Positions 1 to 64,000 of a stretch of DNA of 64,000 nt are shown here, one piece after another. Under the pieces are notes generated by a model. It was given only the letters and a program-made list of their open reading frames with translations, was not told the origin of the DNA and made no database searches. The stretch's first letter is position 1. Every line of letters begins with the position of its first letter. The stretch lies in assembly GCF_018398315.1 (NCBI RefSeq), contig NZ_JAHBRW010000001.1:2860501-2924500 (forward strand), read 5' to 3'. The position numbers and the translations under genes were made by a program. The stretch is from Chelatococcus sp. YT9 (GTDB lineage Bacteria; Pseudomonadota; Alphaproteobacteria; Rhizobiales; Beijerinckiaceae).

Positions 1-61
1 GCGTCTCGGTGCGGCTAAGCTGCCGATCCGGACGCGCTTCATCCAGCGCATTGCGGAGTGA
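1..61 (+). CDS. rplP: 50S ribosomal protein L16, C-terminal fragment
   Basis: The window opens inside this gene. Reading from base 2, the last 19 codons give a tail ending in RTRFIQRIAE and then TGA, which is the normal C-terminus of bacterial L16, an rRNA-binding protein near the peptidyl-transferase region of the large subunit. It is followed 10 bases later by rpmC, the standard order rplP-rpmC-rpsQ of the S10 operon. Only the end is present, so nothing can be said about its start. Confidence 0.9.
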   Translation, partial: RLGAAKLPIRTRFIQRIAE

Positions 62-71
62 GTGTTAGACG

Positions 72-287
72 ATGAAAACGAAGCAGCGTTTTTCCGACCT
101 CACCGCGATGTCGGCTGACCAGCTCCAGGACGAACTTCTGAAGCTGAAGAAAGAGCAGTTCAATCTGCGCTTTCAGCGCGCGACGGGGCAGCTCGAGAGC
201 ACGGACCGTGTGAGGGTGGTGCGTCGCGACATAGCTCGCGTCAAGACTCTTCAGCAGCAGAAGCTCGCTGAAGCTCACAAGGTTTGA
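72..287 (+). CDS. rpmC: 50S ribosomal protein L29
   Basis: This 71-residue protein has the L29 signature: an N-terminal helix with [16 protein letters not shown] at about residues 20-35 and a second helix with [10 protein letters not shown]29 sits at the polypeptide exit tunnel and contacts L23, SRP and trigger factor. The ATG at 72 gives a slightly longer N-terminus than the usual 64-66 residues. The position between rplP and rpsQ agrees with the universal S10 operon order. Confidence 0.95.
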
Positions 288-297
288 GGAGGCCGCC

Positions 298-540
298 GTG
301 CCGAAACGTGTATTGCAGGGCGTCGTCGTCAGCGACAAGCAGGACAAGACGATCGTCGTGAAGGTCGAGCGCCGTTTTACGCATCCGCTTCTCAAGAAGA
401 CGGTGCGTCGCTCGAAGAACTACCATGCCCACGATGAGGGCAATAAGTTCAAGGTCGGTGATACGGTGTGGATCGAGGAGACTCGTCCAATATCGAAACT
501 CAAGACCTGGGTCGCCCTGGAAAACTCCGCGGCGTCCTGA
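298..540 (+). CDS. rpsQ: 30S ribosomal protein S17
   Basis: The product has 80 residues and begins at a GTG codon preceded by GAGGAGG. It carries the S17 OB-fold features: [18 protein letters not shown] at the N-terminus and the [11 protein letters not shown] segment near residue 40. S17 is a primary 16S rRNA-binding protein. It lies 10 bases after rpmC and about 100 bases before rplN; that spacer holds a small GGGGA/TCCCC hairpin (about 561-578). Confidence 0.95.
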
Positions 541-643
541 GCACTATTGAAGAGAGGCGAGGGGACCGAAAGATCCCCGTCAGTCGTAGTCCGGCGGTGT
601 GAGCTGCCGGAAACCGGTCTGAGACAGAGAAAGGATCGTTGCC

Positions 644-1012
644 ATGATCCAGATGCAGACGAATCTTGACGTTGCCGACAATTCCGGCGCCCGTCGCGTC
701 ATGTGTATCAAGGTCTTGGGTGGCTCGAAGCGTAAGTATGCCGGCGTTGGCGACATCATCGTGGTGTCGGTCAAGGAGGCTATTCCGCGTGGCCGTGTGA
801 AGAAGGGTGACGTGATGAAGGCGGTCGTCGTGCGCACCGCCAAGGACATCCGTCGCGCTGATGGCTCTGTGATTCGTTTCGATCGCAACGCTGCTGTGCT
901 GATCAACAATCAGAAAGAGCCTGTTGGAACCCGTATCTTCGGGCCGGTTCCGCGTGAGCTGCGCGCCAAGAACCACATGAAGATCATCTCGCTCGCGCCG
1001 GAGGTGTTGTGA
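644..1012 (+). CDS. rplN: 50S ribosomal protein L14
   Basis: This 122-residue protein starts [20 protein letters not shown], the diagnostic L14 N-terminus, and has the [14 protein letters not shown] segment at about residues 44-57. L14 binds 23S rRNA at the subunit interface and forms intersubunit bridges. It has the usual family length. Its stop overlaps the ATG of rplX by one base (GTGATGG), so the two genes are probably translationally coupled. Confidence 0.97.
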
Positions 1013-1329
1013 TGGCCGCGAAGATCAAGAAGGGCGACAAGGTCGTCGTTCTCACCGGCCGCGACAAGGGCAAGTCGGGCGAGGTGGTGCAGGTTCTTCC
1101 CAAGGAAGAGCGCGCGCTGGTACGCGGCGTGAACCTGGTGAAGCGCCATCAGCGCCAGACGGCGAATTCAGAGGGCGGCATCATTTCCAAGGAAGCGCCG
1201 CTCCATCTGTCGAATATCGCGTTGGCGGACCCCAAGGACGGCAAGGCGACCCGCGTTGGGTTCAAGACTTTGGACGACGGGCGCAAGGTGCGTGTCGCCA
1301 AGCGTTCGGGAGAACTGATCGATGGCTGA
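1012..1329 (+). CDS. rplX: 50S ribosomal protein L24
   Basis: This 105-residue L24 begins [20 protein letters not shown], with the KOW motif at residues 6-35. L24 is an assembly initiator that binds the 5' part of 23S rRNA. I chose the ATG at 1012 rather than the GTG three bases upstream because it directly overlaps the rplN stop. The 3' end overlaps the rplE start by eight bases. Confidence 0.96.
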
Positions 1330-1897
1330 GGCTGCTCAGGATCTCGGCGTCGGCTATGTGCCGCGCCTCAGGAAGCACTACGACGAAGTCATTCGTGAAA
1401 AGCTCGTCGAGGAGTTTGGCTACAAGAACCGGATGCAGGTTCCTACGATCGAGAAGATCGTTCTGAACATGGGCGTCGGTGAAGCTGTCAACGACTCCAA
1501 GAAGGCGTCGGTGGCGGCGGCTGATCTGGCGTTGATCGCCGGTCAGAAGCCTGTCGTGACCCGGGCCCGCAAGGCTATCGCGACCTTCAAGGTCCGCGAG
1601 AACATGCCGATCGGCGCCAAGGTGACGCTGCGCAAGGAGCGCATGTACGAGTTCATCGATCGTCTGGTGACGATCGCTCTGCCTCGCGTGCGTGACTTCC
1701 GTGGCCTCAACCCGAAGTCTTTCGACGGCCGTGGCAATTATGCTCTCGGAATCAAGGAGCACATCGTGTTCCCCGAGATCAACTACGATCGCGTCGAGCA
1801 GATCTGGGGTATGGACATTATCGTCTGCACCTCGGCGAAGACCGATGATGAAGCGCGTGCGCTTCTCAAGCACTTCAACTTCCCGTTCCGGCAGTGA
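1322..1897 (+). CDS. rplE: 50S ribosomal protein L5
   Basis: The 191-residue protein is a complete L5 with [15 protein letters not shown] near residue 40 and [13 protein letters not shown] around 130-142. L5 binds 5S rRNA and contacts the P-site tRNA and the S13 bridge. A roughly 10-residue N-terminal extension before the LRKHYDE segment is typical of alphaproteobacteria. The start overlaps the end of rplX. Confidence 0.97.
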
Positions 1898-1930
1898 GAT
1901 TGTTCTCATACGCGGACACCGGAGATCAAT

Positions 1931-2236
1931 ATGGCTAAGAAGAGTTCAATCGAGAAGAACAAGCGGCGCGAGCGGCTTGTGAAGCAGTACGCGGGCAAGC
2001 GCGCTCGTCTGAAGGCGATCGCCAACGATCAGACGAAGTCGCCGGAAGAGCAGTTCGAGGCCCGGCTTAAGCTGGCTGAGCTGCCGCGCAACTCCAATCC
2101 GACACGGATCCGCAATCGTTGCGAGGTCACGGGTCGTCCGCGCGCGTTCTATCGCAAGCTCAAGATGTCGCGTATAGCGCTTCGCGAGCTGGGCTCGCAG
2201 GGGCTCGTCCCCGGCTTGGTCAAGTCGAGCTGGTAA
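1931..2236 (+). CDS. rpsN: 30S ribosomal protein S14, zinc-free long form
   Basis: The product has 101 residues, the length of the C-minus S14 class. It keeps [15 protein letters not shown] at about residues 61-75 but lacks the four-cysteine Zn ribbon of the short form. S14 is a late-assembly protein in the 30S head. It lies between rplE and rpsH, the standard spc order. Confidence 0.97.
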
Positions 2237-2249
2237 GGGAGGATCTGCG

Positions 2250-2648
2250 ATGTCGATCAATGATCCGCTAGGCGATATGCTCACCCGTATCCGCAACGCC
2301 CAGATGCGGCGCCGCGGCAAGGTGGGAACGCCGGGTTCCAGGCTGCGTGCACGTGTTCTCGATGTGCTCCAGCAGGAAGGCTATATTCGCGGCTATTCGA
2401 CGACCGAGTACGGCAATGGCCGCACGGAGTTCGAGATCGAGCTGAAGTACTTCGATGGTACGCCCGTGATCCGTTCGATCCAGCGTGTGTCGAAGCCCGG
2501 CCGTCGTGTCTATGCTTCTGTCGATAACATGCCGCGCGTCGCGGATGGTCTCGGCATCACCATTCTCTCCACGCCTCGCGGCGTGATGGCCGATCACCAG
2601 GCCCGGGAGAATAACGTGGGCGGCGAAGTGCTCTGCAAGGTCTTCTGA
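2250..2648 (+). CDS. rpsH: 30S ribosomal protein S8
   Basis: This 132-residue protein begins [20 protein letters not shown] and ends with the [19 protein letters not shown] motif, both diagnostic for S8. S8 binds helix 21 of 16S rRNA and, in enterobacteria, represses translation of the spc operon. Whether that feedback operates here cannot be judged from the sequence alone. Confidence 0.97.
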
Positions 2649-2683
2649 TCAGGCAGCACTGACAAACCACGGGAAAGACCATC

Positions 2684-3217
2684 ATGTCTCGTATCGGTAA
2701 GAAACCAGTTCCTGTCCCGGCCGGCGTTACGGCGACCGTCGAAGGGCAGACTGTCAAGGTGAAGGGCTCGAAGGGCGAACTGTTCTTCGTTGTTCCTGAC
2801 GACGTCTCGGTGGCGCTCAACGACGGCGAGGTCAAGGTCGACCCGCGTGACGAGACCAAGCGCGCCCGCGCGCTCTGGGGCATGTCGCGCAGCCAGGTCG
2901 AGAACCTGATCATTGGTGTGTCGAAGGGCTTCGAGAAGAAGCTCGAGATCACGGGTGTCGGTTACAAGGCCGCGGTCGCGGGCAAGGTTCTCAAGCTGTC
3001 GCTTGGCTACAGCCACGACATCGACTTCGAGATCCCCGCCGGGCTGACGATCACGACGCCGAAGCCAACGGAGATCGTCGTTGCCGGCATCGACAAGCAG
3101 AAGGTCGGCCAGGCTGCGGCTGAGATCCGCGAGTTCCGCGGTCCCGAGCCCTACAAGGGCAAGGGCGTGAAATACGCCAACGAGTTCATCTTCCGCAAGG
3201 AAGGCAAGAAGAAGTAA
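2684..3217 (+). CDS. rplF: 50S ribosomal protein L6
   Basis: The 177-residue protein starts [15 protein letters not shown] and has the second-domain motif [18 protein letters not shown] near residues 150-167. L6 lies near the sarcin-ricin loop and the factor-binding site. The length is normal. It is followed 10 bases later by rplR. Confidence 0.97.
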
Positions 3218-3227
3218 GGGGCCGACC

Positions 3228-3590
3228 ATGGCGGAGAAACTCGGAACCACTGAGCGTCGCAAGGCGCGTGTTCGCCGCGCTTTGCGCGCTGCTGCGAACG
3301 GACGGCCGCGTTTGTCGGTGCACCGCTCCTCGAAGCAGATTTATGCCCAGGTCATCGACGATGAGGCCGGCCGTACGCTGGCTTCTGCGTCGTCCCTGGA
3401 GAAGGCTGTCCGCGAGCAGCTGAAGAGTGGCGCCAACGTTGAGGCGGCAGCCGCAATCGGTAAGCTGATTGCAGAGCGCGCGGTTGCAGCGGGCGTCAAG
3501 GACGTCATCTTCGATCGCGGCGCTTTCATCTATCACGGGCGCGTCAAGGCTCTGGCCGAAGCCGCGCGCGAAGGTGGCTTGAGCTTTTAA
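3228..3590 (+). CDS. rplR: 50S ribosomal protein L18
   Basis: This 120-residue protein has [17 protein letters not shown] at about residues 28-44 and a C-terminus ending [19 protein letters not shown]18 binds 5S rRNA with L5. Unlike most junctions of this operon, it is separated from the next gene (rpsE) by 182 noncoding bases that contain strong secondary structure. Confidence 0.97.
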
Positions 3591-3606
3591 TTTGACTTAT
3601 TCAGGT

Positions 3607-3667
3607 CCACCGCGTCACCGGGGCTTGTGCGAAAGCAGGCAACCGGTTACGCGGTGGTCTTGTTTTT
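3607..3667 (+). terminator. Nested hairpin with U-tract between rplR and rpsE (possible attenuator)
   Basis: The outer arms CCACCGCGT (3607-3615) and ACGCGGTGG (3649-3657) are perfectly complementary. The inner arms ACCGG (3617-3621) and CCGGT (3643-3647) continue the stem after one mismatch. The structure is directly followed by TCTTGTTTTT, as in a Rho-independent terminator. A second imperfect hairpin (3668-3698) and a third short one (3698-3712) follow. It lies inside an operon, so partial termination or RNA processing between rplR and rpsE is the likely meaning. Confidence 0.55.
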
Positions 3668-3772
3668 GGGAATCGCGGGCCGTGTTGTGCGCGATCCCCG
3701 CTCTGAAAGCGGCGGATTTGGTGTGGTTCGAAGCGAGCGGGGCCGCCGCCCTGCGAAAGTGGAGACAAAGGT

Positions 3773-4342
3773 ATGGCGAGAGACCGTCAGCAGCCGCGTG
3801 ACCGTGAGGAGCGCGACAGCGAGTTTGTAGATCGGTTGGTGCACATCAACCGTGTTGCCAAGGTCGTGAAGGGTGGCCGTCGTTTCGGCTTCGCCGCCCT
3901 CGTGGTCGTCGGCGATCAGAAGGGCCGGGTCGGTTTCGGCCATGGCAAGGCCCGCGAAGTTCCGGAAGCGATCCGCAAGGCGACTGAAGCGGCCAAGCGC
4001 GCTCTTGTGCGCATTCCCCTGAAGGAAGGCCGTACGCTGCATCACGACGTTGCCGGCCGCTGGGGCGCGGGCAAGGTCATCCTGCGCGCGGCTCCCGCCG
4101 GTACCGGCATCATTGCCGGTGGCCCGATGCGCGCGGTCTTTGAGACGCTCGGCATGCACGACGTCGTCGCGAAGTCGCTCGGTTCTTCGAACCCGTACAA
4201 CCTGGTTCGCGCCACGATCGACGCGCTGAAGCGCGAAGACAGCCCGCGTTCCGTTGCGGCCCGCCGTGGCCTCAAGGTGTCCGCACTCCAGTCCCGTCGT
4301 CGCGACGCTGATATGAGCGACGCGGCCGGCGCCGAAGCGTGA
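3773..4342 (+). CDS. rpsE: 30S ribosomal protein S5
   Basis: The 189-residue S5 has the double-stranded RNA-binding-like domain with [20 protein letters not shown] at residues 24-43 and the [15 protein letters not shown] segment near 111-125. S5 shapes the mRNA entry channel and contributes to decoding fidelity. The N-terminus is longer than in E. coli (166 residues), as usual in alphaproteobacteria. The ATG at 3773 follows GGAGACAAAGGT. Confidence 0.97.
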
Positions 4343-4355
4343 GGAGGCTTGAACA

Positions 4356-4568
4356 ATGGCTCAATCCTCTGGAAAGAAGACCGTCACGGTCGAGCAGATC
4401 GGTAGCCCGATCCGCCGCGTGGCCGCTCAGCGCGCGACGCTGATCGGACTTGGTCTCAACAAGCTTCACCGTCGTTCGGTTCTCGAGGACACACCGGCTG
4501 TCCGCGGGATGATCGACAAGGTTCGTCACCTCGTGCGCGTCGTTGAAGACACGCCGGCAGCAGGGTGA
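4356..4568 (+). CDS. rpmD: 50S ribosomal protein L30
   Basis: This 70-residue protein contains [20 protein letters not shown] followed by [16 protein letters not shown], the L30 core. The short acidic tail VVEDTPAAG is lineage-typical. It starts 13 bases after rpsE with AGGAGG upstream. Its stop lies just before the rplO start. Confidence 0.95.
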
Positions 4569-4579
4569 GGAGAATGTCG

Positions 4580-5059
4580 ATGAAACTGACAGACATTCGC
4601 GATAATCCCGGCGCATCGAAGGGCCGCATGCGCGTCGGCCGCGGTATCGGCTCGGGCAAGGGCAAGACCGGTGGCCGTGGCGTCAAGGGGCAGAAGTCCC
4701 GTTCAGGCGTTGCCATCAAGGGTTTCGAGGGTGGGCAGATGCCTATCCATCGTCGGCTCCCGAAGCGCGGCTTCTGGAATCCCTTCCGGCGGGACCTCAA
4801 CGAGGTTAACGTCGGCCGGGTTCAAGCCGCGGTGGACGCGGGCAAGCTCGATGCGGCGAGCCCTGTCACCCTGGAAGGTTTGATCGCCGCGGGCGTCGTT
4901 TCGAAGGCGCGCGACGGGGTCAAGATCCTGGGGCAGGGCGAATTGACCTCGAAGCTTATCTTCGAGGTTGCGGGCGCATCGAAGTCAGCGATCGCCGCTA
5001 TCGAGAAGGTGGGCGGCTCGGTTAAAATTCTGAGCGCTGCAGCACCTGCAGAAGCGTAG
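4580..5059 (+). CDS. rplO: 50S ribosomal protein L15
   Basis: L15 with the glycine- and arginine-rich N-terminus ([20 protein letters not shown] near residues 16-35) that penetrates 23S rRNA. I chose the third possible start, ATG at 4580 ([11 protein letters not shown], 159 residues), because GAGGAG at 4567-4572 is then seven bases away. The upstream GTG (4565) and ATG (4574) are too close to that ribosome-binding site. It overlaps none of rpmD with this start. Confidence 0.95.
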
Positions 5060-5143
5060 GCGAACCCCTATCTAAGCCTGTGGCGGCGGGGCACCCTCGG
5101 GTTGGCCGGCGCCGCCACGAAGCCTTTGCGGGATTGATCATCG

Positions 5144-6484
5144 ATGGCGTCGGCAGCCGAACAGCTTGCAGCAAATCTCAACTTCGGGGCTCTGGCTAAG
5201 GCCGAGGAACTCAAGAAGCGCATCTGGTTTACGCTGGGTGCGCTTCTCGTGTATCGGCTTGGCACCTATATCCCTCTTCCCGGCATCAATCCGGAGGCGG
5301 TCGCCGAGCTTTTCCGCCAGACGCAGGGTGGCGTCCTCGGGCTGTTCAACATGTTCTCGGGCGGAGCGGTTAGCCGTATGGCTATCTTCTCGCTCAACAT
5401 CATGCCCTACATCTCGGCATCGATCATCATCCAGCTGCTAACGAGTGTCGTCCCCACGCTCGAGGCCCTCAAGAAGGAGGGCGAGCAGGGGCGTAAGGTC
5501 ATCAATCAGTATACCCGCTACCTCACTGTCATTCTCGCGGTCTTCCAGGCTTACGGAATTTCGATCGGCCTCGAGGGCTCCGGAAACATGGTTTCCGATC
5601 CGGGCATGTTCTTCCGGATCACGACGGTCATCACCCTGACCGGTGGCACCATGTTCCTGATGTGGCTCGGTGAGCAGATCACGTCACGGGGCATCGGTAA
5701 CGGGACGTCGCTGATCATCTTCGCAGGCATTGTCGCGGAACTGCCGCAGGCTATCGCCGGGACCCTCGAGCTCGGCCGCCAAGGCGCGGTGTCGACTGGC
5801 CTCATCCTTGGCGTCATTGTGATGGCGATCGCCTGTATCGCGCTGATCGTGTATATGGAGCGCGCCCAGCGTCGCCTGCTCATCAATTATCCGAAGCGCC
5901 AGGTTGGCAATAAGCTGTACGAGGGCCAGAGCTCCTTCCTGCCGCTGAAACTGAACACCGCCGGCGTCATTCCGCCGATCTTCGCGTCGTCCCTGCTTCT
6001 GTTGCCGACGACCTTCGCGAGCTTCTCGCAATCGCAGGGCGGGGGAACGGGCATCCTGGCGACGCTGTCGACCTACCTGGCGCACGGTCGGCCGCTCTAT
6101 ATGATCTTGTATGTCCTGTTGATCGTGTTCTTCGCCTTCTTCTACACGGCGATCGTGTTCAACCCGAACGAGACGGCGGACAACCTCAAGAAGCATGGCG
6201 GCTTCATTCCCGGCATCCGCCCCGGAGAGCGCACGGCACAATACATCGACTATGTGTTGACGCGCATTACGGTGGTCGGCGCGGCCTACCTCGCTTTGAT
6301 CTGCTTGATTCCCGAAGTCCTGATTTCCTATGCGGCGCTTCCCTTCTATTTTGGCGGCACATCGCTGCTGATCGTGGTCAGCGTCACGATGGACACGGTC
6401 GCCCAGGTGCACGGGCATCTGCTGGCCCATCAGTATGAAGGGCTCATCAAGAAGTCGAAGTTGAAGGGGGCAAGGCGCAAATGA
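5144..6484 (+). CDS. secY: Protein translocase subunit SecY
   Basis: This 446-residue membrane protein forms the SecYEG channel through which proteins cross or enter the inner membrane. It shows the expected ten hydrophobic segments, beginning around residue 29, the plug-region sequence [10 protein letters not shown] near residues 67-76 and the [14 protein letters not shown] segment near 86-99. The C-terminal [11 protein letters not shown] is typical. The last codons overlap the adk start (ATGA), so secY and adk are co-transcribed and probably translationally coupled. Confidence 0.97.
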
Positions 6485-7062
6485 GACTGATCCTACTCGG
6501 ACCTCCTGGTGCCGGTAAGGGTACGCAGGCGGCGCGTCTGGTGGAACGCCACGGAATTCCGCAGCTCTCGACAGGCGATATGCTGCGGGCGGCGGTTGCA
6601 GCCAGAACTCCCGTGGGCCTGCAGGCGAAGGAGTTGATGGATCAGGGCGCGCTGGTGCCTGACGATCTCGTCGTTTCGATCGTCGCCTCCCGCATCGATG
6701 AACCGGACGCGCGCAAGGGCTTCATCCTCGATGGTTTTCCGAGGACGGTGGGACAGGCTGACGCTCTGGACAGGATGCTCGAGCAGAAAGGCATGCAGCT
6801 CGATGCGATCATCGAGCTCAAGGTCGATGAGGGCATTCTCGTCGATCGGATCGTCCGGCGTGCCAAAGAGGCCGAGGAGCGGGGCGAGCCGGTGCGTCGC
6901 GACGACAATCCAGAGGTGTTCCGCACGAGGCTTGACGCCTACAGGCAGCAGACCGCTCCGCTGACCGACTATTATGGCAGCAAGGGTACCTTGCGGACCG
7001 TGGACGGAATGGCGCCTATCGATGATGTCACCACGGCGATTCGCCAGATCGTGGGTGGCTGA
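6481..7062 (+). CDS. adk: Adenylate kinase, short-lid type
   Basis: The 193-residue enzyme converts ATP + AMP to 2 ADP. The P-loop [10 protein letters not shown] lies at residues 7-16, and FILDGFPRT near 81-89 is the NMP-binding and core motif. It lacks the roughly 30-residue zinc or LID insertion found in enzymes of about 215 residues, as in other alphaproteobacteria. The start codon overlaps the secY stop by four bases. The gene location in the spc operon between secY and rpsM is common. Confidence 0.97.
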
Positions 7063-7281
7063 ATCGATAGATAAGGTTGACGAAACTTGTATGAACGCCT
7101 AAAGACAGGAATCTGCCGACGTTAGTCTGTGACCGAGCCGGTGTCCTGAGCAAAGGGGTGCCGGCCGGTGTTGTCGTGTGGGCCGTTCGCAAGACTATTC
7201 CTCCGGGGATCCCTGGAGTTGGCACATTATCGAACCGCATGAAGCTCCGGCTTCGATGTTAAGGGTTGAGGAGACTGGAAC

Positions 7282-7650
7282 GTGGCCCGTATCGCAGGCG
7301 TCAACATTCCGACGAACAAGCGCGTGGTGATCGCGCTGCAGTATATTCATGGCATCGGTGCCAAGAAGGCGCAGGAGATCAGCGAGAAGGTCGGTATCCC
7401 GGCCGATCGTCGTGTGAACCAGCTGACCGACCAGGAAGTGCTGCAGATTCGCGAGACCATCGACCGTGACTATCTGGTCGAGGGTGATCTCCGTCGCGAT
7501 GTGTCGATGAACATCAAGCGGCTGATGGATCTTGGCTGCTACCGTGGCCTGCGTCACCGCCGCAGCCTTCCGGTTCGCGGCCAGCGCACGCACACCAACG
7601 CGCGCACCCGCAAGGGCAAGGCCAAGCCGATCGCCGGCAAGAAGAAGTAA
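7282..7650 (+). CDS. rpsM: 30S ribosomal protein S13
   Basis: The 122-residue S13 starts at GTG with GAGGAGA upstream. It has the helix-hairpin motif [13 protein letters not shown] near residues 22-34 and the basic tail [18 protein letters not shown]13 contacts P-site tRNA and L5. A 219-base gap separates it from adk, so a separate promoter for the alpha-operon part (rpsM-rpsK-rpoA-rplQ) is plausible. A TTGACG at 7077 followed after 17 bases by TAAAGA is a weak candidate. Confidence 0.97.
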
Positions 7651-7692
7651 TCGGTTGCGGGCGCGCTGCTCGTCTGTCGGTTAGGTCGATTG

Positions 7693-7719
7693 ACCCCAGG
7701 CCCTCCGGGTGTCTGGGGT
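7693..7719 (+). other. Intergenic hairpin between rpsM and rpsK
   Basis: ACCCCAG (7693-7699) pairs perfectly with CTGGGGT (7713-7719), with a possible inner CCC/GGG pairing. It is followed by GGTTCTT, not a strong U-tract, so it looks more like a processing or stability structure than a terminator. It sits in the 154-base spacer before rpsK. Confidence 0.4.
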
Positions 7720-7804
7720 GGTTCTTATGGTTGCCGGGCATTCCGGCAGTTATCCCGAGCGCCTGGTATCACGGGCGCGCTTGAAGGATTGGATAGAAGA
7801 GACA

Positions 7805-8194
7805 ATGGCAAGAGAAGTCGCCCGCGTCCGCCGTCGCGAACGTAAAAACATCGTGTCTGGCGTCGCCCATGTGATCGCCTCGTTCAACAACACGATGATC
7901 ACCATCACCGATGCGCAGGGCAACACGATCTCGTGGTCGTCTGCCGGTTCGATGGGTTTCAAGGGTTCGCGCAAGTCGACGCCCTATGCTGCGCAGGTCG
8001 CGGCTGAAGATGCGGCGCGCAAGGCTGCCGAGCATGGCATGCGTATGCTCGAGGTCGAGGTGTCGGGTCCTGGTTCGGGACGTGAGTCGGCGCTCCGTGC
8101 GCTGCAGTCGGTCGGCTTCACCGTCACCTCGATCCGTGACGTCACGCCGATCCCGCATAACGGTTGCCGTCCGCGCAAGCGTCGTCGCGTCTGA
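7805..8194 (+). CDS. rpsK: 30S ribosomal protein S11
   Basis: This 129-residue S11 begins [20 protein letters not shown] and contains [20 protein letters not shown] at residues 24-43 and [13 protein letters not shown] near 90-102. It forms part of the 30S platform. I chose the ATG at 7805 because it gives the standard family length. An open frame continues upstream to 7709 but those codons do not resemble S11. Confidence 0.97.
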
Positions 8195-8423
8195 CGCGGT
8201 CGCGGGCTTATCGCTTTCGATCGAGCCGGGCGTCATATCGGGCGGACCCGGCTTTCGTCGGATCGGATATGTCGCAGACCGGTGAATTCATGCGGTTCGG
8301 ATATCAGACTTGACTGACATTCGAGCCGCCAAGGCAGTGCAGACTGTCGCATAACGTTGGCTTTGGTTGGACGGAGCGATTGGATGGCGCCGTTTGATCT
8401 TTGGACTGGCATGAGGTGCGGTC

Positions 8424-9440
8424 GTGATCCAGAAGAATTGGCAAGAACTGATCAAGCCGAGCAAGCTTGACGTCACCCCCGGAGACGATCCGAAGCGGAT
8501 TGCGACCGTGGTCGCCGAGCCGCTGGAACGCGGGTTCGGTCTGACGCTCGGAAATGCCTTGCGCCGGGTTCTGTTGTCGTCGCTGCAGGGCGGCGCCGTG
8601 ACGGCCGTCCATATTGACGGCGTCCTGCACGAGTTTTCATCGATCGCCGGTGTGCGCGAGGACGTCACCGACATCGTTCTCAACATCAAGATGGTTTCCA
8701 TTAAGATGCAGGGCGAGGGCCCGAAGCGCATGGCGCTGCGCAAGCAGGGCCCCGGACCGGTCTTCGCTGGCGATATCGCGACCGTTGGCGACGTGCAGAT
8801 CCTCAATCCGGAGCTCGTGCTGTGCACGCTCGATGACGGCGCTGAGATCCGCATGGAGTTCACGGTCAACACCGGCAAGGGCTATGTCCCGGCGGAGCGT
8901 AACCGTCCCGAGGACGCGCCGATCGGCCTCATCGCCGTTGACGCCCTGTACAGCCCCGTCAAGAAGGTCTCCTACCGGGTCGAGAACACCCGCGAGGGCC
9001 AGATCCTCGACTATGACAAGCTGACCATGACGGTCGAGACTAACGGCTCGGTATCCGCCGAGGACGCGGTCGCTTATGCCGCCCGTATCCTTCAGGACCA
9101 GCTTGCTGTCTTCGTTAATTTCGAGGAGCCGCGCCGCGAGGAGACCTCGATCTCCACGCCGCAGCTGCCTTTCAACCCGGCTCTCCTCAAGAAGGTGGAC
9201 GAGCTCGAGCTGTCGGTGCGCTCCGCGAATTGCCTGAAGAACGACAACATCGTCTACATCGGCGACCTGATCCAGAAGACGGAAGCCGAGATGCTGCGGA
9301 CACCGAACTTCGGCCGGAAGTCTCTGAACGAGATCAAGGAAGTGCTGGCCTCGATGGGGCTGCACCTCGGCATGGAAGTAACTGGCTGGCCGCCGGACAA
9401 CATCGAAGAGCTCGCGAAGCGCTTCGAAGAGCACTACTGA
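8424..9440 (+). CDS. rpoA: DNA-directed RNA polymerase subunit alpha
   Basis: The 338-residue protein is a complete alpha subunit. Residues 1-235 form the dimerising N-terminal domain, with [20 protein letters not shown] near 34-53. A linker follows, and the C-terminal domain has [20 protein letters not shown] near residues 293-312, which binds UP elements and activators. The start is a GTG with GAGGTGCGGTC upstream. A 229-base spacer separates it from rpsK. Confidence 0.97.
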
Positions 9441-9566
9441 TCACTAGGGCGTCGGCCTCACGCCGGCTCCTTCATGAAGCACGCTGCCGGGGCCGATAGG
9501 TGGCCCCCGGATATCAGCAGCGGCCGTTCCGTGGCACGGCGGCCGTACAATCAAGGAGATAGCCAG

Positions 9567-9992
9567 ATGCGTCACGGTTTCGCTCACCGCCGGTTCAACC
9601 GCACCGCTGAACACCGCAAGGCGATGTTCGCCAACATGTCTGCCGCGCTCATCAAGCATGAGCAGATCGTCACGACGCTCCCGAAGGCGAAGGACCTCCG
9701 TCCGGTCGTCGAGAAGCTCATCACGCTCGGCAAGCGCGGTGATCTGCATGCGCGCCGTCAGGCGATTGCGCAGGTTCGCGACGTGGCCATCGTGAAGAAG
9801 CTGTTTGACGTGCTCGGCCCGCGCTACAAGGAGCGCAATGGCGGTTACACCCGCGTGCTCAAGGCCGGCTTCCGTTACGGCGATGGCGCGCCGATGGCCG
9901 TGATCGAGTTTGTCGATCGCGACGTTGATGCGAAGGGTCTGGATTCCGGCCCGAGCCAGAAGGACGAGGTCGTCGAGAACGACGCGGCGTAA
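9567..9992 (+). CDS. rplQ: 50S ribosomal protein L17
   Basis: The 141-residue L17 begins [20 protein letters not shown] with AAGGAGAT upstream. Its middle part carries [20 protein letters not shown], the family core. It is the last gene of the cluster and is followed by a strong intrinsic terminator. The acidic C-terminal tail (residues 125-141) is the variable part of the family. Confidence 0.97.
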
Positions 9993-10018
9993 TCCGCACC
10001 GGATACGAGATTGATCGG

Positions 10019-10049
10019 AAGGGCGGCTTCGAGCCGCCCTTTTGCTTTT
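10019..10049 (+). terminator. Intrinsic terminator of the ribosomal-protein operon
   Basis: AAGGGCGGCT (10019-10028) pairs with AGCCGCCCTT (10032-10041) around a TCG loop and is followed by TTGCTTTT. It lies 26 bases after the rplQ stop and so ends the large ribosomal-protein/rpoA transcript. Confidence 0.9.
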
Positions 10050-10198
10050 CAGCGGACGACGTCGCCCAGGCTTATTCGGCTTGAACGTGATTGTCAGGTC
10101 CCGTGCACGCCGACGAGCCTCCCTTTATCTTTAAGCGAGGCAGGTCGGCGACAGACAGGCTTGCTCTGAAGGGATCAGCAGGTGCAAGGGGACACCGC

Positions 10199-10903
10199 AT
10201 GAGGCTCAATCGTCGGTCGTTGTTGGCTGTGCCCGCCCTCGGGTTCGTAGCAGCCGCGCTGGGACGGGCGGTCAGCGGAACCCCAGCTTCCGGAGCGACG
10301 GGAAGGGATGCGATGACGGAGAGCTTTCTGAAGGCCGCGGCGCGCGGCGACACAGGGACCTTGCGCCGTCTTATCGGTGAGGGTGCCCCGGTCGACAGCC
10401 GCGACGGACGCGGCCGCACGGCGCTCCTTCTTGCGACGATCGCTGACGCGCCCGAAGCCGCACGTCTCCTGATCGCGTCTGGCGCGGATGTGAACGCGCA
10501 GGATGACCAACTGGACAGTCCCTATCTCTATGCAGGGGCGGCGGGGCGCCTGGAGATCCTCAAGATGACGCTGGCGGCGGGCGCCAATCTCGGAAGCACG
10601 AATCGCTACGGCGGCACGGCTTTGATCCCAGCCTGCGAACGCGGCCATGTGGCGGTGGTGAAGCTGCTGCTGGAGAGCGGCGTTGACGTGGACCATGTCA
10701 ATCGGCTCGGCTGGACGGGCCTGCTCGAGGCCGTGATCCTTGGTAATGGCGGGCCAGCGCATATCGAGATCGTGCAGCTGCTGGTTGATGAAGGTGCCGA
10801 CGTCAACCTTGCGGATCGCGATGGGGTGACGCCTTTGCAGCACGCGCGGCGCAAGGGGCAGGCCGAGATCGTTAGGATTCTTGAACGCGCCGGCGGCCGC
10901 TGA
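10199..10903 (+). CDS. Tat-exported ankyrin-repeat protein
   Basis: The 234-residue product has an N-terminus with a twin-arginine motif (RLNRRSLLAVPALGF) and a hydrophobic stretch ending near residue 30, suggesting Tat export to the periplasm. From about residue 40 it consists of five to six ankyrin repeats of about 33 residues, with repeated LLIASGADVNAQD-like and GTALIPACERGHV-like segments. Ankyrin domains bind proteins; no enzymatic domain is visible. I chose ATG 10199 because AAGGGG lies upstream and the Tat motif then sits at the start. The next gene is an HtrA-type protease, so a joint envelope role is possible but unproven. Confidence 0.8.
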   Translation: MRLNRRSLLAVPALGFVAAALGRAVSGTPASGATGRDAMTESFLKAAARGDTGTLRRLIGEGAPVDSRDGRGRTALLLATIADAPEAARLLIASGADVNAQDDQLDSPYLYAGAAGRLEILKMTLAAGANLGSTNRYGGTALIPACERGHVAVVKLLLESGVDVDHVNRLGWTGLLEAVILGNGGPAHIEIVQLLVDEGADVNLADRDGVTPLQHARRKGQAEIVRILERAGGR

Positions 10904-10989
10904 GGAGAGGCAAATGCGCCAGACTGCCGCGCTTTGCGCGCAATCTCGGAGCAGCATATAGCTCTGGCACGACAACAGGAATTTTGCCG

Positions 10990-12393
10990 ATGCTTCGTAC
11001 TTTCGCTTGTGCTTCAGCGCTCGCCTTGTTGCTGACGTCGTTGCCGGCAACAGCCCAGCAGCGCACGGTGCCCGAGAACCGCGCCCAGGTGCAGTTCTCG
11101 CTGTCGCCCGTGGTCAAGCAGGTGACCCCCGCGGTGGTCAATGTCTATGGCGCGCGGGTTGAAAAGCGGCCGCAAAACCCTTTCTTCGACGATCCGTTCT
11201 TCCGGCGTTTTTTCGGCGATGACGGTTTCGGCGTGCCGCAGGACCGGGTGCAGCGCTCGCTCGGTTCCGGTGTGATCGTTGACGCGACTGGGCTCGTCAT
11301 CACCAACAACCACGTCATCGAGAACATGACGGAGGTTAAGGTTGCCTTGGCGGACAAGCGCGAGTTCGAGGCGGAGATCGTGCTGCGCGACCCTCGCAGT
11401 GATCTCGCCGTGCTGCGGATGAAGGGTAAGGGGCCGTTCCCCACCGCACCGCTGGGCAGTGACGACACCATGGAAGTGGGCGACTTCGTCATCGCGATCG
11501 GCAATCCGTTCGGTGTCGGCCAGACCGTCACCCAGGGCATCGTCTCGGCGCTCGCCCGCACGCAGGTGGGTATCAGCGACTTCCAGTCCTTCATCCAGAC
11601 CGACGCGGCGATCAATCCCGGCAATTCCGGTGGGCCGCTGGTCGATGCGACCGGACATGTGATCGGCATCAACACCGCGATCTTCTCGCGTTCCGGCGGC
11701 AGCATGGGCATCGGTTTCGCGGTGCCGGCGGCAATGGTGCGCACGGTTCTCGCCTCCGCCAAGGAGGGTGGCAAGTCGGTGCGGCGTCCCTGGTTCGGGG
11801 GACGGCTGCAGACGGTGTCGGCGGACATTGCAGAGAGCATGGGCATGGACCGGCCCACCGGGGCGCTGGTTGTCGCGATCCTGCCAGGCAGCCCGGCAGG
11901 TGCGGCCGGCCTCAAGGCGGGTGATGTGATCGTCGCGGTCGATGGGCAACCGGTCGAGGATCCAGACGGCTTCGGATACCGCTTCGCAACCCGACCCTTG
12001 GGAGGGCGCACAAGCCTCACCATCCTGCGCAGCGGCAAGCGTTCGGATGTTTCGTTGGAGCTCGCGGCAGCTCCGGAGAAGCCCGCCCGGGATCCCGTGA
12101 CGATCGCCAGCAATTCGCCGCTCCGTGGCGCGACAATCGTCAATCTGTCGCCGGCCGTCGCGGAGGAGCTGTCACTCCAGGGGCTAGGCAAGGGCGTCGT
12201 GCTCCAAGAGCTTGAGCAGGGCTCCGCAGCGCAGCGCCTCGGCTTCCAGGCCGGAGACGCGATCCTGGCCGTCAACGGCAGGGAAGTCGAGACCACGCGT
12301 GACCTTGACAGTGCGATGCGCAGCCGCGCGAACTATTGGCAGATTACCATCAATCGCAAGGGACAGGTGTTCACCACCGTGTTCGGCGGCTGA
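10990..12393 (+). CDS. degP: HtrA/DegP-family periplasmic serine endoprotease
   Basis: This 467-residue protein has a signal peptide (residues 1-23, cut after TAQ) followed by a trypsin-like domain with the complete triad His108 (ITNNHVI), Asp138 (SDLAVL) and Ser213 (NPGNSGGP). Two PDZ domains follow, roughly residues 260-360 and 375-460. HtrA proteases degrade or refold damaged periplasmic proteins. The region FFDDPFFRRFFG is the usual Do-family linker before the protease domain. The start is ATG 10990; an in-frame TTG lies six bases upstream. Whether it is DegP-, DegQ- or DegS-like in function cannot be told from the sequence. Confidence 0.93.
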   Translation: MLRTFACASALALLLTSLPATAQQRTVPENRAQVQFSLSPVVKQVTPAVVNVYGARVEKRPQNPFFDDPFFRRFFGDDGFGVPQDRVQRSLGSGVIVDATGLVITNNHVIENMTEVKVALADKREFEAEIVLRDPRSDLAVLRMKGKGPFPTAPLGSDDTMEVGDFVIAIGNPFGVGQTVTQGIVSALARTQVGISDFQSFIQTDAAINPGNSGGPLVDATGHVIGINTAIFSRSGGSMGIGFAVPAAMVRTVLASAKEGGKSVRRPWFGGRLQTVSADIAESMGMDRPTGALVVAILPGSPAGAAGLKAGDVIVAVDGQPVEDPDGFGYRFATRPLGGRTSLTILRSGKRSDVSLELAAAPEKPARDPVTIASNSPLRGATIVNLSPAVAEELSLQGLGKGVVLQELEQGSAAQRLGFQAGDAILAVNGREVETTRDLDSAMRSRANYWQITINRKGQVFTTVFGG

Positions 12394-12458
12394 TCGGCGC
12401 GCTGTCACGCTCGCTAGGGACTGGGACAGATCCATGTCATTGCTGTCTGATCGCTTCC

Positions 12459-13772
12459 ATGTCTGATCTCTTCGCATCAGCGGGCCTCGACCGCGGGGCG
12501 CCCCGGCCGCTGGCGGATCGCTTGCGTCCGCAGCGCCTCAGTGAAGTTGTCGGTCAGGATCATCTCGTCGGGCCGGACGGCGCGCTCACGCGCCTGCTCC
12601 GATCCGGCTCAATCGGGAGCCTCATCTTCTGGGGACCACCTGGAACGGGCAAGACGACCGTGGCGCGATTGCTCGCCCACGAGACGGATCTCGTGTTCGA
12701 ACCCATGTCAGCGATCTTCTCGGGCGTCGGAGACTTGAAGAAGACCTTCGACGTCGCGCGTGGCCGCCGGGCGGTCGGGCAGGGCACCCTGTTGTTCGTC
12801 GATGAGATCCATCGCTTCAATCGGGCTCAACTCGATGCCTTCCTGCCGGTGATGGAGGATGGCACGATCACGCTCGTCGGCGCGACGACGGAAAATCCGT
12901 CTTTCGAGCTGAATGCCGCGCTTTTGTCGCGGGCCCGGGTCATGACCTTCCGCGCCCTTGATGAGAATGCGATTCAGGGATTGCTCGCAAGAGCCGAGGA
13001 AATCGAGGGAAAACCGCTTCCGCTCGACGAGGGAGCGAGGCTTGCGCTGGTCCATATGGCCGACGGCGACGGGCGGGCGTCGTTGACGCTCGCGGAGGAA
13101 ATCTGGCGGGCTGCGGGCGAGGGAGAAGTATTCACCGCCGCTGCGCTGCAGGAGGTGGTGCAGCGGCGCGCGCCCATTTACGACAAGGCGCAGGAAGGGC
13201 ACTACAACCTCATCTCCGCGCTGCACAAGACCATCCGCGGATCAGACCCGGACGCCGCGCTCTACTATCTCGCGCGCATGCTCGATGCGGGAGAGGATCC
13301 GTTGTTCCTCGCCCGCCGTCTGGTGCGCATGGCAGTGGAAGACATCGGGCTCGCCGATCCCCAGGCGCTGGTCGTCGCCAATGCGGCGAAGGATGCCTAT
13401 GATTTCCTCGGCACGCCCGAGGGAGAGCTCGCGCTGGCGCAGACGGTGATCTATCTTGCGACCGCTCCGAAATCGAACGCCGCCTACAAGGCCTTCAGCG
13501 CCGCAAAGGCCGTCGCGAAGCAGGGCGGCTCGCTGATGCCGCCCAAGGTCATTCTCAACGCGCCAACCCGCTTCATGAAAGGTGAGGGCTATGGTGCGGG
13601 CTATGCCTATGACCATGACGAGCCCGATGCGTTCTCGGGCCAGGACTATTGGCCCGAAGCGCTCGGGCGCCAACACTTCTACGAGCCGGTCGAGCGCGGA
13701 TTCGAGCGGGAGATCCGCAAGCGGCTCGACTGGTGGGAGAAGCTCAGGAGCGAGCGGCGAAGCCAGTCATGA
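12459..13772 (+). CDS. rarA: Replication-associated recombination protein A (RarA/MgsA AAA+ ATPase)
   Basis: The 437-residue AAA+ protein has RPQRLSEVVGQDHLVGP near residues 22-38, Walker A GPPGTGKT near 58-65 and Walker B LLFVDEIHRFN near 112-122. The C-terminal half has the MgsA/RarA tetramerisation signature (YYLARMLDAGEDPLFLARRL). RarA acts at stalled replication forks. The ATG at 12459 matches the family start; the frame stays open upstream but without family similarity. It lies 65 bases after the protease gene. Confidence 0.95.
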   Translation: MSDLFASAGLDRGAPRPLADRLRPQRLSEVVGQDHLVGPDGALTRLLRSGSIGSLIFWGPPGTGKTTVARLLAHETDLVFEPMSAIFSGVGDLKKTFDVARGRRAVGQGTLLFVDEIHRFNRAQLDAFLPVMEDGTITLVGATTENPSFELNAALLSRARVMTFRALDENAIQGLLARAEEIEGKPLPLDEGARLALVHMADGDGRASLTLAEEIWRAAGEGEVFTAAALQEVVQRRAPIYDKAQEGHYNLISALHKTIRGSDPDAALYYLARMLDAGEDPLFLARRLVRMAVEDIGLADPQALVVANAAKDAYDFLGTPEGELALAQTVIYLATAPKSNAAYKAFSAAKAVAKQGGSLMPPKVILNAPTRFMKGEGYGAGYAYDHDEPDAFSGQDYWPEALGRQHFYEPVERGFEREIRKRLDWWEKLRSERRSQS

Positions 13773-13777
13773 GGTTC

Positions 13778-14140
13778 TCAGCAACGCTTGGCCTGGATCA
13801 AGCCTGTCAGCACACGGTTCCGGGCTTCGAGGGCCTCGATCTCCGCTTTCTCATAGCTTTTCAGATCCATGAAGAACAAGGCAGGCAGAAAGATCAGCGC
13901 TCCTGCCGCAATAGCGGCGTTCTTGCCATTGTTGGTCGCGCGTTCGCTGATCTTGGTGGAAATCTGCGTCGCGTTAGCCTGATACTCCGCCAGGAGCAAG
14001 GGACAGGAGCTCGTGGCATCCGTTAGAGACGTTGCGGCGATGGGGTGCGCTTCGCGTCCCCCGCAGCCGCCGAGCAATAGTATTGGCACCATAAAGGCTA
14101 TGATTTTCACGAGAGAATCCCACAAAGACTGATCCCTCAT
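13778..14140 (-). CDS. Small putative lipoprotein of unknown function
   Basis: A 120-residue reading frame on the minus strand has a lipobox LLGGC at about residues 22-26, a hydrophilic middle and a hydrophobic segment (AAIAAGALIFLPALFFM) near residues 75-91. It ends with a charged helix and a cysteine. A GTG at 14110 with GGGA upstream is an alternative start and would give a more typical lipoprotein signal (VKIIAFMVPILLLGGC). It converges with rarA, whose stop lies five bases away. I do not recognise a family; a periplasmic membrane-attached protein is inferred. Confidence 0.65.
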   Translation of the reverse strand: MRDQSLWDSLVKIIAFMVPILLLGGCGGREAHPIAATSLTDATSSCPLLLAEYQANATQISTKISERATNNGKNAAIAAGALIFLPALFFMDLKSYEKAEIEALEARNRVLTGLIQAKRC

Positions 14141-14273
14141 GGATCACGGCGATGCTCTCGCTTCGACGCACCGCGCGTGGGGAGGCTTGCGTTTCCTGCC
14201 TTACCTGCGTGCTGGTCGTGGCCGCTCCGGCGCGCTAAACGAAGGACAGCGTCACGTCGATCGAGGGCTTTTC

Positions 14274-14657
14274 ATGCAATCGCTGCTGCTCGTTTTTCTC
14301 GGCGCGGGGCTCGGGGGGTGCCTTCGGCATATCGTCAGCGCAGGTATTGGCCGGCTTCTCGGGGCGCAATTCCCCTGGGGAATTTTCGTCATCAACGTGA
14401 CGGGGTCGTTCGCGATGGGGCTCGTCGCTGGTTGGCTTGCGTTCAAGTCAGAGGTCGGCTGGTCGCAGCCCGCGCGTTTGTTCATGGCGACCGGCGTGCT
14501 GGGAGGCTATACGACTTTTTCGTCCTTTTCCCTCGATGCCGTGGTGCTATGGGAGCGGGGTGAATGGATCCCGGCCCTGGGCTATGTCCTGGGCTCTGTT
14601 GTCATTTCGATTCTGGCGCTCGCTGCGGGGCTTGCCATTGTCCGGAACCTTGCGTGA
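14274..14657 (+). CDS. crcB: Fluoride channel CrcB/FluC
   Basis: This 127-residue four-helix membrane protein belongs to the FluC family of dual-topology dimeric fluoride exporters. It contains GLGGCLRH near residue 12, NVTGSFAMG near 41-49 and the signature GGYTTFSSFSLD near 75-86. ATG 14274 gives the family length; the open frame extends upstream without similarity. I looked for a fluoride riboswitch in the preceding 130 bases and could not recognise one. The rluC-like gene follows after nine bases. Confidence 0.93.
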   Translation: MQSLLLVFLGAGLGGCLRHIVSAGIGRLLGAQFPWGIFVINVTGSFAMGLVAGWLAFKSEVGWSQPARLFMATGVLGGYTTFSSFSLDAVVLWERGEWIPALGYVLGSVVISILALAAGLAIVRNLA

Positions 14658-14666
14658 GAGTTTTGC

Positions 14667-16217
14667 ATGAGTGAGAACAAGGGTAGGCCGCCGCGCGGCC
14701 GAAGTGGTGGCTCGAAAGGGCAGGGTGGCGGTTCCACCTTCGGGCATTCGTCGTCGCGAGGCGCCGGTTCCAAGCGCTACCCCGCGCCGAAAGGAACCTA
14801 TGCCCAAAAGGGCACGTCCGCATCCAGGGCGGCGTCTGCGCCGACGCGGGCAGCTGCGCCCAAGGCTGCAACCGTCGGCCAGCAGCGCCTTGGGCGCTCT
14901 GCCAACAGCGAGCGGTTGGAGAGCTATAGCGAAACCGAAGCCTTCGAAGCAAGCTCTGCCAAGCCGCGCCAGCGTTCCTCCCGGCCAGCGGGGCGGACGC
15001 CCCGGCCGGGTGTGGCTGATCGTCGTTCGCGCTCGGCGGATGATATGACAACGGGTACCCTGAAGCGCAGCCATGGCGATGGTCCGGAGACCGCCGGGGG
15101 ACGTCGCCCGCATGATGAGAAGCCCACTCGCAAGACCCCGGTTCAGGCGCGGGCCGGCTCCCCAGTTTCCCGTGTGTCGCCCAAGCAGAAGCAAAAGGCG
15201 GAAGCCTCCGAGACCTTGGCGACCGGCGTGCAGACCCTCGTCGTGACACCAGACGAGGCGGACATGCGCGTCGACCGCTTCCTCGTGGCGCGGTTCCCGC
15301 AACTCGCCTTCACCCATATTCAGCGCATCGTGCGCAAGGGCGAACTGCGCATCGACGGCAAGCGGGCCAAGCCCAATGAGCGGTTGGCGGCTGGCCAATC
15401 CGTCCGCATCCCGCCGCTCAAGCTCGAGGAGCGGAAGGCGCCTGTGCGCGCTGCCGGCAGGGATCAGGCGGATACGGAGTTTCTGAAGTCCATCACATTA
15501 TATGAAGATGGTGATGTGATGGTTCTCAACAAGCCGATGGGACTAGCCGTCCAGGGCGGCTCTGGCACCACGCGGCATGTCGATGGCTTGCTCGAGGCCT
15601 TACGTGATGCCGACGGCCAGAAGCCCCGTCTCGTGCACCGCCTCGACAAGGACACGGCCGGTTGCCTCGTCATCGCTAAGACGCGGCTCGCTGCGGCCAC
15701 GCTCGCGAAGACCTTCCGGTCACGCTCCGCCCGCAAGGTCTACTGGGCGCTGGTAGCGGGCGTACCCCGCGTTAAGCAGGGCCGCATCTCCACTTATCTG
15801 GCGAAGGAGGAAGCCATCGACGGCGATGCCCGCATGCGCGTGGCGCGGCATGGCGACGACGGCGCCAGCCACGCGGTGACCTATTACGCCCTGGTGGATA
15901 CCATGGCGCAGAAACTCGCCTGGCTCTCGCTGAAGCCGGTCACGGGGCGCACACACCAACTGCGCGCGCATACCGCTCATATCGGCCATCCCATCGTCGG
16001 CGATCCCAAATATTTCGATATCGAGAACTGGGAACTGCCCGGCGGCATCCAGAAGAAGCTGCATCTCCTGGCGCGACGCATCGTCATTCCGCATCCGCGC
16101 ACGGGCAAACCCATTGATGTCACGGCACCTCTGCCGCCGCATATGCAGCAGACGTGGAATCTTCTTGGGTTTGATACAAGCCTCTACGACCCGATCGTCG
16201 AAGCGCCGGAGGAGTAA
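14667..16217 (+). CDS. rluC: RluC/RluD-family 23S rRNA pseudouridine synthase with long basic N-terminal extension
   Basis: The 516-residue protein has three parts. Residues 1-190 are low-complexity and rich in Ser, Arg, Gly, Ala and Lys, without a recognisable domain. About residues 196-250 form an S4 RNA-binding domain (DMRVDRFLVARFPQL). The rest is the pseudouridine synthase domain, with the catalytic aspartate Asp327 in HRLDKDTAG. It converts uridines in 23S rRNA to pseudouridine. Typical RluC proteins have about 320 residues, so the N-terminal extension is the odd feature. The exact target uridines are inferred from family membership. Confidence 0.88.
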   Translation: MSENKGRPPRGRSGGSKGQGGGSTFGHSSSRGAGSKRYPAPKGTYAQKGTSASRAASAPTRAAAPKAATVGQQRLGRSANSERLESYSETEAFEASSAKPRQRSSRPAGRTPRPGVADRRSRSADDMTTGTLKRSHGDGPETAGGRRPHDEKPTRKTPVQARAGSPVSRVSPKQKQKAEASETLATGVQTLVVTPDEADMRVDRFLVARFPQLAFTHIQRIVRKGELRIDGKRAKPNERLAAGQSVRIPPLKLEERKAPVRAAGRDQADTEFLKSITLYEDGDVMVLNKPMGLAVQGGSGTTRHVDGLLEALRDADGQKPRLVHRLDKDTAGCLVIAKTRLAAATLAKTFRSRSARKVYWALVAGVPRVKQGRISTYLAKEEAIDGDARMRVARHGDDGASHAVTYYALVDTMAQKLAWLSLKPVTGRTHQLRAHTAHIGHPIVGDPKYFDIENWELPGGIQKKLHLLARRIVIPHPRTGKPIDVTAPLPPHMQQTWNLLGFDTSLYDPIVEAPEE

Positions 16218-16336
16218 GGTCTACTCATAGGGATTGCCGGGGAAGCGTGGCGAGTTGCAACGCAATCAACGTGCCTTGCTTAGACGATAGCCGGTGGAAG
16301 GGATCTTTTCGCCCCACCAGGTGAGGAGATTCCAGT

Positions 16337-17296
16337 ATGATTTCTCTGTTGAGGCATATCGTCTTGGCGATGTTGCTTGTGCCCGCCGGCGTTGCACAGG
16401 CGCGCGATGTAGAAGCGACGCGCCAAGCAGACTTCAAAGCCGATCGGTGGCATTTCTCGGTTTATTCCGGCTATCTGACAGGGCAGGCGACGGAGCTTTT
16501 ATTTGATGGCGACGCGAAGGCCAGTCAGCTCAACTGGCAGATCGACAAGGCGCTTGTGCTGGGCGGCTCGGCCAGTTTCAGTCCGCTGGACTGGCTGACC
16601 CTTTCCCTGGGCGCTTGGACCGGCGTTGCCCATTCTGGCGCCGTAGACGATTTTGACTGGTCGAACGGCTATGCTGGTTTCGAGTCTTGGACAGACTGGT
16701 CGAATGGCAGGACGACCATGCCACGCGCCGTCCAGCTCGACCTTAACCTTGCCGCTCGGCTCTGGGAACATGCGGGCTTCCGGCTATCCGTGCTGGGAGG
16801 CTACAAGGAGCTTCATTTCAAATGGAAAGATTACGGTGGCTCATTCGTCTATAGTCACGATGGTTTCAGAGATGAAACGGGGGTGATTTCGGACGATCTT
16901 GGCATCACATACAGGCAAGATTGGCATATCCCCTATATGGGTCTCCGCGCACAATACGAGTTTGCTCGTTGGTCGCTGTCGGTAGACCTTACAGGAAGTC
17001 TATTCGGCTGGGGATCCGCCGTCGATCATCACATCTATCGCGCGCTAGTATCTCCCCAGAACTTCCGTGATGTGCGGATGATCGGCGCGAGCCTTGCCGC
17101 GGAATATCGCTTGGCGGATAATTTTTCGTTGGTGGCGAAGGCGGACTATCAACGTGTGGGAGAGGGGCGGGGATCTGTTGCGCTTTACGGATTCGACCGC
17201 GAGTCCGACGATTTCGGGTTTGATCATTGCCGCGACTGTGCCGGCGCATCCCTTGAGATGGCGATCTTCTCCGTTGGGCTCAAGGCGAGTTGGTGA
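16337..17296 (+). CDS. Omptin-family outer-membrane aspartyl protease
   Basis: The 319-residue protein has a signal peptide (residues 1-22, cut near AQA) and the omptin fold pattern: SVYSGYLTGQATELLFD (41-57), SQLNWQID (63-70), PYMGLRAQYEF (199-209) and a C-terminus of alternating hydrophobic residues ending in Trp. The catalytic positions of OmpT are all present: Asp105 and Asp107 in VDDFDW, and Asp230 and His232 in VDHH. Omptins are ten-strand beta-barrel proteases cutting at basic residues outside the cell; they need LPS. They are best known from enterobacteria, so finding one here is notable. A GAGGAGATTCCAGT lies upstream of the ATG. Confidence 0.88.
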   Translation: MISLLRHIVLAMLLVPAGVAQARDVEATRQADFKADRWHFSVYSGYLTGQATELLFDGDAKASQLNWQIDKALVLGGSASFSPLDWLTLSLGAWTGVAHSGAVDDFDWSNGYAGFESWTDWSNGRTTMPRAVQLDLNLAARLWEHAGFRLSVLGGYKELHFKWKDYGGSFVYSHDGFRDETGVISDDLGITYRQDWHIPYMGLRAQYEFARWSLSVDLTGSLFGWGSAVDHHIYRALVSPQNFRDVRMIGASLAAEYRLADNFSLVAKADYQRVGEGRGSVALYGFDRESDDFGFDHCRDCAGASLEMAIFSVGLKASW

Positions 17297-17420
17297 GCGG
17301 GATCACAAACATGGAGAACAACAGGCCTTGACCTTGCCACGGGGCAAGCGTCGACCATCTGCGATAGATCGCGTCCGGACCTGTCTTGCGACGAGATCAA
17401 AGCTGATAATGGGAGCCTCT

Positions 17421-17801
17421 ATGCCACTGAGAATGCAACTTCTCGCCGCAGTTGCCCTGATGCCACTGGCCGCCCAGCCCGCGTTCGCGCAGCCGGCCAA
17501 TCCTCATGCCGGTCATGGCGCGCCCGCGCAGGCCGCGCCCACCGCATCACCGTCCACGAAGGCCTATGAGGCGGCCAACGCCGCGATGCATGGCGCGATG
17601 AGCATTCCCTATACGGGAAACGCCGACGTGGATTTTGTCCGCCAGATGATCCCGCATCACGAGGGCGCCGTGGCCATGGCGAAGATCGTGCTGGAGCACG
17701 GCAAGGACCCGGAGATCCGTAAGCTCGCGGAGGAGATCGTCGCCGCTCAGGACAAGGAAATCGCCTTCATGCGCGGCTGGCTCGCCAAACAGGGTCAGTG
17801 A
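17421..17801 (+). CDS. DUF305-family secreted protein
   Basis: The 126-residue protein has a signal peptide (about residues 1-23, cut near AFA) and a His/Ala/Pro-rich linker (NPHAGHGAPAQAAP). The DUF305 core carries DFVRQMIPHHEGAVAMAKI near residues 71-89, in which His and Met could bind a metal. Ferritin-like DUF305 proteins are often linked to copper handling, but the function is not established. I chose ATG 17421 because GGGAG lies six bases upstream; an ATG 12 bases earlier is possible. Confidence 0.88.
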   Translation: MPLRMQLLAAVALMPLAAQPAFAQPANPHAGHGAPAQAAPTASPSTKAYEAANAAMHGAMSIPYTGNADVDFVRQMIPHHEGAVAMAKIVLEHGKDPEIRKLAEEIVAAQDKEIAFMRGWLAKQGQ

Positions 17802-17956
17802 GAGGGAACGTGCGCCGAGAGCGTTTGAGCCATGGCGGAGGGCGCCTTTGCGACGCTTCTCCCATTCCGCTTCTCAGACGATCCTTGGCCGATAGGCGAG
17901 ATCGCGGTTAAAGAAAGGAATGTCACCAGCCTTGCGCCGATAAGGACAACTTTCTC

Positions 17957-18685
17957 ATGCCGTCTGAATCGCTTTCCCCCGATCTTCCGAAGCGCTTCTA
18001 CACCGTGGCGGGTGTGGATGCGCGGCCGGATGGCTTCGCGCTGGTGCTCGACGGGCGGGGCGCGCGGACGCCGGGGCGTAAGTCGCTTCAGTTTCCGACG
18101 TCCGCCCTCGCCGAGGCAGTCGCGGCCGAGTGGGCGGCTCAGGAGGGCGTGATCGATCCGCGCCAGATGCCGCTGACGCGACTTGCCAATTCGGCCATTG
18201 ACGGCGTGGCTGACAATGGCGAGGCAGTTGCCGCCGAGATCGTCCGCTATGCGGGCTCCGATCTCCTGTGCTACAGGGCCGACCATCCCGAGAAGCTCGT
18301 CACGCGCCAGACAGCGCTGTGGGACCCTGTGCTCGCTTGGGCCAAGGCGGAGCTTGGCGCGCGCTTCATTCTCGCCGAGGGAGTGATGCATGTCGAGCAG
18401 CCGGCGGCCGCTCTGGAGGCGGTGGCGGCGCGGGTGGAACGCTATACCGAGCCCTTCGCCTTGGCCGCGCTCAATGTGATGACGACTCTCAGCGGCTCGG
18501 TGCTGCTGGCTCTCGCGGTCGCCGAAGGTCATCTCTCGCCGGCAGAGGCGTGGACCGCGGCCCATGTGGACGAGGATTCCCAGATCGAGGTCTGGGGGGA
18601 GGATGAGGAAGCCAGCGCTCGCCGTGAAGCGCGTTGGCTCGACTTCGCCGCCGCCGCCCGCCTGTTCGCGCTGTCGCGGACGTGA
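17957..18685 (+). CDS. ATP12-family F1-ATPase assembly chaperone
   Basis: This 242-residue protein matches the ATP12 family, with KRFYTVAGVDARPDGFALVL near residues 12-31 and PLTRLANSAIDGVADN near 73-88. The C-terminal half has VMTTLSGSVLLALAVAEG and DEDSQIEVWGEDEEA. In mitochondria ATP12 binds the alpha subunit of F1 during assembly of ATP synthase; an equivalent role in alphaproteobacteria is inferred. It stands alone on the plus strand between the DUF305 gene and the convergent glycosyltransferase. Confidence 0.92.
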   Translation: MPSESLSPDLPKRFYTVAGVDARPDGFALVLDGRGARTPGRKSLQFPTSALAEAVAAEWAAQEGVIDPRQMPLTRLANSAIDGVADNGEAVAAEIVRYAGSDLLCYRADHPEKLVTRQTALWDPVLAWAKAELGARFILAEGVMHVEQPAAALEAVAARVERYTEPFALAALNVMTTLSGSVLLALAVAEGHLSPAEAWTAAHVDEDSQIEVWGEDEEASARREARWLDFAAAARLFALSRT

Positions 18686-18894
18686 TCAGAGCGAGCCCGG
18701 CAGCGCGCTGATTTCACACCGAAGCTCTGGGTCATTCTGGGGCGGCCGAAGGGGCGAGCCCTGAACCCATGATCACTGCGGCAAATTATGGAGGTGTCGG
18801 CCCGAAGCCTCCTTTTGGCTGCCGTCGTGTTCATGGGTGCCGGGCTCCTCGCTGACGCGAGATCCGGAAGCACGGCCCACGACCGGGCGCCGCC

Positions 18895-19866
18895 TCAAGG
18901 CCAGCCCGGCGGCGTGTCCGCGAAAGCCTGGGTCCTGAGATAGGCGAGCAGCCTCCGGCGAAAGGCCGCGAAGGCAGGTGACAAGGACGCGGGGACCTCT
19001 AAGGCATGAGGCGAGGGCACGGCATCTGCTGCCCAGGGCGTAGCCGTCAAGGCCTCGCGGTAGATCTGCGCGAACCGGTCCTCGCCCGCCCATTCTGCGA
19101 AATGCCAGGGCTTGGGATGATTGACGAAATGCATCACCACCGGCGCGATCAGGGATTCCAGATCGAGAAGCTGGAAGTCCCCCATGAAGTTGTAGCGGGG
19201 CGAAAGGGCAAGCCAGCTGTCCTGCAGCACTGCATTGAGGGCGCTCTGGTCGTGAAACTGACAGCGCGCCGGCGCGGCCGCGAGGAAGGCCAGGGCCTTC
19301 TCCGTTACCCTCTGGGCGCGCCACAGGTCTGGGTCGATGACGAGCAGGCCGGAGTTGAAGTAGGGACGTTCCAGCGGCAGGCCGAGGCCAGCGCGATAGG
19401 CGCGGAATTCCGCGGTGAGCGGCCCGTCCTCGAAATCCTTGAGGAAGATCATGTCGATGGCAGCCGCCAGCGGTCGGCCATGAAGCGGCAGACTGAGCAG
19501 CCGTGACAGGCCGGGACGCATGACGACCATGTCGGCATCGAGATAGACGATGCGCTGGTAGTGCCCGTCGAGCAGCGCCGGGAGAAAGAGCCGGCGATAG
19601 GCGGCATGGGTGACATGCCGCCCAAGCGGCAGGGCGGCCGTCTCGGACGATTTTTCCCAGGGCAGTAGGGTAATGCGGGCGCGCAAATCGGCCGCCATGG
19701 CGTCATAGCCCGGTGCGACATCATGCGCATCGCAGAGAATGACGATGCTGGCCGGGATATCCGGCTCCTGCGCCAGCACGGAGCGTGCCGCGACGATGGC
19801 CGCCTTGAAATAGCGCGCGTCTGGCGTCAGGCAAATGGCGGCGCGGTGGTCCGGCGGCGGGATCAT
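18895..19866 (-). CDS. Glycosyltransferase family 8 protein
   Basis: The 323-residue protein has the GT8 pattern: an N-terminal nucleotide-binding region (AICLTPDARYFKAAIVAARS), the metal-binding DXD motif in RIVYLDADMVVM near residues 104-115, and a C-terminal FNSGLLVIDP plus HFVNHPKPWHF motif near 243-253. GT8 enzymes are retaining transferases such as LPS glucosyl- or galactosyltransferases. The acceptor here is unknown. Its ATG overlaps the stop of the upstream dipeptidase gene by four bases, so the two are co-transcribed, a surprising pairing. Confidence 0.88.
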   Translation of the reverse strand: MIPPPDHRAAICLTPDARYFKAAIVAARSVLAQEPDIPASIVILCDAHDVAPGYDAMAADLRARITLLPWEKSSETAALPLGRHVTHAAYRRLFLPALLDGHYQRIVYLDADMVVMRPGLSRLLSLPLHGRPLAAAIDMIFLKDFEDGPLTAEFRAYRAGLGLPLERPYFNSGLLVIDPDLWRAQRVTEKALAFLAAAPARCQFHDQSALNAVLQDSWLALSPRYNFMGDFQLLDLESLIAPVVMHFVNHPKPWHFAEWAGEDRFAQIYREALTATPWAADAVPSPHALEVPASLSPAFAAFRRRLLAYLRTQAFADTPPGWP

Positions 19867-21038
19867 GCGGGAAAGTCGCCGGTTTGTCCGAGCGCCGGCG
19901 TCTCGGTCTTGCGCAGGCGGATGCCGACGCGTTCCACAGTGCGGAAGACGCGGAGGAAATTGCCGCTCGCAAGCCCGGCGACGGCCTCATCGGACCAGCC
20001 GCGGCGGATCATCTCGGCGAGGAGATGAGGGAAGCGGCTGACGTCCTCCAGCCCCTGCGGCGTCGGGCCGCCGAAGAAATCCGAGCCGATCCCGACATGG
20101 GCGGGGCCGATGCGGTCGGCGATATACTCGATATGGTCCGCAAGCTGCTCCAATGTGGCGCGCGGCTGCGGTCCGGCTTCGCGGCTTCGCGCCCGCATGG
20201 CGGCCAGCACGTTGATGTTTTCGGCGTTCTTGCCGTAGGCGTCCTTGAAAGGGCGTGTCCAGTCACGCGAGGCCTGATTGATGAAGTCTGGCACGAAGGT
20301 CGCCATCACGATTCCGCCGTTCGCCTTCAGCCGATCGAGCACGTCGTCCGGCACGTTGCGAGGATGGTCGCAGAGGGCGCGCGCGTTGGAATGCGAGAAG
20401 ACGATGGGCGCGTGCGAGATATCGAGCACCTGGTGCATGACGTCCACCGACACATGGGCGCAATCGACGATCATGCCGAGGCGGTTCAACTCCTGCACCA
20501 CGGCGCGGCCGAAGGCGGTGAGGCCGCCATGGCGCGGCGCGTCAGTGGCCGAATCCACCCAATCGAGCGTCTCGTTGTGGCAGAGCGTCATCAGCCGCAC
20601 GCCGGCGGCCTGCCAGATGCGCAGGGGGGCGAGGCTGTTCTCCAGCCCGACGCCGCTCTCCACCGTCATGAAGGAGGCGATCTTGCCTTGTTTCTTAGCG
20701 CGGAGGATGTCGCTCGCCCGTGTCGCCGGCAGAAACACGTCCGGGTAAAGCGCGTTCATGCGCCTGATGAGGTCGATCTGCTCGAGCGTGGTTCGCGCGG
20801 GATGCGGCACGGCCGTCGGCAGGAAGGCGGCCCAGAACTGCGCGCTGAGCCGCCCGGCCTTCATGCGGGGAATGTCCGTATCCGTGTTCTGATGGACGCG
20901 GGTGAGGTCATACGCGGCGACATCTCCTCGCGCCGCGCGATCGATCCGGATGACCCAAGGCAGGTCGTTGTGACCGTCAACAAGGGGCAATGTCTCCAGT
21001 AACCTTTGGGCCCTCTCGAGGGCCAAATCCTTGCTCAT
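19863..21038 (-). CDS. Membrane-dipeptidase-like metallopeptidase (M19)
   Basis: The 391-residue protein fits peptidase family M19 (renal-dipeptidase type), zinc enzymes that split dipeptides with broad specificity. It has the first metal site DGHNDLPW (residues 21-28), the middle ligands in FMTVESGVG and DCAHVSVDV, and FSHSNARALCDHPRN further on. No signal peptide is visible, so it is probably cytoplasmic. I chose the ATG at 21038 because GGGAG lies six bases upstream; an in-frame codon at 21080 lacks one. It is the first gene of a two-gene transcript with the GT8 gene. Confidence 0.92.
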   Translation of the reverse strand: MSKDLALERAQRLLETLPLVDGHNDLPWVIRIDRAARGDVAAYDLTRVHQNTDTDIPRMKAGRLSAQFWAAFLPTAVPHPARTTLEQIDLIRRMNALYPDVFLPATRASDILRAKKQGKIASFMTVESGVGLENSLAPLRIWQAAGVRLMTLCHNETLDWVDSATDAPRHGGLTAFGRAVVQELNRLGMIVDCAHVSVDVMHQVLDISHAPIVFSHSNARALCDHPRNVPDDVLDRLKANGGIVMATFVPDFINQASRDWTRPFKDAYGKNAENINVLAAMRARSREAGPQPRATLEQLADHIEYIADRIGPAHVGIGSDFFGGPTPQGLEDVSRFPHLLAEMIRRGWSDEAVAGLASGNFLRVFRTVERVGIRLRKTETPALGQTGDFPA

Positions 21039-21343
21039 GGTTGCTCCCAGGACGCTCGCCGGATGCTTCGCCAAGCGCAAATCACATCTCGATGCGCTGA
21101 GCTAGGGTTCTGCTTAATGCAGGGTAAAGCAAGGGTTTGGGCGGATTTTTCCAATGAAAGCCAAGCTTTTTCACCGCCCGACCTTTAGCCGACAAGATTT
21201 GATCAACCACACCTGATCAGCATCGCTTAACCTGAAAATCCAGCAACCATTTCGCATTAACGGGTTGGCTAGGAGGGTTGCACGAAGGTTGACGCATCAA
21301 AGGCAATCAAGCGGCAAAAAATAAGGCCGCGGAGGCGTCGGTT

Positions 21344-21805
21344 ATGATCAACAAGAAGCTTCGTGAGTTCGTGGACAGGGCCCTCGATCACAACAGCATC
21401 TCGGACGAGGACGTGCAGCGGCTGCAGGCCGACATCCTTGCGGACGGCATCGCGACCCGCGCGGAGGCGGACGCGCTGATCGCCGTCGATCGCATCGTCA
21501 ACCCAACGTCACGCGCCTGGGGCGACGTGGTGATCGCCCTCATCGTGGACTATGTGGTTTGGGGCGAGCGTCCCAGCGGCATCGTGCGCGGCGAGGACGC
21601 CCACTGGCTCGTCGTCTCGCTGGGCGCCGGTGGCGGCCCGACCCCGGTGGCGCTCCGCCTCGCCCATGAGATCGTCCGCGAGGCGGCTCAGGTCGACGAG
21701 ACGCTCTTGACCTTCATCCTGCGCAGCCAGCGCGGCATGCCTGAAACCGTCGTCGAGGAACTCGACCACTACCGCCGTCCCGCCCGGCGGACCGTGGCGG
21801 CTTGA
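21344..21805 (+). CDS. Conserved hypothetical protein, 153 residues
   Basis: The product starts MINKKLREFVDRALDHNSIS and is mostly helical by composition, with a central hydrophobic stretch GDVVIALIVDYVVWGE near residues 60-75. No signal peptide, cysteine pair or catalytic motif can be seen. I do not recognise a named family. It stands alone with a 305-base spacer before it. Its codon use matches the flanking housekeeping genes. The strong coding bias makes it a real gene; the function is open. Confidence 0.78.
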   Translation: MINKKLREFVDRALDHNSISDEDVQRLQADILADGIATRAEADALIAVDRIVNPTSRAWGDVVIALIVDYVVWGERPSGIVRGEDAHWLVVSLGAGGGPTPVALRLAHEIVREAAQVDETLLTFILRSQRGMPETVVEELDHYRRPARRTVAA

Positions 21806-21851
21806 GCTCGCCACGTCCATGATCGGCAAGTTTGCGGTTCTTCCGCGGCTA

Positions 21852-23258
21852 TCAATTGAAGGCGTAGTTCTGGTAGAGGGTGACGTTGCTCAGGGTGGAG
21901 GAACTCGCATTTCCAAGATCCGTCGAGCCCGGTTCCCGGCTGATGACCCCGGTCGCGCCGTTGTAGACGGCGGGAACGATAGCGCCGGACAGGTCGCCGG
22001 ATGTCGCGTAGCCCGTAATCAGGTTGCCGCCGACAAGAATTCGACCGTAGGTCGTGTCCGCGCGGATCAGTGCGATGCCGCCAGGGGCGTTTCGGACGGT
22101 GTTGGCCGTCACGACATCGAACATCTTCTGTGTTCCCAATTTTCCGGTATTGACGTTGGTCGGATAGACGGAGATCGCGTATCCTGCCGCATTCTCCACC
22201 ATGTTCCCGTTGATCAGGACATCGCCCTGGCCGCCGATGCCAGCGCCAGTCGTCTGCGCCGGGCCGGTTCCGTAGGGAACGGTTCTTACTTCCGAGTCAA
22301 TGACTTGATTGGATGATACGATGACGCGGCGACCCCCGGCATCGACATTGACGACGCTTATTCCAAAGCCTGAATATTTGACGATGTTACCGGTGACTAT
22401 TCCGCCCTCATAGATGATAGTGGGGTCACTTGACCCGTCCGGCGCTTCGATATAAATCGCTGTTTCTTTCGAATCATAACAATAATTGTTTGTGACCTTT
22501 GCATCATCGCAGCTATTCACACGGATCGCGGACAGGGACGATCCGGAAATATTATTGCCGGCTATCGTTATTCCACCCGCGCGAAAGCTCGATATGCCAT
22601 TCCCGTATTGGCCTGTTCCCCCGGCGACATTATCCGTATTGCTGATTTTATTATCCTGGATGATCGATCCGTCGAAACTGCGTATATATCGCCAAACCCC
22701 AATGCCATTGTTCCTGTTTTGGGTCAGTATATTGGTCGATATGATCATTCCAATGGAATCAATCAAAAATATACCAAATGAAAGGCTGTTGCTTGACGTG
22801 CAGCCCGTCACCTTTCCCTGCGATTTATAGAGATAAATTCCCGATCCGTTGGAATTGAGCGTCTGACAATTCTCAATATGGATGGATCGGCATGAATCCA
22901 CGCTGATCAGCCCGTTTATTATGTTGCCCGGGGGAAAGGGCGTGTCGGTGCCGTCGACGACCATATCCCGTATCGTCACCCGCCCGATCTCACTGTTCCC
23001 TGGAAGCGGCTGGACGCGCAGACAACAGGTCGCTGTGGTTCCAAAAGGCAGCAGTTTCGTTCCCGCCGGGCTTCCGATGATCTCCACGGGCCGATCGATA
23101 ACGATTTCACCAACGTGGTATGTGCCATCTGGTATGAAGAGTGGAAGTCCTTGAGCTGCTGCGGCATCCACGGCATTCTTCAATGACAGTGACTGATCAG
23201 TGCCAGTGTTTGGTGTGACCCCGTAGTCAACTGCATTCAATGATGTCACTGTAACCAT
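21852..23258 (-). CDS. Right-handed parallel beta-helix (pectate-lyase-like) repeat protein
   Basis: The 468-residue protein begins with a pectate-lyase-superfamily entry segment (NAVDYGVTPNTGTDQS, then SLKNAVDAAAAQGLPLFIP and GTYHVGEIVIDRPVEIIG). It continues with many imperfect 20-25-residue turns such as NGSGIYLYKSQGKVTGC, typical of right-handed beta-helices. It resembles the twin-arginine beta-helix proteins of Rhizobiales but has no signal peptide or Tat motif. I chose ATG 23258 because GGGGAGAG lies upstream. The middle of the gene is AT-richer than the surroundings and uses codons such as ATA and TTA, suggesting recent acquisition. No catalytic residues can be assigned; carbohydrate binding is a guess. 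Confidence 0.8.
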   Translation of the reverse strand: MVTVTSLNAVDYGVTPNTGTDQSLSLKNAVDAAAAQGLPLFIPDGTYHVGEIVIDRPVEIIGSPAGTKLLPFGTTATCCLRVQPLPGNSEIGRVTIRDMVVDGTDTPFPPGNIINGLISVDSCRSIHIENCQTLNSNGSGIYLYKSQGKVTGCTSSNSLSFGIFLIDSIGMIISTNILTQNRNNGIGVWRYIRSFDGSIIQDNKISNTDNVAGGTGQYGNGISSFRAGGITIAGNNISGSSLSAIRVNSCDDAKVTNNYCYDSKETAIYIEAPDGSSDPTIIYEGGIVTGNIVKYSGFGISVVNVDAGGRRVIVSSNQVIDSEVRTVPYGTGPAQTTGAGIGGQGDVLINGNMVENAAGYAISVYPTNVNTGKLGTQKMFDVVTANTVRNAPGGIALIRADTTYGRILVGGNLITGYATSGDLSGAIVPAVYNGATGVISREPGSTDLGNASSSTLSNVTLYQNYAFN

Positions 23259-23285
23259 GAAGACTCTCCCCAATCTTGCGGATGT

Positions 23286-23315
23286 ATTCTAATATTAAAT
23301 AGATCTTAATATCAA
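23286..23315 (-). promoter_or_regulatory. Sigma70-type promoter with operator-like palindrome upstream of the beta-helix gene
   Basis: Read on the minus strand there is TTGATA (23315-23310), an 18-base spacer and TAGAAT (23291-23286), each matching five of six consensus bases. A perfect inverted repeat ATATTAA-N7-TTAATAT (23292-23312) fills the spacer and the edge of the -35 box. The arrangement suggests a repressor site. The start ATG lies 28 bases downstream of the -10 element. Confidence 0.6.
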
Positions 23316-23532
23316 TTTTTTAATGGAGAACTGTTCTTGGCCGGTGGGACGTGCCAGGGGGCGGCCTCGTTGGCACGTCTTGACCGCTCACGGGTTGCAT
23401 GAGAGCAATCCGTGAAAGTATGAAACGGTAGTCCTTTCGGGTTGCGTGAAAATCAAGGGATGGGGGCGCCTTCGTGACTTGAAGGCAAGTGGACATGCAC
23501 GACGACTGCGCTGCAGAATCAGGAGGCATCCA

Positions 23533-24246
23533 TTGACTGTGGCCGACTATGTGGGGCTGGTGTTCTTCATCGCGGCCTGGCTTGGCTATCGCTTCATGGT
23601 GGAAGATAGCCGCTTCGCGACGCGCGGCCTCAACAGCCGGATGCATCGTGTCCGCCACCTCTGGATGCAGCAGATGCTCTCGCGGGACCTGCGCATGATC
23701 GATACCGCGATCATGGGGACCTTGCAGAACGGCGCGGCTTTTTTCGCATCGAGCTCCATCATCGCGCTCGGCGGCGCGCTGGCATTGCTGCGCTCCGGCG
23801 ACGAGGCGCTCGCCTTTCTCGCCGATCTGCCGATGAGCGTTCCCGTTTCGCGGGCGGCCTGGGAGGTGAAGGTCATCGGCCTTGTCGTCATCTTCGGCTA
23901 TACGTTCTTCAAATTCGCCTGGTCATATCGCCTCTTCAACTATGCCGCGATCCTCATGGGTGCGACGCCGATGGCCATTGACCGCGAACGGCCCGAGGCG
24001 ATGCTGGCCGCGCGCCGCGCCGCTAACATGAGCATCGCGGCGGCCCGCCATTTCAACCGCGGCCAACGTTCCATCTTCTTTGCGCTTGCCTATCTCGGCT
24101 GGTTCATCAATCCCTATGCGTTGATGCTGACGACCTCAGGCGTTCTCGCCGTGATGTGGCGCCGTCAGTTCTCCTCGGAAGCCTTGGCTGCGCTTGGTCC
24201 TGATGACGATCTGCGGCCTGGGGATAGCGATGCGAGGGATGGGTGA
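23533..24246 (+). CDS. DUF599-family membrane protein
   Basis: This 237-residue protein has four likely membrane segments, starting with DYVGLVFFIAAWLGYRF, then FASSSIIALGGALALL, IGLVVIFGYTFFKFAWSYRLFNY and FFALAYLGWFINPYALML. The HLWMQQMLSRDLRMIDTAIM stretch is characteristic of DUF599. I chose the TTG start at 23533 because a perfect AGGAGG precedes it by six bases; the frame opens 87 bases earlier but those codons look unrelated. The function of the family is unknown. Confidence 0.85.
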   Translation: MTVADYVGLVFFIAAWLGYRFMVEDSRFATRGLNSRMHRVRHLWMQQMLSRDLRMIDTAIMGTLQNGAAFFASSSIIALGGALALLRSGDEALAFLADLPMSVPVSRAAWEVKVIGLVVIFGYTFFKFAWSYRLFNYAAILMGATPMAIDRERPEAMLAARRAANMSIAAARHFNRGQRSIFFALAYLGWFINPYALMLTTSGVLAVMWRRQFSSEALAALGPDDDLRPGDSDARDG

Positions 24247-24265
24247 GACGAATGAGTGACGCGGA

Positions 24266-24544
24266 ATGACCGGGCCGATACGGATTTCAGAAGTGGATCT
24301 CGAAAGGGCGATGCTCGATCTCGCCGCGCGCTGCGCGCCCGGCAAGACCTTCGACCCGACCGACGTCGCACGCGTCCTGGCCGGCGCGGCGCCGGAGTCC
24401 TGGGGCCGCATCATGCAGCCGGTGCGGCGGACGGCGGTGCGGCTGGCCGAGGAGGGTCGCCTCGTCATCTACCGCAAGGGCAAGCCCGCCGATCCCTCAG
24501 ATTTCAAGGGCGTCTACCGGCTGGGGCCGCCTCGGCTCGATTGA
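24266..24544 (+). CDS. DUF3253-family small protein
   Basis: The 92-residue protein fits the DUF3253 pattern: an N-terminal helix, the segment KTFDPTDVARVL, then RIMQPVRRTAVRLAEEGRLVIYRKG and a C-terminal DFKGVYRLG. The arrangement resembles a small winged helix, but binding of DNA has not been shown. It lies 19 bases after the DUF599 gene. Its 3' end overlaps the 3' end of the convergent ydcF-like gene by 41 bases. Confidence 0.85.
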   Translation: MTGPIRISEVDLERAMLDLAARCAPGKTFDPTDVARVLAGAAPESWGRIMQPVRRTAVRLAEEGRLVIYRKGKPADPSDFKGVYRLGPPRLD

Positions 24545-25370
24545 GCGCTGCCGCTGCCGCTGCCGCGCCGTTGGTCGGGGAGGGCAGGAGCGCATCCGTA
24601 TAGCCCTTGAGGCGATAGGCGATCAGCCCCATGGCCTCGCGCACGGTGAGGTCGGTGAGGCGCAGCCCCTCGGAGACCATCCGGAAGGGCCTGATGTCGT
24701 CGATGCTGTCGTCGGCGCGGAAATCGACAGGATAGGGCTCCACATCGAAGCCGGCGGCGCGGAACGTGCCCATCGCACGCGGCATGTGGAAGGCGGAGGT
24801 GACGAGAAGCCAGCGCTCGCCGGGCTGCGGTGTCACCAGCTTCGCGGTGAAGAGGGCGTTCTCGTGCGTATTGCGCGACTGGCCCTCGTAGATCACGCGA
24901 CTGTCGGACAGCGATGCTGACTGGAAGAGATCGCGCGCCATCTCGGCTTCCGATACGGGCGAGCGCAGGAGAATGGCATCGTGCCCCCCGGTGAAGACGA
25001 CGCGCGCTTCGGGATTGTGGTGGGCGAGGGCCAGCGCGGCTGACACACGAGCCCCCGCGTCGGTGAGGCGCATCTGACCGCGCCGATAGTCCAGCGCACC
25101 GCCGAGCACGATGATGCCGTCAACCGGCCGCGCCGATGCGGCGGCGTCCCCCGCGGCGGGCGGAAAGCGGCGCTCGAGCTCCCGGATCATCAGGCGGGGC
25201 ACCGGGCTCGAGCCGAACACGAGAAACCCGAGCGCGCCGAGCGCGACAAGAACCCGGCCCGCCTTGAAGAACCGCGTAAACAGGAGCAAGGCGCCGAGGC
25301 ACACTGTCGCCATCATGAGGGTCGAAGGCGCCGTCAGGAACCAGATGATCTTCGATACGTAAAAGAACAT
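24504..25370 (-). CDS. YdcF/ElyC-like (DUF218) envelope protein
   Basis: The 288-residue protein has two N-terminal membrane segments (about residues 5-29 and 39-52) and a DUF218 domain with GIIVLGGALDYRRG near residues 85-98, VVFTGGHDAIL near 124-134 and LVTSAFHMPRAMGTFRAAG near 190-208. ElyC-type proteins affect peptidoglycan and enterobacterial common antigen metabolism in E. coli; a similar envelope role is inferred. The Ala-rich C-terminus (residues 267-288) is the part that overlaps the neighbouring convergent gene. Confidence 0.85.
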   Translation of the reverse strand: MFFYVSKIIWFLTAPSTLMMATVCLGALLLFTRFFKAGRVLVALGALGFLVFGSSPVPRLMIRELERRFPPAAGDAAASARPVDGIIVLGGALDYRRGQMRLTDAGARVSAALALAHHNPEARVVFTGGHDAILLRSPVSEAEMARDLFQSASLSDSRVIYEGQSRNTHENALFTAKLVTPQPGERWLLVTSAFHMPRAMGTFRAAGFDVEPYPVDFRADDSIDDIRPFRMVSEGLRLTDLTVREAMGLIAYRLKGYTDALLPSPTNGAAAAAAALNRAEAAPAGRRP

Positions 25371-25524
25371 GAGCGCGTCCGACTGCGGGAATCAGCCGTT
25401 TATTCAAAAGGCGAAAGCTTAACAGCTTCCGTCAGTACCCGGCCGTTTACGCCGGCATGGCAGCAAAGGGGCTGTTCTATGCCTCGCGCGCGATCACGAT
25501 CACGCGGGCCGCCGACACAGGCGC

Positions 25525-26049
25525 TCAGCTGCGCTGCCTTTTCTTCTGGTGCTTGAGATAACGCTCGACCTCAATGGAACGGGCGGCGATCTCGCGCAAC
25601 TGACATCCCTTCTGCATCGTTGCCGAGCGCTCCTGCGGTAGGTCGTCGCTCATGAAGTCGCATTTCAGCGTGTAATAGTTCTGCCAAGCACGCTGCAGCG
25701 TGGCGAAGCGCTTGCGCGCGCTGGCCGGAAGAGAGCGGTTGACCTCTGTGATGGATGCCTCCAGCCGCGTCTGCCAGACCGTGCGTTCACGCTCGGTGCA
25801 GGAGGCTTCGTGCCGTGTTCCCTGAGGCATGGTCAGCTTCACGCAGACGACAGCGACGGATCCAATGCAGGCGTAGGGGGATTCGGCGCTGCCGGCGAGG
25901 CAGGATTCGATGACCTCGCTGTCCGACTGGGCTGCGACGAGCTTCGGCGTAAGCCCGAAAGCGTTGACGCCCTTGTTCTCCTCGCCCGCGAACGCACTGG
26001 CGGCGGCGAGGCAGGCGATGGCGAAAATGGTGGGGCCGAAGCACTTCAT
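25525..26049 (-). CDS. LprI-like (DUF1311) secreted protein
   Basis: The 174-residue protein has a signal peptide (residues 1-21, cut after AFA) and six cysteines after it. The C-terminal half has LQRAWQNYYTLKCDF and KGCQLREIAARSIEVERYL, the pattern of the DUF1311/LprI family. In mycobacteria LprI inhibits lysozyme; other family members are uncharacterised. I chose the ATG at 26049, since the 20 codons before it do not look like a signal peptide. It stands alone, divergent from nothing close. Confidence 0.8.
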   Translation of the reverse strand: MKCFGPTIFAIACLAAASAFAGEENKGVNAFGLTPKLVAAQSDSEVIESCLAGSAESPYACIGSVAVVCVKLTMPQGTRHEASCTERERTVWQTRLEASITEVNRSLPASARKRFATLQRAWQNYYTLKCDFMSDDLPQERSATMQKGCQLREIAARSIEVERYLKHQKKRQRS

Positions 26050-26175
26050 GGGCGAGCCTATAGCCCGGACAGGAGGCGGGATCATGGCAAAGCTCACGGT
26101 AACGATCAACGCGTCAGACGCCCGGCAGGGCTTTGCATGCGCAGGCTAGCTACCGACTATTGCTGTGGATTTAGG

Positions 26176-27021
26176 CTATTTCGGGCCGTCCCATTGTGGT
26201 CCCCAGCTTGGGTTGATCAGCCGTCCGTCGGGCCGTGCCAGGGCCGAGATCGCCGCCATGTCGTCGTCATCGAGCGCGAAATCGAAGATGCGACTGTTCT
26301 CCACAATGCGATCTGGAGATTGGGACTTCGGGATGGCGACCACCTCGGGCTGCTGGATATGCCAGCGTAGCACGACCTGCGCTGGGGTCCGTTCTGTCCG
26401 TTCAGAGATCGCCGCGATCACTGGATCTGCGAGAATCTTCGTCCGGCCAAGGGGAGCGTAGGAGGTGAATGCGATCCCATGACGCCGGCAGGCCGCAAGC
26501 ACCGCGCTCTGGTCGAGACGCGGATGATACTCGCACTGATTCGTGGCGAGCGGCTCGGTGCTGTGGTGGACCGCTTCCTCCACGAGTGCCACGGGGAAGT
26601 TGGACACCCCGATATGACGCGCGAGACCTTCGCGTTTCGCGGCGTTCAGGGCCCGCATCGATTCCTTGAGGGGAATTGATGGATTGGGCCAATGGATGAG
26701 GACGAGATCGACATAGTCGAGCTTCAGTCGCTTGAGGCTTGCTTCGGTCGCGCGCTCCAGCGCGCCAGAGCCGATCTGCTCGGGAGGCACCTTCGTGGTG
26801 ATGAAAATACTCTCGCGCGGTACGCCTGCGGAGCGCAGCCCTTCGCCGACGGCCTCCTCGTTGTCATAGGCTATCGCGGTGTCGATGTGCCGATAGCCGT
26901 TCTGGAGCGCTGCTTCGACCGCCGCGGAGGCCTCGTCATTGCGGGATTGCCAGGTGCCGAGTCCGAGGACCGGCATGTTGGCGCCGTTGGCGTGAACGGT
27001 GGGATACGCGACAGTGGCCAT
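26176..27021 (-). CDS. Aldo/keto reductase
   Basis: This 281-residue protein is a complete member of the aldo/keto reductase family (AKR5-like, 2,5-diketo-gluconate-reductase type). The catalytic tetrad is present: Asp47 and Tyr52 in HIDTAIAYDNEEAVG, Lys77 in ITTKV and His110 in LVLIHWPNP. The NADPH-binding region AIPKSQSPDRIVEN lies near residues 227-240. The physiological substrate is not evident from the neighbours. It lies 29 bases after the beta-hydroxylase gene on the same strand, so the two may share a transcript. Confidence 0.93.
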   Translation of the reverse strand: MATVAYPTVHANGANMPVLGLGTWQSRNDEASAAVEAALQNGYRHIDTAIAYDNEEAVGEGLRSAGVPRESIFITTKVPPEQIGSGALERATEASLKRLKLDYVDLVLIHWPNPSIPLKESMRALNAAKREGLARHIGVSNFPVALVEEAVHHSTEPLATNQCEYHPRLDQSAVLAACRRHGIAFTSYAPLGRTKILADPVIAAISERTERTPAQVVLRWHIQQPEVVAIPKSQSPDRIVENSRIFDFALDDDDMAAISALARPDGRLINPSWGPQWDGPK

Positions 27022-27050
27022 GGGCAGGGCTCCAGTTCGGGCGAATGCTA

Positions 27051-27914
27051 TCAGCTAGCCTTGTTGCGGAGCGCTTCCGCCTCCGCATAGAAACGCTTTT
27101 CCCATTCGTTGTGGTTGTCGAGCCCTTCCCGAATGAAGGGTGTGAAAATCGCGATGTTCAGGAGCGCCCAGTTGACTAGGCGCGCAGGGAAGCGCAGAGG
27201 CTTCACGAAATCGACGAACAGGACCACACGGGTCTTGTCCGTGTGATTCCAAGCCTCGTGATTGAAGGCGTCGTCGAAGATCAGCGCCTTGCCTTCTTCC
27301 CAATGGCAGATCTGCTTGTCGACGCGGATGGCGAGCTTGTCTCGTGGCTCCGGAACGATCAGGCCGACATGCAGGCGCAGCACGCCATTGTAAGGACCGC
27401 GATGGGCCGGCAGGTGCTTGCCGGGCTCGAAGATCGAGAACATGGCCGTCTTCAATCCCGGGATCTTCTGCACGATGCGCCAGGTTTCCGGGCATTGCTT
27501 GATATTGTTTTCGGACTTCAGCCCGTAGCCGGCGAGAAAGAACGTCTTCCAGCCCGTATCCTGACTGATCGTTTTCACGTCCGTCGAAATGTCCTGGAAC
27601 GACGGCAGCTCGCTCTGGCGCAGCAGAACCTTATCCAGCTCGGCACGAATGAGATGGGCTTCCTTCTCGATCTCGAATGCCCAGGGGAACGTGGCCTTGT
27701 CGTAGACAGGCGGGTTGCCGACCTTGGAATACTTGAGGTTCAGCCCCTCGGCCCAACCGACGATGCCCATGAGAATGCGGGTCACCAGGCTCGCGCGCTC
27801 CATCGGCGCGATCCCCTCCGTCCCGAAGGTCTGCTTGGCTTCCGGCGCCGGAGCGCCGTTCGTCTGGTCCGTCGTTGCAGGTGAGCTCATCGCTACGAAG
27901 TCCATTTGGTCCAT
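27051..27914 (-). CDS. Aspartyl/asparaginyl beta-hydroxylase family dioxygenase (LpxO-like)
   Basis: The 287-residue protein contains the Fe(II)/2-oxoglutarate dioxygenase motifs of the family: PAHRGPYNGVLRLHVGLIVP near residues 166-185, with one iron-ligand histidine and the oxoglutarate-binding region, and FDDAFNHEAWNHTDKTRVVL near 211-230 with the second histidine. LpxO, a member, adds an S-2-hydroxyl group to lipid A acyl chains; others hydroxylate peptides. The hydrophobic N- and C-terminal parts (SLVTRILMGIVGWAEGL and WALLNIAIFTPFIREGL) suggest membrane contact. No clear ribosome-binding site was seen; an ATG at 27890 is an alternative start. Confidence 0.85.
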   Translation of the reverse strand: MDQMDFVAMSSPATTDQTNGAPAPEAKQTFGTEGIAPMERASLVTRILMGIVGWAEGLNLKYSKVGNPPVYDKATFPWAFEIEKEAHLIRAELDKVLLRQSELPSFQDISTDVKTISQDTGWKTFFLAGYGLKSENNIKQCPETWRIVQKIPGLKTAMFSIFEPGKHLPAHRGPYNGVLRLHVGLIVPEPRDKLAIRVDKQICHWEEGKALIFDDAFNHEAWNHTDKTRVVLFVDFVKPLRFPARLVNWALLNIAIFTPFIREGLDNHNEWEKRFYAEAEALRNKAS

Positions 27915-28410
27915 ACGGGCTTAGCCTGTCACCGCCGACTCAGTGACGATTGCGACAAGCATCAGCATTGTCACGTGACATTGCCACGATCGTCCGGGTT
28001 CGTGCAAACGTCACAAATCAAGCTAATGATATGAGACGGCTCGGATATTTGCGAAGAATTCAAGAGTGCGCGCGGGTGTTTCTGTATAACCTGGAGGCGT
28101 CTTTCTGGGTCGTTATATAATTTAAGCTATTATTGGAATTAAGGAAAAGTTTGGTCGGCTATAATCAGTATTGATCTGCCCGTCTCTTGCAAAGAGACGG
28201 GCTTCTTGAAATGATTCTAATCTTGCCTGTGAGGAATTTCATTTCATGACTGGGGATCGCGCGCTTTGGAGCGCAATAGTTGGCGCCGGTAGCGACTGCA
28301 CGATGTGCGCGAGCGCACTCTATTATTTTCTGTTGTGATTTCCGCCCCGCATCAGCGTGTCGCGCCTCCCGAATTGGACCGAGGGCGCGATGATCCTCCC
28401 ACGGAGGGGA
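27915..28410. other. 496-base noncoding region, AT-richer, with one perfect hairpin
   Basis: No reading frame with coding character was found between the divergently placed beta-hydroxylase gene and the end of the acyl-CoA dehydrogenase gene. The stretch 28010-28175 is AT-rich and contains TATAAT at 28160-28165. A perfect 11-base-pair hairpin follows at 28178-28202. The region may hold the beta-hydroxylase promoter and possibly a short RNA gene. Confidence 0.5.
28178..28202 (+). terminator. Perfect 11-bp terminator-like hairpin
   Basis: GCCCGTCTCTT (28178-28188) pairs with AAGAGACGGGC (28192-28202) around a GCA loop and is followed by TTCTT on the plus strand. No gene ends here. On the minus strand it lies more than 200 bases beyond the dehydrogenase stop. 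It could therefore end a small RNA transcribed from the AT-rich stretch before it, or the dehydrogenase transcript. Confidence 0.5.
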
Positions 28411-29595
28411 TCAAGCTGTTTGAGAAAACAATTCGCGGCCGATCAGCATGCGTCGGATCTCACTCGTGCCAGCTCCGATCTCGTAAAGCTTGGCGTCGCG
28501 CAGAAGCCGTCCGGTCGGATAATCGTTGATGTAGCCATTGCCGCCGAGAAGCTGGATGGCATCGAGCGCGCACTGGGTGGCGCGCTCGGCGGCATAGAGG
28601 ATGGCGCCAGCTGCATCCTGGCGGGTGGTCTCGCCGCGGTCGCAAGCGCGAGCCACCGCATAGACATAAGCACGCGCTGCATTCGTGGTGACGTACATGT
28701 CCGCGAGCTTGCCCTGGACGAGCTGGAACTCGCCGATAGACTGCCCGAACTGTTTGCGCTCATGCACATAGGGCAGGACGACATCGAGGCAGGCCTGCAT
28801 GATCCCGATGGGACCTGCGGCGAGCACCGCGCGTTCATAATCGAGGCCCGACATCAGCACCCTGACGCCTTCACCTTCGGTGCCTAGCACGTTCTCCGCC
28901 GGCACCTCGCAATCCTGGAAAATCAATTCGCAGGTATCGGACCCACGCATCCCGAGCTTGTCGAGCTTCTGCGCGGTGGCGAAGCCCGCCATCTCCTTCT
29001 CGATCAGGAACGCGGTGATCCCGCGAGGTCCCGCCGCCGGATCCGTCTTCGCATAGACCACCAGCGTGTCCGCCACAGGCCCGTTGGTGATCCACATCTT
29101 GTTGCCGTTGAGGATGTAGCGGTCGCCGCGCTTCTCGGCGCGGGTTTTCATCGACACGACGTCGGAGCCCGCGCCAGGCTCCGACATGGCGAGAGCTCCG
29201 ACATGCTCGCCGGTGATGAGCTTCGGCAGGTAACGCTCCTTCTGCGCCGGGCTGCCGTTGCGACGGATCTGGTTGACGCAGAGATTTGAGTGAGCGCCGT
29301 AGCTCAGACCGACCGACGCCGATGCCCGCGAAACCTCTTCCATCGCGATGCAATGCTCGAGATAGCCGAGACCCGCGCCGCCGTACTCCTCCTCGACGGT
29401 GATGCCGTGGAGGCCGAGGGAGCCCATGGCGGGCCAGAGGTCACGCGGGAAGATGTTGCTGCGATCGATCTCTTCGGCACGGGGGGCGATTTCAGATGCC
29501 GCAAAGCTGTGTACCGTCTCGCGGATGGCGTCGGCGGTCTCACCGAGGTCAAATCCGAGCCCGAAACCCCGTCCCGAAAATGCGCCGGGCGCCAT
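28411..29595 (-). CDS. ivd: Isovaleryl-CoA dehydrogenase
   Basis: The 394-residue flavoprotein matches isovaleryl-CoA dehydrogenase rather than a general acyl-CoA dehydrogenase. With the ATG at 29595 the glutamate in [13 protein letters not shown] is residue 254, the catalytic base position of the human enzyme. FAD-binding motifs include [20 protein letters not shown] (about 134-153) and MWITNGP. The C-terminus [20 protein letters not shown] is diagnostic. It oxidises isovaleryl-CoA in leucine breakdown, passing electrons to ETF. The start at 29595 has GGGAGG five bases upstream; an ATG at 29619 has none. Other leucine-catabolism genes are not adjacent. Confidence 0.9.
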
Positions 29596-29727
29596 GGACG
29601 CCTCCCTTGCCGTTGTCATTGGCCGCCAGCTTACCGGCGGCCGGTCAACAAGTCATCGCAAGAGTGTGTTTGCTTGAGTGGTGGTCGCGCGGCCGGGATG
29701 ACCCTGGGCGCCACCCATCAAGAACGG

Positions 29728-30459
29728 TCAGAGCGTTCCGTTGAGGAACTTTTCCCACATCGAGGCCGTGCCGAAGAAGGCGTTGCGATCCACCTTTTCC
29801 TTGATGCCCGGCACCTGGCCCACCGCTGTATACTGCCAGAACCACCAGTTCCTGTGGTCGAAGCGGCTCGTGGGATAGCGGCGGATGCTGCGGACCCAGA
29901 TCGGGTAGGCCTCGAAGTCATCCTTGATCACGTCGTTGAAGAACGTGATGTCCGTGTAGATCACCGGCCGCTTACCGTAGGCGCGCTCCATCTCCTCCAG
30001 CATGATACGCATTTCCGCTCGTGCTTGAGCGCGCGGAATGGTTTTCGGGCAGGTCTTGGAATGGCCGTTCCACTCCACATCGAGAACCGGCGGCAGTGCT
30101 TCGGGATCGTACGGGACGACCTGTTTGAACCACTCGACCTGTTCACGCGCCGGCCGGCACCAGTACGTGAAGTGATAAGCGCCGCGCGGTACGCCTGCCG
30201 CCTTCGCCGCATACCAGTTCTCTTCGAACTTGGGATCCTTGTGGTCGCCGCCCTCGGTCGACTTGATCCAGGCGAAATAGACCCCGCCTCGTCGCACGGC
30301 GTTCCAGTCGATGTCGCCCTGCCAGCGCGACACGTCGATGCCGTGGATGGGGTAGTCCTCCGGGACGGGATCGCGTGCCGGTCCAGCGCAGGCGCTGACG
30401 ACAAGGGCGACGGCCACGGAGAGGGCTTTACGAAGGGTGGAGGAGGAAAACGCGAGCAT
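29728..30459 (-). CDS. GH25 lysozyme-like lipoprotein
   Basis: The 243-residue protein has a lipoprotein signal with lipobox VSAC (Cys24). A glycoside hydrolase 25 domain follows, with HGIDVSRWQGDIDW near residues 39-52, AWIKSTEGGDHKDPKF near 63-78, GAYHFTYWCRPA near 93-104, LDVEWNG near 126-132 and WFWQYTAVG near 206-214. The candidate catalytic acids Asp42, Asp127 and Glu129 are present. GH25 enzymes cut the glycan strand of peptidoglycan. A lipid-anchored form suggests a role in the cell's own wall remodelling. Confidence 0.9.
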   Translation of the reverse strand: MLAFSSSTLRKALSVAVALVVSACAGPARDPVPEDYPIHGIDVSRWQGDIDWNAVRRGGVYFAWIKSTEGGDHKDPKFEENWYAAKAAGVPRGAYHFTYWCRPAREQVEWFKQVVPYDPEALPPVLDVEWNGHSKTCPKTIPRAQARAEMRIMLEEMERAYGKRPVIYTDITFFNDVIKDDFEAYPIWVRSIRRYPTSRFDHRNWWFWQYTAVGQVPGIKEKVDRNAFFGTASMWEKFLNGTL

Positions 30460-30495
30460 AAGTCAACGTTTTGACTGAAAAGATTTAAGTTCTCT

Positions 30496-31896
30496 TTACG
30501 ACCGACTTAACCACAGCGTCGCGATGCCAAGAAATGAAAAGAATCCGATCACATCGGTGACAGTTGTGACGAAGGGGCCTGATGATACCGCCGGATCGAT
30601 CTTGAAGCGGTGAAGCGCGAGGGGGATGAGGATGCCGCCAATGGCCGCGGCGGTCAGCACGATCATGAGGGCTAGCCCGATGATGACGCCGAGGCCCGGG
30701 ACGCCGGACCAGAGCGCGGCCATGGTGCCGAGCAGGAGCGCGAAGCCGACGCCGTTCATCAGCCCCACGGTCATCTCGCGGCGGATGACGCGCCAGGCAT
30801 TGGCCCGCCCGAGCTGGCGCGTTGCGATGGCGCGCACGGTCACCGTCATGGTCTGGGTGCCGGCGTTGCCGCCCATGGACGCCACGATCGGCATCAGCAC
30901 GGCGAGCGCCACCATGGCCTGGATCGAGGCTTCGAAAGTGTCGATGACGGTCGCGGAGACGAGGGCGGTGAGGAGATTGGCGAACAGCCAGGGGAAACGG
31001 CCCTTGACCGTATTCCAAACGCTGTCGGACAGCTCTTCGTCGGCCTTGACGCCGCCTAGCGCCTTCAGGTCCTCGTCCGCCTCCTCGTCGAGCACGTCGA
31101 CGATGTCGTCGACCATCATGACGCCGACCAGGCGCTCGCTGTCATCGACGACGGGTACGGAGACGAGGTTGTAGTGCTGCATCAGGAGCGCGACTTTCTC
31201 CTGGTCGTCGGTCGCATGGACGCGCTGGTGGTCTTCGGTGGCGATGGTGTCGATGCGATCGCCCCACCGCGCCCGCATCAGCTTGTCGAGGGGGACGGCG
31301 CCGAGCAGGCGGTGAGCGGGATCGACGATGAACACTTCGTAGAAGGTGTCGGGGAGATCCGGCGTGTCGCGGATGTAGTCGACCGTCTGCCGGACGCTCC
31401 AGAAGGGAGGCACGGCGATGCAGTCCGTCTGCATGCGGCGGCCGGCCGATTCCTCAGGATAGTCGAGGCTGCGCTGGAGCGCGATCCGTTCCAGCGCCGG
31501 CAGCTTCTCCAGGATCTCGGCCTGGTCGTCGTGGTCGAGATCCTCGAGAATATAGACGGCATCGTCGACGTCGAGATCGCGAACGCCCTCGGCGACCTCG
31601 TCGTTCGACAACTCCTCGAGGATTTCCTCGCGGACAGTGTCGTCGACCTCGGTGAGGGCGGTGAAGTCGAAATCCTTGCCGAGCAGGCTGATGAGGCGGG
31701 GACGGTCGTCCGGCTGGAGCGCTTCGAGCAGGGAACCGACGTCTGCTTCGTGGAGGTCTTCCACCAGGTCGCGCAGATCATTGCCGTCGCCCGCGCGTAT
31801 TGCCGTCGAGGCGCGCTCGATGACGGAGGGCCAGATCTCCCCTTCCGCGTTGCGAAAACTATTCGCCTCAGCCGTCGTGTCTCTGACGTCAGACAT
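30496..31896 (-). CDS. mgtE: Magnesium transporter MgtE
   Basis: This 466-residue protein has the full MgtE layout. Residues 20-135 form the acidic N-domain (superhelix), about 140-275 are two CBS domains (SVRQTVDYIRDTPDLP, VPVVDDSERLVGVMMVDDI), and residues 300-466 hold five membrane helices with the pore motif VLMPIVASMGGNAGTQTMTV near 337-356. The N and CBS domains bind Mg2+ and close the channel when the cell is replete. The gene is a single unit on the minus strand, 36 bases before the GH25 gene. Confidence 0.96.
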   Translation of the reverse strand: MSDVRDTTAEANSFRNAEGEIWPSVIERASTAIRAGDGNDLRDLVEDLHEADVGSLLEALQPDDRPRLISLLGKDFDFTALTEVDDTVREEILEELSNDEVAEGVRDLDVDDAVYILEDLDHDDQAEILEKLPALERIALQRSLDYPEESAGRRMQTDCIAVPPFWSVRQTVDYIRDTPDLPDTFYEVFIVDPAHRLLGAVPLDKLMRARWGDRIDTIATEDHQRVHATDDQEKVALLMQHYNLVSVPVVDDSERLVGVMMVDDIVDVLDEEADEDLKALGGVKADEELSDSVWNTVKGRFPWLFANLLTALVSATVIDTFEASIQAMVALAVLMPIVASMGGNAGTQTMTVTVRAIATRQLGRANAWRVIRREMTVGLMNGVGFALLLGTMAALWSGVPGLGVIIGLALMIVLTAAAIGGILIPLALHRFKIDPAVSSGPFVTTVTDVIGFFSFLGIATLWLSRS

Positions 31897-32031
31897 GCTC
31901 GGATCCGGTATCTTGCGGCTTTGGGCGGGGCGGGAATGCCTGCGCTCAGACGGAATCAGAGCGCTGCATCCGCCTCACTCGTTGTCCTATCCACGGCATT
32001 TTTCAAGCTTTAGCTGATCCATGTGACAGCG

Positions 32032-32529
32032 CTAAAGCTTCGGGCGCCCGTCTGGCGTCATATCTGGGCTCGCCAGGACAAGTGCCCAGTAGTTCTTGCC
32101 GGCGCCGCGCGCCCGCGCGAGCCCGATACGGGTCGCTTGTGGCAGGAGAAGGTTCTTGCGATGACCGGGGGAGTTCTGCCATCCGCGTATCGCGCCCGCG
32201 AGATCCCTGTATCCCATGCCAAGGTTCTCCGCGCTGTAGCCCCAGATGAAGCCCATGCCTTGCATGCGGCTGGAGAAATCCCCGGCAATGGTATGAGACA
32301 GCGTATCGCTGGCAGCCATGGCCTTCGCCTGCTGGAGGGCGGCTTCATTCAGCCGGCTGTCGACAACGACTGGACCTAGACCCTGACTTCGCCGGAATTC
32401 GGAGATTGCTGCAGCGGCTGCCGGCGCATCACGGGTGCTGGCTTCCTCGATCGCATGGCGGGGCCGCGGGCCAGCACAGGCGACGACGATCAGACATAGC
32501 GCAAGCACACACAGCGATCTCAATCCCAT
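32032..32529 (-). CDS. CAP-domain (SCP/PR-1-like) lipoprotein
   Basis: The 165-residue protein has a lipoprotein signal with lipobox VVAC (Cys18). A CAP domain follows, with AAISEFRRSQGLGPVVVDSR near residues 39-58, LNEAALQQAKAMAASDTLSH, WGYSAENLGMGY near 95-106 and WQNSPGHRKNLLLP near 117-130. Conserved His and Glu of the CAP cavity are present. Bacterial CAP proteins have no settled enzyme activity. I chose the ATG at 32529 because GGGAG lies upstream and the lipobox is then correctly placed. Confidence 0.85.
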   Translation of the reverse strand: MGLRSLCVLALCLIVVACAGPRPRHAIEEASTRDAPAAAAAISEFRRSQGLGPVVVDSRLNEAALQQAKAMAASDTLSHTIAGDFSSRMQGMGFIWGYSAENLGMGYRDLAGAIRGWQNSPGHRKNLLLPQATRIGLARARGAGKNYWALVLASPDMTPDGRPKL

Positions 32530-32688
32530 CCGCCATCTCCCTTCGAGCGAAGCCATCCGCTTCGACGACAAAATCGGTGTGGCAAATCAATGACGCTGCA
32601 GCCGGGCGCGTCATGCTGTCATGCATCTTATAATTGTGAAACAATGCAGAAATAAATCATAGGTAGAGTTCCCGGCGAGTGCCCTGCT

Positions 32689-33933
32689 GTGGGGACGATC
32701 GAGGGGGCACCGTTGCCTGTCGCGCTGCAACTTTTTCAGTCCATGCAATCGGTTGAAGGCGTCTGGCGCAGACTGGAAGCTGACGGCTCTCTCACCCCGT
32801 ACCAGCGGTTCGATTTTCTGCGGGCTTACCTCACCGCCGTCCCGGACGAGCGCCGGGCTATAGCGGCTGTTGGTTTTTTCGCGGAGCAAAGGCCGATTGC
32901 CCTGCTTCCCCTTGCCATCACGAGACGCTTCGGCGTGGTGACGGCTCGGCTGATAGGAGCGGAGCTGGGGGGCAGCGGCTGCTTGATCATGGGAAATGGG
33001 TCCGAGGCGCACCTGTCGGCCGCTTTGCTTCGCGCGGCTTTCGACCTTGTGCGGCGCGAGATCGGGCGGCTCGATCTGGTCAATCTGAAGAACTTGCCCC
33101 CCTCCTGGTTCGAGCGGCAAAACCCGCTGCTCGTCCTGCCGCATTGGCGGGCATCCGATGATCTCTACAGCCTCGCAATCGATGACAGCACCTTTGCCCG
33201 GCGCATCAGGGCCAAGCGTCGCGCCAATATCGAGCGTGGCAGGAGGCGGCTGAACGAATTGTTCGGGCCTATTGCTATCAGGAGGGCAACGACGCCCGCA
33301 GAGCTCGCCGCGATCCATGCCGCCTTCTTGTCCCAGCGTGGGCAGCGCTTCGCGCGGATGGGCATCGACAATGTCTTCGCGCGTGAGGAGGTCGTATCCT
33401 TCTTCCTCGAAGCGTCGCGCCAGTCGTTCGGCACGGAGCGACCGGCGCTGTGTTTTCATGCGCTCTACGCAGGAGAGCAGATTGTCGCGACAGCCTGCGG
33501 CACGTTCTGCGGTTCGCACTACTCCATGTATATCAATTCAACCGCACCGGGGCCCGCCGCAAAATACAGCCTGACAGCCATTCTCATGCAGGAACTCCTG
33601 CGCGAACTCGTCGCCTGCGGCGTGACATCCATCGACATGGGCGTGGGCGATTTTCCCTACAAGCTCGAATGGACCGATCCCGTTCCGCTGTTCGACAGCG
33701 TCGTGGGCACCAGCCCGCTCGGCCATATGCTCGCGCCTCTTGTCATGGCCAAGGGCATGGTGAAACGCCTCGTCAAACGCAATGACCATCTATGGTCGAT
33801 CGTCAGTCAGGTCAGACTCGCCCGCCATCGCCTCCATCACTTTGGCGAACGATTGTGGGAGCGCTTCGGTCAACGGGCGGCGAGCGCCATTGCCTGGTGC
33901 TCGTTGTTTGATCATGCGGTGCAGGTCCTGTGA
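32689..33933 (+). CDS. CelD/BcsL-like GNAT acetyltransferase
   Basis: The 414-residue protein begins at GTG and has the double-GNAT FemAB-like layout seen in CelD/BcsL proteins. The core includes RAKRRANIERGRRRLNEL near residues 168-185, the acceptor-like segment YAGEQIVATACGTFCGSHYS near 259-278 and GVTSIDMGVGDFPYKLEW near 308-325. These proteins are thought to acylate sugar or polysaccharide precursors. It shares a four-base overlap (GTGA) with the flippase gene and starts a three-gene operon. Confidence 0.85.
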   Translation: MGTIEGAPLPVALQLFQSMQSVEGVWRRLEADGSLTPYQRFDFLRAYLTAVPDERRAIAAVGFFAEQRPIALLPLAITRRFGVVTARLIGAELGGSGCLIMGNGSEAHLSAALLRAAFDLVRREIGRLDLVNLKNLPPSWFERQNPLLVLPHWRASDDLYSLAIDDSTFARRIRAKRRANIERGRRRLNELFGPIAIRRATTPAELAAIHAAFLSQRGQRFARMGIDNVFAREEVVSFFLEASRQSFGTERPALCFHALYAGEQIVATACGTFCGSHYSMYINSTAPGPAAKYSLTAILMQELLRELVACGVTSIDMGVGDFPYKLEWTDPVPLFDSVVGTSPLGHMLAPLVMAKGMVKRLVKRNDHLWSIVSQVRLARHRLHHFGERLWERFGQRAASAIAWCSLFDHAVQVL

Positions 33934-35336
33934 AGCTGCGCGCAACCGTGACCTCGGTCCGTGCGCTCGTGCCCCGCACCGGCTTCGGCAAGGTTGGACA
34001 GGGCGCAACTGTGATGGGCGCCCGCCTGGCCGGCGCTGCCCTCGGCTTCGCCGGCCAGGCCATGTCCGCCCGGATGCTCGGCCCGGACGAGTTCGGGCGG
34101 TACGGCGTCATGCTGGTATGGCTGCTGCTGCTTGGACATGCGGCGTCTGCCGGCACGAGTCAGCTCGTCTATCGCCATCTGCCGGTCTATCGCGCGGCGG
34201 GATCGGGGGATCTGGCGCTCGGTCTGCTGCGAATGGCTGGCGCGATGGTGGCGATCACATCGCTTGTCCTTGCCGGCGGAGGGCTTCTGGCCCTTCATCT
34301 GGCGCTGGCCGGTATCGACGGCCGCTATGTGGCTCTCGGTACGCTGGCGCTTGGCGCCGTACCGCTTCTGGCGACCCAGGATCTGCTCGAAGCGATCGCG
34401 CGCGGTCTGGACAGGCCGGTCCTTGGCATCGCACCAGCCTTCCTCCTGCGTCATCTCGCACTGCTTCTCGGGCTCGCGGCATTGAGCTTGTTCGGCGGCA
34501 GCACGGATGAAATCACAGTCCTTTGCCTCACGATCGGCGGGCTGGTCGCCAGTCTCCTGATCCAGGCCTGGCTCATCCTTCCGCATGTCCTGCCACTGCT
34601 TCGCAGAGCGCGGCCACTCTACCGCCCGACCCAATGGTTGCGGACCGCTTTGCCGATCGCTTGGGTGGAAGCGGCCGAGGTGCTGTTTCAGAACATGGAC
34701 ATGATCGTACTCGCGATCTTCGTGCCCGCCGAGGAGGCCGCGCTGTATTTCGCGGCGACGCGTCTCGTTCAGATCCTCGGCTACGTTCCCTATGCGTCAT
34801 CGGCCGTAACCGCGCAGACCTATGCGGTGCTCGGCGAAGCGCGTGACGGCGCAGGCCTGCAAAAGCTGGTCGGGAGGACTTCCCTCGCTGCGACGGTCCT
34901 TGTCGGGCTGGGCGCGACCTGCCTCTCCCTGGCGGGACACCACCTCCTTGGCCTGTTCGGCACAGAGTTCACGGCGGCATCTGGGCACCTCCCGGTTCTG
35001 TGTGCCGGGCTTTTCCTCGCTTCCGCGCTTGGTCCCGGGGAGGATGTCCTCACGATGCTCGGCCAGGAACGCGCCTGCGCGCGCATTTATATGACGGCGC
35101 TGGCTGCCGGCCTTCTGGCGCATCTCGTCCTCATACCCGCTTATGGCGCGACGGGGGCGGCAGCGGCAATGGCGATCGGGCTTTGCCTGCGCGGTGCCTT
35201 AATGGCTTCTGTCGCCTATCGCCGCCTCGGACTCATCCTTCCGGCTGGCCTTGGCTGGCTCGCGGCTCGCCCAGGAAACGGCGCAGCAAAGCTCGACATG
35301 CCGGTGCCCGCTTCGACTTCAGGGGAGCGGCCATGA
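33930..35336 (+). CDS. Wzx-like polysaccharide flippase (MVF/MATE-type)
   Basis: The 468-residue integral membrane protein has 12-14 hydrophobic segments from about residue 28 on. It starts with VMGARLAGAALGFAGQAMSARMLGPDEFGRYG, whose GP-EFG motif is typical of the polysaccharide-transport (PST) branch of the MOP superfamily. Such proteins flip lipid-linked saccharide units across the inner membrane. The gene starts at GTG overlapping the previous stop and ends overlapping the next ATG by four bases, so all three are translated together. Confidence 0.85.
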   Translation: MKLRATVTSVRALVPRTGFGKVGQGATVMGARLAGAALGFAGQAMSARMLGPDEFGRYGVMLVWLLLLGHAASAGTSQLVYRHLPVYRAAGSGDLALGLLRMAGAMVAITSLVLAGGGLLALHLALAGIDGRYVALGTLALGAVPLLATQDLLEAIARGLDRPVLGIAPAFLLRHLALLLGLAALSLFGGSTDEITVLCLTIGGLVASLLIQAWLILPHVLPLLRRARPLYRPTQWLRTALPIAWVEAAEVLFQNMDMIVLAIFVPAEEAALYFAATRLVQILGYVPYASSAVTAQTYAVLGEARDGAGLQKLVGRTSLAATVLVGLGATCLSLAGHHLLGLFGTEFTAASGHLPVLCAGLFLASALGPGEDVLTMLGQERACARIYMTALAAGLLAHLVLIPAYGATGAAAAMAIGLCLRGALMASVAYRRLGLILPAGLGWLAARPGNGAAKLDMPVPASTSGERP

Positions 35337-36571
35337 GTTGGGTGGCGGATCCGCCCAAAGGGGACGGGGCGCAAAGCCCCGCTCCGCATCTCGCGGCGGG
35401 CAGCTTGCCGCGACCGGATATTGGCCTGACATGTCTCGAGGCCGGGGAGATCGGTGCTCTCGATCCCGCCGGCTGGGACGAGCTGTCACATCACGCGCTG
35501 GAGCCGAACCCGTTCTATGGGCGCGCCTATGTCCTTGCCGGGCTCCAGACGATCGATCGAAATCTCGGTCTCCGGATGGGCGTGATGACGGCGGCGGGGC
35601 AACTCGTGGGCCTGTTTCCCTTTCATCGACGCGGACCACGCGGGAGAGGCGTCGCCGTTGGCGCCGGTAATCTCTACCAGTTTTGCTGCACCCCGCTGGT
35701 TCACAGGAACCACGCTGAAGCCGTATTGGAGCGATGGGCGGTGGCCGTCGGCCGGGGCGAGCTTCCCTCCCTGTGGCGCTTCAACCATATCGGCTTGGAG
35801 GGACAGCTGATCACGCGATGGCGCCGCGTCCTGGGACAGCATGAACTCGTGCTGCGGCCGATCTACCAATACGAGAGACCGCGCTTGACGGCCATTGCAG
35901 GCAGCTTCCAGGCTCATTGCAGGCAGTTCGTTTCGAAGGCGCGCCTCAAAGATGTCCAGCGTACGACGCGGCGTCTCCAGGAATTGGGAAAGCTGCGTTT
36001 CGAAAGAGCGACCCAGGACGCGGATATCCGGCAGCGCGTCGAGGACTTCCTTGCCATCGAGAACGCGGGATGGAAGGGCCGGGCGGGCAGTTCTTTCCTA
36101 GCCCGGTCGCAGCACGCTCGCTTTGCTCGCCTCGCCTTCATGGCCGGGCGTGGGCGGATCACGACCGTGACGGACAGCCTGCTGCTCGATGACAAGCCGA
36201 TCGCGGTCAGCCTCAATCTCGTTGCCGGCGATACGATGTTCACGCCTAAAACCACCTACGACGAAGCCTACCGGCGTTACAGTCCCGGGCTCGTTTTGGA
36301 ATTTCGCGCTATGCAGGCGTTCTATGAGGAGAGTGCAGATGCCGCTGACAGCAGCGCAGTGGCCATCATGGATGCAGCCACGACCGTGGACGGCCATCTC
36401 GTGCAAGGGCTGTGGAATGCCACGAGAAAGATGGGGTCTGTGCTGATTGGCCCCGATCAGCCGCGCACCCATGCACAGGCTCTTTATGAGAGAGGCCATC
36501 ATCGCCTGCGGGAGATGGTGAAGACATGGGTGAAGGGGTATAAAGGGAGCTTGATCAGACTTCGGTCTTGA
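35333..36571 (+). CDS. Second GNAT/CelD-like acetyltransferase of the operon
   Basis: The 412-residue protein carries the GNAT_6/CelD-like domain: SLPRPDIGLTCLEAGEIGAL near residues 24-43, then RFNHIGLEG and the core LLLDDKPIAVSLNLVAGD near 282-299, followed by TPKTTYDEAYRRYSPGLVLE. It is a distant paralogue of the first gene of the operon. ATG 35333 overlaps the flippase stop by four bases and has AGGGGAG upstream. A role in adding acyl groups to an exported polysaccharide is inferred from the neighbours. Confidence 0.83.
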   Translation: MSWVADPPKGDGAQSPAPHLAAGSLPRPDIGLTCLEAGEIGALDPAGWDELSHHALEPNPFYGRAYVLAGLQTIDRNLGLRMGVMTAAGQLVGLFPFHRRGPRGRGVAVGAGNLYQFCCTPLVHRNHAEAVLERWAVAVGRGELPSLWRFNHIGLEGQLITRWRRVLGQHELVLRPIYQYERPRLTAIAGSFQAHCRQFVSKARLKDVQRTTRRLQELGKLRFERATQDADIRQRVEDFLAIENAGWKGRAGSSFLARSQHARFARLAFMAGRGRITTVTDSLLLDDKPIAVSLNLVAGDTMFTPKTTYDEAYRRYSPGLVLEFRAMQAFYEESADAADSSAVAIMDAATTVDGHLVQGLWNATRKMGSVLIGPDQPRTHAQALYERGHHRLREMVKTWVKGYKGSLIRLRS

Positions 36572-36635
36572 TCGGCTTCAACCTTCCAGGGTTACCGGCG
36601 ATTGTCTCGCTCTCACCGTGGATTCTTCGGTCGTT

Positions 36636-36663
36636 GCACCAACCCTCTGATGGGGGTTGGTGC
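36636..36663 (-). other. 10-bp inverted repeat overlapping the tRNA-Leu 3' end
   Basis: GCACCAACCC (36636-36645) is the exact reverse complement of GGGTTGGTGC (36654-36663), with an eight-base loop. On the minus strand the first arm begins with the last six bases of the tRNA, including its CCA. There is no U-tract after it. It may be a 3' processing signal rather than a terminator. Confidence 0.5.
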
Positions 36664-36743
36664 GGTCGAGAGGACTCGAACCTCCACTCCTTTTGGGAAC
36701 TACCACCTCAAGGTAGCGCGTCTACCAGTTCCGCCACGACCGC
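36658..36743 (-). tRNA. tRNA-Leu (anticodon GAG)
   Basis: Read on the minus strand, the sequence starts GCGGTCG and ends CGACCGC-A-CCA, giving a perfect seven-pair acceptor stem with encoded CCA. The anticodon arm is CTACC-TTGAGGT-GGTAG with anticodon GAG, which reads CUC and CUU. The long variable arm (GTTCCC...GGAG type) marks a class II tRNA, as expected for leucine. The T-arm GTTCGAGTC is normal. The length is 86 bases. A perfect CGCTTCGG/CCGAAGCG hairpin (36746-36771) lies just before its 5' end. Confidence 0.95.
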
Positions 36744-37120
36744 ATCGCTTCGGCGGTTGATGACCGAAGCGAGGGTGGATCTAACAGATCGATCGGGAGC
36801 CTACAAGAGCCTCAAGACGCTTTCGTGAAGAGTTCTTGCGCTTTCTTGGCGTCTGTCGCCTTGCTCCTTCGGGCAAAGCCTTGTCAGCCTTCGTTCCGCT
36901 GCGCTTCAGCTCGTCATCGGGGCTTGTGGAAAGCTTGATTGAAGACCAATTTGGCAAGAATGGAATCGTCCCAGACTGTGGGGCCATCGTCGGGTCTCCA
37001 GCGAGAACTTGTGCCGCGCCGCGATTCACGTGATCGGCCCGTCCGGGATAGCGAATGGGAATCGGGAAGCGGATCACTGCTTTGGCGGCGGTTCCTCAAC
37101 TTCAATCCGAATAGAATGGC
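36744..37120. other. 377-base spacer without a recognisable gene
   Basis: Apart from the hairpin at 36746-36771 just upstream of the tRNA, I see no gene or clear regulatory site. The longest open frame (about 100 codons, minus strand) has a random amino-acid composition and no ribosome-binding site. The region probably contains the promoters of the tRNA (minus) and lipB (plus). Confidence 0.5.
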
Positions 37121-37867
37121 ATGGCAACTTCAGGCATGACGACGTCAGGACAAACCCGCGATAGCCTGGCGGATACGATGATGCGATCGACGGCGGGAGC
37201 GCCTGTCGCGTGGATTGTCACTGAGGGATTGGTTGACTACGAGGTGGCAATGGCCGCGATGGAGGCGCGTGTCGCGGCGATCGCTGAAGGCCGTGCCGCC
37301 GAGTGTGTCTGGCTTATCGAGCATCCGCCGCTCTACACGGCGGGAACATCCGCCAATGACGCCGATCTCGTGGATGCTACCCGTTTCCCCGTGCATCATA
37401 CCGGCCGCGGTGGCCAGTATACTTATCACGGTCCGGGCCAACGGGTGGCCTATGTCATGCTGGACCTGAAACAGCGTGCCCAGGATCTGCGGTTGTTCGT
37501 CTCGGCGCTGGAGCAGTGGCTGATCGCGACGCTCGACGGCTTCAATATCCGCGGCGAGCGTCGCGAGGACCGGGTCGGTGTCTGGGTGCGGCGCCCGGAC
37601 AAGGGCGCGCTCACCGAGGACAAAATCGCCGCCATCGGCATACGCGTGCGCCGCTGGGTGACCTTTCACGGCATCAGCCTCAATGTCGAACCGGACCTTG
37701 GGCATTTCTCGGGCATCGTTCCCTGCGGCGTGACCCAACACGGGGTCACAAGCCTGGTCGATCTCGGCATTCCGATTACGATGCCAGAGGTGGACGATGT
37801 GTTGCGGCGTGCCTTCGAGGAGCAGTTCGGTCCCACGATCCTCGGGGACTCGCGCAGCCTCCTCTAA
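37121..37867 (+). CDS. lipB: Lipoyl(octanoyl) transferase
   Basis: The 248-residue LipB moves the octanoyl group from octanoyl-ACP to the lipoyl domains of 2-oxoacid dehydrogenases and GcvH through a thioester on cysteine. The active-site Cys202 is in [10 protein letters not shown] and the supporting Lys168 in [30 protein letters not shown] near residues 92-107 is the family signature. The N-terminus is about 25 residues longer than usual, so ATG 37178 or 37181 could be the real start. No other lipoate gene is next to it. Confidence 0.95.
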
Positions 37868-38104
37868 GGTGCGCTGGAGCTGCGGCGGCCCATCGACCAT
37901 CTGTCGTCAGCGCTATGCCCTCGCCGACGCGAAGGCCGGAACGAGGCGATGCTCCGACAGGCCCGCAGCGAGCAACTGAGCCTGCGACGTTGCGGTGCCC
38001 TTCAAAAATCGCGCCCATCAGCATGACCGGTCTTGCGTCTCTCCTGCCGACCATCCGATAAATGCGGCTCATACCGCGTTGACAAGGCGATCGGGAGAAA
38101 ATGC

Positions 38105-38857
38105 ATGGCAAGGGGTAAGGTAGCGCTGGTGACCGGGGCAGGTTCCGGTGTGGGACGCGCGGTAACGCTCGCTTTTGCCCGTGATGGCTACACGGTCGTG
38201 CTGGCCGGACGGCGCGTCGACGCGCTCAACGAGACCATCAGCCTTTCGGCCCAGCCTGACCAGCTCCTGGCCGTGCCCACGGACGTCAGCGACGCGGTTT
38301 CGGTGAACGCTTTGTTTGAGATCGTGAGGGAGCGTTTCGGTCGTCTCGACGTGCTGTTCAACAATGCTGGCGTCAATGCTCCGGGCATTCCGCTGGAGGA
38401 CCTCACGGTCGAGCAGTGGCAGAATGTCGTCGATGTCAATCTCACCGGCCCGTTCCTCTGCACCCAGGCGGCCTTCCGCATCATGAAGGATCAGGATCCG
38501 CGCGGCGGACGGATCATCAACAACGGCTCCGTCTCGGCCACGGCCCCACGCCCCAACTCGGCTCCCTATACGGCCACGAAGCACGCGATCACTGGACTGA
38601 CGAAGTCCACCTCTCTCGACGGGCGCAAGTATGACATCGCCTGTGGCCAGATCGACATCGGCAATGCGGCCACCGAAATGGCGATGCGGATGACCAAGGG
38701 CGTGCCGCAAGCCGACGGCTCGGTCCGCGTTGAGCCTGTGATGGACGTTGCTCATGTGGGCGAGGCCGTGCTTGGCATGGCAAACTTGCCGCTCGACGTG
38801 AACGTGCAGTTTATCACCGTGATGGCGACCAAGATGCCGCTCGTGGGGCGCGGCTAG
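38105..38857 (+). CDS. Short-chain dehydrogenase/reductase
   Basis: The 250-residue SDR has the cofactor motif TGAGSGVG at residues 10-17, the NNAG motif near residue 88 and the catalytic Tyr155-x3-Lys159 in SAPYTATKH with a serine 12-16 residues before. It is a classical SDR; Arg37-Arg38 after the second strand (LAGRR) suggests NADP(H). The substrate is not evident. I chose ATG 38105 because GGGAG lies upstream and the N-terminus then matches the family. Confidence 0.92.
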
Positions 38858-39064
38858 CCGGGGAAAGGGGGGCGGGATCCCCAAGCACCGCACGCTGTTT
38901 CGCCATGTCAGCCGCGCCTAGAAATAGATGAGCAAACTCACCGACTTGGCGGAGATCAGATTTTTCCAATCCTGATCGGATTTGCGCTAGACAACTATCC
39001 GGACATTTCGCATGTCCAATTGCCGGGCCGAGCACCGGTTAGACTTTTTATCGAGGAGAATTCA

Positions 39065-39412
39065 ATGTCGATTGAGCGTTTTGGTGTCGGCCCGCGAATG
39101 AGCGAAGCGGTTGCCTATGGAAATCTCATTTTCCTGGCGGGCGAGGTCGCGGAAGACCGCACGCAGGACGCGGCTGGCCAGACCCAGCAGATTCTGGCGG
39201 CGATCGATGAGACCTTGGCGAAGGCCGGGTCCGACAAGACCAAGATCCTGAAGGCCAATATCTGGTTGTCGGACATCCGGTATTTCGCCGACATGAACAA
39301 GGTATGGGACGCGTGGGTGCCGCAGGGCCACACGCCTGCCCGCGCCACTGTCGAGGCCAAGCTCGCCGCTCCGGACGTGCTCGTCGAGATCATGGTCGTT
39401 GCTGCTCGTTGA
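39065..39412 (+). CDS. RidA-family protein (first paralogue)
   Basis: The 115-residue protein fits the RidA/YjgF/UK114 family: AVAYGNLIFLAGEVAEDRTQ near residues 15-34, a helical middle and the C-terminal PARATVEAKLAAPDVLVEI near 91-109. The arginine that binds the carboxylate in RidA enzymes is present in that last motif (Arg93). RidA hydrolyses reactive enamines; subfamilies differ, so exact activity is unknown. GAGGAGA lies seven bases before the ATG. Confidence 0.92.
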   Translation: MSIERFGVGPRMSEAVAYGNLIFLAGEVAEDRTQDAAGQTQQILAAIDETLAKAGSDKTKILKANIWLSDIRYFADMNKVWDAWVPQGHTPARATVEAKLAAPDVLVEIMVVAAR

Positions 39413-39605
39413 GCACGTCATGTTGATTTGGTGGGGGTGAACGGGGATCAGGGTTGAACCGGGAGCCCGTGACGCCGTCCGCTCGAGAAAAACCGCACCG
39501 GAGCCGCGGCCAAAGGTCGTTCTGATAAGGCCCTTGTGGTCTTCCAGTCGGGCCCGGCGCCGGCTCCGGAATGCGCTGACTTCACCTGTTGTCGAAGGCT
39601 GTTCC

Positions 39606-40481
39606 ATGGCGCAATCAAGCCAGCCCGAAGGTCTTGATGCAGTCCGCCGCGATTTTGCGGAGCGCGTCGCGGAGCGCACGCGTCCACGTGATCCAAGGGT
39701 CATCGCGGCTTTTGCCGAGGTCCCGAGAGAACGTTTTCTCGGGCCGGGCCCCTGGCTCATTCGCTCGGCGGACGGCTACATGCGCACCCCGGATGCGAAC
39801 CCCGTCCACATCTACCGCGATGTCCTGGTGGCGCTCGAGCCCCTGCAGCGGATCAACAACGGACAGCCGTCCCTGCATGCCGCAGCCATCGCCAACCTCC
39901 GCCTGAAGCCTGGGGATACCGTGCTTCATGTGGGTGCGGGTACCGGATATTATACGGCGATCCTGGCCGAGGTCGTTGGGCCGGAGGGGCAGGTTCACGG
40001 TTATGAGATCGAGCCCCGACTGGCCGCCCTCGCAAAGACCAATCTCGCCGAACGCGCGAATGTCGCTCTCCATGATGAGGTGGATCCGCCCGCCTTGCCG
40101 CAGGCCGACGCGATCTATGTCAGCGCCGGCGCCGGCGGTCCGCAGCTGCCCTGGCTTAATGCGCTCAATCCCACAGGGCGCCTGATCTTTCCGCTAACGG
40201 GCGATGATGGGAGCGGGGTGATGCTCATCGTCAGGGCGACTGAGAATCCGCAGGTTTTCGAGGCGCGTTGCCTTGGGCCGGTGCAGTTCATCCCCTTGGT
40301 CGGCGGGCATGATGATATCGCGAGCCCCCACATTGCCGCCGCATGGACCGATGGGCGTCTCGCCCGAGTGCGCACGCTGTTCTCCGGCAAACCGGTCGAA
40401 CCGGCCTCCTGCCTCCTGGAAGGCGATGGATGGTGGCTGTCGAGCCAATCGATCACATCAAAGACGCCATCGTCCGAATAG
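39606..40481 (+). CDS. Protein-L-isoaspartate O-methyltransferase-like protein
   Basis: The 291-residue protein resembles Pcm. It has a SAM-binding motif VLHVGAGTGYYTAILAEVVG near residues 105-124, GYEIEPRLAALA near 131-142 and the post-motif ADAIYVSAGAGGPQLPWLNAL near 169-189. An N-terminal segment VPRERFLGPGPW is also Pcm-like. Pcm repairs isoaspartyl residues; however, several Pcm-like proteins in alphaproteobacteria have other substrates. The ATG at 39606 was chosen because the family begins there. Confidence 0.87.
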   Translation: MAQSSQPEGLDAVRRDFAERVAERTRPRDPRVIAAFAEVPRERFLGPGPWLIRSADGYMRTPDANPVHIYRDVLVALEPLQRINNGQPSLHAAAIANLRLKPGDTVLHVGAGTGYYTAILAEVVGPEGQVHGYEIEPRLAALAKTNLAERANVALHDEVDPPALPQADAIYVSAGAGGPQLPWLNALNPTGRLIFPLTGDDGSGVMLIVRATENPQVFEARCLGPVQFIPLVGGHDDIASPHIAAAWTDGRLARVRTLFSGKPVEPASCLLEGDGWWLSSQSITSKTPSSE

Positions 40482-40559
40482 GGCGATCTCATCGGGCTTA
40501 TCCACCGGCGCCGGCGCCGAGCAGGTTGTCTGATGGCGCGCGTTCATGACAATGGAAAC

Positions 40560-40997
40560 ATGGCACTCAATCTGATCAAGCTCTGTGTCGGCGTGGAAAC
40601 GATCCAGGAACTCGAAGAGTGGATCGCCAGGCGTCTCGCGGAGAAGGAGCGTCTCGGCCAGCCCGTCGAGCAACTGCATGTGACGCGCATGGCACCGAAG
40701 CGTGTTGATGAGCTGCTGGATGGCGGATCGCTCTACTGGGTGATCAAGGGACAGATTTCCTGCCGGCAGAAGCTCACGGATCTGCGGGTGTTCACCGACA
40801 AGGAGGGCATCGGCCGTTGCGCGCTGGTGCTCGAGCCCACAGTCGTTCGCGTCAGGCCGAGGCCGATGCGTCCCTTCCAAGGCTGGCGCTATCTCGCGGC
40901 AAAGGATTCTCCCGATGATCTTGCCGGTGGCGCGGACTCGATCGATGACATGCCTGAACCGATGCGACGCGAGCTTGCCTCACTGGGGCTTCTCTGA
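40560..40997 (+). CDS. DUF1489-family protein
   Basis: The 145-residue cytosolic protein starts MALNLIKLCVGVETIQELEE and contains HVTRMAPKRVDELLDGGSLY near residues 41-60 and the DUF1489 core WVIKGQISCRQKLTDLR. Its role is unknown; the family is common in alphaproteobacteria. The ATG at 40560 is the family start; an upstream in-frame start at 40533 is less likely. Confidence 0.87.
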   Translation: MALNLIKLCVGVETIQELEEWIARRLAEKERLGQPVEQLHVTRMAPKRVDELLDGGSLYWVIKGQISCRQKLTDLRVFTDKEGIGRCALVLEPTVVRVRPRPMRPFQGWRYLAAKDSPDDLAGGADSIDDMPEPMRRELASLGLL

Positions 40998-41239
40998 ACG
41001 TTCTGCACTCCGGAGAGGAGGGGGGCTTGAGCGCAGCGCTCGTCGATGCAGTTTTTCCTGCAAGCTCAGCTGCGACGCTGCAGTGTCCCAGGCAGCGCGG
41101 CATGTCCCGAGAAGGCGGATGCGCCGACGCGATCCTATCTAAACCCCTCTTTGGTTGGACGCCGAATTCCGTCGGCAACCGCGTACACTTTTCAGCGCGA
41201 TGCTTTAAACTCGCCGTGTGCTGCTTCGGAGTTCGCGTC

Positions 41240-41563
41240 ATGGTCTCCCGCCTTGTGGTCATCGCCTTGACCTGTTGCCTGACAGGCTTGCCGGCAATGG
41301 CAGCTCCCTGTATCGGGCCGGAAGCCTTGCCTGGCGTGTCCGCCGCGCCGCGTTCCGTCGGCGATGCGTCAAAGTCGAAAAGTGCGGCAGCTCGCGCCGA
41401 CGCGCGGAAGACGCGCCCGTCGCGCAATTGTGACGCCGGCCTCGCTGGTGGAGCGCCGCAGGCCTCGGGCGTAGTCACACGCAAAGGCAATGCCCTCACG
41501 TTCGGCGACACGGAGATCCGTATCAACGGGCGGGTCAGGGTGGAAGGTGCCTATGGGCGCTGA
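41240..41563 (+). CDS. Small secreted protein of unknown function
   Basis: The 107-residue product has a clear signal peptide (residues 1-21, cut after AMA) and then a low-complexity stretch (SVGDASKSKSAAARADARKT). Its end GVVTRKGNALTFGDTEIRI and RVRVEGAYGR looks like a short conserved beta-rich tail. A frame opens upstream to 41027 without similarity to anything. I do not recognise the family. The gene precedes the VWA/J-domain pair, and a 166-base spacer separates them. Confidence 0.6.
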   Translation: MVSRLVVIALTCCLTGLPAMAAPCIGPEALPGVSAAPRSVGDASKSKSAAARADARKTRPSRNCDAGLAGGAPQASGVVTRKGNALTFGDTEIRINGRVRVEGAYGR

Positions 41564-41729
41564 CCCAGGCCCGAGTCGATCATCACCTTCCGTGATGCTT
41601 CTCTCGCCTTATCCACGATGGCGGGGGTGTTGCGCTTCGGCGTCGAATCCCGCCATCCGCATGCAATTGGCAGGCGACCTTCCGATATAGGAGGGAGAAG
41701 AGCTGCGGCGCGAAGCATGGGAGGCGAGC

Positions 41730-42446
41730 ATTTCTGACAAAACGGCAACGGGCGGCAGCAAGCCGCCGGTCGCAAGCAAGGCAGCGGACGTTGACCTGTT
41801 TCTGTCGCAGGCGAGAGCTCTCACGGATAGCGCGCATGGGGGGCGGCTTATCTTTGCGCTGGATGCGACACTGAGCCGCCAGCCGACATGGGACATGGCC
41901 TGTCGGTTGCAGGCGCAGATGTTCGACGTCACGGCGGCCCAAAGTGGTCTTAACATCCAGCTGGTCTATTTCCGCGGCCTCGATGAATGCCGGGCCTCGC
42001 GATGGCTTGCAAGCGCTGCCGCGCTGAAGGGCTTGATGGAACGGATCGATTGTCGCGGTGGACAGACGCAGATCGGGCGCGTGCTCGATCACGCCGCCTC
42101 TCAGGCCGCCAAAGCACGGGTCGGCGCCCTTGTCTTTGTTGGTGACGCCATGGAGGAAAACATCGACACGCTATGTGCATCCGCCGGCAAACTTGGATTG
42201 CTCGGGGTGAAGGCGTTTGTGTTCCAGGAGGGGCATGACCCCGTCGCGGGTCAAGCCTTCGCCGAGATCGCGAGATTGACGGGCGGCGTGCATGAAAGTT
42301 TTGACCTGCGCGCGCCACAGTCGCTAGCTGGGTTGCTGCGCGCGGCCGCCGCTTATGCCAGCGACGGTGTCGCAGGCTTGACGCGCCTGGCGAGCGGAGA
42401 GCCGGAAGCGCGGCGGCTGCTTGCGTCACTCGGGGGAGCGCGATGA
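41730..42446 (+). CDS. VWA-like domain protein with non-standard (ATT) start
   Basis: This frame is open from 41691 to 42446. The conserved part begins well before the first ATG (41895): it includes RLIFALDATLSRQPTWDMAC with the MIDAS-type DxTxS pattern. No ATG, GTG or TTG exists between the stop at 41688-41690 and that motif. The best start is ATT at 41730, five bases after GGGAGG, giving 238 residues; CTG 41703 is the other option. The product has the von Willebrand A fold pattern (VGALVFVGDAMEE, GLLGVKAFVFQEGHD). Its stop overlaps the start of the J-domain gene by four bases. Confidence 0.78.
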   Translation: MSDKTATGGSKPPVASKAADVDLFLSQARALTDSAHGGRLIFALDATLSRQPTWDMACRLQAQMFDVTAAQSGLNIQLVYFRGLDECRASRWLASAAALKGLMERIDCRGGQTQIGRVLDHAASQAAKARVGALVFVGDAMEENIDTLCASAGKLGLLGVKAFVFQEGHDPVAGQAFAEIARLTGGVHESFDLRAPQSLAGLLRAAAAYASDGVAGLTRLASGEPEARRLLASLGGAR

Positions 42447-43174
42447 TTTTTCTGGCCGCGGGCTGTCTTACGCTTCTGTTTTTCTGGTGGCTTGGGCGGA
42501 ACTACGCCAAGGCTGATCCCAAGAAGCTCGCCAACCTGCTTCGGCGGGGCGGGGGTGTCGCTGCTCTGGGCGTTGCGGCGCTCCTCCTGTTGCGTGGCCG
42601 TTTCGACATGGCCATTCCGCTGGCGGGGCTCGGCTGGTGGATGGTGAATGGCGGGGCGTTCTATCTTCCCGGCAATCTCGGTGCCTACTGGCCCGGCGGG
42701 CAACGCGGCGCCAAGCCACAGCCTGGGAGACGCTCCTCTGTCCGATCGGTCACCGTCGCCATGGAGCTCGACCACGATACAGGGGATCTCACCGGCCACG
42801 TGCTGGGGGGGCCTTACGCCGGCCGTGATCTCGGGAGTTTTACGAAAGAGGAACTCGTTGCCCTGCGCGATGCGGCGCTGAGTGCCGATCCTGAAGGCGC
42901 CCGGCTTCTAGAGGCTTATCTGGATCGCCGATTTCCCAGCTGGCGTGAATACGCTCAGGCGGACCTTCACGCGCGGAGCGGCGGCGGAGATCGCTCGATG
43001 ACGCAGGAAGAGGCGCTTCAGATATTGGGTCTTGCTGCCGGCGCGAGTGAGAACGAGATCCGTGGCGCGCATCGGGCTCTGATGAAGAAACTGCATCCCG
43101 ACCAAGGGGGCTCGACGTATCTCGCGTCCCGGGTGAACCAAGCCAAGGATGTCCTGCTGAACCGTCATAACTAG
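42443..43174 (+). CDS. Membrane-anchored J-domain protein
   Basis: The 243-residue protein has two N-terminal membrane segments (about residues 2-18 and 38-70), a middle part with VAMELDHDTGDLTGHVLGGP near 105-124 and a C-terminal J domain (about 186-243) with His218-Pro219-Asp220 in KKLHPDQGG. It resembles TIM14/DnaJC-type membrane J proteins that recruit Hsp70 (DnaK) to the membrane. It is translationally coupled to the preceding VWA-like gene. Function is otherwise unknown. Confidence 0.87.
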   Translation: MIFLAAGCLTLLFFWWLGRNYAKADPKKLANLLRRGGGVAALGVAALLLLRGRFDMAIPLAGLGWWMVNGGAFYLPGNLGAYWPGGQRGAKPQPGRRSSVRSVTVAMELDHDTGDLTGHVLGGPYAGRDLGSFTKEELVALRDAALSADPEGARLLEAYLDRRFPSWREYAQADLHARSGGGDRSMTQEEALQILGLAAGASENEIRGAHRALMKKLHPDQGGSTYLASRVNQAKDVLLNRHN

Positions 43175-43401
43175 CGCTCATTCATCAGCGGGGAGAGATA
43201 AGTACCATATTCGGGTGCGTTTCGCATCGACCTCTACCCAGGGGGGTGGGGCGACAGCGGGTTCGCCGTCACACGAAAATGGCGGCTTCGGCGGTGTCCC
43301 GGGGCAATCCATCACTGTCCCGGTCGTCCTGTTGAATGTCCGGATCGACGCCCTCGTGTGGCCAGGATGCCAACCGGGCTCAGGCGGGCTTCGCCCTCAG
43401 A

Positions 43402-44892
43402 TCACCCGCGCGTGGCGAAGCATGAAAAGCCTTGCTTTTTCAATGTTTTGCATGCGGCTTGGGCGCTGTCGGTGTCGAAGCCGGAGAAGCGGGCGCGATA
43501 GAGTGTCGTGCCGCCCTTCGTGATCTTCTCGGTGAAGGGCGAAGCTTTCGCGAGCGTGCTGCGGGATTTGGACTTGGCCTGGTTGAGAATGTCGTTGGCC
43601 TTGTCGGCGTCCGCGGTTGCGCCGAGCTGGATCACCCAGCCGCTGACGCGCGTGACCTTGGCGGGCTCGTCACGCGGCTCCGCCTTTGGCTCGGCCTTGG
43701 CGACGACCGTCGCTGCAGGCGCCTTGGCGGCAGGTGCCTTGGCCGCCGGCGCTTCGGGACGCGGTGCGGGCGGGGCCATGGCGGCGGGAGCGCTGCGGTT
43801 CCACTGCATGCTCTGGGACGGTGTTGCCGTGGAGCCTGACGCGGAAGCAACCACAGGCCTGATATTGGCGAGGTTGATGGCCTTCGGCTGGCGCGAAGGC
43901 GTAATGGAGCTTGTCGTCTCTTCAAGCGCATCCTGGGCAGCGGAGGCGACCGCGACAGGCTTTGCGGTATCTCGGGACTCCGAAGCCGACGCGAAGGCCA
44001 AAGCGGAGGACTGGCGTGCGCCGGCGTAGGCATGCGGCAGATTGCTCGTGATGAGGTCTGCCATGATGTTGTCGCGCGACGCCGCCGAGCGGCCACCGAG
44101 CACCGAGGCGACCACCTCGCGGCCGCCTGACTTCGCGGAGGTCAGCAGGTTGAAGCCCGATGCGCGCGTATAGCCGGTCTTGATGCCATCGACGCCTTCG
44201 ATACGATCGAGAAGCCGGTTGTGGCTACGGATCGTCCGGCTGCCGTACTGGAAGGAGCGGGTCTCGAAATAGGCATAGTATTGGGGGAAGCGTTCCTGGA
44301 TCGCGCGACCGAGCACGATCAGGTCTCGCGCCGTCGTGATGTTCGGCGGAGAATTCGGCAAGCCATGGGGATTGTAGAAGGTGGTGCGGCTCATGCCCAG
44401 CGCGCGTGCCTTCGCGGTCATCATCCGTGCGAACTGGCTCTCCGACCCGCCCAGATTTTCGGCGACCACCATGGACACGTCGTTGGCGGACAGCGTCACC
44501 ATCGCCTTGATGGCATCCTCGACCTTGATTGTGGTGCCGGGCCGGACGCCGAGTTTAGTCGGGGGTTCTGCGGCTGCCTTGGCGGAGACCTGCAGGGGCG
44601 TGCTCAAGCTGATGCGGCGCTGGTCCAGCTGCTCGAACAGCAGATAGAGAGTCATCACCTTGGTGATAGAGGCCGGGATACGCGGTTCGTCCTCATTCTT
44701 CGCGTAGAGGGTGCGCCCCGTCTTGGCGTCGACCACCATGGCGGCGTAGGGGGGATTATAGGCTGGCGCCGCCCTTTTTTTTCGCGCTTCGGCGGGCGAA
44801 GTCGTCAAAATTGTCAATGACGCAACAATGCCGATAACGCCGGCAAGCGCGACAGGGCGGTGACGTTTGGCCGCTACGCAACCCCAGACCAT
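43402..44892 (-). CDS. D-alanyl-D-alanine carboxypeptidase (S11) with SPOR domain
   Basis: The 496-residue periplasmic enzyme has a signal peptide (residues 12-36), an S11 penicillin-binding domain (about 45-290) and a C-terminal SPOR domain (about 418-496). All three motifs are present: Ser75-x-x-Lys78 (ASITK), Ser135-Ala-Asn137 (LSAND) and Lys238-Thr-Gly240 (IKTGYT). It trims D-Ala from peptidoglycan side chains. The Ala/Pro/Lys-rich linker (about 365-415) joins the domains; the SPOR domain would bind denuded glycan at the division septum. The gene is monocistronic with a 429-base divergent upstream region. Confidence 0.94.
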   Translation of the reverse strand: MVWGCVAAKRHRPVALAGVIGIVASLTILTTSPAEARKKRAAPAYNPPYAAMVVDAKTGRTLYAKNEDEPRIPASITKVMTLYLLFEQLDQRRISLSTPLQVSAKAAAEPPTKLGVRPGTTIKVEDAIKAMVTLSANDVSMVVAENLGGSESQFARMMTAKARALGMSRTTFYNPHGLPNSPPNITTARDLIVLGRAIQERFPQYYAYFETRSFQYGSRTIRSHNRLLDRIEGVDGIKTGYTRASGFNLLTSAKSGGREVVASVLGGRSAASRDNIMADLITSNLPHAYAGARQSSALAFASASESRDTAKPVAVASAAQDALEETTSSITPSRQPKAINLANIRPVVASASGSTATPSQSMQWNRSAPAAMAPPAPRPEAPAAKAPAAKAPAATVVAKAEPKAEPRDEPAKVTRVSGWVIQLGATADADKANDILNQAKSKSRSTLAKASPFTEKITKGGTTLYRARFSGFDTDSAQAACKTLKKQGFSCFATRG

Positions 44893-45321
44893 GTGTCTGT
44901 CCCCAACTCGAAAACTCTACTCTGCGCCTCGGTTCACGCGAACCGTTACATGCGCGGCACGGTCAACAACGCTAGGTCCATGCGGTTACGGATGAGTTAA
45001 TGAGCGGGCGACTTAAGTTATTAGAAAACAAGAGAATGTTCATCTTTTGTTAAGCTTGACATTGCGTTGACGCGAGGGTCTGAGGGGCTCGGGGGACGGG
45101 CCGCTCGGTAGCGCCCGTCCGGGGGGCGGTTTTACCGTTCGATGGCGGCTCGCGATCGGGACTATTCGTCACATTTGATCCTATTTTGCACCGCAACATT
45201 ATTCCTTGACACTCATTGTGCGCTGCACCTATATAGCATCAACGAGATCAGTGGTAGGGCGCCCGTGGGGGGCGCAGGCTGCCACCGTTTACGCCGCTTA
45301 GGGGCGGAGGAGGCTTACCGC
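44893..45321. other. Divergent 429-base regulatory region between carboxypeptidase and phasin genes
   Basis: The region has no gene. It holds an AT-rich portion (45000-45065), a GC-rich hairpin (GGACGGG at 45094-45100 with CCCGTCC at 45114-45120, inner CGCT/AGCG pairing) and the phasin promoter at 45206-45235. The hairpin stands in the probable upstream region of the phasin promoter. Confidence 0.55.
45206..45235 (+). promoter_or_regulatory. Sigma70-type promoter of the phasin gene
   Basis: A perfect -35 box TTGACA (45206-45211) and a TATATA (45230-45235) are separated by 18 bases. The phasin ATG lies 87 bases downstream of the -10 element, leaving a 5' leader of about 75-80 bases. Confidence 0.65.
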
Positions 45322-45663
45322 ATGTCTATCCAGTTCGAGAATTTCCAGAAGTACGGCAAAGAGCAGGTCGAGGCGACGCTGAAGACCTTCGGTACCGTTT
45401 CCAAGGGCGCCCAGAACATCGCCGTGGAAGTGGCCGATTATTCGAAGAAGTCCTTCGAGGACGGCACGGCCACGCTCGAGAAGCTCGTAGCCTGCAAGAC
45501 CCTCGACAAGGCCGTCGAGATCCAGGCCGACTACCTCAAGACTGCCTACGAGGGCTTCGTCGCCCAGTCGACCAAGTTGAGCGAGCTTTATGCAGATCTC
45601 GCGAAGGAAGTGTTCAAGCCCTACGAGGGTCTTTACGCCAAGGTGAAGTCGCCGGCGAACTGA
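45322..45663 (+). CDS. Phasin family protein
   Basis: The 113-residue protein is almost fully helical, begins MSIQFENFQKYGKEQVEATL and has KGAQNIAVEVADYSKKSFED near residues 30-49. Phasins coat polyhydroxyalkanoate granules and regulate their number; this short type is common in alphaproteobacteria. AGGAGG lies upstream of the ATG. It has its own promoter and a strong terminator and so is monocistronic. Confidence 0.92.
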   Translation: MSIQFENFQKYGKEQVEATLKTFGTVSKGAQNIAVEVADYSKKSFEDGTATLEKLVACKTLDKAVEIQADYLKTAYEGFVAQSTKLSELYADLAKEVFKPYEGLYAKVKSPAN

Positions 45664-45750
45664 GCCGCAAGGCGCGGGGCCGGATGATCGTCGACCTTAT
45701 CGACGAACGCGTTTCGGTACCGTGAACCACCGACCTAGATCGTGAAGTGA

Positions 45751-45780
45751 AAAAAGCCCGGCTTTTGCCGGGCTTTTTTT
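45751..45780 (+). terminator. Intrinsic terminator of the phasin gene
   Basis: AGCCCGGC (45755-45762) pairs with GCCGGGCT (45767-45774) around a TTTT loop, preceded by five A and followed by six T. It is symmetrical and could act in both directions. It lies 88 bases after the phasin stop. The remaining spacer to clpS (45781-45985) shows nothing else I recognise. Confidence 0.9.
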
Positions 45781-45985
45781 GTCGTGTTTCCAAGGCTCTG
45801 GGAGCCTTTCGGCAGCTTTTCGCCGGTCCCGTTTCAGGCGATGATGACGGTGGCGTGTAGTGAACGCACTGGCGCCTCGCCCGTCTCGACACTAGATTAG
45901 CCGGGTGAGGGAGCGAAGCGGGGTCGTGGGACGACGCTGAGGCGCTGGTCTCAGGTGGTGGAGATGAGTTCCGATCGATTGCTTC

Positions 45986-46372
45986 ATGGTCAGGATGACT
46001 ACGAGTGCCGATGAAACCAATGCCATGCTGACGCGCATGGCTGAACGTCGCCGTGGCAATTCAATCGGACCGGAAGGGCCCGGAACTGCCCTGCTTACAA
46101 AGACGAAGCCTCGGACGAAACGCCCGAGTATGTACCGGGTTCTATTGCTGAACGACGACTACACGCCGATGGAGTTCGTCATCCATGTTCTGGAGCGCTT
46201 TTTCAACAAGGATCGGGAGGAGGCCACCCGCATCATGTTGCATGTGCACCGGAACGGCGTGGGTGAGTGCGGTATATTCACCTACGAGGTGGCGGAAACC
46301 AAAGTGACCCAGGTCATGGACTTTGCCCGGAAGCACCAGCATCCTTTGCAGTGCGTGATGGAAAAGAAGTAG
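45986..46372 (+). CDS. clpS: ATP-dependent Clp protease adaptor ClpS
   Basis: The 128-residue adaptor has the ClpS core [20 protein letters not shown] near residues 49-68 and [18 protein letters not shown] near 92-109, the N-degron-binding site (with Asp-Asp-Tyr). ClpS delivers N-end-rule substrates to ClpAP. The N-terminal 45 residues are variable. Either ATG 45986 or 45995 could be the start; no strong ribosome-binding site distinguishes them. clpA follows after 28 bases, so the two form an operon. Confidence 0.95.
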
Positions 46373-46400
46373 CGGCGGCTATCGCAAAAGGATTTCGACG

Positions 46401-48890
<2,490 letters not shown>

Positions 48891-48891
48891 C

Positions 48892-49089
48892 GTGGTGTCG
48901 ACGTATTTCCAGCGTCGCCGAGAGCGGCAGCGAAAGCGTCGGCGCTTCGAAGAGATCGTGGCCTGGATCGTCGTGCCCATCATTGTCCTTGTGACATGGT
49001 GGGTCGGCGCCCAGCTATATAGCATCTTCGAAGAGCCTGCTTCGCGGGTGATCCGCGAATTGACCTCACGCGGTGAACGCGTGCCGTAA
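48892..49089 (+). CDS. Small single-pass membrane protein downstream of clpA
   Basis: The 65-residue product starts with a basic segment (YFQRRRERQRKRRRFEEI), has one membrane helix (AWIVVPIIVLVTWWVGAQLY, about residues 24-43) and a soluble end. The GTG start lies one base after the clpA stop, with AGGAG in the end of clpA five bases upstream. It is followed by the operon terminator. I do not recognise a family. The clean ribosome-binding site and operon position support it as a gene. Confidence 0.6.
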   Translation: MVSTYFQRRRERQRKRRRFEEIVAWIVVPIIVLVTWWVGAQLYSIFEEPASRVIRELTSRGERVP

Positions 49090-49134
49090 TCGAAAGGGCT
49101 TGGCCAGAAACCGGGCTAGACACTCGACAAAGGT

Positions 49135-49166
49135 AAGCGGCCGATTTGGATCTCGGCCGCTTTTTT
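49135..49166 (+). terminator. Intrinsic terminator after the clpS-clpA operon
   Basis: AAGCGGCCGA (49135-49144) pairs with TCGGCCGCTT (49153-49162) with an eight-base loop and is followed by TTTT. It lies between the plus-strand operon and the convergent HIT gene and may serve both. Confidence 0.9.
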
Positions 49167-49198
49167 ATCCGCTGTGGCATGCCCGCCGTGACCGCAGG

Positions 49199-49639
49199 TC
49201 AGCCGGTCCAGCCGCTGAAACCGATGGCCCTGCGGATTTTCTCGGCTTGCGATTTCAGGAGGTCCGGGTCCGCCATCGCACCAGTATGCCCGCGCAGGGG
49301 CACTCCCTCCCAGCGCGGGATCACGTGCATGTGGATATGGAAGACTGTCTGTCCGGATGCGCTTTCGTTGAACTGCATCACGGTGACGCCATCGGCGTCG
49401 AAGGCAGCCTTCACGCCCTTCGCGAGCTTCTGAACACTCACCATCAGAGGGCCGAGCACCGCGGGATCGACATCAAGCATGTTGCGCGCGGCCGACTTAG
49501 GCACGACGAGTACATGGCCATCCCCCTGGGGCATGATATCCATGAAGGCGAGCGTATGCTGGTCCTCGTAGACGCGCTCGCACGGCAGAACGCCGCGAAT
49601 GATCTTGGCGAAGATATTGTTGGGATCATAGGCCGTCAC
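49199..49639 (-). CDS. HIT-family protein (HINT-like nucleotide hydrolase)
   Basis: The 146-residue protein has FAKIIRGVLPCERVYEDQHT near residues 10-29, HVLVVPKSAARNMLD near 42-56 and the histidine triad motif FHIHMHVIPRW near 100-110, with the catalytic histidine in the middle. HIT proteins hydrolyse or transfer nucleotide phosphoramidates. The exact substrate is unknown. It stands alone and converges with the clpA transcript. Confidence 0.93.
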   Translation of the reverse strand: MTAYDPNNIFAKIIRGVLPCERVYEDQHTLAFMDIMPQGDGHVLVVPKSAARNMLDVDPAVLGPLMVSVQKLAKGVKAAFDADGVTVMQFNESASGQTVFHIHMHVIPRWEGVPLRGHTGAMADPDLLKSQAEKIRRAIGFSGWTG

Positions 49640-49743
49640 GGTCGCAGTTCCTCACTTGACTCTAGGCCGATGGTCGGCCGATTCCGGCGCCGTATCAAGC
49701 TTGCATATTACAGTGCGCATCACGCTGTGGCTGCGGGAGGCGC

Positions 49744-51108
49744 TCAATCCCCGTCCCGGTGGCGAAAGGGCGTGAATTGATCGAGCTCGCGCGCCTCCTC
49801 GACCACTGCGGGCCGCTCCTGTTCCAGATAAGCGGCAACCGCCCGGCGCAGGGCGCGGTCCGCGATATCATGCGCCGAATAGGTGAGGACGGGGCGATAG
49901 CCGCGCGCAAGCTTGTGCTCGCCCTGGGCGCCGGCTTCGACCCGCGTAAGCCCGCGGGCGATGGCGAAATCGATGGCCTGGTAGTAGCAGACCTCGAAGT
50001 GCAGGAAAGGGTGATCCTCGATCGCGCCCCAGTTCCGGCCATAAAGCGCATCGTCGCCGATGAAATTGATGGCGCCGGCGATGAAACGCTTGCCGCGTTT
50101 GGCCATCACCAGCAGGATGCGGCCGGCCATGGCTTCGCCGATCAACGAGAAGAAGCGGCGGTTGAGATAGGGCCGACCCCATTTCCGCGAGCCCGTATCC
50201 TGGTAGAAGGCGAAGAAGGCGTCCCAGTGGGTCTCGGTGATGTCCGAACCCGTAAGCCATTCGATCGTGATGTCCCCGGCCAACGCGTCGCGCCGTTCCC
50301 GGCGAATGGTTTTGCGCTTGCGTGATGCGAGGCCGTCGAGGAAATCCTCGAACCTCCCGTAGCCCTCATTCGTCCAGTGAAACTGCCTGTCGACCCGCTG
50401 CAGAAAGCCGGCGTCGCCGAGTGTCTCCCATTCATCGCGCGGGAGAAAAGTGGCGTGGATTGACGACGCGCCGACCCGGTCGCGCACCGCGCGCAGGCCC
50501 ATGATCAGTGCAGCGCTTGCCGTGGCGTGGTCCTGGCCGTCGCGGATGAGAAGGCGGCGGCCCGTCGCCGGGGTGAAGGGAACGCTCACCTGGATCTTCG
50601 GATAATAATCTCCTCCCGCGCGCTCGTAAGCGTCCGCCCAGGCGTGATCGAAAACATACTCGCCCTGGCTATGGGACTTCGCATAGGCGGGGGCAGCCGC
50701 GACCAGCACGCCCGCGGCATCATGAACGAGCACATGCGCGGGCGCCCAGCCGGTCCGGGCGGAGACACAGCCGGACACTTCCAGGGCCTTCAAAAAAGCA
50801 TGGCTTATGAAAGGGTTGAATCGCTCTTGTTGAGAGTTTGATTCAGGCGAATGGGGCGCCTCCGCCGGGCTCCCATGCGCCTCACCTGTGTGGCCGCTAG
50901 GCTGCCCGGCTGCCTCGGCCGGATGTGGAGATGGGGCTTCGCAATTCGGTTCGTTTTTGGAGTCACTTATTGATGAAAGCTGAGGCGATGGTTGAAGCTG
51001 CCGGGGATTGGCGCAGGCATCCCACTCCGCAGCTGCGACGCTCGTAATAGCGTTGGTCACGCTGATCGTCGTCTTGCTGCCCGTCTCGGCGCGCGTCTTA
51101 GCGGTCAT
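49744..51108 (-). CDS. COG3146-type GNAT-fold protein with a low-complexity insertion
   Basis: The 454-residue protein has an N-terminal AITSVAAAEWDACANP block (about residues 20-35). A region rich in Pro, Ser, Glu and His without structure follows (about 36-95). The family then resumes with RFNPFISHAFLKALE near 96-110, KSHSQGEYVFDHAWADAYER near 144-163 and DYYPKIQVSVPFTP. The C-terminal half is a GNAT-like fold (ASRKRKTIRRERRD, EVCYYQAIDFAI). The family often occurs in alphaproteobacteria without a known substrate; aminoacyl- or peptidoglycan-related transfer is a guess. Confidence 0.82.
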   Translation of the reverse strand: MTAKTRAETGSKTTISVTNAITSVAAAEWDACANPRQLQPSPQLSSISDSKNEPNCEAPSPHPAEAAGQPSGHTGEAHGSPAEAPHSPESNSQQERFNPFISHAFLKALEVSGCVSARTGWAPAHVLVHDAAGVLVAAAPAYAKSHSQGEYVFDHAWADAYERAGGDYYPKIQVSVPFTPATGRRLLIRDGQDHATASAALIMGLRAVRDRVGASSIHATFLPRDEWETLGDAGFLQRVDRQFHWTNEGYGRFEDFLDGLASRKRKTIRRERRDALAGDITIEWLTGSDITETHWDAFFAFYQDTGSRKWGRPYLNRRFFSLIGEAMAGRILLVMAKRGKRFIAGAINFIGDDALYGRNWGAIEDHPFLHFEVCYYQAIDFAIARGLTRVEAGAQGEHKLARGYRPVLTYSAHDIADRALRRAVAAYLEQERPAVVEEARELDQFTPFRHRDGD

Positions 51109-51154
51109 GGCACAATCCTAGAGGGGTTTCCCGCTCCAGGGAATCACCTCCTCG

Positions 51155-51895
51155 TTACGGAACGAAGTCCTCGAATATCATCTGGTCTGCGTGCGCTGCG
51201 GCCTGTTCGCGATCCATAAGGCTTCGCACGGTCCAAGTCAGGACCGGCATCCCAAAATGGCGCGCCATGACCGTGGCCGTCGCCGGCAAGTCAGCGACCC
51301 GCCAGGCAAGGAAATCAGGCCGCGAGTGGTTGATATGCAAGAATTGGGCGAGTTCCCTCCGCTTTTCGGCGTTCAGATGGACCCAATCCGTATCCTCATA
51401 TCGGCTCTCCGCCACAATTCCGCGAGGTACGCCGGGCGCGAGATCCTTGAAAGCCGCGATGACATCGGGGTCGAACGACATGACCGCGAGCGGCTCGGAG
51501 CGGCTGTCGACAACCGCGGCGGTGCGTCGGATCAGCGCGAGATTACCATCGAAGCGGCTTTTCACCTCGATCACCAGAGGTACCCGGCCCCCGATCCTGT
51601 CCAAGAACGCCGACAGCGGTTCGATGCGGTTCCCGGTCGCCTTGAAGGGTATCGCTGCCAGCGCGGCGGCCGTATGAGCGTCGAGACGTCCCTGGCCATG
51701 TGTCAGTCTGTCGAGCACGAAGTCATGGTAGACGACCGCTTCCCCATCGGCGGTCAATTGCACATCGCATTCGATGGGGAAGCCCCGCGCTATGGCCGCC
51801 TCGGCGGCATCGGCGGTGTTTTCGATCACATCGACCCGATTGTGCAGCCCGCGATGGGCAATCGGCCGCGTGCAAAGCCAATCGGGAGCGGTCAT
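51155..51895 (-). CDS. Glycerophosphodiester phosphodiesterase family protein
   Basis: The 246-residue protein has a TIM-barrel GDPD pattern: PIAHRGLHNRV near residues 11-21 (the catalytic-base His), FPIECDVQLTADGEAVVYHD near 39-58 with metal-binding Glu and Asp and a second His, and VIEVKSRFDGN near 108-118 with another Glu and Lys. It would cleave glycerophosphodiesters into an alcohol and glycerol-3-phosphate. No signal peptide is visible. It lies two bases after the RidA gene on the minus strand. Confidence 0.92.
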   Translation of the reverse strand: MTAPDWLCTRPIAHRGLHNRVDVIENTADAAEAAIARGFPIECDVQLTADGEAVVYHDFVLDRLTHGQGRLDAHTAAALAAIPFKATGNRIEPLSAFLDRIGGRVPLVIEVKSRFDGNLALIRRTAAVVDSRSEPLAVMSFDPDVIAAFKDLAPGVPRGIVAESRYEDTDWVHLNAEKRRELAQFLHINHSRPDFLAWRVADLPATATVMARHFGMPVLTWTVRSLMDREQAAAHADQMIFEDFVP

Positions 51896-51897
51896 GA

Positions 51898-52368
51898 TCA
51901 GGCAACCTCGAAGAGAGCTTCGACCTCGACAGCGGCGTCCAGCGGAAGCTGCGCGACGCCAACGGTGCTGCGGGCGTGGCGGCCGAGATCGCCGAAGACC
52001 TCAACCATCAGATCGGACGCGCCGTTCATCACGCCGGGCACAGAGCCATAGGTCGGTGTCGAATTGATGAAGCCGCCGAGCCGCACCACGCGAGTGATCC
52101 GATCGAGATCGCCGAGGGCGGCCTTGGCCTGGGCGAGGAGATTGATACCACACAGGCGGGCCGCCTGTTGGCCAGCCTCCAGGGAGATTTCGCCGCCGAG
52201 CTTGCCTTTATGCGCATCAGCGAGCTTGCCGTCAGGACCGAGGCAAAGCTGGCCGGAGATCGTCAGCAATTGGCCGCTCAGTACGAAGGGCACATAGTTG
52301 GCGATCGGTGCTGCGGGTGTCGGTAGAGTGATACCGAGTTCTGCCAGCTTGGAGGCAATACGGCTCAT
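51898..52368 (-). CDS. RidA-family protein (second paralogue)
   Basis: The 156-residue RidA-like protein starts MSRIASKLAELGITLPTPAA and has FVLSGQLLTISGQLCLGPD near residues 28-46, INLLAQAKAALGDLDRITRV near 75-94 and the C-terminal ARSTVGVAQLPLDAAVEVEA. The substrate-binding arginine is present in that motif. It belongs to a longer RidA subgroup than the paralogue at 39065. I chose ATG 52368 (AGGAA upstream). It is upstream of and coupled to the GDPD gene. Confidence 0.9.
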   Translation of the reverse strand: MSRIASKLAELGITLPTPAAPIANYVPFVLSGQLLTISGQLCLGPDGKLADAHKGKLGGEISLEAGQQAARLCGINLLAQAKAALGDLDRITRVVRLGGFINSTPTYGSVPGVMNGASDLMVEVFGDLGRHARSTVGVAQLPLDAAVEVEALFEVA

Positions 52369-52567
52369 GGAAGGGTTCCTTGTCTTGCAAACATGGACAA
52401 CATGGCCACCTTCGCAGCGGAAGGCGGGCTGAGAGCGTTGTCGCCTACCGCCGCCGGGATCGCAACGGCGGATATCGTGGAGCTGGGTCATTGATCCCGC
52501 GAGATAGTTGGCTGATGCTGTGTTAGGTGGATCGGTCAAGCGCCGTGCAATTCCTATGGAGGTCATC

Positions 52568-53548
52568 ATGGCAAGAAAGCCCGTCGTCTTCACTGCGATG
52601 GCCTTCACGTTGCTCTGCGCTTCGGGCGCCATGGCGGGGGCTATGCCCGGGGTTTCCCTCGCGCCACACAGGGCGGTCTATGATCTCTCACTCGCCGACA
52701 GCAGCAATGCCATTCAGTCTGCCATGGGACGCGTCGTCTACGAGATCACTGGCACGGCCTGCGACGGTTATGCTTCGCGCTCGCGACAGGTTGTCGTTCT
52801 CGAGGGCGAGAGCAGCGCCTCAACCACCGATATGCGCATGACGACTTTCGAAGATGCGAGCGGCGGCTCGTTCCGGTTCAAGGCAGAGACGCGCAATGCC
52901 AATGCGCCGCCGAAGCTGATCGATGGCGAGGCTGTGCGACGCGACGGTGCGGTCGCCGTCAATTTCGTCAAGCCTGGCCGCGAAACGCTGAAGCTTGGCG
53001 ATGCGATGTTTCCCGCCGCCCATCTCAAGACCCTGATCGCCGAAGCGAAGGCGGGCAAGCCCATCGTCGAGGCGCGCGTTTTCGATGGCTCGGAAGATGG
53101 ACGCAGCTTCTACGACACGCTGGCGGTGATCGGGCGGGCCGACACGATCAGTTCCAAGACAGCACGCCCAGGCAAGGACGACCTCCGCAAGGACGAGCTC
53201 GGGGAGGGCGAGGTCGGCGAGAGTGGGGCTGGCAAGAGTGGGGTCGGCAAGAGCGATCTTGCCAAGGGAGATCTGACCAAGGGCGATCTCGGCGCTAGCG
53301 ACGAGATCGCCGACGCCGAGCGCCAGCGCCGGCTTGATGGCCTGTTCGGCAACGCTTCGCATTGGCCGATTGCGATCAGCTATTTCAAGCAAGCGACGGG
53401 GCGGAGCGAGGCCTTGCCCGTGTATGTCTTGAGCTTCGACCTTTACGAGAATGGCATCGCCCGTTCGCTGACGCTCAAATACGACAATTTCACGCTCAAG
53501 GGCGAGCTGAAGGAGCTGGAGCTGCTCAAGGCGGCCGCCTGCGAGTAG
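52568..53548 (+). CDS. eipB: EipB-like periplasmic envelope-integrity protein (DUF1849)
   Basis: The 326-residue protein has a signal peptide (residues 1-23) and the DUF1849 pattern: SLAPHRAVYDLSLADSSNAI near residues 30-49, VVYEITGTACDGYASRSRQV near 57-76, and the C-terminal YVLSFDLYENGIARSLTLKY. The two cysteines that form the disulfide of EipB in Brucella are kept (Cys65 and Cys325). A block of nine 5-residue repeats (residues 202-246) sits before the last third of the protein and is not part of the usual domain. I chose ATG 52568 because GGAGG lies five bases upstream. Confidence 0.9.
   Translation: MARKPVVFTAMAFTLLCASGAMAGAMPGVSLAPHRAVYDLSLADSSNAIQSAMGRVVYEITGTACDGYASRSRQVVVLEGESSASTTDMRMTTFEDASGGSFRFKAETRNANAPPKLIDGEAVRRDGAVAVNFVKPGRETLKLGDAMFPAAHLKTLIAEAKAGKPIVEARVFDGSEDGRSFYDTLAVIGRADTISSKTARPGKDDLRKDELGEGEVGESGAGKSGVGKSDLAKGDLTKGDLGASDEIADAERQRRLDGLFGNASHWPIAISYFKQATGRSEALPVYVLSFDLYENGIARSLTLKYDNFTLKGELKELELLKAAACE
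53171..53305 (+). repeat. Nine degenerate 15-bp tandem repeats inside eipB
   Basis: Read in the eipB frame the units are GKDDL, RKDEL, GEGEV, GESGA, GKSGV, GKSDL, AKGDL, TKGDL and GASDE. All are in frame, so the repeat adds 45 hydrophilic residues without breaking the protein. The DNA units share GGC-AAG-G(A/G)N at the start. Copy-number change by slippage would keep the frame. Confidence 0.8.
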
Positions 53549-53557
53549 ACAGGACGA

Positions 53558-54847
53558 TCAAGCTTTGCGGGGGGTGCCGAAGACGATGCCCTTCACCACG
53601 GCGCCCGCGCCGAACTTGGCACGCAGGTCATCCACCGCCCGCTCCATGCGGGCCTGGCGTTGGGCGCTCTGATCGGCAAGGTCACCCTGGTCGGCCTCGA
53701 CGGCGGGGTGCAGGTCGGACGTGCCGATGCCGATGAGCCGAAATTGGGTGCCATCGCATTCGGGCAGGAGCAGGTCCTTTCCCGTTTCGAATAGACGGCT
53801 GGCGAGCTGCGTGGTGGGAACGCTGCGCGAGCGGCTGCGCAGCTTGAAGTCGGCAGTTTTGAGCTTCAGCGTGACGGACCCGGCGGCGAGCTCCGCCGCC
53901 TTCAGGCGTGTCGACAGCTTTTCGCTGAGGCGCCACAGGATGGGTAGGAGATCGGCGGGCGCGCCAATGTCCTCGTTGAAAGTCGTCTCGGCGGAAACGA
54001 CCTTCGCTTCCCTGTTTGGGCTGACGACGCGGTCATCGATGCCATAAGCGAGCCGCTGCAATCGCCCGGCTTCCTTGCCGAGAAGCGTCATCAATTTGTT
54101 TGGAGACGCGGCGCGCAGATCCCGAATTGTCCGCACGCCGGCACGGTCGAGCTTCTCCACGGTCACCGCCCCGACGCCGAAAATGATCGAGACGGGCTTG
54201 TCGGCGAGAAAGCCGTCGACCTCTTGCTTCCCGATGATCGCGAAGCCCCGTGGCTTATCGAGGTCCGAGGCAATCTTCGCCATGAACTTGTTGGTCGACA
54301 GCCCGATGGAGACGGTGATGCCAACCTCGCGTTCCACGCGTCGGGCGAAGCGCGCCAGGATGATGGCAGGACTTGCGTGGTGCAGACGCTCCGTGCCGCC
54401 GAGATCGAGAAAGGCCTCGTCGATCGAGAGGGGTTCCACCATCGGTGTCAGATCCAGCATCATGCTCCGGATCTCGCGGCCGACGCGGACATATTTGGCC
54501 ATGTCCGGCTTGATGACGACCGCGTCTGGGCACAGCTTCAGCGCCTTGAACATGGGCATGGCCGAGCGAACGCCGAACGTTCGCGCGACATAGCAGGCAG
54601 TCGATACAACACCACGCTTGCCGCCGCCGATGATTATCGGTTTTATTGCGAGCTCGGGGGAGTCTCGTTTTTCAATTGCCGCATAGAACGCATCGCAGTC
54701 GACGTGGGCGATGTGCAGCGTATCGCGTTCGGGATGGGCTAGGAGGCGGGGACTGCCGCAGGCGGGACAGCGATTGAGCGCGCGGGCCGCCACGGTATCG
54801 ATCAGGCAATCGCGGCATAGGAAGCGCGATTGACCGGGCGTGTTCAT
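53558..54847 (-). CDS. dinB: DNA polymerase IV (Y-family) with N-terminal zinc-ribbon-like motif
   Basis: The 429-residue DinB has [20 protein letters not shown] near residues 46-65 with the catalytic Asp50, [15 protein letters not shown] near 138-152 with the second Asp-Glu pair, a helix-hairpin-helix region and a C-terminal little-finger domain. The first 30 residues carry Cys11-x2-Cys14 and Cys27-x2-Cys30, a likely zinc ribbon absent from E. coli DinB. It copies damaged DNA with low fidelity. It overlaps the stop of the DUF3572 gene by four bases and is the second gene of that operon. The C-terminus ends without a clear beta-clamp motif that I can name. Confidence 0.93.
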
Positions 54848-55134
54848 TGGGGGGCTCCAAGACCAGCAAGCTTTTGCCGTGCATTGGATATCACCTGTGG
54901 ATCGAGCCGGTGATTGGCCGCGAAGGTCAGGAGCAGGGCTTCGTCCGAGGCGAGATAGTCGAGTACGGCCGCCAGAAAACCGGGTTGGCTGGCGCTTTCG
55001 CGGATAGTGCCGGGGGTGAGGCCGGTGATGCCGAGGAAACGCTCCAGTCGTTCTTCGTCCGAGGCGAGGAAACCAAGCGCTTGGAGCGCGATTTCCTCAG
55101 GGTCTGGAACAGGTGAGGGGCGTTGCAGTGCCAT
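54844..55134 (-). CDS. DUF3572-family small protein
   Basis: The 96-residue protein has [20 protein letters not shown] near residues 14-33 and the pattern [20 protein letters not shown] near 59-78, as in DUF3572. It is all-helical by appearance. ATG 55134 is the likely start; an ATG at 55146 is also possible. It is translationally coupled to dinB. Function is unknown; the coupling hints at DNA repair. Confidence 0.83.
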
Positions 55135-55271
55135 GGCGTCATCCAAAGGGGGGCGAGGGTGAGATTGGATTTGCGTTTCGTCAACTGGTCAATGGTAATG
55201 ATGCCGGGCTACGGCTTTGCGCGCGTGGACTCCCCACATGTGGGATGTACTCTAGATGATGGGAACTGGTG

Positions 55272-55643
55272 ATGCGCAAGACGGTGCTGATCGTCGAGGA
55301 TAACGAGCTCAATATGAAGCTCTTCAGCGACCTTCTTGAAGCCCACGGATATGCGACGCTCAAGACCTCGAACGGCATCGAGGCGATGGAGCTTGCGCGC
55401 AGCGACCATCCAGATCTCATCATCATGGATATCCAGTTGCCCGAAGTTTCGGGGTTGGAAGTGACACGCTGGCTGAAAGCCGACGACACCCTGAAATCCA
55501 TTCCCGTCATCGCAGTGACGGCCTTCGCCATGAAGGGCGACGAGGAGCGGATCCGAGAGGGCGGTTGCGAGGCCTATCTCTCGAAGCCGATTTCGATATC
55601 ACGCTTTCTCGAGACAGTACGCACCTATCTCGAATCCGCCTGA
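55272..55643 (+). CDS. divK: Single-domain response regulator DivK
   Basis: The 123-residue receiver domain has the acidic pair Glu9-Asp10, the phosphorylation site Asp53 (IIMDIQLPE), Thr83 and Lys105 (LSKPIS). It closely matches DivK, which controls cell-cycle progression through DivJ, PleC and DivL in Caulobacter and relatives. It is followed by pleD after 15 bases, as in Caulobacter. ATG 55272 was preferred to the GTG just before it. Confidence 0.95.
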
Positions 55644-55658
55644 GTGGGGGGCTGATGG

Positions 55659-57032
55659 ATGTCCGCTCGCGTGCTCGTCGTCGATGATACGCCTATCAAT
55701 GTGAAATTGCTCGAAGCGCGATTGTCTGCGGAGTATTTCGACGTGCTCAGCGCCTCCAATGGGCGCGAGGCGCTGGAAATCTGCGAGCAGAATCGCTGCG
55801 ATATCGTGCTGCTCGATGCCATGATGCCGGGCATGGACGGGTTTGAAGTCTGCCGCAAGCTCAAGTCGCAGCCTAGTACCGTTCATATACCGGTTGTGAT
55901 GGTGACGGCGCTTGACCAGCCGAGTGATCGCCTGCGCGGTCTCGATGCGGGTGCTGACGACTTCCTGACCAAGCCGGTCGACGACATGGCACTTATCGCG
56001 CGCGTGCGTAGTCTCGTGCGTCTGAAGGCCGTGACCGACGAGTTGAGGACGCGCGTGATCGCTTCGCGCGAGTTCGGGCTTGAGGACGCGCTCGTTTCTG
56101 CAACCGCGGAAACCGGACAGAACGCGCGTGTTTTCGTCATCGAAGACCGCCCGGCGACCGCTGAGCGGCTGGCCGCCGCACTGTCCATCTATCATCATGT
56201 TGATTGGGAGGCCGACCCGCAGCAGGCTCTGGCGCGGGCTGCCGCGGAAAGCTACGACGTCATTCTCGTCAACCTCGATATCGGAGGCTTCGACGGGCTC
56301 CGACTTTGCGGCCAGCTCCGCGCGTTCGAATCAACGCGAAACGCCGTTGTCCTCATGATGGCACGGGCGGAGGACAAGGAGCGCATCCTGCGCGGCCTCG
56401 ATATCGGCATGAACGACTATCTGTTGCGGCCGGTTGATCGCAATGAGCTGGTGGCCCGGGTGCGGACGCAGATGCGGCGTAAACGCTTCGCGGATCGGCT
56501 GCGCGACAGCGTGCAGGCGTCGCTCGAGCTCGCGGTCATCGACCCTCTGACAGGCTTGTATAATCGGCGTTTTCTCGACGCGCGACTCAGCGGCGCCTTT
56601 GAGGCGCCAACGCTCGGCACGCGCCCGCTCGTGCTGCTGGTCCTGGATATCGATCACTTCAAATCCGTCAACGATCGCTTCGGACATGATGCCGGCGACG
56701 AGGTTCTGAAGGAATGCGCGAGCCGCATCCGAGCGCAGACGCGAGGCATCGACGTGGTGGCGCGTTTTGGGGGCGAGGAAGTGGTGATCATGGTACCGGA
56801 TGCCACGTTGGAGGCTGCCGAGGCGATGGCCGAGCGCATCCGCGAGGCGATCGAACACAGGCCTTTTCTCGTGAACGGCGAGAGAGAGAGCGTCGACGTT
56901 ACGGTGTCGATTGGCGTCGCCGCGCGGCTGACGAGCGATCAGTCTCCGGGCGACCTCCTGCGTCGGGCCGACCAGGCGCTCTACCAAGCCAAACAGGCCG
57001 GCCGAAACTGTGTCGTCGCCGCCGCAGCCTAG
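55659..57032 (+). CDS. pleD: Diguanylate cyclase response regulator PleD
   Basis: The 457-residue protein has a first receiver domain (phosphorylation site Asp53), a second degenerate receiver domain (about 155-275; NLDIGG at the phosphoacceptor region) and a GGDEF domain (about 285-457). The active site reads GGEEV (371-375). The inhibitory c-di-GMP site R-x-x-D is present at Arg362-Gly-Ile-Asp365. PleD makes cyclic di-GMP at the differentiating cell pole. It is in an operon with divK. Confidence 0.95.
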   Translation: MSARVLVVDDTPINVKLLEARLSAEYFDVLSASNGREALEICEQNRCDIVLLDAMMPGMDGFEVCRKLKSQPSTVHIPVVMVTALDQPSDRLRGLDAGADDFLTKPVDDMALIARVRSLVRLKAVTDELRTRVIASREFGLEDALVSATAETGQNARVFVIEDRPATAERLAAALSIYHHVDWEADPQQALARAAAESYDVILVNLDIGGFDGLRLCGQLRAFESTRNAVVLMMARAEDKERILRGLDIGMNDYLLRPVDRNELVARVRTQMRRKRFADRLRDSVQASLELAVIDPLTGLYNRRFLDARLSGAFEAPTLGTRPLVLLVLDIDHFKSVNDRFGHDAGDEVLKECASRIRAQTRGIDVVARFGGEEVVIMVPDATLEAAEAMAERIREAIEHRPFLVNGERESVDVTVSIGVAARLTSDQSPGDLLRRADQALYQAKQAGRNCVVAAAA

Positions 57033-57473
57033 GCTTTGCCGCGGGTGAAGGATGCTGTGATCAGATGATTCAGGGTACCAGGTTCTGCCGCGTCAAGAGA
57101 GCACCGGGGAGCGCTTAACCCCCATACGGACTTATGCACCGCGAATGTGCGCAAAGCATTGCTTTCGGCAGCGGGTTCGCTACTGTTCAGTCATGGCGGC
57201 CTTCCGGTGACCGCCTCGATATTCCCCTGCGGAATGCTCAGGTCCGCCGCATCTCCTGGGTCCCGTGGGGTTCGGCCGGTCTGGAAGTGGTGTTCTGTGG
57301 CCTCCTCGAACGCTGCTTCCGACCGGCCACCAACCCTTGCTCCGGTCAGTCACGCTCTCGTGCCGTGGCAACAAAAAAGGGCGCCGATAGCGCCCTTTTT
57401 TGTGATCGTGATCACCACAACGAGACCCGTGTCCCTAAGCACTATGAAGCACCTAGGGCTCGCGGGCTATCGA
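57033..57473. other. 441-base region without a recognisable gene
   Basis: This stretch lies between the end of pleD and the end of rpmG. The only open frames are random in composition and run through a strong terminator. Besides that terminator (57373-57401) I see no conserved element. Confidence 0.55.
57373..57401. terminator. Bidirectional intrinsic terminator between pleD and rpmG
   Basis: AAAAAAGGGCGC (57373-57384) pairs with GCGCCCTTTTTT (57390-57401) around a CGATA loop. The A-run and T-run make it symmetrical, so it can end both the pleD and the rpmG transcripts. It lies about 70 bases past the rpmG stop on the minus strand. Confidence 0.9.
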
Positions 57474-57641
57474 TCACTTGATCTTCGATTCCTTGTACTC
57501 GACGTGCTTGCGGGCAACCGGATCATACTTCTTGATCGTCAGCTTGTCCGTCATCGTGCGAGCGTTCTTCTTCGTCACGTAGAAATGGCCGGTATCGGCC
57601 GTCGACACGAGACGGATCTTGATGGTCGTGGCCTTGGCCAT
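57474..57641 (-). CDS. rpmG: 50S ribosomal protein L33
   Basis: The 55-residue L33 has the family core [20 protein letters not shown] and ends [11 protein letters not shown]. It lacks the four zinc-binding cysteines of the other L33 type. ATG 57641 gives the usual length and has AGAGG upstream; the frame continues upstream without similarity. Confidence 0.96.
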
Positions 57642-57876
57642 AGCGGAAACCTCTTGGCAATCTGTCGCGCTGTGTGGATGGCACGCGCAATAGGATAGGA
57701 GCCGGACAAGGCCCGGCTCCAACGTGCCTTGGAGATGCTGCATTCGCGCGCGGAAGTCAAGCCTGCTGGGGATGCCGTGACGCGCACAGGTGACAGGAAG
57801 GCGGCGTGGCGCGATAAGGCTTCACACGAACAATCTTGTTGCCGGCATCGGAACCTCCTATAGCGATGACTTCAAG

Positions 57877-58836
57877 ATGACAGCTTCACGCGCCGCCGAT
57901 CGCCCTCGCGAATTTCCCCATCGCCATCTCCTCGGCATCGAGGGGCTGACACCCGCCGATATCATCGGTCTGCTCGACCGGGCGGAAGCCGCCGTCGAGG
58001 TCAGCCGGCAGGTCGAGAAAAAACGGGCGACCCTGCGCGGACGAACGCAGATCAATCTGTTCTTCGAGCCCTCGACGCGGACGCAATCGTCCTTCGAGCT
58101 CGCCGGAAAAAGGCTCGGCGCCGATGTCATGAACATGTCGGTGGCCTCGTCCTCGGTGAAGAAGGGCGAAACGCTCATCGACACAGCGGCCACGCTGAAC
58201 GCCATGCGCCCCGACATCATCGTCGTGCGCCACCAGGCGGCCGGGGCGGTTCATCTGCTGGCCCGCAAGGTCGACTGCTCGGTGGTGAATGCCGGCGACG
58301 GCGTCCACGAACATCCGACCCAGGCACTCCTCGATGCCCTTACGATCCGCCGCAACAAGGGGCGGATCGAAGGACTAGCGGTTGCCATCTGCGGCGACAT
58401 CCTGCATTCACGGGTAGCGCGTTCCAACATCCTCCTCCTGCAGGCGCTCGGCGCCCGGGTGCGCTGCATCGGTCCCTCGACTCTCTTGCCCGTGGGGCTC
58501 GATCGCTTTGGGGTCGAGATTTTCACCGATATGCGCAAGGGGCTCGATGGTGTGGACATCGTCATGATGCTGCGGCTCCAGCGCGAGCGCATGAACGGTT
58601 CCTTCGTGCCGTCCGTGAAGGAATATTTCCACTTCTACGGCCTGGACCGCGAGAAGCTGGCTCTTGCCAAGCCTGACGCGCTCGTCATGCATCCCGGGCC
58701 GATGAACCGCGGGGTCGAGATCGATTCCGAGGTTGCAGACGGCGCGCAATCCCTGATCCGCGAACAGGTCGAGATGGGTGTCGCCGTGCGTATGGCGGTG
58801 CTGGAGGCTCTCGGCAGCCAGTTGCCGAATACCTGA
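57877..58836 (+). CDS. pyrB: Aspartate carbamoyltransferase catalytic subunit
   Basis: The 319-residue enzyme joins carbamoyl phosphate and aspartate in pyrimidine synthesis. The carbamoyl-phosphate site [13 protein letters not shown] lies near residues 62-74, the SVKKGETL loop near 92-99 and the [10 protein letters not shown] motif near 147-156. The start ATG 57877 was chosen by family length; no strong ribosome-binding site is visible, so an earlier start in frame (57790) is not excluded. Together with the following dihydroorotase-like gene it matches the pyrBC arrangement. Confidence 0.95.
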
Positions 58837-58875
58837 GTTCCAAGAACGGCGTTCAACGCCAGCATGAGGTGTGTC

Positions 58876-60177
58876 ATGGCTTCGGCCCATCCGCCCATCC
58901 TGTTCAACAACGCGCGCCTCGTGGATCCGGCGAGCGGGCGTGACGGCCATGGCTCGCTGCTGATCGAGGATGGCGTGATCAAGGACCTCGCCTGGGGCGC
59001 TGCCGCTGGCGTGCCGGAAGGTGGCGAGATCGTCGATTGCAAAGGGCATGTGCTGAGCCCAGGCCTCGTCGACATGCGCGCCTTCGTGGGAGAGCCCGGT
59101 GCTGAGCATCGCGAGACGTTGAAGACCGCGAGCGAGGCAGCTGCCGCCGGCGGTGTCACAACGATCGTCTGCATGCCAGATACCAATCCCGTTATCGACG
59201 ATCCGGCCATCGTCGAATTCGTACAAAGGCGGGCCCGCGAGACGGCGATTGTCAATATCTGCCCGGCCGCGGCGCTGACCAAGGGGCTCGCCGGCAAGGA
59301 AATGACCGAGTTCGGCCTTTTGCGGCAGGCCGGCGCCGTTGCCTTCACCGACGGCGCGCGCTCCGTCACCAACGCCCAGATCATGCGCCGGGCCTTGACC
59401 TATGCGCGCGATCTCGATGCCCTCATCCTCCACCACACCGAGGACCCCGATCTCGTCGGCGACGGCGTGATGAACGCGGGTGAGCGGGCGAGCCGGCTGG
59501 GGCTGGCCGGAGTGCCGCGGGAGTCGGAGATCATCATGTTGGAGCGCGACCTGCGCCTGCTTCGGCTGACCGGCGGACGCTACCACGCGGCCATGATCTC
59601 GACCGCGGATTCGGTGGAAGTGGTCGAGCGGGCAAAAGATGCGGGGCTTGGGGTGACCTGCGGCGTGTCCATCAACCATCTCGCCCTGAACGAATTCGAC
59701 ATCGGCGACTACCGCACCTTCTTCAAGCTCGCGCCGCCCTTGCGGCACGAGACCGACCGGATGGCGATGATCGAGGCACTGGCGCGCGGCACGATCGATG
59801 TGGTGGTCTCCGACCATAACCCCCAGGACGTCGAGACCAAGCGGTTGCCCTTTGCGGACGCCGCTGACGGCGCCATCGGTCTTGAGACGCTCCTGTCGGT
59901 CGGCCTGCGGCTCGTTCACAATGAACAGATCAAGCTGCCGGCGCTGTTGAAAGCCATGACGAGTCGTCCGGCGGACCTGCTCGGTCTGCCTCAGGGCAGA
60001 CTCGCGCCCGGGGCTCCGGCGGATCTCATTCTGCTCGATCTCAATCTCGCCTATACGCTCGACGCACGTGAGCTCAGGTCGCGCAGCAAGAACTCGCCTT
60101 TCGACGAAGCGCGTCTCGAGGGGCGGGTTCTCATGACATATGTTGCGGGGCGTTGCGTCCACCGCTACGCTGAATAA
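58876..60177 (+). CDS. pyrC: Dihydroorotase-like protein, apparently catalytically inactive (PyrC')
   Basis: The 433-residue protein has the amidohydrolase fold of type I dihydroorotase, but key residues are changed. The first metal motif D-x-H-x-H reads D66-M-R68-A-F70; the substrate arginine of LREPG is Gly72; and the metal-binding His of the HVST motif is Met240. Asp313 (VSDHN) is kept. Such proteins (PyrC' in Pseudomonas) act as a structural partner of PyrB. ATG 58876 with GAGGTG upstream was chosen. It starts 39 bases after pyrB. A functional dihydroorotase must be encoded elsewhere. Confidence 0.85.
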
Positions 60178-60202
60178 CCTTTCGCGGGGATGGGCTGCGG
60201 CC

Positions 60203-60802
60203 ATGGGTCTGACTGAGCTTTGGCCGATCATTGTTGCGGCCGTTTTTGGCTATCTTCTTGGTTCCATTCCCTTCGGCGTCGTGATTACGCGCTTGGCGGG
60301 CCTCGGCGATATCCGCGCGGTGGGCTCGGGCAATATCGGCGCCACAAATGTTCTGCGCACCGGCAAGAAGGGGTTGGCCGCGGCCACACTGCTCGGCGAT
60401 GCCCTGAAAGCCACGCTCGCCATCGTGATCGCGGCGCAGTGGGGGGAGGGGCCGGCGCTCGCGGCTGCCTTCGGGGCCTTCATGGGCCATCTTTTCCCGG
60501 TCTGGCTGTCCTTCAAGGGGGGCAAGGGTGTTGCCACCTTTCTCGGCTGCCTGATCGCGCTGAACATGTGGGTCGCGCTGTTCTTCGCGGTGGTGTGGCT
60601 GGCTGTCGCCTATTTCAGCAAGTTCTCGTCACTTGCCGCTCTGATCGCGAGTGCCTTTGCCGCGCCGGCGCTGTTGATCGCTGATCAGCCGGGGGCTGCC
60701 ACGCTCTTCGCGGTCCTGACGATCTTCCTCTGGGCGAAACACCGCGGCAACATCGTGCGCCTGATGACGGGACAGGAGAGCCGGATCGGCAGCAAGGGCT
60801 AG
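60203..60802 (+). CDS. plsY: Acyl-phosphate glycerol-3-phosphate acyltransferase PlsY
   Basis: The 199-residue membrane enzyme makes lysophosphatidic acid from acyl phosphate. The motifs [16 protein letters not shown] near residues 41-56 and [14 protein letters not shown] near 102-115 are conserved, and five membrane segments are visible. I chose ATG 60203; a frame opens upstream at 60140, overlapping the pyrC end, but begins without similarity to the family. It follows pyrC by 25 bases and may be in the same transcript. Confidence 0.95.
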
Positions 60803-60895
60803 CGGGGAAGAGGCCTGCGTAAGTTGAAGCGTGAGAGGCTGGGGAGCCGCTCTCGCTTCAGGATTTAACGGGTTATCGATAGGGGGAGCTATCGG

Positions 60896-62146
60896 ATGGG
60901 GGGACTTAGCCTCAATGACGACCAGCGCCTGAGCTGGCTCAGGCTTACGCGGTCGGAAAGTATCGGTCCGCGCAGCTTTCGCGCGTTGATCAGCCGCTTC
61001 GGCAGCGCCGATGCGGCGCTCGCGGCGCTTCCGGACATCGCGCGACGTCGTGGTCGTCCCCTCCGTATCCTCACACCGGCAGAGGCCGAGCGGGAGATGG
61101 CGACGGCCCGGCGGTTCGGCGTGCGCTTCGTTGCACTCGGCGAGGCGGACTATCCCGCACATCTGCGCGAGATTGACTCCGCGCCTCCGCTTGTCGCCTT
61201 GCGTGGGGATGCCGCCGTCCTTGGTCGCCCGATGGTCGCGATCGTCGGCTCACGTAATGCCTCGGCGGCCGGCCTGAAATTCACGGAGCGCCTGGCCGCG
61301 GGACTAGGTGCCGCGGGCTTTGTCGTCGTCTCGGGACTGGCGCGCGGCATCGACACGCGCGCCCATGCGGCGAGCCTTTCATCGGGGACGGTGGCGGTTC
61401 TGGCCGGAGGCCATGACAAGATCTACCCGGCGGAGAACGAGGCGCTGGCGGGCCGCATCCTCGCATCCGGCGCGGTGCTCTCCGAGATGCCGATGGGCTA
61501 CGAACCCCGGGGACGGGATTTTCCGCGGCGTAACCGTATCGTGTCCGGGCTGTGCCTTGGCGTCGTCGTCGTCGAGGCGGCTCGCCGCTCCGGCTCGCTC
61601 ATCACCGCGCGCTTCGCGGCGGAACAGGGGCGGGAGGTCTTCGCCGTGCCCGGTTCCCCGCTCGACCCGCGCGCGGAGGGTACCAACGACCTGATCCGCG
61701 ACGGCGCCACCCTCTGCGCCGATCCAGACCACGTCATCACTGCGCTCGCCCCGCTCATCGGCCGAGAAGCCCAGCCCGGCGGCGCCTGGAACGACCGGCC
61801 CGTTGATCTGAGCGGCGAGCCCCTCTGGGAGGAACTGGAGGGGCTTGATATCGAACCGCCTCCGGCGGTGCCGATCCAGCGGGATTACTTGGCTCAAGGG
61901 CTCGACCCCGATGGGGACGAGGCGGAAGGCATACACGAAGCCTCTCCCGATGGGGGGCCACTCGCGGACGGTCACTCACCCCACGGCCGGCATCTTCTCG
62001 CGCTGCTCGGTCCGCAACCGGTCCTGCTCGATGATCTCGGCCGCCTGTCCGGGCTCGCGGCGCGTGAGATCCAGCGGGCGATCGTGGAGCTGGAGCTCGG
62101 CGGCTATGTGCTGCGCCACGCCAATAACAGCGTTTCGCTCAAATGA
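60896..62146 (+). CDS. dprA: DNA processing protein DprA (DNA-protecting protein)
   Basis: The 416-residue protein has the Rossmann-like DprA core: [20 protein letters not shown] near residues 111-130, [20 protein letters not shown] near 146-165, [19 protein letters not shown] and [15 protein letters not shown], then [10 protein letters not shown] near 260-269. The C-terminal winged-helix-like domain (about 365-416) is present. DprA loads RecA onto incoming single-stranded DNA in transformation. An acidic linker (about 315-355) is longer than in short DprA forms. It lies 93 bases after plsY. Confidence 0.95.
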
Positions 62147-62153
62147 ACGCGGC

Positions 62154-63902
62154 TCAGCCTTGAGGGGTCAGGGCGGCAGGTTGCTTATCGCTTGATTTCT
62201 CAGCCATCACCGCGAAATCAGTCACAGCGTAGATGTGCTCGGTCTTTCGACGGCCTCGCACGGTGATCTCATGCCGCGCGCAGCCGTCGAGCGTAAGCCC
62301 TGAGCCCGCGAGGGCGGATTCGGAGACTACCGCGAAAGCCTTGAATTCCTTGGTCATCGCCTCAAGCCGGCTCGCCGTGTTGACGGTATCGCCAAGGGCA
62401 GTCAGGGCGCCATTGTTGCGACCGTTTGTCGACAGTTCGGTCGCCGCGCCGACACGCCCGAGCACCGCCGGGCCGGTGTGAATGCCTATCCCCATGCGCA
62501 GGGGTTGCCGCAAGGTCGTGGCGAATTCGCGGTTGATCTCTTCCAGGGCAGCCTGCATGGCGCGGGCAGCGAGGAGGGCGTTGCGGCTCCCGGCGCCTTG
62601 CGCCGGCGCGATGCCAAACAGCGCCATGATTCCGTCGCCGAGGAACTTGTCGACGATGCCGTCGTGGGAGCGGATGGCCTCCGACATCAGCTCGAAATAC
62701 CGATTGAGCAGAAATACGGAGTCGTAAGGATAGATGCGTTCAGTCAGCGCGGTGAAGTCGCGCAGGTCCGTGAACATCACCGTGACGCGGCGCTCGATGC
62801 CCCAGCGATATGGATCGGCGCGGCTTCCGGCCGGCTCCGGTTCGGCGATCGCCACGAGGCGGCGCAGCGTCAGGGAATGAGTCGGTCTGATCTGGCAGGC
62901 AAGGCGCACACCTGTCGGCGCGTTGATACGCTCCAGCGCCGCCGCCTCTCCCACTTGCGGGGGCGGGAGGCTGTCGAAACCCTCGGTTATCAGGACACGG
63001 CAAGTGCTGCAGCGGCCGCGTCCGCCACAGGCTGCCGCGTGGGGGATGCCGTTAGCACGGCTGATCTCCAGCAACGTGGGGCCGGGATGCGCGCGAACAG
63101 ACTTCAAACCGGTGTAGTTTATCGAGAAGCCCGGGCGGATTCGGGCGACGACGAGCCGCGCGACGAGGATGAACAACACGGCAGCGCCGATGGCGAGAAG
63201 TACTGAGACGCCCTGACTGGTTAGTTTTTCCAGATCTTGTGCCTGCTGCGGGGTTAGAGCGCTCCCCGGCGCAACCACCTCCAGCCGACGGGCACTCTCC
63301 GTGAAGCCGAGGATGCCAAGCGCCGGAACGAGCACCGCAAGGGCAAGGAGCCAGGGGGCCGCTCTCGTATAGAAGGCTTTTGTCGAGAGCCAGAAGTGTA
63401 GCCCGATGCAGCCATGCAGCCAGACGATAAGGAGTAGCAGTGGCTGCTGCACCGCAAGAGCGGGCCAGATGTTCCGCAAAACATTCGTGTAGCGATCGTC
63501 GAGGCCGTAGAGCAGGCTCATCCCTCGCGTGGCGAGAATGTGCTGGAGCAGCCAGAATGGGATCGCAAGGCCGAGGATCAGCTGCAGCGCTTCGCTGAAC
63601 GGCATGCGCCATGTCGTGCGCCGCACAAGCTTCCACAGGCCGAGGCTGATATGGATGACAAGGGAGCCATAAAGCAGCACGGTGCCGGGGAGCGAGCGCC
63701 AGAAAGCGCGCCGCACCACGTCGAACGCTTCCATCCATGTGACGTCGACAATGCCCAGCGCGTTATTGACGAAATGAATGAGCGCAAATGCGAAGAGGAC
63801 GAGGCCGGATGCGAGACGAAGCCTCGCAATGGTCAGCTGACGACGGGAAAATGGTTGGTGCAGCCATGCGGTTCCGGTGCCCCATACGCCTCTAAGATCC
63901 AT
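62154..63902 (-). CDS. cyaC: Membrane adenylate cyclase with cytochrome-b-like anchor and [2Fe-2S] domain (CyaC-like)
   Basis: The 582-residue protein has three parts. Residues 1-255 hold six membrane segments with histidines 43, 84, 121, 163 and 169, as in a diheme cytochrome b anchor like SdhC. Residues 260-345 form a ferredoxin-like domain with Cys292, Cys298, Cys301 and Cys336. Residues 365-582 are a class III cyclase domain with metal-binding Asp379 (FTDLRDF) and Asp423 (LGDGIM), Lys419 and Asp505. This layout matches the redox-regulated adenylate cyclase CyaC of Sinorhizobium meliloti. It would couple quinone or redox state to cAMP. It converges with dprA. Confidence 0.9.
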   Translation of the reverse strand: MDLRGVWGTGTAWLHQPFSRRQLTIARLRLASGLVLFAFALIHFVNNALGIVDVTWMEAFDVVRRAFWRSLPGTVLLYGSLVIHISLGLWKLVRRTTWRMPFSEALQLILGLAIPFWLLQHILATRGMSLLYGLDDRYTNVLRNIWPALAVQQPLLLLIVWLHGCIGLHFWLSTKAFYTRAAPWLLALAVLVPALGILGFTESARRLEVVAPGSALTPQQAQDLEKLTSQGVSVLLAIGAAVLFILVARLVVARIRPGFSINYTGLKSVRAHPGPTLLEISRANGIPHAAACGGRGRCSTCRVLITEGFDSLPPPQVGEAAALERINAPTGVRLACQIRPTHSLTLRRLVAIAEPEPAGSRADPYRWGIERRVTVMFTDLRDFTALTERIYPYDSVFLLNRYFELMSEAIRSHDGIVDKFLGDGIMALFGIAPAQGAGSRNALLAARAMQAALEEINREFATTLRQPLRMGIGIHTGPAVLGRVGAATELSTNGRNNGALTALGDTVNTASRLEAMTKEFKAFAVVSESALAGSGLTLDGCARHEITVRGRRKTEHIYAVTDFAVMAEKSSDKQPAALTPQG

Positions 63903-64000
63903 AAATGCCCATCACTTGGAAAATGCGCCTGCCTCGGTGCAGGATTCACCATAGCCTATTGACGGGGCTCATGGACAACAGTCCGCATCTTCAAAGGGTG

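Follow-up and report, generated by a model that had tools for sequence, protein, structure and literature searches.

A CyaC-type, membrane-bound adenylate cyclase, probably redox-controlled, in Chelatococcus sp. YT9

A gene of Chelatococcus sp. YT9 very probably encodes a CyaC-type, membrane-bound and redox-controlled adenylate cyclase. It lies in a stretch of 64,000 nucleotides (hereafter the window; contig NZ_JAHBRW010000001.1, positions 2,860,501 to 2,924,500), to which the positions in Table 1 refer. From the deduced protein we infer that the product binds haem, carries a [2Fe-2S] cluster, responds to quinone and synthesizes cAMP.

The gene is real and is maintained under strong purifying selection. 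All 582 codons of the frame at 62154-63902 are translated without an internal stop, and the protein is 80-91% identical to its counterparts in three genomes of the same genus, with alignments that span residues 1-582 in two of them (G002 and G003) and residues 1-577 in the third (G001). The architecture is not a chance pattern, because it is common to 91 distinct full-length relatives in which four cysteines and four of the five anchor histidines are invariant, and because whole-gene dN/dS against the three same-genus genomes is 0.07-0.11; for the cyclase domain the same comparison gave values as low as 0.014. The gene neighbours are dprA, an open reading frame of 93 aa and ruvX, and this arrangement is kept in the three same-genus genomes. 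The 93-aa frame, located past the window end between the cyaC-type gene and ruvX (L051:9943-10224, minus strand), is 67-82% conserved in these genomes and had no Pfam match. A functional link with pyrB/pyrC was considered and dropped, since plsY and dprA intervene and the strand is opposite. Elsewhere in the window, an EcpR1/Atu_C6 small RNA (Rfam RF02500, 84.1 bits) was found at 57222-57333 on the plus strand, with a pleD-like response regulator/GGDEF gene on one side and rpmG on the other.

Table 1. Features of the cyaC-type gene, in window coordinates
Feature	Position	Strand	Description
Whole gene, cyaC-type adenylate cyclase	62154..63902	-	582 aa, ATG start, intact frame
Six-helix membrane anchor, SdhC/FrdC-like	63120..63839	-	Residues about 22-261; hydropathy, weak FrdC/SdhC/Sdh_cyt profile matches, profile-profile alignment
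Codon of His43, likely distal haem b ligand	63774..63776	-	Invariant (91/91); would pair with His121
Codon of His84, likely proximal haem b ligand	63651..63653	-	Invariant (91/91); would pair with His163
Codon of His121, likely distal haem b ligand	63540..63542	-	Invariant (91/91)
Codon of His163, likely proximal haem b ligand	63414..63416	-	Invariant (91/91)
[2Fe-2S] ferredoxin domain	62880..63098	-	Residues 269-341; Pfam Fer2 PF00111, 36.7 bits (cut-off 21), E 4.1e-9
Class III nucleotide cyclase domain	62229..62789	-	Residues 372-558; Pfam Guanylate_cyc PF00211, 66.9 bits (cut-off 21.9), E 2.3e-18

Hydropathy and Pfam agree with the three-part organization that an earlier note on this DNA had proposed, namely a six-helix anchor followed by a [2Fe-2S] domain and a class III cyclase. 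Six hydrophobic stretches cover residues 22-55, 70-93, 100-126, 144-174, 176-205 and 226-261. The cysteine motif of the ferredoxin domain, Cys292-x5-Cys298-x2-Cys301-x34-Cys336, was placed exactly in that note, and all four cysteines are invariant in the alignment of 91 distinct full-length family proteins on which our conservation counts are based. The cyclase had been called complete, which holds: the Pfam domain scores above its cut-off and the full catalytic set is present, comprising the metal ligands Asp379 and Asp423 (both invariant, 91/91), the adenine-specifying Lys419 and Thr501, and the transition-state residues Asn508 and Arg512.

In the anchor, histidines at positions 43, 84, 121, 163 and 169 had all been located correctly, but His169 does not stand as a ligand. 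His43, His84, His121 and His163 are invariant (91/91), whereas position 169 is histidine in 50 proteins, tryptophan in 23 and arginine in 9. With histidine kept in 50 of 91 only, residue 169 was rejected as a general haem ligand and the ligand set reduces from five to four, so that His43, His84, His121 and His163 are most likely the haem b ligands. Their spacing (41/37/42) falls within that of a diverse subset of relatives (40-42/37/42-46). Lysine and arginine are distributed unevenly across the loops, with family averages of 2.9-4.1 per loop on the inside and 1.1-2.5 on the outside, which fits a topology with the N-terminus inside, six helices, and the soluble domains and C-terminus in the cytoplasm. 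This topology would orient His43 and His121 towards the periplasm and His84 and His163 towards the cytoplasm, and the pairs His43/His121 and His84/His163 would each coordinate one haem b within a core of four helices, the two haems lying near opposite faces of the membrane. The pairing is proposed by analogy with Wolinella FrdC. An AlphaFold2 prediction on the single sequence reached a pLDDT of 41, and the model was not used.

The sequence of the anchor is poorly conserved, and in its comparison with cytochrome b subunits each score is weak alone. The anchor profile retrieved just two matches from the PDB, both weak: 5xmj (E 0.12), a fumarate reductase subunit C, and 6lum (E 1.2), a succinate dehydrogenase subunit C; in the former, His43 and His84 align with histidines of the subunit. 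Against Pfam, Sdh_cyt gave the best E-value (0.0064), yet it matches only 3 of 62 members. When the anchor was compared by hhalign with five b558-type SdhC proteins, His43, His84 and His121 fell on invariant histidines of the sdhC b558 family at a weak probability of 15-20%, and the fourth histidine was one helical turn out of register in a global alignment. The register is nevertheless that expected for homology with diheme cytochrome b. The protein would share with type-B diheme cytochromes b (sdhC b558 family, FrdC) a four-His transmembrane core, three of the four histidines being in register in the profile-profile alignment; unlike SdhC and FrdC, to which its similarity is weak, it is fused to a ferredoxin and a cyclase and lies outside any SdhAB complex. 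The anchor alignment contained no stretch conserved enough for a sequence scan.

The CyaC-type organization assigned in the earlier note matches, domain by domain, what has been published on Sinorhizobium meliloti CyaC (SMc01818): six membrane helices that carry two haem B groups, a [2Fe-2S] cluster, and a class III cyclase whose activity is reported to respond to ubiquinone and can increase upon oxidation (PMC10463352). The residues mutated in S. meliloti CyaC, Lys410, Thr484, Asn491 and Arg495, correspond to Lys419, Thr501, Asn508 and Arg512 here (PMC10463352). By this published numbering, the loop from Lys to Thr is 82 residues long in the window's protein (Lys419-Thr501) against 74 in S. 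meliloti CyaC; these eight additional residues are the only peculiarity of the window's genus that the comparison reveals. Identity to Rhizobiaceae proteins is only about 40-45%, S. meliloti CyaC itself being compared by its description. A cluster analysis of 2016 had already grouped 30 ferredoxin-linked 6TM class IIIb cyclases as cluster 1, with four spaced histidines, two predicted haems and anchors similar to the cytochrome b subunits of fumarate reductase and succinate dehydrogenase (PMC4821796). Cluster 1, exemplified by Rhodopseudomonas palustris Q132R4, shares with the window's protein the four intramembrane histidines and the ferredoxin between anchor and cyclase, and no defining difference between them was found (PMC4821796). 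Judged by its sequence, the window's protein adds one more unexceptional member to the CyaC family, whose architecture has already been described.

The design had been called rare, which the counts do not support. Matches at E 1e-60 or better occur in 117 of 397 sampled genomes of the order (29%), and matches at E 1e-45 in 52 of 397 sampled genomes of the phylum (13%). Within one family of the order, probably Rhizobiaceae, 106 of 297 genomes match. Genera with plasmid-borne copies include Rhizobium, Sinorhizobium, Phyllobacterium and Azospirillum; in Rhizobium etli, one copy carries the annotation cyaCa. A scan of genome contigs with the single protein as query returned mostly cyclase domains of other proteins, for example a 269-aa cyclase without anchor (L007), and the scan of viral contigs gave one partial match (L138).

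Variant relatives were also encountered. In one clade (L044, L047, L109-L113 and L121) the haem histidines, cluster cysteines, metal aspartates and Asn/Arg are kept, while Asn, Ser or Ala replaces the adenine-specifying Lys and Pro or Gln replaces the Thr; these proteins may use a substrate other than ATP. Three relatives in the same taxonomic family (L036, L040 and L043) have intact haem and Fe-S ligands and have lost several catalytic residues of the cyclase; they might act as redox sensors whose cyclase domain is non-catalytic. Frames of 309-325 aa in G737, G743 and G813 combine ferredoxin and cyclase, apparently without a membrane anchor.

In the proposed mechanism, the haems and the ubiquinone pool would exchange electrons, perhaps with the [2Fe-2S] domain as intermediary; a change in redox state would alter how the dimeric cyclase domains pack and, with it, cAMP output. 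Our best guess is that oxidation by quinone activates the cyclase, the direction being as in S. meliloti CyaC. A haem-binding CyaC-like protein might instead receive its main signal from elsewhere, for instance from O2, from NO or from a soluble reductant with direct access to the [2Fe-2S] domain. Such a reading draws on the ferredoxin domain, which is the best-conserved part of the protein (mean identity of relatives 56%, against 44% for the cyclase and 39% for the anchor), resembles the NqrF ferredoxin domain, which takes up electrons from a flavin, and is joined to a cyclase in some relatives in frames too short for an anchor. However, the haem ligands are invariant in every full-length member (91/91) and a ubiquinone response is reported for S. 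meliloti CyaC (PMC10463352), and we consider a main signal other than the quinone pool unlikely.

The catalytic residues bear on the product of the cyclase. Few substitutions can switch the substrate of class III cyclases, and another clade of the family has changed both purine-specifying residues; but Lys419/Thr501 is the adenylate cyclase pair, equivalent to Lys410/Thr484 of active CyaC, and a guanylate cyclase or other nucleotide cyclase with the same sensor is very improbable.

For a redox-controlled adenylate cyclase of this kind, the partners through which cAMP acts probably differ from those in S. meliloti. There, the TetR gene cycR precedes cyaC and both proteins form a complex with Clr (PMC10463352), whereas the window's gene has dprA, the 93-aa frame and ruvX as neighbours, with no TetR (CycR) gene among them. 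A RutR-like TetR gene (Pfam TetR_C_3) adjoins 18 of the fetched relatives, Sinorhizobium sp. K101 included, and we take its product to be CycR. A single well-supported section of the tree contains all 18, as well as a few members beside which this gene was not detected. The section also includes proteins with the exact S. meliloti catalytic numbering, a match that depends on the start codon chosen, and the TetR-linked Rhizobiaceae branch probably contains S. meliloti CyaC. The window's protein is on a branch separate from that group, and the RutR-like TetR of Rhizobiaceae-type members had no match in the Chelatococcus sp. YT9 genome at E 1e-10; from these two observations the downstream wiring probably differs, and a CycR-type TetR partner is probably not used. 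Eight cNMP-binding domain matches in the genome provide candidate cAMP receptors, one of which would read the signal. More tentatively, the window's branch could work without a CycR-type partner altogether and pass the redox signal to the cell's common cAMP pool or to a different receptor, with the genus-specific longer cyclase loop possibly tuning dimer coupling; we hold this as a suggestion that falls somewhat short of an even chance.

The system is known in outline and is common in relatives of the host bacterium; what the present analysis adds is the reduction of the ligand histidines to four, an estimate of abundance and a branch without the TetR partner. The family alignment fixes four histidines and four cysteines as mutation targets in any member, and the TetR partner described in S. 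meliloti is probably confined to one branch. The frequency of relatives in the order and the phylum supports the view that linking respiratory redox state to cAMP by a fused diheme-ferredoxin-cyclase is not a rhizobial curiosity.
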